Positions 1 to 37,226 of a stretch of DNA of 37,226 nucleotides are shown here, piece after piece. Position numbers and translations under genes: made by a program. Under the pieces are notes generated by a model. The model did not search any database, was not told the origin of the DNA, and worked only from the letters and a program-made list of their open reading frames with translations. Origin of the DNA: Burkholderiaceae bacterium (GTDB taxonomy: Bacteria > Pseudomonadota > Gammaproteobacteria > Burkholderiales > Burkholderiaceae_B); contig JADZBO010000087.1 of assembly GCA_020851995.1 (NCBI GenBank), positions 1 to 37,226 on the forward strand. The letters are read 5' to 3'. Each line of letters begins with the position of its first letter. Within the stretch, counting starts at the first letter, position 1.

Positions 1-630
1 GATCGCGTCAACGTCTACGGGAGCGTGCCCTACACGGCCTTCCTGATCCCGGGGCTCATGATGATGAGCATGCTGCAGAACTCGTTCGCCAACCCGTCGT
101 CGTCGCTGATCCAGAGCCGGGTGACCGGCAATCTCGTGTTCGTGCTGCTGCCGCCGATGTCGCACCGCGAAATTTTCTGGGCCTACGTGCTGGCCGCCAT
201 CGTGCGCGGCGTGTCCGTTGGCGTTTGCGTCTGGATCGTGTCGCTGTACTTCGTCGCAATTCCCGTGAAGGAGCCGGTCTGGGCATTGCTCTTTGCGATC
301 CTGTCGTGCGGGATCATGGCAGTGCTCGGCCTGATCGCCGGGCTCGTCAGCGAAAAGTTCGACCAGCTCGCCGCGTTCCAGAACTTCCTCATCATGCCGG
401 CCACCTTCCTGTCAGGCGTTTTCTACTCGGTGCACACGCTGCCGCCCTTCTGGCAGCACGTGTCTCACTGGAACCCGATTTTCTACACCATCGACGGCTT
501 TCGCTACGGATTCTTCGGCCTGTCCGACGTCTCGCCCTGGCACAGCATCGCGGTGGTCGCAGGCGTGTTCAGCGTCCTCACATTCTTCACGCTGCGCCTG
601 CTTGCCAGCGGCTACAAACTCAGAACTTAA
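1..630 (+). CDS. ABC-2 type transporter permease, 5'-truncated by the window edge
   Basis: This is the C-terminal 209 residues of an integral inner-membrane permease; the frame is open from base 1, so the true start lies upstream. The visible part has about five hydrophobic helices, a conserved block reading PYTAFLIPGLMMMSM near the front, and a last helix followed by a short basic tail (YKLRT). This matches the ABC-2 permease family of YadH/NodJ type. Its ATPase partner would be expected just upstream, outside the window. In Burkholderiales this permease commonly precedes the bolA-like gene and murA, as here (15 nt to the next start). The substrate cannot be deduced; a role in export of a lipid or polysaccharide is only a guess. 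Confidence 0.85.
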   Translation, partial: DRVNVYGSVPYTAFLIPGLMMMSMLQNSFANPSSSLIQSRVTGNLVFVLLPPMSHREIFWAYVLAAIVRGVSVGVCVWIVSLYFVAIPVKEPVWALLFAILSCGIMAVLGLIAGLVSEKFDQLAAFQNFLIMPATFLSGVFYSVHTLPPFWQHVSHWNPIFYTIDGFRYGFFGLSDVSPWHSIAVVAGVFSVLTFFTLRLLASGYKLRT

Positions 631-645
631 GGAACCACTTCCATC

Positions 646-888
646 ATGCTGCCCACCCCTGAAGACATTCGCGGCTACATCGCCGCGGGACTTGCCTGTG
701 AAACCCTCGAAGTCACCGGCGACGGCTCGCACTTTGAAGCGCTGATCGTCAGCGACGCCTTTGCCGGCAAGCGTCTGATCGCGCGCCACCAGATCGTCTA
801 CGGCGTACTGGGCGAGCGCATGAAGCAGGAAATCCATGCACTGTCGATGCGCACCCTGACGCCGGAAGAATTCAAGGCACTTGGCTGA
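646..888 (+). CDS. BolA/IbaG family protein
   Basis: An 80-residue protein of the BolA superfamily, small class II KH-like proteins that work with monothiol glutaredoxins in iron-sulphur or acid-stress physiology. The family signature is visible: a conserved G-D-G-S-H-F block around residue 25 and the helix R-H-Q-x-V-Y (residues 47-52), followed by the typical ending in which [12 protein letters not shown] is recognisable. Full length compares well with IbaG (YrbA) of enterobacteria, which also sits next to murA. The stop codon overlaps the murA start by one base (TGATG), so translation is probably coupled. The symbol ibaG is likely but left blank because BolA paralogues cannot be separated by eye. 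Confidence 0.9.
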
Positions 889-2156
889 TGGACAAGTTAC
901 GTATTGTCGGGGGCACGCCGCTGCGCGGCGAGATCAGCATATCGGGCGCCAAGAACGCCGCTCTGCCGATTCTCTGCGCCGGGTTGCTCACCGCGGATAG
1001 CCTGAGCCTGACCAACGTGCCCAGGCTCAACGACATCTCCACCACGCTCAGGCTGCTGGGCAACCTGGGTGTGCGCGCTGAGCGTCACGCAGACGAAAGC
1101 GTCACCATCACGGCCGACCAGATCTCTTCGCTCGAAGCGCCCTACGATCTCGTCAAGACCATGCGCGCGTCGATCCTGGTGCTCGGACCGCTGGTGGCGC
1201 GCTTTGGCCAGGCACGCGTGAGCCTGCCGGGCGGTTGCGCGATCGGCCAGCGACCCGTCGAGCAGCACATTCAGGGCCTGGCCGCGCTGGGCGCTGACAT
1301 CCACATCGAGCACGGTTACGTCGTGGCGCGCGCCACCAGACTCAAAGGCGCGGTCATCCGCACGGATATGGTGACCGTCACCGGCACCGAAAACCTCATG
1401 ATGGCCGCCGTGCTCGCCGAGGGCCAGACGGTACTGGAAAACGCCGCACGCGAACCTGAGGTCGTGGACCTGGCCGAGTTGCTCATCAAAATGGGCGCAC
1501 GCATCAGCGGACACGGCAGCGACCGCATCGTCATCGACGGCGTCGAATCCCTGCATGGCGCCGAACACCGCATCATCCCCGACCGCATCGAGGCCGGCAG
1601 CTTCCTGTGCGCGGTAGGCGCCGCCCGCGGCGACATCACGCTGCGGGGCGCCGCGCCAGAGACCATGGGCGCCACCATCGCCAAGCTGCGCGAGGCGGGT
1701 CTGGAGATCACCTGCGGCGACGACTGGATCAAGGCGTCGATGGACAAACGACCGCGCCCGGTCGACATCCGTACCCACGAATACCCGGGCTTTGCCACGG
1801 ACATGCAGGCGCAACTGATGGCGCTGGATACCCTGGCCGAGGGCACCTCGGTGATCGTCGAGACGATTTTCGAAAACCGCTTCATGCACGTGCAGGAGTT
1901 GCTGCGCCTGGGCGCGCACATCGACATCGACGGCCACACGGCGGTGGTGCGCGGCGCGCCCCGCCTGTCGGGTGCCACGGTGATGGCGACCGATCTGCGC
2001 GCGTCGGCCAGCCTGGTGATTGCAGGCCTCGCCGCCGAAGGCGAAACCCTGGTCGAACGGATCTATCATCTGGATCGTGGCTACGAGCGCATGGAACACA
2101 AACTGCGCACGCTCGGCGCGCGCATCGACCGCCTCACCGGCAAGGAAACCACATGA
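888..2156 (+). CDS. murA: UDP-N-acetylglucosamine 1-carboxyvinyltransferase
   Basis: MurA catalyses the first committed step of peptidoglycan synthesis, transferring enolpyruvate from PEP to UDP-GlcNAc in the cytoplasm. The 422-residue product has the usual length. The catalytic lysine lies in SGAKNAA (Lys22). The PEP-binding, fosfomycin-reactive cysteine is present in [11 protein letters not shown] (Cys117), so the enzyme is predicted to be fosfomycin-sensitive in principle. The repeated inside-out alpha/beta barrel pattern continues to the C-terminus. It overlaps the bolA-like stop at its start and the hisG start at its end (ATGA), which makes it part of one transcription unit with the histidine genes. 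Confidence 0.97.
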
Positions 2157-2821
2157 GCACGCAAGCGCCCGCGCGCCCTCTCACCATGGCCCTCTCGAAA
2201 GGGCGAATCTTCGAAGAGACGCTGCCGCTGCTCGCGGCAGCCGGCGTCCAGGTGAGCGAGGATCCCGAAAAATCGCGCAAGCTGATCATCGAAACCAGCA
2301 ATCCGAACCTGCGCCTGATCATCGTCCGTGCCTCTGACGTGCCAACCTACGTCGAATATGGCGCGGCCGATCTCGGCATCGCCGGCAAGGATGTGCTGAT
2401 CGAGCACGCCGCCTCTCACCCGGGCGGCCTCTACCAGCCGATCGACCTGAACATCGCCCGCTGCCGCCTGGCGGTTGCCGTGCGCAACGGCTTCGACTAC
2501 CCGGCTGCCGTGCGCCAGGGCGCGCGCCTGCGGGTGGCCACCAAGTACGTGACTGCGGCGCGCGAGCACTTCGCCGCCAAGGGTGTGTATGTCGATCTGA
2601 TCAAGCTGTATGGCTCGATGGAGCTTGCGCCGCTGGTGGGCCTGGCCGACGCAATCGTCGATGTGGTCTCCACCGGTAATACACTGCGCGCCAACGATCT
2701 GGTGGCGGTGGAAGACATCATGCCGATTTCGTCCAGACTGATCGTCAACCGCGCAGCGCTCAAGACACGGCAGGCTGAGCTGCAGCCGCTGCTCGACGCC
2801 TTCGAGAGTGCCAGCCGGTAA
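2153..2821 (+). CDS. hisG: ATP phosphoribosyltransferase, short catalytic form
   Basis: HisG condenses ATP and PRPP, the first step of histidine synthesis. The protein has 222 residues starting at an ATG that overlaps the murA stop (ATGA). It carries [18 protein letters not shown] near the N-terminus and the PRPP-binding stretch [15 protein letters not shown] (in the last third). The C-terminal ACT-like regulatory domain of the long form is absent, so this is the short HisG, which in known cases needs HisZ as a regulatory partner. No hisZ is present in this window; in related bacteria it is encoded elsewhere. A longer open frame extends upstream inside murA but the coupled ATG is clearly the start. 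Confidence 0.96.
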
Positions 2822-2917
2822 CCTGCTGTTACAGGCTTGATGGAACACCACCTCAGCCTATGGCATGATGCATCTTTAAACGACCAACGCTGCCCTTCCC
2901 AATGAAGGGGATCTGAC

Positions 2918-4225
2918 ATGAAGGCAACCCTGAACCGCCTGGATACCCGTGATCCGGCGTTTGACGCATCCCTGACCCGACTGCTGGCGTTCGACGCCGC
3001 GCAGGACGAGGCGATCGAGGCCGCCACCGCGCGTATCCTGCGCGAGGTGCGCACTGAAGGCGACGCCGCTGTGCTGCGCTATTCGCGCCAGTTCGACCAC
3101 GTACAGGCCGAGAGCATTGCCGCGCTTGAAATCCCGCGCCGCGAATGGCAGACCGCACTCGCGAGCCTGCCCGCCTCGCAGCGCAATGCGCTCGAGGCCG
3201 CCGCCGATCGCGTCAACACCTATCACACGCACCAGCGCCAGGACAGCTGGTCGTACACCGAGTCCGACGGCACCCGCCTGGGCCAGCAGATCACGCCGCT
3301 CGACCGCGTCGGCCTGTATGTGCCGGGCGGCAAGGCCGCCTACCCGTCGTCAGTGCTGATGAACGCGATTCCGGCCAAGGTGGCTGGCGTCGCCGAGGTG
3401 ATCATGGTCACCCCTACCCCGGGCGGCCAGCACAACCCGCTGGTGCTCGCTGCCGCCGCCATCGCCGGCGTTGATCGCATCTTCGCCATTGGCGGGGCCC
3501 AGGCCGTCGGTGCGCTGGCCTATGGCACCGCCACGGTGCCCGCAGTCGACAAGATCGTCGGCCCCGGCAATGCCTACGTGGCGGCCGCCAAACGGCGCGT
3601 GTTCGGCATCGTGGGCATCGACATGATCGCAGGCCCGAGCGAAATCCTCATCATCTGCGACGGCAAAACGCCCGCCGACTGGATCGCGATGGATCTGTTT
3701 TCGCAAGCCGAGCACGACGAGCTGGCCCAGGCCATCCTGCTGTGCCCGGATGCAGCCTACCTCGACAGCGTGCAGGCCAGTGTCGACCGGCTGCTGCCGG
3801 CGATGCCACGCGCCGACATTATCGGCACCAGCCTGCGCAACCGCGGCGCCCTGATCCTGGTGGAAAGCCTGCAGCAGGCCTGTGAAATCAGCAATCGCAT
3901 CGCCCCGGAACACCTGGAAGTTTCGACCGAACAGGCCGAGCAATGGCTGCCGCATATCCGCCACGCCGGCGCCATCTTCCTCGGCCCCCACAGCTCGGAA
4001 GCGCTTGGCGATTACTGCGCCGGGCCCAACCATGTGCTGCCTACCTCGCGCACAGCGCGGTTTTCCTCGCCGCTGGGAGTCTACGATTTCACCAAGCGCT
4101 CAAGCATCATCCAGGTATCGCCTGCCGGTGCCCAGAAGCTTGGCGCCATCGCTGCCGAACTCGCCCATGGCGAGGGCTTGCAAGGTCACGCGGCCAGCGC
4201 CACCTACCGGCTGGAGCAGGCCTGA
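2918..4225 (+). CDS. hisD: Histidinol dehydrogenase
   Basis: HisD oxidises L-histidinol to L-histidine in two NAD-dependent steps, the last reactions of the pathway. The 435-residue length is typical. The zinc ligands expected from the E. coli enzyme are present: Gln263 and His266 in FSQAEHDE, Asp365 in [11 protein letters not shown], and His424 in LQGHAAS. The conserved blocks [18 protein letters not shown] and [14 protein letters not shown] are also readable. A 96-nt gap separates it from hisG, wider than elsewhere in the operon; the ATG follows GAAGGGGATC, a good ribosome-binding site. An internal promoter in the gap is possible but no convincing hexamer pair was seen. Confidence 0.97.
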
Positions 4226-4232
4226 TCCGCCC

Positions 4233-5348
4233 GTGAGCACACCCGCCCCCCGCCTGGGTATGACCGACGAAGCCGGGCAGCGCGTGCTGCGCACGGTGCG
4301 CGACGACGTGCGCGCGATCGCCGCGTACGAAGTGCACGCGCAGGCAGGCGCCATCAAGCTCGACGCCATGGAATCGCCTTACGGGTTGCCAGAAGCCGTG
4401 CGCGATCAGGTCGCGGCCGCAGTGCGCGCAGTCGAATTCAACCGCTACCCCGATTCGGCGCCCGCCGCGCTGGTCGCACAGGTCCGTGAGGCGTTCGGCG
4501 TGCCGAGCGAGGCGGATCTGCTGTTTGGCAACGGCTCGGACGAGCTCATCGGCATGCTCGTGCAAGCCACCTGCACTCCGGGTGACGTAGTGCTCACGCC
4601 CTGGCCGTCGTTTGTGTATTTTGACCTGGCGGCGCGGTTTCACCATGCCCGGTTCGTGCCGGTGCCGCTCACCGAAGACCTGCAACTCGATCTGGCGGCC
4701 ACCATCGCAGCCATCGAAGCCCATCGCCCCAAGCTGGTCTTCCTGGCCATGCCGAACAATCCCACCGGGGGCCTGTGGCCGCGCGAAGCCGTGCGGGCGA
4801 TCCTGCAGGCAGCCCCGGGGCTGGTGGTCGTCGATGAAGCCTACCAGGCGTTCACAGACGAGACCTGGATGCCCCGGGCGGCACAAGAACCCAACCTTGC
4901 GGTGCTGCGCACGCTGTCCAAGATCGGGCTGGCGGGCCTGCGCTTTGGTTACCTCGCCGCACACCCGGCATGGATTCGGGAACTCAACAAAGTCAGACCG
5001 CCCTACAATATCGACTCCGCGACCCTGGCGGCCCTCTCGGTCGTGCTGGCCAACAAGCCGGCGCTGGATGAGCAGGCCGCCCGTGTGCGCGCAGCGCGCC
5101 CGGCGCTTGCCGTGGCGCTGCGCGCACTGCCGGGTACGACCGTCTTTGATTCTGCCGGCAATTTCCTGCTGGTACGGTTCGCCCGCGGGGGCGATGCCGT
5201 TTTCCAGGCCCTCAAGGCGCGCAACATCCTGGTGCGCAACTTTTCGGGGGCTCACCCGCTGCTGGCCAACTGCCTGCGCATTTCGATTGGTTCGCCCGAC
5301 GAAAACGCCGCGCTGCTGGCCGCCCTGAACGCAATTCTGACTGACTGA
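4233..5348 (+). CDS. hisC: Histidinol-phosphate aminotransferase
   Basis: HisC is a PLP-dependent class I/II aminotransferase converting imidazole-acetol phosphate and glutamate to histidinol phosphate. Using the GTG at 4233 gives 371 residues. Motifs include YPD near residue 72, NNPTGG (175-180), VVDEAYQAF (200-207) and the PLP lysine in [15 protein letters not shown] (Lys230). The start is uncertain: an ATG at 4260 (362 residues) is the alternative, and neither has a strong ribosome-binding site. The GTG is preferred because it lies 8 nt after the hisD stop, as usual in this operon. Confidence 0.94.
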
Positions 5349-5364
5349 GCGCTGAGTGCCCGAC

Positions 5365-5952
5365 ATGCGTACCGCCGAAATCACCCGCAACACCAACGAG
5401 ACACGCATCCGTGTCGCGCTCAATCTGGACGGCACCGGTCGGCAGAAGCTGAATACCGGCGTGCCTTTTCTCGACCACATGCTCGACCAGATCGCACGCC
5501 ACGGCCTGATCGATCTCGAGGTGCACGCCGAAGGCGACACCCACATCGACGCGCACCACACGGTGGAGGATGTCGGCATCACGATCGGGCAGGCGATCGC
5601 CAAGGCCGTGGGCGACAAGGCGGGAATCCGTCGCTACGGTCACGCCTATGTACCGCTCGACGAGGCCCTGTCACGCGTGGTGGTGGATTTCTCGGGCCGG
5701 CCAGGTCTGCAGTTCCACGTTCCCTTCACGCGGGCGCGGGTCGGCGACTTCGACGTCGATCTCACCATCGAATTCTTCCAGGGTCTGGTCAACCACGCCC
5801 TGATCACCATGCACATCGACAACCTGCGTGGCATCAACGCCCACCATCAGTGCGAAACCGTGTTCAAGGCCACCGGGCGCGCGCTGCGCATGGCGCTTGA
5901 GCCCGACCCGCGCATCGCCGGTGTCGTTCCCTCGACCAAGGGCGTGCTCTGA
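5365..5952 (+). CDS. hisB: Imidazoleglycerol-phosphate dehydratase
   Basis: HisB is a manganese-dependent enzyme dehydrating imidazole glycerol phosphate; this is the monofunctional form without the phosphatase domain found in enterobacteria. From the ATG at 5365 the protein has 195 residues, the standard length in Burkholderiales; a GTG nine bases upstream is an alternative. Metal-binding histidine clusters are visible in [27 protein letters not shown], and near the C-terminus in [11 protein letters not shown]. The gene lies between hisC (16-nt gap) and hisH (2-nt gap). Histidinol-phosphatase must be encoded elsewhere. Confidence 0.97.
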
Positions 5953-5954
5953 AC

Positions 5955-6596
5955 ATGGCCAAGATCGCCATCGTCGATTACGGCATGGGCAACTATCACT
6001 CGGTGGAGCGCGCGCTGCGGCACGCGGCCCCCGAGGCCGACATTCATCTGTGCCGCCAGGCGGCGGAGATCGATGCTGCCGACCGGGTGGTCTTTCCCGG
6101 CCAGGGGGCGATGCCCGACTGCATGCGCACGCTGGAGGAAGCAGGCCTGCGCGACGCGGTGCTGCGCGCCTCGCGTGCCAAGCCCCTGCTGGGTGTGTGC
6201 GTGGGCGAGCAAATGCTGTTCGAGCGCAGCGCGGAGGGCAATACCGCAAGCCTTGCGGTTTTTCCCGGCACGGTCGAGCGGTTTCGCGGGCCGGCGTTTG
6301 AACCCGGCCCCGGGCGCGATGCGCTGAAAATTCCGCACATGGGCTGGAACACCGTTCGTCAGTTACGGCCGCACCCGCTCTGGGCCGGGATTCCGGACGC
6401 CACGCACTTTTATTTTGTTCACAGCTACTATGCGTGTCCGGCCGATCCCGCCCACGCGGTGGGCGAAACCGATTACGGCACGCCGTTTACATGCGCGGTG
6501 GCAGCCGATAACATCTTCGCCGTGCAGTTTCACCCGGAGAAAAGCGCCGACCATGGTTTGCGTCTGTACCGCAATTTTGTAGATTGGAATCCCTGA
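5955..6596 (+). CDS. hisH: Imidazole glycerol phosphate synthase, glutamine amidotransferase subunit
   Basis: HisH is a class I glutaminase that feeds ammonia to HisF. The 213-residue protein shows the N-terminal [14 protein letters not shown] block, the nucleophile Cys82 in [13 protein letters not shown], and the His193/Glu195 pair in [12 protein letters not shown] near the C-terminus, completing the catalytic triad. It starts 2 nt after hisB. A 69-nt gap follows before hisA, so hisH closes the first tightly packed block. The oxyanion-hole region has VCVGEQ where many HisH have GICLGMQ; this is a normal variant in the order. Confidence 0.96.
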
Positions 6597-6665
6597 CTTA
6601 ACCACCTGCCATCGCGCTGCCCTCCGGGGCACGGCCGGCATCCTAGACTTTAAGTTAACAACGAT

Positions 6666-7406
6666 ATGCTGCTGATTCCCGCAATTGACCTCAAAGACGG
6701 CCGCTGCGTTCGCCTGCGGCAAGGCGATCTCGACGATGCCACGGTGTTCTCGGAAGACCCCACGGCAATGGCCACGCACTGGCTCGAACTGGGTGCGCGC
6801 CGGCTCCACCTCGTCGACCTCAACGGCGCAGTCGCCGGCAAACCCAAAAACGAGGCGGTGATCCGTGCAATCGTCGACGCCGTGAGCGTCGACATTCCGG
6901 TACAGATCGGCGGGGGCATTCGCGATCTCGACACCATCGAACGCTATCTGGATTTCGGAATCTCGTACGTCATCATCGGAACCGCCGCGGTCAAAAACCC
7001 CGGATTCCTGCACGACGCCTGTGGCGCCTTCCCGGGCAACATCATCGTCGGCCTTGATGCACGCGACGGCAAGGTAGCCACTGACGGGTGGAGCAAGCTC
7101 ACCAAGCACGACGTCACTGACCTGGCCAAGAAGTTCGAGGATTACGGCTGCGAGGCGATCATCTACACCGACATCGGCCGCGACGGCATGCTCTCGGGCG
7201 TCAACATCGACGCCACCGTGAAGCTGGCGCAGCATGTGCGCATCCCGGTCATCGCCTCGGGCGGCGTAACCGATCTCCGCGACATAGACGCGCTGTGCGC
7301 GGTGGAAGACGAAGGCATCGAAGGCGTGATTCTCGGGCGCAGCATCTACGAGGGCACACTCGACTTCGAAGCGGCTACGAAGCGCGCCGACGAACTCTCC
7401 AAATGA
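6666..7406 (+). CDS. hisA: ProFAR isomerase (phosphoribosylformimino-5-aminoimidazole carboxamide ribotide isomerase)
   Basis: HisA is a TIM-barrel isomerase (Amadori rearrangement) acting before HisFH. The 246-residue protein has the catalytic base Asp8 in [15 protein letters not shown] and the second-half catalytic aspartate in [14 protein letters not shown], with half-barrel phosphate sites at QIGGGIRD and IASGGVTD. It is preceded by a 69-nt gap, the second-largest in the histidine cluster, and its stop overlaps the hisF start (ATGA). Confidence 0.96.
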
Positions 7407-8212
7407 ACGCCGTCGCGGATCCCGTGATCGTCAATGGTCTGACCCGACGCATCATCCCCTGTCTGGATGTCACCGCTGGGCGGGTGGTCAAGGGCGTGAA
7501 TTTCGTCAATTTGATCGACGCGGGCGACCCGGTCGAAATCGCCAGCCGCTACAACGAACAGGGCGCTGACGAACTGACCTTCCTGGATATCACCGCCACC
7601 AGCGACGAGCGCGACGTCATCCTGCCGATCATCGAACGGGTGGCCTCGCAAGTCTTCATCCCGCTGACCGTCGGCGGCGGCGTGCGTCAGGTCAGCGATA
7701 TCCAGCGCCTGCTGAACGCCGGCGCCGACAAGGTATCGATCAACAGTGCCGCCGTAGCCCGCCCGGAACTGGTGCGCGAGGCCTCCGCCTACCATGGCTC
7801 GCAGTGCATTGTGGTGGCCATCGACGCGCGCCGCGTGGTGTCGGAGCATCCCGAGCCACGCTGGGAAGTCTTCACCCATGGCGGGCGCCGCGGCACCGGC
7901 ATCGACGTCGTACGCTGGGCCAGGCGCATGGCCGAATTCGGCGCGGGCGAACTACTACTCACCAGCATGGATCGCGACGGCACAAAATCCGGCTTTGATC
8001 TGGAACTGACCCGCCAGGTCGCGGATGCGGTTTCGATTCCGGTGATTGCCTCGGGCGGCGTTGGCAACCTGCAACACCTGGCAGATGGCGTCACACTGGG
8101 CGGCGCAAGCGCGGTGCTGGCCGCAAGCATTTTTCACTACGGTGAATTCACCGTGCGCGAGGCCAAGGATTTCATGGAGCGCCAGGGTATTGCCGTGCGC
8201 ATGGATTACTGA
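7403..8212 (+). CDS. hisF: Imidazole glycerol phosphate synthase, cyclase subunit
   Basis: HisF is the TIM-barrel cyclase that uses ammonia from HisH to make imidazole glycerol phosphate and AICAR. From the ATG overlapping the hisA stop the protein has 269 residues. The catalytic aspartates lie in [20 protein letters not shown] (Asp22) and in [13 protein letters not shown]; the phosphate-binding loops are VGGGVRQ and ASGGVGN. The N-terminus is about ten residues longer than E. coli HisF, which is common in betaproteobacteria. The frame stays open upstream inside hisA, but the coupled ATG fits the family. Confidence 0.96.
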
Positions 8213-8214
8213 AG

Positions 8215-8625
8215 ATGGCGACCCACAATAGCCCCGCCTGGCTCGCTGAGGTCTCGTTCGACGCACAGGGCCTGATCCCGGCGATCGCCCAGGATGCAAC
8301 GACGGGCCAGATCCTGATGGTGGCCTGGATGAACGCCGAATCGCTCGCCGAAACCGCACAGACCGGTCACGCGGTTTTCTGGTCGCGCTCGCGCAAGCGG
8401 CTGTGGCGCAAGGGCGAGGAATCCGGTCACGTGCAACAAGTGCGTGAGTTGCGCCTTGACTGCGATGCCGATGTCATCCTGCTGAAGGTCGAGCAGGTCG
8501 GGGGTATCGCATGCCATACTGGCCGCGCAAGCTGTTTTTACCGCCGTCTTGATCTCGTGGACGGCGCGCTGACCTGGTCGAGCGTCGACCCGGTTCTCAA
8601 GGATCCGGAACTGATCTACAAATGA
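8215..8625 (+). CDS. hisI: Phosphoribosyl-AMP cyclohydrolase
   Basis: Monofunctional HisI hydrolyses the purine ring of PR-AMP, the third pathway step. The 136-residue protein carries the zinc- and magnesium-binding motifs LDCDADVIL and [10 protein letters not shown], and the substrate block VAWMNAESL. It starts 2 nt after hisF and overlaps hisE by ATGA. In enterobacteria the HisI and HisE activities are fused; here they are separate adjacent genes, as usual in betaproteobacteria. Confidence 0.96.
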
Positions 8626-9008
8626 CCGCCCCGACCGACTCCTCCCGCAGTGCCGCTCAGGGCGCTGCACTGCCCGACACCGACACGGTGCTCGCCCGCA
8701 TCGCGGACGTGCTGGCCACCCGTCTGCCCGCCAATGGCGGCGACCCGGCGGCGTCCTACGTGGCGAAACTGTTTTCCAAGGGCCCGGACGCCGCCCTGAA
8801 AAAGGTCGGCGAGGAAGCCACCGAACTCGTCATGGCGGTCAAGGATGGCATACCGGATCGCATCGTGTCCGAAACCGCCGATTTGTGGTTTCATTGCCTT
8901 GTCGTGCTGACCGAGCACGGTTTGCGTCCCGAACAGGTTCTTGCCGAGCTGGCTCGCCGCGAAGGCGTTTCAGGTTTCGTGGAAAAGGCCTCCCGCAACA
9001 AACCATGA
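8622..9008 (+). CDS. hisE: Phosphoribosyl-ATP pyrophosphatase
   Basis: HisE removes pyrophosphate from PR-ATP, the second pathway step. It is a 128-residue all-alpha protein of the MazG/NTP-pyrophosphohydrolase superfamily. The magnesium-binding acidic helices are seen in [15 protein letters not shown] and [14 protein letters not shown]. It has an N-terminal extension of about 20 residues rich in serine and alanine compared with shorter homologues. Its start overlaps the hisI stop. Confidence 0.95.
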
Positions 9009-9030
9009 CATCCGGAACCGTGACACCCCA

Positions 9031-9399
9031 ATGAGCGAACACTGTCTTTTCTGCAAAATCGTCCGCAAGGAAATCCCGGCCAAAATCGTCCACGAAGACG
9101 ATGATTGCGTGGTTTTCCACGATATCCACCCCGCCGCGCCAGTGCATCTGCTGATGATCCCCAAGCAACATATTCTGTCACTGCAGACTGTAAAACCCGA
9201 AGATGCCGCGTGGTTGGGTAGAATGATGACTTTGGCACCAGGTCTCGCCCTGGCCAACGGCTGCATCCCCGGGCCGGAAGGCGGCTTTCGCCTGTTGGCC
9301 AATTCCGGCCGTGACGGCGGCCAGGAAGTCGATCACCTGCACTTTCACATTATTGGTGGTAAGCGTCCCTGGCAGGGTCGCACAGCCCCCAACGCCTGA
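9031..9399 (+). CDS. HIT family protein (HinT-like nucleotide hydrolase)
   Basis: A 122-residue histidine-triad protein. The triad is in [12 protein letters not shown] near the C-terminus, and the N-terminal CLFCKIV (Cys5, Cys8) and GGRDGGQE-type loop (here SGRDGGQE) are characteristic of HinT phosphoramidases that hydrolyse AMP-linked amines. The ATG at 9031 is chosen because it begins [11 protein letters not shown], the usual N-terminus; the frame is open further upstream. It lies 22 nt after hisE and shortly before tatA, a neighbourhood conserved in Burkholderiales. Confidence 0.93.
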
Positions 9400-9413
9400 C
9401 TCGGAGATTCGTC

Positions 9414-9677
9414 ATGGGCAGTTTTAGCATCTGGCACTGGTTAATCGTTCTGGTCATCGTCGCGCTCATTTTCGGCACGAAAAAGATCCGCAACATCGGC
9501 AATGACCTCGGCGGAGCAGTCAAAGGTTTCAAGGAGGGCATGAAGGACGTCAACGCCAAGGAAGGCGAAGCCGCGAACGACGCAGCACCCGCTGCCCGCG
9601 TCACTTCGGGCGAAACCATTGACGTCCAGGCCAAAGAGAAGTCCAGCACCGCCGACAAAACCGGCACTTCACATTAA
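9414..9677 (+). CDS. tatA: Sec-independent protein translocase subunit TatA
   Basis: TatA forms the size-variable conduit of the twin-arginine translocase. The 87-residue protein has the classic layout: a short periplasmic N-terminus with [17 protein letters not shown] as the single membrane helix, an FGTKKIRN hinge, an amphipathic helix ([15 protein letters not shown]), and a polar, unstructured tail. The start follows a GGAG ribosome-binding site. TatA is followed by a small hairpin and then tatB. Confidence 0.95.
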
Positions 9678-9683
9678 CCCCCT

Positions 9684-9704
9684 CGGCCAGCGTTCGTCTG
9701 GCCG
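9684..9704 (+). other. Intergenic hairpin between tatA and tatB
   Basis: CGGCCAG (9684-9690) pairs with CTGGCCG (9698-9704) around a 7-nt loop. There is no T-run after the stem, so it is not a normal intrinsic terminator. Inference: it may mark an mRNA processing or stabilising site that keeps tatA in excess over tatB/tatC, as the translocase needs. Confidence 0.5.
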
Positions 9705-9727
9705 CGTTATCCTGGCTTGAAGACTCC

Positions 9728-10402
9728 ATGTTTGACGTCAGTTTTACCGAACTGCTCGTGGTCGGGGTGGTGGCGCTTGTCGTCATTGGCCCTGAGCGCC
9801 TGCCCAAGGTAGCCCGTACGATCGGGCACCTGGTAGGCCGCGCGCAACGTTACGTCAATGACGTCAAGTCTGACATCCAGCGCGAGGTCGAGCTGGATGA
9901 TCTGCGCAAGCTGAAGGATCAGATGCAGGACGCCGCGCAGTCAGTGAAGACCTCGTTCGCCGATACCGAAGCGTCGCTGCGCAAGCCGCTCGAATCATTC
10001 GAGCAGGACACCATGGCGGCGCTCAAGAGCGACAGCACGACCAACTCCACCGTCGCGCCGGCGGGCGAAGCATTGCCGTCACCACAAGATGCCGCCCTGC
10101 AAGATGCCGCCCTGGCTGAGCGCGTTGCCGTGACCGCCACCGATTCGCCCTCCGCTGCCGCGCAAGTTGCTGCGGCCAGCCCCACACCGTCAGCAGAGCT
10201 TGCCCGCGTGGCGGAATCCGTCAGCGCACCCAAGCAGCTTGAACTCGACGGCGTGGTTTCGGGCGTGACCCCGAATCCGCAAGCGAACACGCCTGTGCAG
10301 GCCCTGGCGCAGGCAACCCCGGCCACAACCACTGAACATGTCATGGCCAACACCACCGCTCCAGCGACTGCAGCAACCCCGAAGCCCGGAACGCCAACGT
10401 GA
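9728..10402 (+). CDS. tatB: Sec-independent protein translocase subunit TatB
   Basis: TatB binds TatC and the twin-arginine signal peptide. The N-terminus MFDVSFTELLVVGVVALVVIGPERLPK has the conserved Glu8 in the membrane helix and the GPERLP hinge that distinguish TatB from TatA. A long amphipathic helix follows (to about residue 80). The remainder, to residue 224, is a low-complexity Ala/Thr/Pro-rich tail, longer than in E. coli TatB (171 aa), with a repeated DAALQDAAL element. The stop overlaps the GTG start of tatC. Confidence 0.94.
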   Translation: MFDVSFTELLVVGVVALVVIGPERLPKVARTIGHLVGRAQRYVNDVKSDIQREVELDDLRKLKDQMQDAAQSVKTSFADTEASLRKPLESFEQDTMAALKSDSTTNSTVAPAGEALPSPQDAALQDAALAERVAVTATDSPSAAAQVAAASPTPSAELARVAESVSAPKQLELDGVVSGVTPNPQANTPVQALAQATPATTTEHVMANTTAPATAATPKPGTPT

Positions 10403-11193
10403 CGACCGAACACCAACCTGGCGCTGAAACTGCGGAAACCGGCGAAAGTTTCATGTCCCACCTGATCGAGCTGCGCGCGCGGCTGCTGAAGGCGGTGGGT
10501 ACGGTCGTAGCCGTTTTTTTCGTTCTCTTCATCTATCCGGGGGCCTCGGTCATTTACGATCTGCTGGCCGCGCCGATGCTCGCCTCCCTGCCGGAAGGTA
10601 CGCGGATGATCGCAACCGGCGTCATCACGCCGTTCATGGTGCCGGTCAAGGTCACCATGATGGCTGCGTTCGTGGTGTCGCTACCCGTGGTGCTCTACCA
10701 GATCTGGGCCTTCGTTGCGCCCGGGCTTTACCGCCACGAGCAGCGCCTTGCGCTGCCGTTGATCATCTCGAGTTCGTTACTGTTTCTGGCTGGTATGGCG
10801 TTTTGTTACTTCGTCGTATTCAAGACGGTGTTCCAGTTCATTGCGTCATTCGCGCCGCAATCGATCACGCCCGCACCGGATATCGAGGCCTACCTGAGCT
10901 TCGTCATGACCATGTTCCTGGCCTTCGGCGTCACCTTCGAAGTCCCCGTGGCGGTCGTCCTGGTGGTGCGCATGGGCATCGTGACGGTCGAGAAACTCAA
11001 GGAGGCCCGGGGGTATGTGGTCGTCGGCGCGTTTATCATCGCCGCCGTGGTCACGCCACCGGATGTGGTCAGCCAGTTCATGCTCGCGGTGCCCCTCTGC
11101 ATTCTCTATGAGGTCGGCCTGCTGTGCGCCCGGGGCATCAAGCCCCGAGCCGAAGACCCGGAGTCGACTGAAGTCGCCACAACGCCGGAATAG
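10399..11193 (+). CDS. tatC: Sec-independent protein translocase subunit TatC
   Basis: TatC is the core signal-peptide receptor of the Tat system, with six membrane helices. The 264-residue protein shows the family markers: SFMSHLIELRARLL before helix 1, PFMVPVKV after it, VLYQIWAFVAPGLYRHEQR with the conserved cytoplasmic glutamate, and GVTFEVPVAV in the middle. It starts with GTG overlapping the tatB stop (GTGA). The C-terminal tail is polar and acidic. The three tat genes follow the histidine genes without an obvious terminator. Confidence 0.96.
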   Translation: MTTEHQPGAETAETGESFMSHLIELRARLLKAVGTVVAVFFVLFIYPGASVIYDLLAAPMLASLPEGTRMIATGVITPFMVPVKVTMMAAFVVSLPVVLYQIWAFVAPGLYRHEQRLALPLIISSSLLFLAGMAFCYFVVFKTVFQFIASFAPQSITPAPDIEAYLSFVMTMFLAFGVTFEVPVAVVLVVRMGIVTVEKLKEARGYVVVGAFIIAAVVTPPDVVSQFMLAVPLCILYEVGLLCARGIKPRAEDPESTEVATTPE

Positions 11194-11532
11194 GTCGGGT
11201 GAATGCGGGAATAGCGCCGGAATAGACGCAGTGAAATCGCGCGCTAACACGGACGAACACACGCGAACGCAGGCTAGCTCAGGAAAGCGAAGGCAAGCTC
11301 AGGCAGACGCAGGCCAAAATCACATTTATCTTTGATATCAATCGTCGATTCGACAGATTTCCACGAAGCAATCCTTTACATTATTTTTACTTGCCTTAGT
11401 AATTCCTGCGCACTATCGTTCCCTGAGTAATTAAGATTTGTTATGGAAAGCGCGTGCGGCCATGTACTGTGTGACCGCCGTCAAAATGCCCGAACAAGTC
11501 ATATCTGTAGCTGCCCATCAGGGGGAACCATT
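11194..11532 (+). other. Intergenic region tatC to XRE regulator
   Basis: About 340 bp without a convincing gene. The first part has two AGCTCAGG repeats about 20 bp apart. The middle is AT-rich and holds GATATC followed by the palindrome GTCGATTCGAC (11344-11354), a possible operator. No clear hairpin with a T-run was found for tatC. An in-frame ATG at 11443 could extend the regulator N-terminally but has no ribosome-binding site. Confidence 0.5.
11391..11419 (+). promoter_or_regulatory. Candidate sigma-70 promoter of the XRE regulator
   Basis: TTGCCT (11391-11396) and TATCGT (11414-11419) are separated by 17 bp in the only AT-rich stretch ahead of the gene. Each hexamer matches consensus at four of six positions. 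A second, weaker pair begins with TTTACA at 11375. The palindrome at 11344 lies upstream and could serve autoregulation. This is a reading by eye only. Confidence 0.3.
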
Positions 11533-11904
11533 GTGCTAGCCCATCGACTCAAACAAGCGAGACTGCGCGTCGGTCTGTCTCAGGAAAAACTCGGCAAACT
11601 CGCCGGCATTGATCCGATGTCGGCAAGCGCCCGGATGAACCAGTATGAAAGGGGCAAGCACTCCCCGGATTACAAGCTCATGTGCAAAGTCGCTGAAATC
11701 CTTGAGATGCCGGTTAGCTGGTTCTACACGGAAGACGACGAGCAGGCGCGACTGCAGGAAATCTTTTTTCACCTGCGCCCGGCCAACCGCCGGTCGTTGC
11801 TTGCTGAAGCGGAGGCAATTATTTCGCTGAATCCGCCTGAGAAAGCGGCTCCCCCGGCGGCTGCGGCCGTCAACGCGGCCGTTTCTGCGCACGCCACCCA
11901 GTGA
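11533..11904 (+). CDS. XRE family transcriptional regulator
   Basis: A small DNA-binding protein with an N-terminal lambda-repressor-type helix-turn-helix: LAHRLKQARLRVGLSQEKLG, then the recognition part AGIDPMSASARMNQYERGKH, ending near residue 65. The C-terminal half has a SWFYTEDD segment and an Ala/Pro-rich tail. The GTG at 11533 is chosen because GGGGGA lies at the right distance upstream and the domain begins at once; the product has 123 residues. An ATG at 11443 would add 30 Cys-rich residues unlike the family. Resemblance is to stand-alone phage-type or housekeeping repressors; targets are unknown. It converges on the protease gene. Confidence 0.8.
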   Translation: MLAHRLKQARLRVGLSQEKLGKLAGIDPMSASARMNQYERGKHSPDYKLMCKVAEILEMPVSWFYTEDDEQARLQEIFFHLRPANRRSLLAEAEAIISLNPPEKAAPPAAAAVNAAVSAHATQ

Positions 11905-11945
11905 TGCGCTGGTGGCCATGGCAACACTCAGGGTCAGTCAGTCGC

Positions 11946-12075
11946 GGAGTAGCCTCGGCTGCGAACCCCATCCACGGCTCGCGGGATTCCTTCGGTGGTC
12001 CACCCATGGACAGATTGCAGGACTCCCTCGGTGACCGGCCCCATGCCAGGACCGCGTGATTACCTCGGCCTCACA
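11946..12075. repeat. Four imperfect ~36-bp tandem repeats
   Basis: A core CCTCGG or CTTCGG recurs at 11953, 11990, 12026 and 12063, a spacing of 36-37 bp. Each is preceded by a GGAxT/GATTxx stretch and the first three are followed about 10 bp later by a C-rich CCCAT block. The last unit runs into the end of the protease gene. The units are diverged, with about half the positions conserved. The array fills the space between the convergent XRE and protease genes. Confidence 0.5.
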
Positions 12076-13256
12076 GGCCGCATGCCGGCCTTGACACTCA
12101 GAACCTGCCGCTTGCCGTTACGGTAAACACCCAGTTCGATTGTTTCGCCGGGCGGCGTTGCCGCGATGCGCCCCATCATCCGCTGCGTATCCTCGATCGC
12201 CTTGCCGTTGAAGGACTGCACAATATCGCCGACCCTCAAACCGGCCTTGGCCGCCGGTCCGTCGCGCATCAGGCTGGCAATGATGACCCCGGTGGCATTG
12301 TCCAGGCCGAAAGCGCGGGCAAGATCCGGCGTCATATCCTGGGGCTCGAGACCAAGCCAACCGCGTTTGACGAACCCCTGGCTGACGATCTGATCGAGCA
12401 CCGGCTTGGCCGACGAGGCCGGGATGGCGAAACCGATGCCAAGGGAACCGCCGGAGGGCGCGTAGATCGCCGTATTGATGCCGATCAGCCTGCCGAGCGT
12501 GTCGATCAGTGCGCCGCCGGAGTTGCCCGGATTGATGGGGGCATCGGTCTGGATGAAATTTTCGTACGTATTGATCTGCAGACCCTCGCGCCCAAGCGCG
12601 GAGACGATTCCCATGGTCGTGGTCTGCCCCACGCCAAACGGGTTGCCGATCGCCAGCACCACGTCACCGACGCGCGGCAGATCCAGCGTAGTGAATTCAA
12701 GCACCGGCAGTGCGTCGAGCTTGACCTGCAACACCGCCAGGTCCGAATCGATATCCATGCCAATGATTTTGGCCGGCCCCTGCCGTCCGTCCGCCAGCGC
12801 CACCAGGATTTCGGTGGCATCCTCGACGACATGGAAATTGGTCAGTATGTGGCCTTGCGACGACACGATGACGCCCGAACCCAGGCTATTGGTTTCCCGG
12901 CGCTCGCTAAAACCCGGAATTTGCTCAAAGAACTGCCGGAACAGAGGATCCGTTGGAAACGGCACCCTGGAAACCGACACGCGTTTGGTGGTGTAGATGT
13001 TGACGACGGCAGGCGCCGCACGGGCAACCGCATCCGCATACGAGCCAGGCGCAGCCACACTGCCGGCGGGCGGCGCTGCTGCCGGGACCGGCAGGGTGGG
13101 TGCGGCGAGCCCCGCTGGCGCGCGGTCCACCCGGGCCGGCGGCGTGCCACCACCCAGCCCGGGCAGCCATTCGGGCCGCAGCGTGGCGACGACGAATAAA
13201 ATCGCAAGACAAACGGTGACTGTTTGAGCAAACAGGAGCCAGATCCGACGCATCAT
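12060..13256 (-). CDS. Trypsin-like periplasmic serine protease, DegS/DegQ (HtrA) type
   Basis: An HtrA-family protease with one N-terminal membrane anchor (IWLLFAQTVTVCLAILFVV), a Pro/Ala-rich linker, a trypsin domain and a single C-terminal PDZ domain. From the ATG at 13256 it has 398 residues, with the catalytic triad His142 (TNFHVVED), Asp172 (DIDSDLAVL) and Ser246 (NPGNSGGAL). One PDZ and an uncleaved-looking anchor favour a DegS-like architecture, while the name DegQ/MucD is often given in this genus group. It may act in envelope stress sensing or periplasmic quality control. An ATG at 13253 is equally possible. It is divergent from the NIF3 gene, with starts only about 16 bp apart. Confidence 0.92.
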   Translation of the reverse strand: MMRRIWLLFAQTVTVCLAILFVVATLRPEWLPGLGGGTPPARVDRAPAGLAAPTLPVPAAAPPAGSVAAPGSYADAVARAAPAVVNIYTTKRVSVSRVPFPTDPLFRQFFEQIPGFSERRETNSLGSGVIVSSQGHILTNFHVVEDATEILVALADGRQGPAKIIGMDIDSDLAVLQVKLDALPVLEFTTLDLPRVGDVVLAIGNPFGVGQTTTMGIVSALGREGLQINTYENFIQTDAPINPGNSGGALIDTLGRLIGINTAIYAPSGGSLGIGFAIPASSAKPVLDQIVSQGFVKRGWLGLEPQDMTPDLARAFGLDNATGVIIASLMRDGPAAKAGLRVGDIVQSFNGKAIEDTQRMMGRIAATPPGETIELGVYRNGKRQVLSVKAGMRPVRPR

Positions 13257-13271
13257 CCAACCAGGAAAAAC

Positions 13272-14051
13272 ATGAACTCGGTTTCCACGCGCGCCCTGTG
13301 CCAATGGCTGGACACGACGCTCAACGCGCAGGCGTTCAGCGATTATTGCCCGAACGGGCTACAGGTCGAGGGCAAACCATCGATCCGCCATATTATCGCG
13401 GGAGTCACCGCGAGCCAGGCGCTGATCGACGCAGCGATCGCGCGCGGTGCCGATACGTTGCTGGTGCACCACGGATGGATGTGGAAGGGGGAAGATCCCC
13501 GCGTGCTCGGCACCCGCAAAAAACGCCTGGCCAGCCTGCTGGCACATGACATCAACCTGATCGCCTATCACTTGCCGCTGGATGCTCACCCGGTGCTGGG
13601 CAACAACGCGCAGCTCGCCCGGGTGCTGGGATTGACGCCCGACCCCGCCTTCACCGACGAGGGTGCCGCGCGCGCCCGTGCGGGCAACCTGATCTGGCAT
13701 GGCACCATGCCGGCGGCGCTTACGCTCGGTGAAGTCGCAACGCAGGTGCGCGACCGCCTGGACAGGACGCCGCTGATGATTGGCGAGGCTGAAATGCCGG
13801 CCCGACGCATTGCCTGGTGCACGGGTGCAGCGCAGAGCATGCTGGCCCAGGCCATCGACAGCGGTGCCGAGGTTTTCATCACGGGAGAGGTGTCGGAGCC
13901 AACCGTACATCTGGCACGCGAGGCCGGGGTCGGTTTCCTCAGCGCCGGGCACCATGCGACCGAGCGCTACGGCGTGCAGGCGCTTGGCGAGGCAATCACC
14001 CGGGAATTCGGAATCCGGGTTGATTTTGTGGATATCGACAACCCGGTCTGA
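13272..14051 (+). CDS. NIF3-like (DUF34) metal-binding protein, YbgI type
   Basis: A 259-residue protein of the NIF3/DUF34 family, dinuclear-metal proteins whose physiological role is debated. Metal-binding histidines are visible in LLVHHGWMWKG and in SAGHHATERYGVQ, with the acidic partner in ITGEVSEPTVHLA. The ATG at 13272 follows CAGGA at good distance; the longer frame upstream would overlap the divergent protease promoter. It is next to the Tat/bc1 region, as in other Burkholderiales. Confidence 0.93.
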   Translation: MNSVSTRALCQWLDTTLNAQAFSDYCPNGLQVEGKPSIRHIIAGVTASQALIDAAIARGADTLLVHHGWMWKGEDPRVLGTRKKRLASLLAHDINLIAYHLPLDAHPVLGNNAQLARVLGLTPDPAFTDEGAARARAGNLIWHGTMPAALTLGEVATQVRDRLDRTPLMIGEAEMPARRIAWCTGAAQSMLAQAIDSGAEVFITGEVSEPTVHLAREAGVGFLSAGHHATERYGVQALGEAITREFGIRVDFVDIDNPV

Positions 14052-14097
14052 CGAGGCGTTAGTTCAGCGCCTGAGACTGCCGGCGCGGTGAATCTGA

Positions 14098-14556
14098 CTA
14101 GCCCTGCTTCTTGAGCGAATCGCGGATTTCGCGCAGCAGCAGGACTTCCTCGGGAGTCGCGGGCGGCGGGGCCTTGGGCTGCTCGTCCTCGATGCGCTTG
14201 CGGGCGGTATTGATGATCTTCACCATCCAGAAGATCACGAAAGCCAGCAGCAGGAAATTGATGGTGATGGTGAGAAAGTTGCCCCACGCGAACACCGTCG
14301 CGCCAGCCTTGGTGAGCCCTTCGTAGGTTTCCGGGCCGGTATAGCTGGCCGGGCGCGAAAGCACCTGATACTTGTTGGTGAAATCCACCGACCCGCCCAC
14401 CAGAAAGTTGACGAGCGGCATGACGATATCCTTGACCAGCGATTCGACGATCTTGCCGAACGCGGCGCCAATGATCACGCCGACCGCGAGATCGACGACG
14501 TTGCCTTTGACCGCAAAATCGCGAAATTCCTTCAACAATCCCTTAGCATTTGCCAT
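14098..14556 (-). CDS. mscL: Large-conductance mechanosensitive channel
   Basis: MscL is a homopentameric inner-membrane channel opening at extreme membrane tension after osmotic downshock. The 152-residue protein has the N-terminal amphipathic helix and pore helix ([20 protein letters not shown]), the second helix ([19 protein letters not shown]), and a charged C-terminal helical bundle ending in [17 protein letters not shown]. The periplasmic loop is longer than in E. coli MscL (136 aa). The start has a GGGAG ribosome-binding site. It is transcribed against the NIF3 gene and divergently from petA. Confidence 0.96.
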
Positions 14557-14594
14557 TCAATCATCTCCCCCTAGAAGCACCCTGCGGCTAACGC

Positions 14595-14600
14595 TATAAT
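14595..14600 (+). promoter_or_regulatory. Candidate -10 element upstream of petABC
   Basis: A perfect TATAAT hexamer lies 132 bp ahead of petA in the divergent mscL-petA region. No good -35 hexamer is found 16-18 bp upstream, so an activator may be needed, or the match may be chance. Confidence 0.35.
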
Positions 14601-14732
14601 AGGGGGTTACGACAGTTGTAGCAATTGCAGGCACGGCATCTGTAAGCGCCACCAATTCGCACTACCCCTTCAGGCAATACTGTTTCTGGCAATCGGGCTA
14701 AGAGATCCCGAGGCACTAACAAGGATAGGAAG

Positions 14733-15374
14733 ATGAGTCAGGATTCGATTGTGCACGACGACGAAGGCTCGGCACCGCTTACGCTGCCGCCGGATCCCTC
14801 GCGTCGCTTCTGGATCGGCACGACCTGCGCCCTTGGGGGCGTTGCGGGTGTCGCCACCGTTGCGCCGTTCGTGGGTACATTCGCCCCGTCGGATCGCGCG
14901 CGCGCTGCCGGCGCACCGGTCGAAGTCGATGTCGGCTCGATCCCGCTTGGCGAAATGCGCACCGTCGAATGGCGCGGCAAGCCTGTGTGGCTTGTCCATC
15001 GCACCAAAGAGCAACTCCAATCGCTCAACGAAACCAACTCCGAAGTCGCTGATCCGGATTCCAAGCGTCCGGGCTACACGCCGCCCTATGCGCGCAACGA
15101 ATGGCGCTCGCGCAAGCCGGATATGTTCGTCTGCGTCGGTATCTGTACGCACCTGGGCTGCTCGCCCACGCCCAAGTTTGCCCTTGGCGCTCAACCGGGC
15201 CTGCCTGCAAACTGGGAAGGCGGTTTCATCTGTCCGTGCCACGGATCCACCTTCGACATGGCAGGCCGCGTGTTCAAGAACAAGCCCGCGCCGGACAACC
15301 TCGAAGTGCCTCCCTACCAGTACATCAGCGACACCCGCATCATCATTGGTGTCGACGAGGATAACAAGGCCTGA
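14733..15374 (+). CDS. petA: Ubiquinol-cytochrome c reductase, Rieske iron-sulphur subunit
   Basis: This is the Rieske [2Fe-2S] subunit of the cytochrome bc1 complex, passing electrons from ubiquinol to cytochrome c1 in the periplasm. The 213-residue protein has a twin-arginine signal anchor (SRRFW, Arg24-Arg25, followed by a hydrophobic helix to about residue 48). Cluster ligands are Cys138 and His140 in CTHLGC and Cys167 and His170 in CPCHGS, and the disulphide pair is Cys143 and Cys169. The twin-arginine motif indicates export by the Tat system whose genes lie about 3.5 kb upstream. It is first in a petABC operon. Confidence 0.97.
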   Translation: MSQDSIVHDDEGSAPLTLPPDPSRRFWIGTTCALGGVAGVATVAPFVGTFAPSDRARAAGAPVEVDVGSIPLGEMRTVEWRGKPVWLVHRTKEQLQSLNETNSEVADPDSKRPGYTPPYARNEWRSRKPDMFVCVGICTHLGCSPTPKFALGAQPGLPANWEGGFICPCHGSTFDMAGRVFKNKPAPDNLEVPPYQYISDTRIIIGVDEDNKA

Positions 15375-15432
15375 CCGGGCCTGTTGACCAATACCGCATC
15401 ACGCGAAACCGAACACGTAAAGGAGCCGTTTC

Positions 15433-16812
15433 ATGGCTGGCGACAAAACCGTCGAAACGACTGGATTGCTAGGCTGGATTGACCGTCGATTTCCATTGAC
15501 GTCGTCCTATAAGGCGCACCTGTCCGAATACTACGCGCCCAAAAATTTCAACTTCTGGTACTTCTTCGGCTCACTGGCGATGCTGGTGCTCGTGCTGCAG
15601 ATCGTGACGGGTATTTTTCTGGTCATGCACTACAAGCCCGACGCGCAGTTTGCCTTCCAGTCGGTTGAATACATCATGCGCGAAGTGCCGGGCGGCTGGT
15701 TCATCCGCTACATGCACTCCACGGGCGCGTCGATGTTCTTTCTCGTCGTTTACCTGCATATGGTGCGCGCGCTGCTGTACGGCTCTTATCGCAAGCCCCG
15801 CGAACTCGTCTGGATCTTCGGCGTCGGCATCTTTCTGTGCCTGATGGCTGAGGCCTTCATGGGCTACCTGCTCCCGTGGGGTCAGATGTCGTTCTGGGGC
15901 GCCCAGGTGATCGTCAACCTGTTCTCGGCCATCCCCTTCATCGGCCCCGAGCTCTCCATCTGGATCCGCGGCGACTACGTCGTGTCCGATGCCACGCTCA
16001 ACCGGTTCTTTGCCTTCCACGTGATCGCGGTGCCGCTGGTGCTGCTCGGCCTGGTGGTCGCCCACATCGTCGCCTTGCACGAAGTCGGCTCCAACAACCC
16101 CGATGGCATCGAGATCAAGGAAAAGAAGGACAAGTACGGTCGCCCGCTCGACGGAATTCCCTTCCATCCCTACTACTCGGTGCACGACATCGTGGGCGTG
16201 GCGGGCTTTATGATCATCTTCATGGGCATCATCTTCTTTGCCCCTGAGATGGGCGGTTACTTCCTCGAGTACAACAACTTCATACCGGCCAACCCGCTGG
16301 TCACGCCGCTGCACATTGCACCGGTCTGGTACTTCACGCCGTTCTACTCCATGCTGCGCGCCACCACCGACGATTTCACGTGGGTACTGGCGGGCTGTTC
16401 GGTACTGGCGGCCATCGTGATGTTCTTCCGCTGCAAGGGCCTCGCCCGCCCCATCGTCACGGTCACCCTGCTGGTTGTCGCCGTGCTCCTGCGCGTCATC
16501 GACGCCAAATTCTGGGGTGTGGTCGCCATGGGCGGCGCGGTCGTCCTGCTGTTCTTCCTGCCGTGGCTGGATTACTGCCCCGTCAAGTCGATCCGCTACC
16601 GTCCGGGCTGGCACAAGGTGCTCTACGGCATCTTCTTTGTCGACTTCGTCATCCTGGGCTACCTTGGCACACAAGCGCCAACCGATGTGTTCAACCTGAT
16701 GTCGCAAATCGGCACGCTCATCTACCTGGGCTTCTTCCTCCTGATGCCTGTCTGGAGCCGCCTCGGAACCTTCAAAAAGGTGCCCGAGCGCGTTACGTTC
16801 CACGCCCATTGA
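15433..16812 (+). CDS. petB: Ubiquinol-cytochrome c reductase, cytochrome b subunit
   Basis: Cytochrome b of the bc1 complex, the membrane core with the Qo and Qi quinone sites and two b-type haems. The 459-residue protein is the full-length fused form. Haem-ligand histidines are seen in YMHSTGASMFFLVVYLHMVRA (first pair) and in FHVIAVPLVLLGLVVAHIVALH (second pair). The Qo-site PEWY region is represented here by APVWYF, a variant found in proteobacterial b subunits with PVWYFTPFY. The start has AAAGGAG at the right distance. Confidence 0.96.
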   Translation: MAGDKTVETTGLLGWIDRRFPLTSSYKAHLSEYYAPKNFNFWYFFGSLAMLVLVLQIVTGIFLVMHYKPDAQFAFQSVEYIMREVPGGWFIRYMHSTGASMFFLVVYLHMVRALLYGSYRKPRELVWIFGVGIFLCLMAEAFMGYLLPWGQMSFWGAQVIVNLFSAIPFIGPELSIWIRGDYVVSDATLNRFFAFHVIAVPLVLLGLVVAHIVALHEVGSNNPDGIEIKEKKDKYGRPLDGIPFHPYYSVHDIVGVAGFMIIFMGIIFFAPEMGGYFLEYNNFIPANPLVTPLHIAPVWYFTPFYSMLRATTDDFTWVLAGCSVLAAIVMFFRCKGLARPIVTVTLLVVAVLLRVIDAKFWGVVAMGGAVVLLFFLPWLDYCPVKSIRYRPGWHKVLYGIFFVDFVILGYLGTQAPTDVFNLMSQIGTLIYLGFFLLMPVWSRLGTFKKVPERVTFHAH

Positions 16813-16831
16813 GCCCATATTTGATAACGGA

Positions 16832-17704
16832 ATGAACATGATCAAGAAGCTGTTAGGTGCCCTCGCCCTGATGATGACTTGCACGGTGACCATGGCGGCG
16901 GGCGGTGGCTACCCGCTCGACAAGGCCCCGGATCGCGTCAACGATCTGGCATCCCTGCAGAACGGTGCCAAGCTGTTCGTCAACTATTGTCTTAACTGCC
17001 ATAGCGCCGCATCGATGCGCTACAACAAGCTCACCGAAATCGGCCTGACCGAACAGCAGATCAAGGAAAGCCTGCTGTTCACCGGCACGAAAACCGGCGA
17101 CCTGATGGTCGGTTCGATTTCGCCGGCCGATGGCAAGAAGTGGTTCGGCGTCGTACCGCCCGATCTGTCGGTGATTGCCCGCGCCAAGTCACAAGGTGGC
17201 GGCATCACCGGTTCGGACTACATCTACACCTACCTGCGCACTTTCTACCGCGACACGTCGCGCCCCCCGGGCTGGGACAACCTGGCCTTCCCGAACGCCG
17301 CCATGCCCCACGCACTCTGGCAGCGTCAGGGTCCGCGCGAAATGGTCGCCGAAGTCATCCACCCTGCCGCAAGCGATGCCAAAGGCGGTCCCGGCGCTGC
17401 GCACCCAGCGTTCGAAAAGGTCACCACCAAGTACGATGCCATGGGCTTTGCCACGTCAACGACCGAAGCGCTGAAGGACTACCGTGGTCACGGTTCTTCG
17501 ACCTACACGTTCAAGGCGCTTGATCCGGCCAAATCGGCTGCCTACGATAACGATGCTGCTGATCTGACCGCGTTCCTCGCCTGGGTATCGGAGCCGGTTC
17601 AGCTCAAGCGCAAGCAGATTGGCGTCTGGGTCATGCTGTTCCTTGGCCTGTTCCTGGTCGTTGCACTACGCCTGAACCACTCGTTCTGGAAGCACGTCAA
17701 GTAA
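16832..17704 (+). CDS. petC: Ubiquinol-cytochrome c reductase, cytochrome c1
   Basis: Cytochrome c1, the periplasmic c-type haem subunit. The 290-residue protein has a cleavable Sec signal (KKLLGALALMMTCTVTMAA), the haem-attachment motif CLNCH after NYC, an axial-ligand methionine candidate in FPNAAMPHALWQ, and one C-terminal membrane anchor (IGVWVMLFLGLFLVVALRL) followed by a basic end. An ATG two codons downstream is an alternative start. It is the last gene of petABC and is followed directly by an intrinsic terminator. Confidence 0.96.
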   Translation: MNMIKKLLGALALMMTCTVTMAAGGGYPLDKAPDRVNDLASLQNGAKLFVNYCLNCHSAASMRYNKLTEIGLTEQQIKESLLFTGTKTGDLMVGSISPADGKKWFGVVPPDLSVIARAKSQGGGITGSDYIYTYLRTFYRDTSRPPGWDNLAFPNAAMPHALWQRQGPREMVAEVIHPAASDAKGGPGAAHPAFEKVTTKYDAMGFATSTTEALKDYRGHGSSTYTFKALDPAKSAAYDNDAADLTAFLAWVSEPVQLKRKQIGVWVMLFLGLFLVVALRLNHSFWKHVK

Positions 17705-17715
17705 TTTTCGGCCAG

Positions 17716-17757
17716 GGCCAGCGCCTGCTCACGGCGGGCGCTGGCCTTTCGCTTTTG
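17716..17757 (+). terminator. Intrinsic terminator of petABC
   Basis: GGCCAGCGCC (17716-17725) pairs perfectly with GGCGCTGGCC (17737-17746) around an 11-nt loop, followed by TTTCGCTTTTG. The stem is ten GC-rich base pairs. It lies 12 bp after the petC stop. Confidence 0.85.
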
Positions 17758-17789
17758 TTCGCTCTCATTCTTAGGACGGTAACTCCATC

Positions 17790-18401
17790 ATGATGGTCCT
17801 CTACTCCGGAACCACCTGCCCTTTCTCGCATCGCTGCCGCTTTGTGTTGTTCGAAAAAGGCATGGACTTCGAAATCCGGGACATTGACCTCTACAACAAG
17901 CCCGAGGACATCGCGGTCATGAACCCGTACGGGCAGGTGCCGATCCTCGTCGAGCGGGATCTGATCCTGTACGAGTCGAACATCATCAACGAATACATTG
18001 ATGAGCGTTTCCCCCACCCGCAGCTGATGCCGGCGGATCCGGTGATGCGCGCACGCACCCGCCTGTTCCTGTTCAATTTCGAGAAAGAGCTTTTCATCCA
18101 TGTGGCCGCGCTCGAAGACCGCGCCGCACGCTCGGACGAAAAGCGCCTGGAAGCCGCCCGCATCGCCGTGCGCGATCGTCTTTCGCAGCTGGCTCCCCTG
18201 TTGTTGAAGAACAAGTACATGCTCGGCGAAGAGTTCTCGATGCTGGACGTAGCCATGGCTCCCCTGTTGTGGCGCCTGGATCACTACGGAATCGAGCTGC
18301 CGAAGACAGCAGCCCCGATTCAGAAGTACGGCGAGCGCATTTTCTCGCGCCCGGCCTACATCGAGGCACTCACCCCATCCGAAAAGGTAATGCGCCGCTA
18401 A
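17790..18401 (+). CDS. sspA: Stringent starvation protein A (GST-fold RNA polymerase-associated protein)
   Basis: SspA is a glutathione-S-transferase-fold protein that binds RNA polymerase and affects stationary-phase and acid-stress transcription. The 203-residue protein has an N-terminal thioredoxin-like domain with YSGTTCPFSHRCRFVLFEKG and NPYGQVPILVERDL, and a C-terminal helical domain with EEFSMLDVAMAPLLWRL. Two adjacent ATG codons (17790 and 17793) are possible starts. It is followed by sspB with a 54-nt gap holding a hairpin. Confidence 0.94.
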   Translation: MMVLYSGTTCPFSHRCRFVLFEKGMDFEIRDIDLYNKPEDIAVMNPYGQVPILVERDLILYESNIINEYIDERFPHPQLMPADPVMRARTRLFLFNFEKELFIHVAALEDRAARSDEKRLEAARIAVRDRLSQLAPLLLKNKYMLGEEFSMLDVAMAPLLWRLDHYGIELPKTAAPIQKYGERIFSRPAYIEALTPSEKVMRR

Positions 18402-18407
18402 GCTCGT

Positions 18408-18426
18408 CGGGCGCCTTGTGCGCCCG
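18408..18426 (+). other. Hairpin between sspA and sspB
   Basis: CGGGCGC (18408-18414) pairs with GCGCCCG (18420-18426) around a 5-nt loop. No T-run follows, so read-through into sspB is likely; it may attenuate or process the message. Confidence 0.45.
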
Positions 18427-18455
18427 TAGCGCTCTCGACTCACCCAGGCATCGCA

Positions 18456-18920
18456 ATGGCTGAAACTTCGACCAAACCGTACATGATTCGTGCCCTGCAC
18501 GAATGGTGCACCGATAACGGCTACACGCCGCAGATTGTGGTGCAGGTCAACGCGAATACGCTGGTGCCCGCTGCTTATGTTCGTGACGGGCAGATCACTC
18601 TGAATATCGGCACCATGGCCACCAACCGGCTCGTCATCGGTAACGATGCGATCGAGTTCCAGGCCAGGTTCAACGGGGTGACCGAGCATCTTTACGTGCC
18701 GGTCGGTGCGGTCACCGCGATTTATGCGCGAGAGACAGGTTCCGGCATGGGGTTTGAAGTGGAGGAATCCACTGCGGGCCCGGTGTCGTCAGAGGATCTG
18801 GAAGCGCAGGCGTTGGCAGCGACTCCGGTTGCGGGAGTCAGTGCGGAGGATCGGGATGCGGGTACACCACCGCCTAAAGATCCGGATCCAAAGAGGCCGA
18901 AGCTCACGGTCGTCAAGTAA
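18456..18920 (+). CDS. sspB: ClpXP protease specificity-enhancing factor SspB
   Basis: SspB tethers SsrA-tagged proteins to ClpX. The 154-residue protein has the substrate-binding domain in the first 110 residues (MIRALHEWCTDNGYTPQI at the start, and FNGVTEHLYVPVGAVTAIYA). A disordered acidic and proline-rich linker follows, then the C-terminal ClpX-binding tail KRPKLTVVK. Linker length is normal for the order. It is the last clear core gene before the tRNA and the island. Confidence 0.95.
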   Translation: MAETSTKPYMIRALHEWCTDNGYTPQIVVQVNANTLVPAAYVRDGQITLNIGTMATNRLVIGNDAIEFQARFNGVTEHLYVPVGAVTAIYARETGSGMGFEVEESTAGPVSSEDLEAQALAATPVAGVSAEDRDAGTPPPKDPDPKRPKLTVVK

Positions 18921-18999
18921 GGAAGGCGCAGGTCGCTTACAATGCGCACCGCGGTCGGTCATCAGAATCGAACCGCATCAAAATGCAGAGTTCAAACGT

Positions 19000-19075
19000 G
19001 CCGGTGTAGCTCAGTTGGTAGAGCAGCTCACTTGTAATGAGAAGGTCGAGGGTTCGATTCCTTTCACCGGCACCA
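19000..19075 (+). tRNA. tRNA-Thr (anticodon UGU)
   Basis: A 76-nt cloverleaf with encoded CCA. The acceptor stem GCCGGTG/CACCGGC is perfect; the D-arm is GCTC-loop-GAGC; the anticodon loop is CTTGTAA with TGT at 19033-19035; the T-loop is TTCGATT. The anticodon stem begins with a G-A mismatch and the T-stem uses two G-T wobbles, so it is slightly weaker than typical. It sits between sspB and the accessory region and is the probable integration target. Confidence 0.95.
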
Positions 19076-19084
19076 ATAAATATG

Positions 19085-19117
19085 CGGGTCACAGCGATGT
19101 GGCCCGTTTTAATTTTT
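19085..19117 (+). terminator. Intrinsic terminator after tRNA-Thr
   Basis: CGGGTCACA (19085-19093) and TGTGGCCCG (19098-19106) form nine pairs including one T-G wobble, closed by a GCGA tetraloop (GNRA type) and followed by TTTTAATTTTT. It ends the tRNA transcript. Confidence 0.8.
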
Positions 19118-19119
19118 GG

Positions 19120-19141
19120 GCTGGGGTAACGCTGGGGTAAC
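19120..19141 (+). repeat. Perfect tandem 11-bp repeat GCTGGGGTAAC x2
   Basis: Two exact head-to-tail copies, one helical turn apart, lie directly after the tRNA terminator and 8 bp ahead of a TACAAT -10-like element (19150-19155). They could be arm-type binding sites for an integrase at the island's left end, or activator sites replacing a -35 element of the next gene. Confidence 0.7.
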
Positions 19142-19194
19142 ACCAGAGATACAATTTCATCAACGCAAGTAACGTTTCGTAAAGGGGTGCCGAA

Positions 19195-19950
19195 TTGACG
19201 ACCGCTTGTACGCCGGAAGAATTGGCTTGGTTCAGCCTGCACAACTATGACGGCTTTAGAACCGCCTCGACACAGGTTTGGGCTCAGGTGATCTGGGACC
19301 GGCTTAGTCTTGAACAATTCAGGCAACGCCCAGAGAACCACGCCTTCGTGCTTGAAAAATTCAGCCTACTACAAAGCGATCCGGTGCAAAGCCTGGGGTT
19401 TTCCATGCGAGTCAACCACAGGAATCCCGACATCGACACATCGACCGTCAGGCTCTTGTCTGTGGACCACGCACATATCCTCTCCGAGGAGTTCGGGGAA
19501 ATTGAAATTGGATCTGATTTAGGTACGATCGCCGTTGATCGCCTGCTACGCGACCGCGAAAATCCAATCAGTGACTTCGTCCACTTATCGCTCGATCTCC
19601 GAGGGACGGACGAGAAAATTCTAGATGACTTCGCGAAAATCTTGAAGACCGTGCGGGAAGCCACGAACGACGACACGCCGAACGGCGACTTTGCAAACAA
19701 GGTTTACGGCTGGCATAGAGCAAAAATCGTCCCGTACTTTGATCTCATGTTTTACGCTGCATTGCATGATCGTGAAATCAAAAGATCAACGCTCGCCGAC
19801 CTGCTACAGCTCGGTTCAATATCCGAAGGCACTGGCAAGGACGCACTGAAGTATCTGAAGCCCAGGACTAGTGAGGTGATTAGCCATAAGTATTTCCATA
19901 TTTTGCGCACCCTAAGCGACGACGCGGCGAGCGTCGGTGATCCCGAGTAG
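19195..19950 (+). CDS. Hypothetical protein at the island's left end
   Basis: A 251-residue soluble protein of unknown function. The TTG at 19195 is taken as start because AAAGGGG lies 7-8 bases upstream; no ATG or GTG nearby fits better. It begins with a PEELAWFSLHNYDGF motif that I associate, from memory only and tentatively, with DUF6387 proteins of integrative elements. A second block, VPYFDLMFYAALHDREI, lies near residue 180 and leads to a helical, possibly HTH-like, C-terminus. Codon use and GC content differ clearly from the core genes. It stands where an integrase would be expected next to the tRNA, but no recombinase catalytic residues are visible. Confidence 0.65.
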   Translation: MTTACTPEELAWFSLHNYDGFRTASTQVWAQVIWDRLSLEQFRQRPENHAFVLEKFSLLQSDPVQSLGFSMRVNHRNPDIDTSTVRLLSVDHAHILSEEFGEIEIGSDLGTIAVDRLLRDRENPISDFVHLSLDLRGTDEKILDDFAKILKTVREATNDDTPNGDFANKVYGWHRAKIVPYFDLMFYAALHDREIKRSTLADLLQLGSISEGTGKDALKYLKPRTSEVISHKYFHILRTLSDDAASVGDPE

Positions 19951-19966
19951 CACCTTTTGTTGATGC

Positions 19967-20049
19967 GGGTGGGGGAATTTTTCTTGTCCATTCTCCTCCC
20001 CCGACAAGAATTCAGGTTCCTTTGAAAATGTCGGAATCGTCAATCCGAC
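19967..20049 (+). promoter_or_regulatory. Structured leader ahead of the AlpA-like gene
   Basis: TTCTTGTC (19981-19988) pairs with GACAAGAA (20003-20010). The 14-nt loop ends in CCCCC (19998-20002), complementary to GGGGG at 19971-19975, so a pseudoknot is possible. A second hairpin, GTCGGA/TCCGAC (20030-20035 and 20044-20049), follows just before the ribosome-binding site. Function unknown; could regulate the following genes. Confidence 0.45.
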
Positions 20050-20074
20050 GATGACTTTTTAAAGGAGACCTCTA

Positions 20075-20266
20075 ATGGTCATTCCGCTTTTCGACCGCCA
20101 CCAAGCGGCAACCTACCTGGGTGTCAAACCCAACACGCTGGCCACCTGGCACAGCACCAAGCGTTATCGGATCCCGTACATCAAGGTCGGGCGTCTCGTT
20201 AAATACCGCGTATCTGATCTTGATGCGTTTCTGCAACAACGGACCATCGGGGGCGCAAATGCTTAA
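20075..20266 (+). CDS. AlpA/excisionase-like helix-turn-helix protein
   Basis: A 63-residue protein of the MerR-like HTH_17/AlpA type. The pattern FDRHQAATYLGVKPNTLATW gives the helix-turn-helix and IPYIKVGRLVKYRVSDLDAFL the wing and following helix, the standard excisionase-family signature. AAAGGAG precedes the start. Such proteins act as excision factors or as activators of integrase genes on P4-like islands. The reading frame overlaps the next gene by 8 nt, so the two are translationally coupled. Confidence 0.85.
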   Translation: MVIPLFDRHQAATYLGVKPNTLATWHSTKRYRIPYIKVGRLVKYRVSDLDAFLQQRTIGGANA

Positions 20267-23200
20267 CGATGACCAAACGTCCATGGCTATGTCCTCGCCA
20301 AACGACTCGACCGCTGATCTCGCGATGGATGATCAGATCAAGGCCGACGAAGACCTGATGCAACCGGAACAAACCGGCGATCCGCTCCGCGACGAGTCGG
20401 AGGATGAACAGGACGACGAGTACGACGACCCCTACGATGAAAGGTGGGAATGGGAAGATGAGGAGGAGCCGCTCGAGCTCTTTCCGAACAAGCCCAAGCT
20501 GACGGCAGAGGAAGACCTTATTCATCAACGCGCCTTGAATAACGTTCGTCCTCTTGTGCGGTACTTGGGCGAGGTAAAGCCGGCACTTTTCTCGGTCGTC
20601 GACTTCGTGCCACACGATCAGAATGGATTGATCAATCGCCCCGTGATTATGGTTGATGAGGGTATGGGTCGGTGGGAGGAAGAGTCTGATCAGGGCGCAT
20701 ATGGCTGGGACCTGATCAGCTTGATTGAGCATGTGCGTGGAGTCAGCAGGGATATCGCGCTGAACGTCCTGGTCACGTTTCTCGATGCGCTTGAACGTGA
20801 CGTTGGATGGGAGTGCATGCCCGAGTTCGACCTCTGTCAGGATCAAAACGCCAAGCAGATCGTACCGGTCCCGAGGAATGCACCGCCTCCCCCTGACCAT
20901 TGGGGGCGTGGTATGAGCAAATGCTACGACTATCCCCTGTACTCACCGTCGGGGCGTCTCCTGGGCTACACCCGCGAGGTCGAGATCGACGGGCAACTCG
21001 ACAAAATCTCTTGGACTTTTCGTAAACGTGTCTTCCCGTTGACCTGTTGGCAGTGCGACGATGGCAGTCTCGGTTGGAAAAACCAGCATCTTGCGCCGCG
21101 GTACCACCTTTACGGTGTTGAAAAACTGGCGTTGAATACTAAAACGCCAGTTGTTCTGACAGACGATGAAGCGTCCGCTGAATTCGGCGCCCTTGGGATT
21201 CCCGCCGAACATGACGAGGCAATCGGAGTTGGGTTTATTTCAGCGCCCGATAGCTTTGCAAAGACTGACCTCCGGCCTCTCGGCGGACGCATTGTCTACA
21301 TTCGACTGACGTCGGTTGGCGACGCCAATACCATCCGGGAAAGGCTCTGGCGCATCAACCCCCGCACAAGGGTCGGAATTATTACGATCAGTCTCGAGAA
21401 GTACTTTTGCCCGATCAAACCGAAATCCGGTCCCGGTGGTGCGCTGCTTCCCGATACGCCCGGAATGGCCTTTGGTTGGCGCGTACAGGACTATGTCATG
21501 GCAGACATCGAGAACGATTGGGACCTTAACGCTACCGTTGAGAAGCCGATCGAGAAGGCGATGCAGGTGTGCTCCGGAAACATCGTGTCTGATGCCAACG
21601 GCATTTTTCATGTCAAGTTTCACGAAGGTGAAGAAGTCCGTACGCAGTTGGCATCGCGCATTGATTTCGTTGCAAGAGCCAGAAGCGGCAGTAGTTCGGA
21701 TTGGGGTGCCTGCCTGGAGTTCAGGGATCATGACGGAGTTCCGCATTCCTGGTGCGTGCCTTACAGCACGCTTATCGGCAGCACTGACTACTGCAAAACC
21801 CTGTCGGGAATGGGTGCATACGTGTCCCCGTATGGGAGCAACATGCAGAAACTGACTGACTTCCTCTTGAACTACGAGCCCGGCCATCGCGCCCGCGCTG
21901 TCAGCAAGCCTGGTTGGGAAAAGAACCAGTTCATCTTTCCCGATGGATCGCACGTCGGCTATTCGGACGAGATGATCAGTTATCAGACGGCAGATCCGTC
22001 GAATAACGCGTTCGGGAGTCGCGGAACACTCGATGAATGGAAGAAAAACGTCGCTGCGCTGGGCGAGGGCAATTCGAGGATGGTGCTTGCCATTGCAACC
22101 GCGCTCACGGGGCCCGTGCTTCCGCTGCTCGGCGAGGAAAGCGGTGGGTTTCATTTCTCCGGTGGAAGCTCTACTGGCAAGACCACAGTGCTGAATTCAG
22201 CCTGCAGTGTCTGGGGGAAGCCAGAAAGCTTCATCGTGCGGTGGCGTGCCACGGCTAACGGAATTGAGGCCACAGCTGTGCAACGCAATCACACCCTGAT
22301 CGCCTTGGATGAAATGAGTCAGGTTAGCCCCGAGGAGGCAGGCCAGATCGTTTACATGCTCGCCAATGGTCAGGGGAAGGCGCGTGCTAGGCAAGACGCC
22401 ACGGTCCGGGCAATCAGCGCTTGGCAGCTCATGTTCCTTTCGACCGGTGAGGTCGGTCTCGAACAGCACATGGCGACCGCTGGGGTCAGGGTAATGGCCG
22501 GCCAACAGACTCGGTTGATTGACATTCCCGCAGATGTCGGGCGTGGTTACGGGATATTTGAAAACATTCAGGGCAGTGCCAACAGCGCAGAATTCTCGGT
22601 CCAGGTCAAAAGTCAATCTGTGCAGTACTACGGTGTAGCCGGTCGTGCATGGGTCAACGCACTGGCCGACCCTAAAGACCGCGCCGAGCTGATTGCGCAA
22701 ATCAAGGATCGCATCGAAGCATTCGTCAAACGTGTTCCTCAAGGAGCAGATGGACAGGTATATCGTGGTGCTCGCCGCTTTGCCCTTGCTGCCGCTGTTG
22801 CGGAAGCCTGCGTCGAACTGGGCATTCTGCCGTGGCCTTCTGGACATGCGACGAATGAAACGATGTGCTGCTTCGAAGAGTGGGTCGTGAATCGTGGCGG
22901 CTTGGGCAATCTTGAAGGCGAACAGGCGCTAAGCCGTCTTCGCCGCATCTTGGCCGAGCGTGGCGAGAGCGGGTTTACTCCGATGGAAATTGAAGGTATC
23001 GACTCGACGACAGAGCGGGTCACGTTCAACAGGCTGGGATTTCGGAGCCTGGGGGAGGACGGCTACATCGACTACTACATCTTTCCAGCGATGTTCAAGG
23101 AGGTGTTTGCCGCTGGGCAGGATCCAAGCCAATTCATTAAATTCCTTAAGCAAGCCAATGCCTTGATGCTGGATCGTAACGGCAAGCCTCAGGTTATGAA

Positions 23201-23312
23201 ACGGCTGCCGGGATTTAATTCCCCGGTACGGGTCTATCACGTACGCTCGACCGTATTGGCCGAATCGGACCGCGTAGACACCCCGCCTGTTGCCCGGATC
23301 AAAATCGGGTAA
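20259..23312 (+). CDS. DUF927 domain protein, putative helicase/primase-like replication protein of the island
   Basis: A 1017-residue protein from the ATG overlapping the AlpA-like stop. The first 70 residues are strongly acidic (DESEDEQDDEYDD). The middle holds a degenerate TOPRIM-like strand, PVVLTDDEASAEFGALG, in which the usual EGEK glutamate motif is missing. A DUF927 ATPase core follows, with Walker A GGSSTGKT (635-642) and Walker B LIALDEMSQ (Asp684-Glu685). DUF927 proteins are typical of phages, plasmids and P4-like satellites, where they act in replication. The protein is followed by an iteron-like array, supporting an initiator/helicase role. Primase activity is doubtful because no intact primase motif is visible. 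Confidence 0.82.
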   Translation: MLNDDQTSMAMSSPNDSTADLAMDDQIKADEDLMQPEQTGDPLRDESEDEQDDEYDDPYDERWEWEDEEEPLELFPNKPKLTAEEDLIHQRALNNVRPLVRYLGEVKPALFSVVDFVPHDQNGLINRPVIMVDEGMGRWEEESDQGAYGWDLISLIEHVRGVSRDIALNVLVTFLDALERDVGWECMPEFDLCQDQNAKQIVPVPRNAPPPPDHWGRGMSKCYDYPLYSPSGRLLGYTREVEIDGQLDKISWTFRKRVFPLTCWQCDDGSLGWKNQHLAPRYHLYGVEKLALNTKTPVVLTDDEASAEFGALGIPAEHDEAIGVGFISAPDSFAKTDLRPLGGRIVYIRLTSVGDANTIRERLWRINPRTRVGIITISLEKYFCPIKPKSGPGGALLPDTPGMAFGWRVQDYVMADIENDWDLNATVEKPIEKAMQVCSGNIVSDANGIFHVKFHEGEEVRTQLASRIDFVARARSGSSSDWGACLEFRDHDGVPHSWCVPYSTLIGSTDYCKTLSGMGAYVSPYGSNMQKLTDFLLNYEPGHRARAVSKPGWEKNQFIFPDGSHVGYSDEMISYQTADPSNNAFGSRGTLDEWKKNVAALGEGNSRMVLAIATALTGPVLPLLGEESGGFHFSGGSSTGKTTVLNSACSVWGKPESFIVRWRATANGIEATAVQRNHTLIALDEMSQVSPEEAGQIVYMLANGQGKARARQDATVRAISAWQLMFLSTGEVGLEQHMATAGVRVMAGQQTRLIDIPADVGRGYGIFENIQGSANSAEFSVQVKSQSVQYYGVAGRAWVNALADPKDRAELIAQIKDRIEAFVKRVPQGADGQVYRGARRFALAAAVAEACVELGILPWPSGHATNETMCCFEEWVVNRGGLGNLEGEQALSRLRRILAERGESGFTPMEIEGIDSTTERVTFNRLGFRSLGEDGYIDYYIFPAMFKEVFAAGQDPSQFIKFLKQANALMLDRNGKPQVMKRLPGFNSPVRVYHVRSTVLAESDRVDTPPVARIKIG

Positions 23313-23614
23313 CAGCATGTGCAACAGCTGCGAATCGAGAAAAGCCAGTAAATACGGGCCTTTTGCGAGTCTGTTGCCCATGTTGCCCATGTTGCACGAA
23401 AAAAACAGAGGGGTGGGTGGTGGTGCTGGGAATTCCGGAAAAGCTGCACTCCCCCCGCTTTTCCAGAAATCTTGTGACGATTTTGCCCCCCCTCTTATAT
23501 TACTTAGGAAACATAGGAAACAAAGGCAACAAAACCCCAGACCCCCGTATTTACTAGCTTTCCGGATAGCCCTGCTGTAGCCGACCCTGTTACCCAATTA
23601 TTGGTCAGGCAACA
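23288..23614. repeat. Iteron-like array of 9-bp repeats (consensus TGGGCAACA), candidate origin
   Basis: Eleven 9-bp sites match TGGGCAACA or its complement at seven or more positions. Complement orientation: 23288, 23372, 23381, 23390 and 23588. Forward: 23306, 23318, 23505, 23514, 23523 and 23606. Two blocks of three exactly contiguous units (23372-23398 and 23505-23531) face each other across about 105 bp. That spacer contains a hairpin and a T/A-rich stretch. The first unit lies inside the end of the DUF927 gene. The form resembles phage P4 ori/crr, where the alpha protein binds GGTGAACAG-type iterons. No coding function is needed to explain the repeats. Confidence 0.65.
23437..23464 (+). 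other. Hairpin between the two iteron blocks
   Basis: GGAAAAGC (23437-23444) and GCTTTTCC (23457-23464) form a perfect 8-bp stem around a loop of TGCACTCCCCCC. It is nearly central between the opposed triple-iteron blocks. No terminator T-run follows. Confidence 0.55.
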
Positions 23615-23630
23615 TCGGCAGGGCTTTTTC
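23568..23630 (+). terminator. Branched terminator-like inverted repeat
   Basis: AGCCCTGC (23568-23575) pairs with GCAGGGCT (23618-23625), followed by TTTTTC. Inside lie CCTG/CAGG (23586-23589 with 23606-23609) and CCAA/TTGG around a 3-nt loop, which would stack into an extended structure. It could terminate transcription from the DUF927 gene before the defence operon. The long interior is unusual for a simple terminator, so a small RNA end is also possible. Confidence 0.5.
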
Positions 23631-23758
23631 GTCCGCTTGGCAAAATTTCGTCGCCAAAGCGCCTCAGACCTTCGGGCGATGTCCAATATCTGCATCAGCC
23701 GTCAGGCAAAAACATCCTTTATCATGACTGCTTCGCCGAGAAATAAAAGCAACCGGCC

Positions 23759-24091
23759 ATGGCAAAGCTCTCCGAGCGAGACGTTTGTACCAAGTTCATC
23801 ACCCCCGCCTTAGTGGCGGCGGGTTGGGATTTGCAAACCCAGATTCGGGAAGAGGTCATATTTTCTTGGGACGCATTTAGCTGCCGAGAATACAGAATGC
23901 CGACGACCAGAACCGGCAATCCCATAATTTCGGACTCCGACGTTTCTGGGGATTTTCCTGTCGACGTTGCATCGTCAGATTGCCCACGATCCTGTGACAA
24001 AGATGAATCGACCGTTCCAGACTTATTCGACGCACAAAAATACTCAATCACGCAACTTCATCGACCTTTTGAATCCCTAAGCCGACCATGA
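23759..24091 (+). pseudogene. HsdR N-terminal remnant joined to an unrelated tail
   Basis: A 110-residue ORF. Residues 1-34 (MAKLSERDVCTKFITPALVA, then AGWDLQTQIREEV) look like the N-terminus of type I restriction R subunits of the EcoEI/COG4096 kind, normally 700-900 residues long. After REEV the similarity stops: residues 35-110 are polar and Asp/Ser-rich, with no HsdR endonuclease motif. The stop overlaps the ATG of the DUF499 gene (ATGA), so the ORF may still drive coupled translation of the defence operon. No HsdR continuation was found in other frames. It is read as a truncated hsdR at a recombination junction, though a functional chimeric leader protein cannot be excluded. Confidence 0.6.
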
Positions 24092-27000
24092 GCATCTATT
24101 CTCTTTGCAAGCCACGGGAGTCCGTTTTTGCGGCTGACCGTCGGGCGACCGTCCTTAATCTGGATTCGTTCCTCAAAGGCCAGGTTAACGGTCCCGTTTT
24201 CTTTGACGAGAATTACTTCACGAACGGAATGATTACGCTCGTAGATCGAGCGTTCCGTCACCTTGGCGGCGAAGGGGCTGGTTCATCGGTTTTTTTGTTG
24301 TCCCAAGCGATGGGGGGCGGAAAGACGCACAGCATGATCGCTCTAGGGTTGCTAGCGCGGGACCCTGAGTTGAGAAAAAAAGTTCTCGGAACACACAATC
24401 CTGCCCCGAGACTTGGCCGTTGCCGTGTCGCTGGATTCAATGGTCGCAATACGGATGCGTCAGGAGGGATCTGGGGCTCTCTTGCCGAGCAACTTGGCAA
24501 AGCTGATCAGTTCGCTCGTTACGTCTCCCCCTTATTAAGTGCGCCCGGCCCGGAAGCATGGAAACAGTTGCTGGGCGGCGATCCGTTGATTCTCTTCCTC
24601 GACGAACTGCCACCTTATCTCGAATACGCTGTGGCGGTTCCCGTCGGAAACGCTGATCTTGGTGTCGTAACCACCGCTGCCTTGGCCAACCTGTTCGTGG
24701 CAGTTGCCGACATGGACAACGTTTGCCTCGTTCTGTCTGACTTGGCGGGTTCAAATTTCAGCATCGGTCAATCGACTTTGGAAGCGGCGTTCAATCGAGC
24801 AATTCAGGGGATCGCCTCGGAGTCGAAGCGTATTGCAGTGCCAATTACGCCAGTCAATCCTAACGGCGATGAGCTTTACCACATCCTTCGAAAGAGGCTT
24901 TTCGAAACGGTCCCCACGGACTCAGAGATTGAGAAAGTTGCGAGAGCCTATCGAGAGGCCTTGAGCGAAGCCTCGAAAATGGGGCTTACAAGTACTACCC
25001 CCGAATCCCTTTACACACGAGTAATCGATGCCTATCCATTTCATCCGGACTTGCGTGAGCTGGTTGGAAAGTTCAAAGAAAACGAAGGATTCCAGCAAAC
25101 GCGCGGAGTGATCCGACTCATGCAGATGGTTGTTTCCAGTCTATGGCGAACAAACAAAGCGGCGACCATCGATTTGATTCACCCGTACGAAATTGACCTG
25201 AATCTGGACGAGATAGCCTCTGAAATCCGCACCATCAATCCATCGCTTAGCGAGGCCATCGCACATGACATTGCACACAATGGCGATGCCGAAGTGGAGC
25301 AGATTGATATTGCGAACGGCAACTCGGATGCTTCGGACGCGGCTAAGTTGATTCTGGTGGCTTCACTTTCGACAACCCCTGGCGCAATTCACGGTCTTCG
25401 TGAGCACCAACTCGTCGATTGCCTGCAACGACCAGGCCGAGACCTATCGACATTCAAGACCAACGTGCTCGACAAATTGGCGACACGTGCTTGGTATCTG
25501 CATAACTCAGCAGACGGGCGACTGTTTTTCAAAAATCAACAAAACCTGGCGGCCAAACTTCGTGCAACAGCTCTATCCCTGCACACCGAAACAGTCGACC
25601 GAATGCTTCGAGAACATCTGGAACAATATTTCTCCCCGACAATGCGGGATTGCTTCCAGATAATCAAGGTCCTGCCCCCGCCTGATGAGGTTCAAGTCGA
25701 ACAGGAGAAGACAACTCTTGTGGTTGTTCGGCCTGGCGGTCAGGCAAACCAGCTGCCCATTTCTGAAGATTGGCAGGCGTGGTGGGAGCAGCAGCAATAC
25801 AAGAACCGTGTCCTGTTCTTGACCGGTTCCCGCGATACGTTCCAGAAGGTTCTGGATTCAGCACGGCAAACCAAGGCACTGCAAAGCATCGAAGATGAAC
25901 TTCGTGCTGAAAGTACGCCAGCCGATGATCCTCAATGGCGTGCGCTCGATGCGCTGCGAGATCGTGTTGGGTTGCAGTTCACTGCTGCTCTCAAAGAAGC
26001 TTTCGACCAGATCGTCTATCCGTCGATCGGTTCCGCCCTGAGGGCAACAGGGACTGATCTTGCGTTCGCAGGGAACCAGAGTGGCGAGGCGACTATTCGC
26101 AAGACGTTGGAAGGAGCCCAAAAATTCACCACAAAGATCGATGATGACAGTTTTCGGTCCCGTGCCGAGGCCCGGTTGTTTGGGTCAGCCGAAACCAAGG
26201 TTGTGCTTTGGGCAGACTTCAAACGTGCGGCAGCCGTCAATACCAATTGGCCGCTACACAAACTTTCCGCACTCGATGACTTGAAGGCAGAGTGCCTTCG
26301 CCGAGGGCTCTGGCGAGAGGAAGGGAACCATGTTCGCCGTGGACCATTTCCACCGCCAACCCCAGAAGTATCTATTCGAGAACTTTCTGTTCAAGAAGAC
26401 GGCGATGGATGTACTTATCTAAAAATCGAACCTTTGCATGCTCCGCTGGTGGTTTTCGAAACAGGTGATGCCGAACCCACTAGCGCATCAACCCCGGTTC
26501 CTACTCCAACACGGTTCGTGGCGACAGGCTTGCGTTACCGCTTCCTCGCCTATGACCCTGCGGACATGACGAGAGTGAGCCCAGTTAAAGATTGGACAGC
26601 AAAAATTCGTTTGAAAAATCAATTACATCACCGTGGCGACCACTACGAGGTTGAGTTGCTTGCATTGCCAAGCGCCAATGGAATAACCATCCGGTATACG
26701 ACCGATGGCTCATCCCCGACCAGTACTGGGTCGGCGACCTACGATGGGATTTTCCGCGTTCCCAATGGAAGTCGTATTGTGTGTGCGATAGCGACTTGTC
26801 TCGCATATGATCTTGTATCCGAAACGATCAGGATTCAGATACCTCAACAAGGAATTGATACTCCCCCGCCGATCAACCTGACTGCTCCGGCACGCTGGAA
26901 GCAGCAAACCAAGCTCGACGACTCTGGGGCCGTTTGGGATTTTCTGCAAAAATTGGAGGCATTTGGGGACGTCATCGCCCACGACATCGGTCTCACAGCG

Positions 27001-27222
27001 GAGAGCATAAACGGGGATCAGAATGTAGAGTACTCAGGTGCCATGGAAAGTGGGTACACCGCAGCATCCGCGAAGGCAGTTGCTGAACAGCTTCAAAACA
27101 TCGTTGGCGGTGCCAGTCTGCGAATGTCGATCGGCTCTATGGCCTTTTCAAGCGGCCAACAACTCCTTGACTGGCTGAAAGCAACAAATCAGCAGTTCAA
27201 CGCAGCAAAGGTTAGTCAGTAA
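24088..27222 (+). CDS. DUF499 family AAA+ ATPase of a predicted anti-phage system
   Basis: A 1044-residue ATPase. Walker A is AMGGGKTHS (Lys79) and Walker B LILFLDELPPY (Asp172-Glu173), followed by a sensor-like VCLVLSDLAGSN. This is the COG1483/DUF499 arrangement, a family almost always beside a DUF1156 methyltransferase in defence islands. Near residues 860-915 lies a chitobiase C-terminal-like beta domain (TIRYTTDGSSPTSTGSATY, then a G-S-R-I-V-C-A-I-A strand). The C-terminal 100 residues carry a DUF499-typical helical end. It is first in a four-gene operon, 2 nt before the DUF3780 gene. Likely role, by inference: ATP-driven motor or assembly factor for DNA recognition or modification. Confidence 0.85.
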   Translation: MSIYSLCKPRESVFAADRRATVLNLDSFLKGQVNGPVFFDENYFTNGMITLVDRAFRHLGGEGAGSSVFLLSQAMGGGKTHSMIALGLLARDPELRKKVLGTHNPAPRLGRCRVAGFNGRNTDASGGIWGSLAEQLGKADQFARYVSPLLSAPGPEAWKQLLGGDPLILFLDELPPYLEYAVAVPVGNADLGVVTTAALANLFVAVADMDNVCLVLSDLAGSNFSIGQSTLEAAFNRAIQGIASESKRIAVPITPVNPNGDELYHILRKRLFETVPTDSEIEKVARAYREALSEASKMGLTSTTPESLYTRVIDAYPFHPDLRELVGKFKENEGFQQTRGVIRLMQMVVSSLWRTNKAATIDLIHPYEIDLNLDEIASEIRTINPSLSEAIAHDIAHNGDAEVEQIDIANGNSDASDAAKLILVASLSTTPGAIHGLREHQLVDCLQRPGRDLSTFKTNVLDKLATRAWYLHNSADGRLFFKNQQNLAAKLRATALSLHTETVDRMLREHLEQYFSPTMRDCFQIIKVLPPPDEVQVEQEKTTLVVVRPGGQANQLPISEDWQAWWEQQQYKNRVLFLTGSRDTFQKVLDSARQTKALQSIEDELRAESTPADDPQWRALDALRDRVGLQFTAALKEAFDQIVYPSIGSALRATGTDLAFAGNQSGEATIRKTLEGAQKFTTKIDDDSFRSRAEARLFGSAETKVVLWADFKRAAAVNTNWPLHKLSALDDLKAECLRRGLWREEGNHVRRGPFPPPTPEVSIRELSVQEDGDGCTYLKIEPLHAPLVVFETGDAEPTSASTPVPTPTRFVATGLRYRFLAYDPADMTRVSPVKDWTAKIRLKNQLHHRGDHYEVELLALPSANGITIRYTTDGSSPTSTGSATYDGIFRVPNGSRIVCAIATCLAYDLVSETIRIQIPQQGIDTPPPINLTAPARWKQQTKLDDSGAVWDFLQKLEAFGDVIAHDIGLTAESINGDQNVEYSGAMESGYTAASAKAVAEQLQNIVGGASLRMSIGSMAFSSGQQLLDWLKATNQQFNAAKVSQ

Positions 27223-27224
27223 TC

Positions 27225-27848
27225 ATGCAAAGCTCAACATCCGGAGCTCGAAAATCCATCGGCGTGGGTTTCCTTCCTGACGAAGCCCGACATGGCTTTC
27301 TGGTGGACGTGCCCAAGGGTTCGGGTAGCGACGACATCATATGTATTACGGAGCATCGTGGTGACGACCTGAACCAGCTCGGTGTACGTACTGTTGATAC
27401 CCCATCACCAAATGATTCATCGCTTCGAGTAGTGATTGATCGCAGGCGTTGGCTCGCTTTAGCCCCAGCCTTCTGGGATGAAGCAAACCGTCGGCTCCGC
27501 GCCAATGGCCTACCCGTGGCGAAGTTCATCAAGAATCCAGGTAAGCCGGTTCCAGTTCACCCGTCGTTGGGCAAGGAACTTTGCATCCTGTGTTGGTCCG
27601 TCGAGGATGCTTCGCCCGATGACATTCCGAATGCTCTTCACAACTGGGAGGCCTTGGCTCCAGAAGAACGCTGGTGGCTCTATACGATGACAGTCGCCAC
27701 CACAGGTCAGGCTATGCAGAAGGGGATTGGTTGGCGTAAGGCGCTTCGAGCCGCCATTGCCGATAACCCGTTTATCAAGGGCGAGGGGCTGTCGCCCAAA
27801 GCCCGTCGTGAACTGCTTGGGCACTCACAGCTTTCACTGTCTCTCTGA
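27225..27848 (+). CDS. DUF3780 family protein of the same defence operon
   Basis: A 207-residue protein that fits my recollection of DUF3780: an N-terminal beta-rich half (GVGFLPDEARHGFLVDVPKG), a middle LGKELCILCWSVEDA, and the signature block LAPEERWWLYTMTVATTGQA followed by GWRKALRAAIADNPF. The family is found almost only between DUF499 and DUF1156 genes. No catalytic residues can be assigned; a DNA-binding or adaptor role is a guess. It starts 2 nt after the ATPase and ends 17 nt before the methyltransferase gene. Confidence 0.75.
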   Translation: MQSSTSGARKSIGVGFLPDEARHGFLVDVPKGSGSDDIICITEHRGDDLNQLGVRTVDTPSPNDSSLRVVIDRRRWLALAPAFWDEANRRLRANGLPVAKFIKNPGKPVPVHPSLGKELCILCWSVEDASPDDIPNALHNWEALAPEERWWLYTMTVATTGQAMQKGIGWRKALRAAIADNPFIKGEGLSPKARRELLGHSQLSLSL

Positions 27849-27865
27849 TTTTTTGAGTAACCCCA

Positions 27866-30703
27866 ATGCAATCGTTCATTGAAACCCAATTCCCAATCGC
27901 AAGGCTTTCCGCTGAGTCTTACAAGGAGCGCAAAGCCAACAACGGTCAGACATTAACCCGTCTGGGAAAATGGTGGGGAAGGAAGCCGCTGATTCTGGTC
28001 AGAGCTTCAATACTTGGCATGTTGATGCCAGCCTCGGACAACCCGATGAAAGATCGAGAGATATTTCTCAAGATTCTGACCATGGATGACGACGGCACGT
28101 GGGAGAGAAGCAAGGGAGAAATCGAAAGCCGTCGTCAGTTCGATGCAATGCCGTATGCAACACGAATTCGGGACTGCGATCGTCCCGAAAACGTCGAAGG
28201 TCCCTCGGCGAGCGCTTGGGAGGAGATCAACTCCCACCTCGGCACTGCGGCGAACTGCCTTGCAGCACTGATTGAACAACTCGGTCAGCGCACCTTCGGT
28301 CACACGCCCCGCGTCGGCGATAGCTTTTGCGGTGGAGGCTCCATTCCCTTCGAGGCCGCTCGCATCGGTTGCACGGCGTTTGGCTCCGACCTCAATCCCG
28401 TGGCCGGGTTGCTCACGTGGGCCAGCCTGAATCTGCTAGGTGGCGGCAAGGACGTGCAGGAAGAGGTCATGCGCGTTCAGGCTGATGTACTGGCAGCCGC
28501 TGACCAGCAAGTCACCGCGTGGGGCATCGAACACAATGCGCAGGGCGAACGTGCCGATGCCTACCTTTACTGCGTGGAGGTGAAACCAGAGGGTTGCGAC
28601 TATTTCATTCCACTGGCACCCAGTTGGCTGATCGGCGAGAAATCCAAGGTCGTTGCCCGTTGGCGCCGCGATGCCAACAACGACTTTCTGACACCGGAAA
28701 TCGCCGTCGTCTCAGAGGCAGAATTAACACTATACAAAGACAAGAAAGGCGCAACGGCTGAGGATAGCCGCGTCGTCGACCCCTTTGACGCAACCCGCTC
28801 ATGGTCGGTGGAAGCCCTGCGTGGCCCCGATGGTCTGCGTCGCTGGATCAACGAGGACCTCGTTCCTCGCCCCGGTGATGTGTTTCAAGAGCGGCTTTAC
28901 TGCATCCGCTGGGTAAAGACTGTCATCAGGAATGGAAGGCCCAAGGAAATTCGTCGTTATGCTGCCCCGGACGAGACTGACCTTGCCCGGGAAGGCAAAG
29001 TCCGTGAACTTCTGCGCGAACGCTTCGACGACTGGCAACGCCAAGGGTTCATTCCATCGAAGGCTATACCTGAAGATGGTGACGAAACCGCACGCCTATA
29101 TCGTGAGCGTGGTTGGACTCACTGGCATCACCTGTTCACGCCACGACAATTGCTGACGCTTGGATTGGTAAGTGAGGTTGCAGCCAAGAAGGAAACTACA
29201 AAATTAGCTCTTGCCGCATGTCTGTTGGGCATTGGTCGCATGGCCGACTGGAATTCTCGTCTCAGTGCTTGGATGTTTCACAAAGGGAACGAAAAAGGCA
29301 ATCAGGTCTTCTATAACCAAGCACTGAACTGTCACTTCAATTATTCAGGCCGGTCGCTATTGAAGCTTGCTGATACCTTTTCTGTGCTTGGTTCAACTGC
29401 GAAGGAAAGGTTCAATGAGAAATCGGAAATCGCACTGAGTGATGCTCGTGACCTTCAACAAGTATGCGATTTGTGGATTACTGATCCTCCTTACGCCGAT
29501 GCAGTCAGCTACCACGAACTGGGCGATTTCTTCCTGGCTTGGTATGACAAGCTTTTGGTCAAGGCCTTCCCAGAGTGGACGCCTGATGCACGGGCTGAAC
29601 TTGCCGTGCGAGGCGATGGAGAGGATTTCCGCCGTTCAATGGTGGAAATCTACAAGAATTTGGCTAGACACATGCCAGATAACGGTTTGCAGATGGTCAT
29701 GTTCACCCATCAAGACCCTGCCGTGTGGGCTGACCTCGGCATGATTCTTTGGGCTGCGGGTCTCAAAGCAACAGCGGCTTGGACGATCAGCACTGAGACA
29801 GAAGCTGCTGGAATAAAGAAAGGTAATTACGTTCAGGGTACGGTCTGTTTAGTTCTTCGTAAGCGGGCGGCTGATGAACCTGGTTTCCTTGATGAGGTAT
29901 ATCCCCTCGTCGAGGACGAGGTGAAGCGCCAGATCACTTCCATGCTGGCACTCGATGAAGGCGGCGAACCAAACTTCAATGATGCGGATTACCAGCTCGC
30001 CGCCTACGCTGCTGCTCTAAAGGTGCTCACCCAGTACGCAACGTTGGATGGAAAAGCGGTTGAGCACGAAGTCTTCGCGGTTCGTGCTCGCAATGAGAAA
30101 AGTGATTTCCAGATCGTTATCGAACGTGCGCTTGGAATTGCTTGCGATACCTTGATTCCCCGAGGCCTGGACGCTTTCTGGCGCGAACTCTCATTGGTTG
30201 AACGGTATTACTTAAGGGCGTTGGATATCGAGAGTCGAGGAGAACGTCGCAAGGGCATGTATGAGGAACTGGCTCGAGGTTTTGGCGTGACCGACATTCG
30301 CCCGTTGCTAAAGAGTGATAAAGCAAACGGCGCAAGAATGTTTACTCCCTCAGGACTGGCAGGGACTCTGCTTTCTGCAGTTGGCGGTAGCACGAATGCA
30401 GATAACCTTTCGAGCAGAAGGGGGCGTGGCTCTGTTGCTGGGCATCATCCTTTTTCGGCGGCTCCCCTTCGTCACGTGATGTTTGCAATTCGTGAGACAA
30501 CGGCTGCTGACAACAGCCCTGAGGCTGGCCGCCAGTATTTGCGGGATACTTTCGGGCAAGGCTACTGGGGAAAGCGTGATGGTTTTATTGGATTGCTCGA
30601 ATGGCTGGCTGCGCTTGGCAACGCCGAAGGGATGAACGAGTGGCATGCAGATTCGGAAGCGGCAAGAATATTGGCTGGTCGTCTGCGGAATGATCACGCC
30701 TGA
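27866..30703 (+). CDS. DUF1156 adenine-specific DNA methyltransferase
   Basis: A 945-residue protein of the COG1743/DUF1156 family. The N-terminal DUF1156 block is plain (ETQFPIARLSAESYKERKAN, then GKWWGRKPLILVRA). The AdoMet-binding motif I is VGDSFCGGGSIPFEAARIG near residue 150, and the catalytic motif IV is TDPPYAD (Asp540-Tyr543), typical of N6-adenine or N4-cytosine methylases. The 380 residues between them may include the target-recognition part. The C-terminal third is helical and of unknown role. The stop overlaps the helicase start by one base. Expected function: epigenetic marking of host DNA as self. Confidence 0.88.
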   Translation: MQSFIETQFPIARLSAESYKERKANNGQTLTRLGKWWGRKPLILVRASILGMLMPASDNPMKDREIFLKILTMDDDGTWERSKGEIESRRQFDAMPYATRIRDCDRPENVEGPSASAWEEINSHLGTAANCLAALIEQLGQRTFGHTPRVGDSFCGGGSIPFEAARIGCTAFGSDLNPVAGLLTWASLNLLGGGKDVQEEVMRVQADVLAAADQQVTAWGIEHNAQGERADAYLYCVEVKPEGCDYFIPLAPSWLIGEKSKVVARWRRDANNDFLTPEIAVVSEAELTLYKDKKGATAEDSRVVDPFDATRSWSVEALRGPDGLRRWINEDLVPRPGDVFQERLYCIRWVKTVIRNGRPKEIRRYAAPDETDLAREGKVRELLRERFDDWQRQGFIPSKAIPEDGDETARLYRERGWTHWHHLFTPRQLLTLGLVSEVAAKKETTKLALAACLLGIGRMADWNSRLSAWMFHKGNEKGNQVFYNQALNCHFNYSGRSLLKLADTFSVLGSTAKERFNEKSEIALSDARDLQQVCDLWITDPPYADAVSYHELGDFFLAWYDKLLVKAFPEWTPDARAELAVRGDGEDFRRSMVEIYKNLARHMPDNGLQMVMFTHQDPAVWADLGMILWAAGLKATAAWTISTETEAAGIKKGNYVQGTVCLVLRKRAADEPGFLDEVYPLVEDEVKRQITSMLALDEGGEPNFNDADYQLAAYAAALKVLTQYATLDGKAVEHEVFAVRARNEKSDFQIVIERALGIACDTLIPRGLDAFWRELSLVERYYLRALDIESRGERRKGMYEELARGFGVTDIRPLLKSDKANGARMFTPSGLAGTLLSAVGGSTNADNLSSRRGRGSVAGHHPFSAAPLRHVMFAIRETTAADNSPEAGRQYLRDTFGQGYWGKRDGFIGLLEWLAALGNAEGMNEWHADSEAARILAGRLRNDHA

Positions 30704-33498
30704 TGCTAAAACGCCATTCCAGCCGTCGAAATCGGCTTGACCATACTGTCCTCAACCAGAGGCTTGAAGGAGCTGTTAGCTACGATCGGATTGCGGGCTA
30801 CTTCCGTTCAAGCTTATTCGAGGTAGCAGGCGAAGCGATTTCCAAGATTTCAGGCCCAATTCGCATCATCTGCAACTCAGACATCGATCCTCAGGACCTA
30901 TCCACAGCTGCGGCTGCTCAAGCGGCAATGAGGCGAAGTTGGTGCCAGGGAAAGCCCGAGGACGCTCCTCCGCTCGCTTTGCCCCGGTATAGCGCCCTCT
31001 TCAATGCGCTGACCAACGGTCACCTTGAAGTCAGGGTGCTGCCCGACGATGCTTTCGGACTGATCCACGGGAAGGCTGGTGTGGTCCGTTACGGCAATGG
31101 GTCGGCAACCGCATTCCTTGGTAGTGTGAATGAAAGCGCATCAGCTTGGAAACTGAACTATGAGCTGCTTTGGGAGGACAACGACCCAGAAACGATTAAC
31201 TGGGTGCAGGAAGAGTTTGATGCGCTATGGAATGACCCTCGGGCCGTCGACTTGTCTTGCTGCCCTTTCATCGTTCAGGATGTCCAGCGAATCATTTCCC
31301 GTCGGGTTATCGAACCCGAAGACCTTAAAGCTATTGCCGATCCCACTGCGGTTGCGGCAGCGGTGGCTGTCGAAAGTCCAGTTTACCGACGGGAGCAAGG
31401 CCTCTGGCCTCATCAGAAATACTTCGCTCGTTTGGCTTTGGAACGGCATCGCCTTGGAGGCGCCCGGCTGCTTCTTGCTGACCAGGTTGGTCTAGGCAAA
31501 ACCATTCAGTTGGCTATGGCAGCCTTGCTAATGGCGGTAGATGATCCGGACGGCGGCCCAATATTGGTTCTTGCGCCCAAACCTCTATTGCAGCAGTGGC
31601 AGGACGAATTGATGGAGTTGCTTCAGCTTCCATCTGCTCGGTGGAACGGACGAGCATGGGTTGATGAAAATGACCTCGAATATCCCTCTGATGGCGTGAG
31701 ATCGTTGGGTAAGTGCCCACGCCGAATCGGATTGGTATCGCAGGGTCTGGTTGTTAGAGGCCTATCAGACGCAATCAACCAACTGCTCAGCAAAAGATAC
31801 ACGTGCGTCATAGTCGACGAGTCACACCGCGCCCGTCGCCGCAAGGTGCCGAAGGTAGATGCTGGCGCCGATGAAATCAACGAACGGCCAGAGCCGAACA
31901 AGCTAATGGCTTTTTTGCTGGAGATTGGTCTCAAAACAAAGAGCATGTTGTTGGCGACGGCGACCCCTGTGCAGTTGCATCCGGTTGAGGCGTGGGATCT
32001 GCTCAACATCCTCTCGCAAGGAAATGACGGAGTATTGGGCGGTTGGACTCGCACAAGTCCTTGGTTTCAGGCCAGCCATTGCCTCGATATTGCTACGGGC
32101 GTCACGTCAGTTCCGACTAACGATGTCAGAAACGGCTGGCAATACGTTCGTGATCCACTGCCCTCTAAATTTGAAGACCCAGCGTTCGATCGTATCCGAC
32201 GCGGACTGAACGCAGAAGATACGCAATGGCAGTTCAATCCCGAAAGTCTGGAAAAACTGTCCCCAGCGATTCAGAGAGTTCAACTTCAAAACGGATTACT
32301 TCCGACTTATGGTGAAACGTTTAACCCATTATTGCGGTGCATCGTTCGCCGCACCCGCTCCTACCTTGAAGCCACGATCAATCCCGCTACAGGTAGCTAT
32401 TTTCTGCCGAGGGTTGCTGTAAAGCTTTTCGGAGAAGAGGATGACGATGCCCTTGTTCTTGGTGGCTATCTTCGAGAGGCTTATCAGGAAGCAGAGACGT
32501 TCTCACAGTTACTCCAACGTCGGGTTACGAGCGCTGGATTTTTTAAGACGCTTCTGTTGAGACGTTTAGGTAGTTCAATGGAGGCTGGGAGACGAACGAT
32601 CAGCAAACTCCTGGGCGAAGACGTCGATCTCACAGACGACGAAGATGACGATGATGCCGATGAGGAATCACCAGTTCAAATCGGTAGGCCACCGCAGGGG
32701 GCTAGTGAATTCAAGAACTTTAGCCCTGCCGAGCGCAACTCCTTGGAGCGTTGCCTTGAGCTATTGCGGGAAGGCGGGAATAACGATCCGAAGCTTGATG
32801 CAGTAATCGGGTACTTGTGCGGCGCCTCTAACAGCGGTTCAATACCTTGGCTTGATTTGGGTTGCATTCTATTTTCTCAGTATTACGACACTGTTCGTTG
32901 GGTGGGTGACGAGATGGCCAAGCGTGCAGAGTTTGTCGGGCTAGATATTGGCCTCTACGCTGGCAGCAATCGCTCGGGATTTTGGCGGAGTGGCAAGTTT
33001 CAACGCTGCGATAGAAATGTGTTGAAGGAGCGAGTCCGCGATGGCGATCTGAAATTGCTACTGGGAACAGATGCAGCTTCTGAAGGGCTCAACTTGCAAA
33101 AACTAGGCACGCTCATCAACATTGACTTGCCCTGGAATCCGACCCGTCTGGAACAGCGAAAAGGGCGCATCCAGCGTATTGGTCAGGCCAGGAGCGAAAT
33201 TTGGATTGCCAATCTCCGGTATCGGGACTCGGTGGAGGACAGAGTTCATCAGGTTCTAGCCGATCGTCTTGAGGCAATTCACAACCTCTTCGGTCAAATC
33301 CCTGACACGCTGGAAGATGTCTGGGTTCAGGTAGCTCTAAACGATGAACAGGCCGCTAATCGACTGATCGATCGAACCAAAGCAACGAGGAACCCGTTCG
33401 ATGCAAAATACAGCAAGGTGGTCGATGCCGATTGGGAAACCTGCGCATCGGTCTTGAACGCATCAAGCATGAAAGAATTGCTTTCTCAAGGATGGTGA
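30703..33498 (+). CDS. Phospholipase D-like nuclease/SNF2-type helicase
   Basis: A 931-residue fusion. The N-terminal PLD domain shows an HxK motif, LIHGKAGVV (His122, Lys124), followed by FLGSVNES (Ser141, Asn143), as in PLD-family nucleases and DISARM-type DrmC proteins; only one HxK half is seen, so it may act as a dimer. The SNF2 helicase follows: motif I DQVGLGKT (260-267), motif II VDESH (372-375), LLATATP, and C-terminal GTDAASEGLNLQ and RKGRIQRIGQ. An acidic insert (DDEDDDDADEES) splits the helicase halves. Likely effector: translocates on and cuts unmodified foreign DNA. The TGATG overlap couples it to the methyltransferase. Confidence 0.88.
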   Translation: MLKRHSSRRNRLDHTVLNQRLEGAVSYDRIAGYFRSSLFEVAGEAISKISGPIRIICNSDIDPQDLSTAAAAQAAMRRSWCQGKPEDAPPLALPRYSALFNALTNGHLEVRVLPDDAFGLIHGKAGVVRYGNGSATAFLGSVNESASAWKLNYELLWEDNDPETINWVQEEFDALWNDPRAVDLSCCPFIVQDVQRIISRRVIEPEDLKAIADPTAVAAAVAVESPVYRREQGLWPHQKYFARLALERHRLGGARLLLADQVGLGKTIQLAMAALLMAVDDPDGGPILVLAPKPLLQQWQDELMELLQLPSARWNGRAWVDENDLEYPSDGVRSLGKCPRRIGLVSQGLVVRGLSDAINQLLSKRYTCVIVDESHRARRRKVPKVDAGADEINERPEPNKLMAFLLEIGLKTKSMLLATATPVQLHPVEAWDLLNILSQGNDGVLGGWTRTSPWFQASHCLDIATGVTSVPTNDVRNGWQYVRDPLPSKFEDPAFDRIRRGLNAEDTQWQFNPESLEKLSPAIQRVQLQNGLLPTYGETFNPLLRCIVRRTRSYLEATINPATGSYFLPRVAVKLFGEEDDDALVLGGYLREAYQEAETFSQLLQRRVTSAGFFKTLLLRRLGSSMEAGRRTISKLLGEDVDLTDDEDDDDADEESPVQIGRPPQGASEFKNFSPAERNSLERCLELLREGGNNDPKLDAVIGYLCGASNSGSIPWLDLGCILFSQYYDTVRWVGDEMAKRAEFVGLDIGLYAGSNRSGFWRSGKFQRCDRNVLKERVRDGDLKLLLGTDAASEGLNLQKLGTLINIDLPWNPTRLEQRKGRIQRIGQARSEIWIANLRYRDSVEDRVHQVLADRLEAIHNLFGQIPDTLEDVWVQVALNDEQAANRLIDRTKATRNPFDAKYSKVVDADWETCASVLNASSMKELLSQGW

Positions 33499-33526
33499 GT
33501 CAGATCTCGAAGATATCTGCGCTTAG

Positions 33527-33703
33527 GCGCCCGAAGTATTGCTGTCACTTGTAGAACGATGCCGCATCGTAGCCAAAGTTGAAGAGTTGATGGCTCTGTG
33601 CGATCGAATGAAAGTTGATCTGCGTGAAGCACGAGGCCAACAGTCACTATTGGCTGACACGTTGATTAGTGCTGCTTTAAGCACTGCTGACGTTGAGCAA
33701 TAG
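33527..33703 (+). pseudogene. HsdS C-terminal remnant
   Basis: The frame opens after a TAG at 33524, has no start, and runs to TAG at 33701. It reads CRIVAKVEELMALCDRMKVD followed by LREARGQQSLLADTLISAAL, the second conserved helix and end of type I specificity subunits (typically EQHRIVAKVDELMALCDRL). All variable target-recognition domains are missing. It begins about 30 bp after the helicase stop. Together with the HsdR N-terminus at 23759 it brackets the defence operon, as expected if a complete hsd locus was replaced internally. Confidence 0.8.
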
Positions 33704-33709
33704 CCCTCA

Positions 33710-33862
33710 ATGGCGCGGGTCGCGATTCGATACGTTGGGGATGACAATTTGTGGCTTGGTCGACATTCAAAGCAGGTCAACGCAATAGCCTCAACAAACT
33801 CTCAGGATGTTATTATTGTCCAAATTGATATCGATCAAACGAATAATACGAGGGTTGTCTGA
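33710..33862 (+). CDS. Possible 50-residue small protein
   Basis: An ATG seven bases after the HsdS stop opens a 50-residue frame (MARVAIRYVGDDNLWLGRHS at the front, then a short beta-like VIIVQIDID). No ribosome-binding site is clear and no family is recognised. It may be part of the old hsd operon or a chance frame. The 475 bp between the helicase and the next protein otherwise hold only the HsdS remnant. Confidence 0.25.
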   Translation: MARVAIRYVGDDNLWLGRHSKQVNAIASTNSQDVIIVQIDIDQTNNTRVV

Positions 33863-33973
33863 TGATTGAACTGCGACGGCGTACTTTGCGCAGATAATCG
33901 TTCACGTCAATATTTGGCGATTATCGTTGTTCAGTGTAGGTTCGTTGCTGGAACCCTTTTGAAGGAGAACATA

Positions 33974-34297
33974 GTGAAAATAAAAAATCTACTTTTAATT
34001 GTCATGCTCCTTACCGTTTCTTCGGAAAGTCTCGCGGCATCACATATGGGGGGGACGGATTGCGCTACTTGGGTTAACGCCACTGGCCCAGAAAAAGCGT
34101 CGTACGATGCGTGGCTGATCGGCTTTTTATCCGGAATCAACGCAAGTTACGAAGTTTTTGGCCCTGATCGGCAGGATCCTCTAGATGGAGTGACGTCAAG
34201 ACAGGCTTTTGAATGGATGAAGAATTATTGCCAAGCGAATCCGAAGAAGCATATTACCTTTGCGGCAATGACGCTATTTTTTAAATTAAAAAAATAA
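33974..34297 (+). CDS. Small secreted protein of unknown function
   Basis: A 107-residue protein from a GTG preceded by AAGGAG. The Sec signal is KIKNLLLIVMLLTVSSESLA with probable cleavage after SLA. The mature part has two cysteines (DCATW and NYCQANP), which could form a disulphide, and a WLIGFLSGINASY helix. The pattern W-x-x-G-x-x-x-G ... YCxxNP recalls periplasmic Rap1a/Tai-like or HdeA-like small proteins; this is tentative. It lies just beyond the hsdS remnant in AT-richer DNA and may be an independently acquired gene. Confidence 0.65.
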   Translation: MKIKNLLLIVMLLTVSSESLAASHMGGTDCATWVNATGPEKASYDAWLIGFLSGINASYEVFGPDRQDPLDGVTSRQAFEWMKNYCQANPKKHITFAAMTLFFKLKK

Positions 34298-34395
34298 TAA
34301 AGCATCACTCAGTCGCTATCAAATCTTACGTCCTGTGGCGGAGAGTCTGTTTAAGCCTGGACAAATGAGTTATATAACAACGAGTTCAAACGATC

Positions 34396-35058
34396 ATGCA
34401 AATCGACTCTAAGGCGCTGGATCTGTCACTGAAATACAGTTTCATTGGAGTGCTAATTTATGCAATTTCAGCATTTATATTTAGCACAATGTATGAAATT
34501 GCCGCACTAGGTGCCTTGCATCTTGATTCGTCGAGCGGGGATTGGCCTGAGATTTGGGCGCTTGGCGGTTTTGTTCCAGATAAAATTCTTCGTTGGTTTT
34601 TATTTTTCTTTCTAATGTTCCTTGTTTTAACTTGGGCTTCGAAATCCTCACTCAACCAGTCGCCATTTTCTTCGGTGCTACTTTTCTTGATCATTCCAGC
34701 CTTTGCCGGAGTAATCCCGTTTCTAATCTCACAGGGGATATTTGCGGGCAATATATTTTGGTCCCTTGCGGCGTATCTGCTCGTGTTGCGTTTTCTCGGC
34801 GTTGGATTCAGGAGCGGGTCGACGCCGCAGCGATTATTTTATGTTTCATTGATAGTTGTGATTTTGTTTTCAAAAATCTACAGCGTGGAAAATCTGTGGG
34901 TGGAAGAAATTCGACGCATGACGGTGAAATATGGAGGTCGTGGGGGTGAACCTGCGTTCGCTAGGTATCTAGTGATTGCATTACCGCAGGCAGTGGTAAC
35001 TTACTATCTGATCGCCATTCTGCCAGCTAAATTTTTCGCAAAGTTAAAAGAAGTATGA
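34396..35058 (+). CDS. Six-helix membrane protein of unknown function
   Basis: A 220-residue inner-membrane protein with six hydrophobic segments: about residues 15-37, 64-82, 91-113, 117-136, 145-162 and 190-212. A loop rich in charged and glycine residues (RRMTVKYGGRGGEPAF) separates the last two. No family is recognised. GC content is low (near 45%), unlike the core region, and it follows the secreted protein in the same direction. Many defence islands carry such orphan membrane proteins, but no function can be inferred here. Confidence 0.6.
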   Translation: MQIDSKALDLSLKYSFIGVLIYAISAFIFSTMYEIAALGALHLDSSSGDWPEIWALGGFVPDKILRWFLFFFLMFLVLTWASKSSLNQSPFSSVLLFLIIPAFAGVIPFLISQGIFAGNIFWSLAAYLLVLRFLGVGFRSGSTPQRLFYVSLIVVILFSKIYSVENLWVEEIRRMTVKYGGRGGEPAFARYLVIALPQAVVTYYLIAILPAKFFAKLKEV

Positions 35059-35169
35059 CGAATCAGACCGCGACAAGTTAATTCAATGCGACGCCTCCCC
35101 GTGGGGTTCGTTTCATTTGTTTGCGCGTCATTGATGAGAGCCCCCATTCCTGCGGAGCCCTCTTTCATC

Positions 35170-35268
35170 CTAGCCAATGACGGCATTAACCATACAGAGT
35201 CCGGCAACACCTACGATGATCATTGCCGTCGGGATTGCGTAGGCCCAACAAAGCAGAATAAAGCTCAT
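35170..35268 (-). CDS. 32-residue membrane peptide coupled to the Gp3-like gene
   Basis: A frame of 32 residues (MSFILLCWAYAIPTAMIIVG, then VAGLCMVNAVIG) that is almost entirely one hydrophobic helix. Its ATG overlaps the stop of the upstream leftward gene as ATGA, so it would be translated by coupling. That overlap and the clean transmembrane character make it a likely real microprotein. Its function is unknown; phage-type small membrane proteins are one option. Confidence 0.45.
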   Translation of the reverse strand: MSFILLCWAYAIPTAMIIVGVAGLCMVNAVIG

Positions 35269-36173
35269 GGCGTTACCTCGTGACTGATTGCGTTGGATGG
35301 CCGTGACAGTTTGCTGCCCAACTTGTCGGCTAAAGACGGTTTGAGTTTCCCCTCAGATTCGTTGTTGCCTTCATCGTCAGGATAAAACTCTTCAACGACC
35401 GTGCTGGCCTCGTCTTCGGTCTCCTCGAACTCGCCGTTAGCCAAGCCAGTCCTTGCAGCATCGTCGAGCGCCGCCTGGTCAAACCCAGCATCTTCCCGCT
35501 TGGCATGGGTCTCGCCTGCGGCCTGCAGTGCTTCCGCCATCGTCATACCGGTCCTGAGGGTGAGATCAACGTAGTAGATCGGCGTGCCACGGCTCATCGT
35601 CGTAGACTTTCCCCTCAGTCGAAGCTCAAGCGGAAGACATGAGAGCTTGTCACCCGACAGTGCCTGGAATTGACGCAGCCTTGCAGTGAGGGTGCGGATG
35701 CTGTTGTACCCTGTCGTGCGGTAGACGAAGGTTGCCGTGGGATCCTCGTCACCGATCACGACATTCAACCTACCGAAGGGCTTGCAGAGACCGCCTTGCC
35801 CCATCTCGCAGTTGATTGGGGTCGGACATTGCAACTGCTTGATTCCGTCGCTGCAGATACGCCGACAGGTTTCACCGTTACCAGCACACATTGGTCGACC
35901 TGACTGCCGGTCAAACATTGTGTAGGCTGCCCGAAAGTTAAGCGCCGGATCATCAAACAAAACGGTCACCGGAATAGACCGGATCTTGCCCCCTTGGGCC
36001 TTTCTGAAGCCTTCATCGTAAGGATGTGGAATCCAGCCTTCCTTGGTTTGAATCTGTGACGTGATGGTGAACTGGTCATCCTTCTCGGGCAGTCGCTTGC
36101 CGTTTCGTTCAACAACTCTGCCAATCGATATCCGCCCAACAACAGGCGGGGTAATACTGAGTCCCTTGATCAT
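35265..36173 (-). CDS. Gp3-like / recombination directionality factor-family protein (annotated elsewhere as hydrolase or metal-binding)
   Basis: A 302-residue protein. The ATG at 36173 is chosen because AAAGGA lies 8 bases upstream and the family starts with MIKGLS; a longer frame would add 23 unrelated residues. Six cysteines (96, 103, 107, 116, 122, 130) suggest a metal-binding knuckle. The C-terminal third is acidic and disordered (DDAARTGL to EFYPDDEGNNESEG). From memory it resembles proteins of integrative elements that align with actinophage Gp3, the directionality factor for serine integrases; this is an inference without alignment. It is transcribed toward the defence genes. Confidence 0.6.
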   Translation of the reverse strand: MIKGLSITPPVVGRISIGRVVERNGKRLPEKDDQFTITSQIQTKEGWIPHPYDEGFRKAQGGKIRSIPVTVLFDDPALNFRAAYTMFDRQSGRPMCAGNGETCRRICSDGIKQLQCPTPINCEMGQGGLCKPFGRLNVVIGDEDPTATFVYRTTGYNSIRTLTARLRQFQALSGDKLSCLPLELRLRGKSTTMSRGTPIYYVDLTLRTGMTMAEALQAAGETHAKREDAGFDQAALDDAARTGLANGEFEETEDEASTVVEEFYPDDEGNNESEGKLKPSLADKLGSKLSRPSNAISHEVTP

Positions 36174-36392
36174 GTTTAATCCTTTGCATAGGCCCGCCCC
36201 TAGGATCGCCAGGGCGGACAGGTAACCCGAGTTCGACACCAAATCGGGTTTTTGCCTCGTTCCCCAAAATTTAGTTGAATGAAATCAGGCACTTAAAATT
36301 TTCTCTCAAAATTTCTGTAGTGGCAATATTGCATATTGAATGTGTGGGCAATATTTGTTGCCATCGATGCTCCTAGTTGATACACTGGCCGC
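36174..36392. other. Intergenic region between the Gp3-like gene and the transposase
   Basis: AT-rich, about 220 bp. CCGCCC/GGGCGG (36194-36199 with 36212-36217) forms a hairpin in the leftward leader. AACCCGA/TCGGGTT (36224-36230 with 36244-36250), followed on the + strand by TTT, is terminator-like for rightward reading. GCAATATTGC (36323-36332) is a perfect palindrome, and a second GCAATATTTGTTGCC lies 17 bp later. One of these may be part of the insertion sequence's left end, but no inverted repeat can be confirmed because the right end is outside. Confidence 0.45.
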
Positions 36393-37226
36393 ATGTTCAC
36401 CAAACTCACCCGCTCCGGCGGCCACACCTATGTGCAGTTGGCCGAATCGTTTCGCGACGACACGGGGCGCCCGCGCCAACGCACCATCTGCACGCTTGGT
36501 CGTCTGGACGAAACGGGTGGCAAGGTCGATTCGCTGCTCAAAGGATTGATGCGTGCCAAGGGCATGCCGGCCTCGATGGCCCAGGCACCCCAGGTCGCGT
36601 TCGAGTCGGCGCTTGCGTTGGGCGACGTCTGGGCGCTCGATCAGCTGTGGAAGGAACTCGGCTTTGACGCATTGAGTGGCGTGTTTCGTCGGGCGCGCTA
36701 TACGACGCCGATTGAACACGCGATCCGCGTCATGGTCTTTAATCGCCTCTGTGACGCGGACTCCAAACTTGGTGTCTTGCGCTGGCTGCAGACCGTCAGC
36801 ATTCCTCAGGTGGATGTCGAGGCGCTCACCCACCAGCATCTGCTGCGCAGCCTCGATGCGCTGATCGACCATCAACCGGCGGTTGACGAACTGGTTGCAC
36901 GCCAGATCAGCCCCTTGATCGATCAGGACATGTCGTTGGTGTTTTACGACCTCACCACCATTCGGGCCGCGGGCCTGAGCGAGCAAGACGGCGATGTGCG
37001 GCAGTACGGCATGTCCAAGGAAGGCGTGATTGCCCGCCAGTTCATGTTGGGTGTGGTGCAAACCGCCGACGGCTTGCCGATTTACCACGAGGTGTTTGAC
37101 GGCAACCAGGCCGAAGCGCCCACGCTGATCCCGACCCTTGAGAAAGTGCTTGCCCGCTTCGGTCACATTCGGCGCCTGATCGTGGTGGCTGACCGGGGAT
37201 TGCTGTCGCTGGACAACATCGATGAA
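36393..37226 (+). mobile_element. IS1634-family transposase, 3'-truncated by the window edge
   Basis: The first 278 residues of a DDE transposase. It opens MFTKLTRSGGHTYVQLAESF and has catalytic aspartates in LVFYDLTTI (Asp186) and IVVADRGLL (Asp267), matching the IS4-superfamily IS1634 group. The glutamate of the triad would lie beyond the window. GC content returns to about 60%, unlike the preceding 3 kb, so the element comes from a different background. It does not interrupt any recognisable gene in the window. Confidence 0.85.

What the first reader, a model, noticed from the sequence alone, without database searches (positions are those of the whole stretch)
24088..33498. Complete DUF499-DUF3780-DUF1156-PLD/helicase operon: a predicted but poorly characterised anti-phage system
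Four genes are joined by 2-17 nt gaps or TGATG overlaps. They pair an AAA+ ATPase, an accessory DUF3780 protein, a DPPY methyltransferase and a nuclease-helicase fusion. The logic is modification plus restriction, distinct from type I, BREX and DISARM because PglZ, DrmB, HsdR and HsdM are absent. All active-site motifs are intact.
Basis: partly seen in the sequence, partly recalled or inferred. Interest (0 to 1): 0.8.

Follow-up and report, generated by a model that had tools for sequence, protein, structure and literature searches.

The report
Known BREX-related operon replacing type I restriction
This is a complete four-gene set of an already described class of predicted bacterial anti-virus systems, here sitting between the two broken ends of an older, lost restriction system that it seems to have replaced.

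Summary
In detail: four adjacent genes at 24088-33498 encode DUF499, DUF3780, a DUF1156 methyltransferase and a PLD-SNF2 helicase. The combination is not new. A January 2026 paper (PMC12839542; passages read) defines it as the "Type-2 BREX-Related (BR)" system and proposes the same restriction-modification-like action. My library searches found no experimental test of this subtype.

The operon lies between the first 36 codons of an hsdR gene (23759-23866) and a 58-codon hsdS end (33527-33703). Both score far above shuffles. In six related genomes both matches lie in one hsd locus, in that order and on one strand. No HsdS domain was found elsewhere in this genome. The best reading is that a Type-2 BR operon replaced the inside of a type I restriction locus. 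None of the 83 other BR loci gave these matches, though many are cut near the operon. Verdict: new member of a known kind, with one unusual detail of locus history.

The parts
19000..19075 (+). tRNA-Thr (TGT), apparent left border of a lower-GC island
   Evidence: ARAGORN; 1-kb GC is 0.58-0.68 before it and 0.45-0.58 after it
23759..23866 (+). remnant of hsdR: start codon and first 36 codons (EcoAI/EcoEI-type)
   Evidence: PADLOC REase_I 3.6e-7; NCBIfam EcoAI-type HsdR 1.7e-6 over HsdR 1-33; residues 4-36 align with HsdR 7-39 of L111 at 73% identity, score 140 vs at most 57 in 300 shuffles
23759..24091 (+). chimeric 110-aa ORF: hsdR start followed by leader sequence, ATGA overlap with the DUF499 start; not found in other BR loci
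   Evidence: 66 nt at 23936-24000 match the DUF499 leader of L059
24088..27222 (+). DUF499 AAA+ ATPase; FnIII/Fn3_assoc-like segment at 26671-26796
27225..27848 (+). DUF3780 protein
   Evidence: AlphaFold2 pLDDT 79.6, no significant match among solved folds
27866..30703 (+). DUF1156 DNA methyltransferase (DPPY), N6-adenine predicted
29141..29455 (+). hypervariable segment of the methyltransferase (residues 426-530), likely part of target recognition
   Evidence: mean pairwise identity 0.42 against 0.86 for MTase 531-825 and 0.80 for helicase 226-600
30703..33498 (+). PLD (HKD-superfamily) nuclease fused to SNF2 helicase; PLD domain 30844-31230
33527..33703 (+). remnant of hsdS: 58 codons and stop; the frame is closed just upstream
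   Evidence: aligns over 52 residues with the C-terminus of HsdS in L111, score 105 vs at most 51 in 300 shuffles; matches in 8 other genomes of 150 searched

Best explanation
A Type-2 BREX-Related (DUF499-centred) defence operon that works as an ATP-driven restriction-modification system. The DUF1156 methyltransferase marks host DNA at a short motif read by its own target-recognition insert (m6A is inferred). The DUF499 ATPase assembles on DNA and scans it. DUF3780 acts as an adaptor or mark reader. The PLD-SNF2 protein moves along unmarked DNA and cuts it. In this genome the operon has replaced the inside of a type I R-M locus and lies behind the hsdR start codon, probably translationally coupled through the chimeric leader ORF. 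Shown: gene identity, intact key residues, the conserved set, a hypervariable MTase segment, hsdR and hsdS remnants at the two junctions. Inferred: the biochemical steps, the base modified, the coupling, and that the BR operon displaced the hsd genes rather than filling a locus already deleted.
For: Family matches over most of each protein. 51 of 80 loci from the genome scan hold all four genes, always in this order and on one strand. Key residues invariant. MTase 426-530 has mean pairwise identity 0.42, MTase 531-825 0.86, helicase 226-600 0.80 (25 operons incl. the window); in the AlphaFold2 model that segment falls between strand 2 (170-173) and the strand before DPPY (536-539), where PMC12839542 puts the TRD. 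The Type-2 BR definition in that paper fits. Replacement: hsdR and hsdS fragments in hsd order and orientation; in 6 of the 8 other genomes with the hsdS match the hsdR match lies upstream of it on the same contig and strand, 5-7 kb away; L111 and L112 hold hsdR, hsdM and hsdS by Pfam. No Methylase_S domain elsewhere in the genome (0 matches at E<=10; 11 of 14 controls ring).
Against: I found no functional test of the DUF3780 subtype in the library. m6A is not shown; the PADLOC paper calls the related HmaB an m5C enzyme. MTase 826-880 and the DUF499 C-terminus (891-1044) also vary, and low correlation with the helicase is seen for conserved MTase segments too, so that measure is not specific. 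29 of the 80 loci lack at least one gene; most of these are cut by contig ends, but L032 and L055 hold over 8.6 kb upstream with only an MTase scrap, and L087 has no MTase. The hsdS fragment could have come separately from the hsdR one. HsdS has two similar conserved segments: at the DNA level the best matches in L111 and L113 are to the inner one, and in L112 the HsdS protein runs on for over 200 residues past the match; the stop codon is what marks ours as an end. Of the 8 other genomes, G025 showed no hsdR match in the lists I saw and G118 was not searched for it. The leader match at the left junction is one 66-nt hit in one of 45 upstream flanks. The Methylase_S model does not cover such a short end piece, and the genome is 97.4% complete.
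Confidence: 0.72

Rival explanations
1. The operon is a BR system, but the effector does not act by cutting (for example helicase-driven inhibition of phage replication, as in BREX), and the PLD domain serves another role.
For: BREX is described as inhibiting phage DNA replication (start of the abstract of PMC13326643 in search listings); the textbook HKD Asp is missing in the PLD domain.
Against: The H, K, N and E residues of the PLD site are invariant in 81 of 81 proteins; PMC12839542 treats HKD as the effector nuclease.
Confidence: 0.2
2. The upstream 110-aa ORF is a functional small subunit of the system (an HsdR-N-like module) and not a remnant.
For: It keeps a start codon, is open for 110 codons and overlaps DUF499 by ATGA.
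Against: No match to it in any of the 83 BR loci L028-L110 at E<=1e-3 (many are cut upstream); homology to HsdR stops after residue 36; an hsdS end lies at the other side.
Confidence: 0.07
3. The hsd fragments are relics of a type I locus that had already decayed, and the BR operon merely landed in the scar.
For: Defence genes cluster and turn over (general knowledge); no sister genome with an intermediate state was found.
Against: The hsdS-like frame opens 28 nt after the helicase stop and stays open for 58 codons to a stop; hsdR keeps its start and 36 open codons, so decay is slight.
Confidence: 0.25

Closest known systems
Type-2 BREX-Related (BR) system, PMC12839542 (2026)
   Same: DUF499 ATPase with an FnIII-like segment, stand-alone DUF3780, DUF1156 MTase, PLD(HKD)-SNF2 helicase, no PglZ
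   Different: No difference seen in the genes; only the location, between hsdR and hsdS remnants
Hma (helicase-methylase-ATPase; Type-1 BR in PMC12839542)
   Same: HmaC-like ATPase (2.3e-50), HmaB-like MTase (3.2e-25), HmaA-like helicase (1.9e-30)
   Different: The paper gives DUF3780 and the N-terminal HKD as Type-2 features; scores to the matching PADLOC models are far higher
Type 3 BREX
   Same: PADLOC PglXI match of the MTase (3.8e-13) and BrxHII match of the helicase (2e-22); homology of the ATPase to BrxC is taken from PMC12839542
   Different: No PglZ in the genome; no BrxA or BrxB hit among the 10 island proteins scanned with PADLOC
Type I restriction-modification (EcoAI/EcoEI-like HsdRMS)
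   Same: The locus keeps the hsdR start and an hsdS end
   Different: No hsdM and most of hsdR and hsdS gone; the BR proteins share only general helicase and MTase folds with them
DarTG2 embedded in a type I R-M locus of enteropathogenic E. coli (PMC12255303; abstract read)
   Same: A defence module inside an hsd locus
   Different: There it is embedded within the R-M system; here the R-M system is replaced

Membership tests
Type-2 BR system | DUF499 AAA+ ATPase | tested here: met
   Pfam DUF499 1.4e-24, PADLOC 4.1e-182; GGGKT and DE invariant
Type-2 BR system | Stand-alone DUF3780 gene in the core locus | tested here: met
   Pfam 5.3e-39
Type-2 BR system | Helicase with N-terminal HKD nuclease in place of TUDOR | tested here: met
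   PLDc_2 at 48-176, SNF2 and Helicase_C after it; NF042964 above cut-off
Type-2 BR system | DUF1156 N6-MTase with TRD after core strand 2 | tested here: met
   DUF1156 3.5e-22, DPPY; the model has a long insert between strand 2 and the DPPY strand. The base modified is not tested
Type-2 BR system | RRM at the DUF499 C-terminus, with tandem FnIII domains in about half of taxa | tested here: inconclusive
   One Fn3_assoc/CHB_HEX_C_1 hit at 862-903; the RRM was not modelled
BREX (types with PglZ) | PglZ | tested here: not met
   No match in the genome (97.4% complete) at E<=0.001
Type I R-M | Intact hsdR, hsdM and hsdS | tested here: not met
   Only remnants of hsdR and hsdS; no HsdM hit on the ORFs scanned; no HsdS domain in the genome
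Anti-phage defence system | Protects against phage | not testable with these tools
   Needs a plating assay

The most novel reading that the evidence does not exclude
Type I R-M loci act as docking sites where whole defence operons of another class are exchanged: the incoming BR operon takes over the hsdR promoter and start codon, is coupled to it by a chimeric leader ORF, and leaves the hsdS end as a scar.
Probability: 0.2. Interest if true: 0.5.

Novelty: new member of a known kind. Interest (0 to 1): 0.33.

Why it matters
The four-gene set is widely transferred (by record titles, relatives lie in Proteobacteria, Verrucomicrobia, Planctomycetes, Cyanobacteria, Spirochaetes and Firmicutes; 19 plasmid records hold the helicase), yet I found no bench test of it in the library. 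This copy is compact with intact key residues, so it is a fair candidate for a first test. Its junctions record one defence system giving way to another at the same place. The hypervariable MTase segment predicts where specificity lies.

Tried and rejected
A first comparison seemed to show discrete swapped alleles of the MTase N-terminus (residues 1-125). Printing the sequences showed an artefact of my start-codon choice; with corrected starts residues 1-50 are conserved (0.89 and 0.93). What remains is a length-variable linker near residues 76-100. The idea is dropped; the figures used come. The corrected set leaves out proteins whose match starts after residue 60, ends early or runs off the contig: 47 DUF499, 38 DUF3780, 55 MTase and 80 helicase homologues stayed, and 25 operons with all four went into. 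One of these, L056, has a broken DUF499 that scores 0.00 in its C-terminal segment and lowers that mean.

DUF3780 function from fold: the AlphaFold2 model (pLDDT 79.6) has no significant match among solved structures (best E 0.92; by sequence best E 0.16), in line with PMC12839542. The MTase model matches only general SAM-methyltransferase folds (best E 0.009); by sequence the MTase and DUF499 have no solved relative at E<=0.01 and E<=0.1, while the helicase matches RapA and other SNF2 proteins.

A recurrent hsd scar in other BR loci: the hsdR-N, hsdS-C and ORF-tail queries hit 0 of 83 BR loci (L028-L110) at E<=1e-3, and whole HsdR, HsdM and HsdS from L111 and L112 hit none at E<=1e-6 (a YhcG-like nuclease hit L032, L058 and L066). 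Many of these loci end near the operon. DNA of 45 upstream and 78 downstream flanks gave the one L059 match and two short weak matches downstream.

An intact hsd operon at the same site in genus mates: 32 of 32 genomes match the sspB/tRNA query and 15 stretches were fetched. None of the 15 carries the island genes, but only 10 run well past a tRNA-Thr placed right after sspB; L154 and L162 end at or near the tRNA, and in L155, L157 and L158 the tRNA found is on the other strand, further off. The right end of the island is unknown because the window is the whole contig; no second copy of the tRNA end was found in it.

Full report
What is there. The four ORFs stand exactly at the stated coordinates on the + strand, with gaps of 2 and 17 nt and a TGATG overlap. 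Profile searches identify DUF499, DUF3780, a DUF1156 methyltransferase and a PLD-SNF2 helicase. Two of the four pass NCBIfam equivalog cut-offs (MTase 1229 bits, cut-off 1000; helicase 1176, cut-off 1100). DUF499 (749 of 1200) and DUF3780 (127 of 200) fall below theirs but match over most of their length.

How common it is. Among relatives, 3 of 150 genomes hold the PLD/helicase at E<=1e-100 and 7 of 399 genomes of the order hold DUF3780 at E<=1e-10; both counts include the window's own genome. In 51 of these 80 loci all four genes are found, always in the same order on one strand; the other 29 lack one or more, mostly because the contig ends, but L032, L055 and L087 hold enough upstream DNA to count as incomplete or altered. 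Several relatives carry extra DNA between the members (3.8 kb in L048, 5.6 kb in L049); the window copy has none. Plasmid records hold 19 relatives at E<=1e-50, annotated phage records none at E<=1e-20, IMG/VR contigs 22 (not followed up).

Active sites. Across 48 DUF499, 56 MTase and 81 helicase proteins (window included), Walker A GGGKT, Walker B DE, DPPY, the PLD residues H122, K124, N143 and E154, and the key residues of helicase motifs I, II and III are invariant. The aspartate of the textbook HKD motif is not there (R129; R in 56 and T in 18 of 81). That H, K, N and a Glu eleven residues on suffice in Nuc-type PLD nucleases is recalled, not from a call.

Where specificity may lie. In 25 operons (window included), MTase residues 426-530 have mean pairwise identity 0.42 and correlate weakly (0.26) with helicase similarity, whereas MTase 531-825 has 0.86 and correlation 0.81. 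Against a simple reading: residues 826-880 (0.58, correlation 0.24) and the DUF499 C-terminus (0.55, lowered by one broken row) also vary, and the conserved MTase segments 1-75 and 150-200 correlate weakly too (0.37, 0.36). In the AlphaFold2 model (pLDDT 82.5) residues 426-530 lie in the insert between strand 2 and the strand before DPPY, although 511-520 is modelled poorly. PMC12839542 puts the target-recognition domain after strand 2. This supports, without proving, a restriction-modification mechanism with the MTase as the main reader.

The flanks. The 110-aa ORF just upstream (23759-24091) begins with 36 residues like the start of an EcoAI/EcoEI-type HsdR and then departs. Against the HsdR of L111 the score is 140, with at most 57 in 300 shuffles. 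By 23936 the DNA matches the DUF499 leader of L059 (75.8% over 66 nt). Downstream, 28 nt after the helicase stop, a frame opens that aligns with the last 52 residues of HsdS in L111 and reaches a stop after 58 codons (score 105, shuffles at most 51). L111 and L112 hold hsdR, hsdM and hsdS by Pfam. The hsdS query matched 8 genomes besides its own among 150. In 6 of these 8 (G047, G055, G065, G070, G114, G117) the hsdR match lies upstream on the same strand, 5 to 7 kb away. G025 was not among the hsdR matches listed (one search drew 101 genomes of the family) and G118 was not searched for hsdR. HsdS carries two similar conserved segments, and by DNA the closest matches in L111 and L113 are to the inner one; the stop codon in the window speaks for the end. 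The genome has no Methylase_S domain at E<=10, while 11 of 14 controls ring. The simplest reading is that the BR operon replaced what lay between codon 36 of hsdR and the last 58 or so codons of hsdS.

The island. It begins after a tRNA-Thr at 19000-19075 with a fall in GC, followed by a DUF6387 protein and a DUF927 primase-helicase. Near the contig end lies a Gp3-like recombination directionality factor. Fifteen genus-mate stretches at the sspB site show none of these genes; 10 of them are long enough past a tRNA-Thr next to sspB to count.

What is known. PMC12839542 (passages only) describes Type-2 BR systems in 1120 taxa with these components and proposes a restriction-modification-like mechanism, with DUF3780 as a possible reader. 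In its main text HsdR occurs 0 times and HsdS once, so the hsd scar is not described there; its supplements were not read. The PADLOC paper (PMC8565338, passages) named the related three-gene Hma. DUF3780 occurs in one paper of the library. One search for hsd genes with BREX and replacement (listing of 12 of 15) showed no title or abstract start about such a replacement. PMC12255303 (abstract) reports DarTG2 embedded in a type I locus, so nesting of defence genes in hsd loci is known.

Judgement. The family is known and the mechanism is as already proposed. The added facts are the double-ended type I scar, the chimeric leader ORF overlapping DUF499, and the hypervariable MTase segment.

Noticed in passing
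window 20121-23312 (+): DUF927 primase/helicase (1063 aa), Pfam 8e-72, PHROG DNA primase, weak match to the SCCmec Cch1 replicative helicase; suggests that the island is a mobile or satellite-like element.
   Followed up: partly
window 35265-36242 (-): Gp3-like recombination directionality factor (Pfam 5e-41); no integrase was recognised among the ORFs scanned, and the window ends at the contig end.
   Followed up: no
window 36306-37226 (+): The listed minus-strand ORF 36306-37166 looks like the antisense of an open + frame resembling an IS1634-type transposase (family name recalled, not searched; frames), cut by the contig end.
   Followed up: no
window 19195-19950 (+): DUF6387 protein right after the tRNA-Thr; no match in the 15 genus-mate stretches fetched.
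   Followed up: no
L032, L058, L066: YhcG/DUF1016-like nuclease genes near (L032) or between (L058, L066) the BR genes of three relatives; L112 has one inside its hsd operon.
   Followed up: no
window 28091-28165 (MTase residues 76-100): Length-variable linker after DUF1156: short in the window, several times longer in some relatives.
   Followed up: partly
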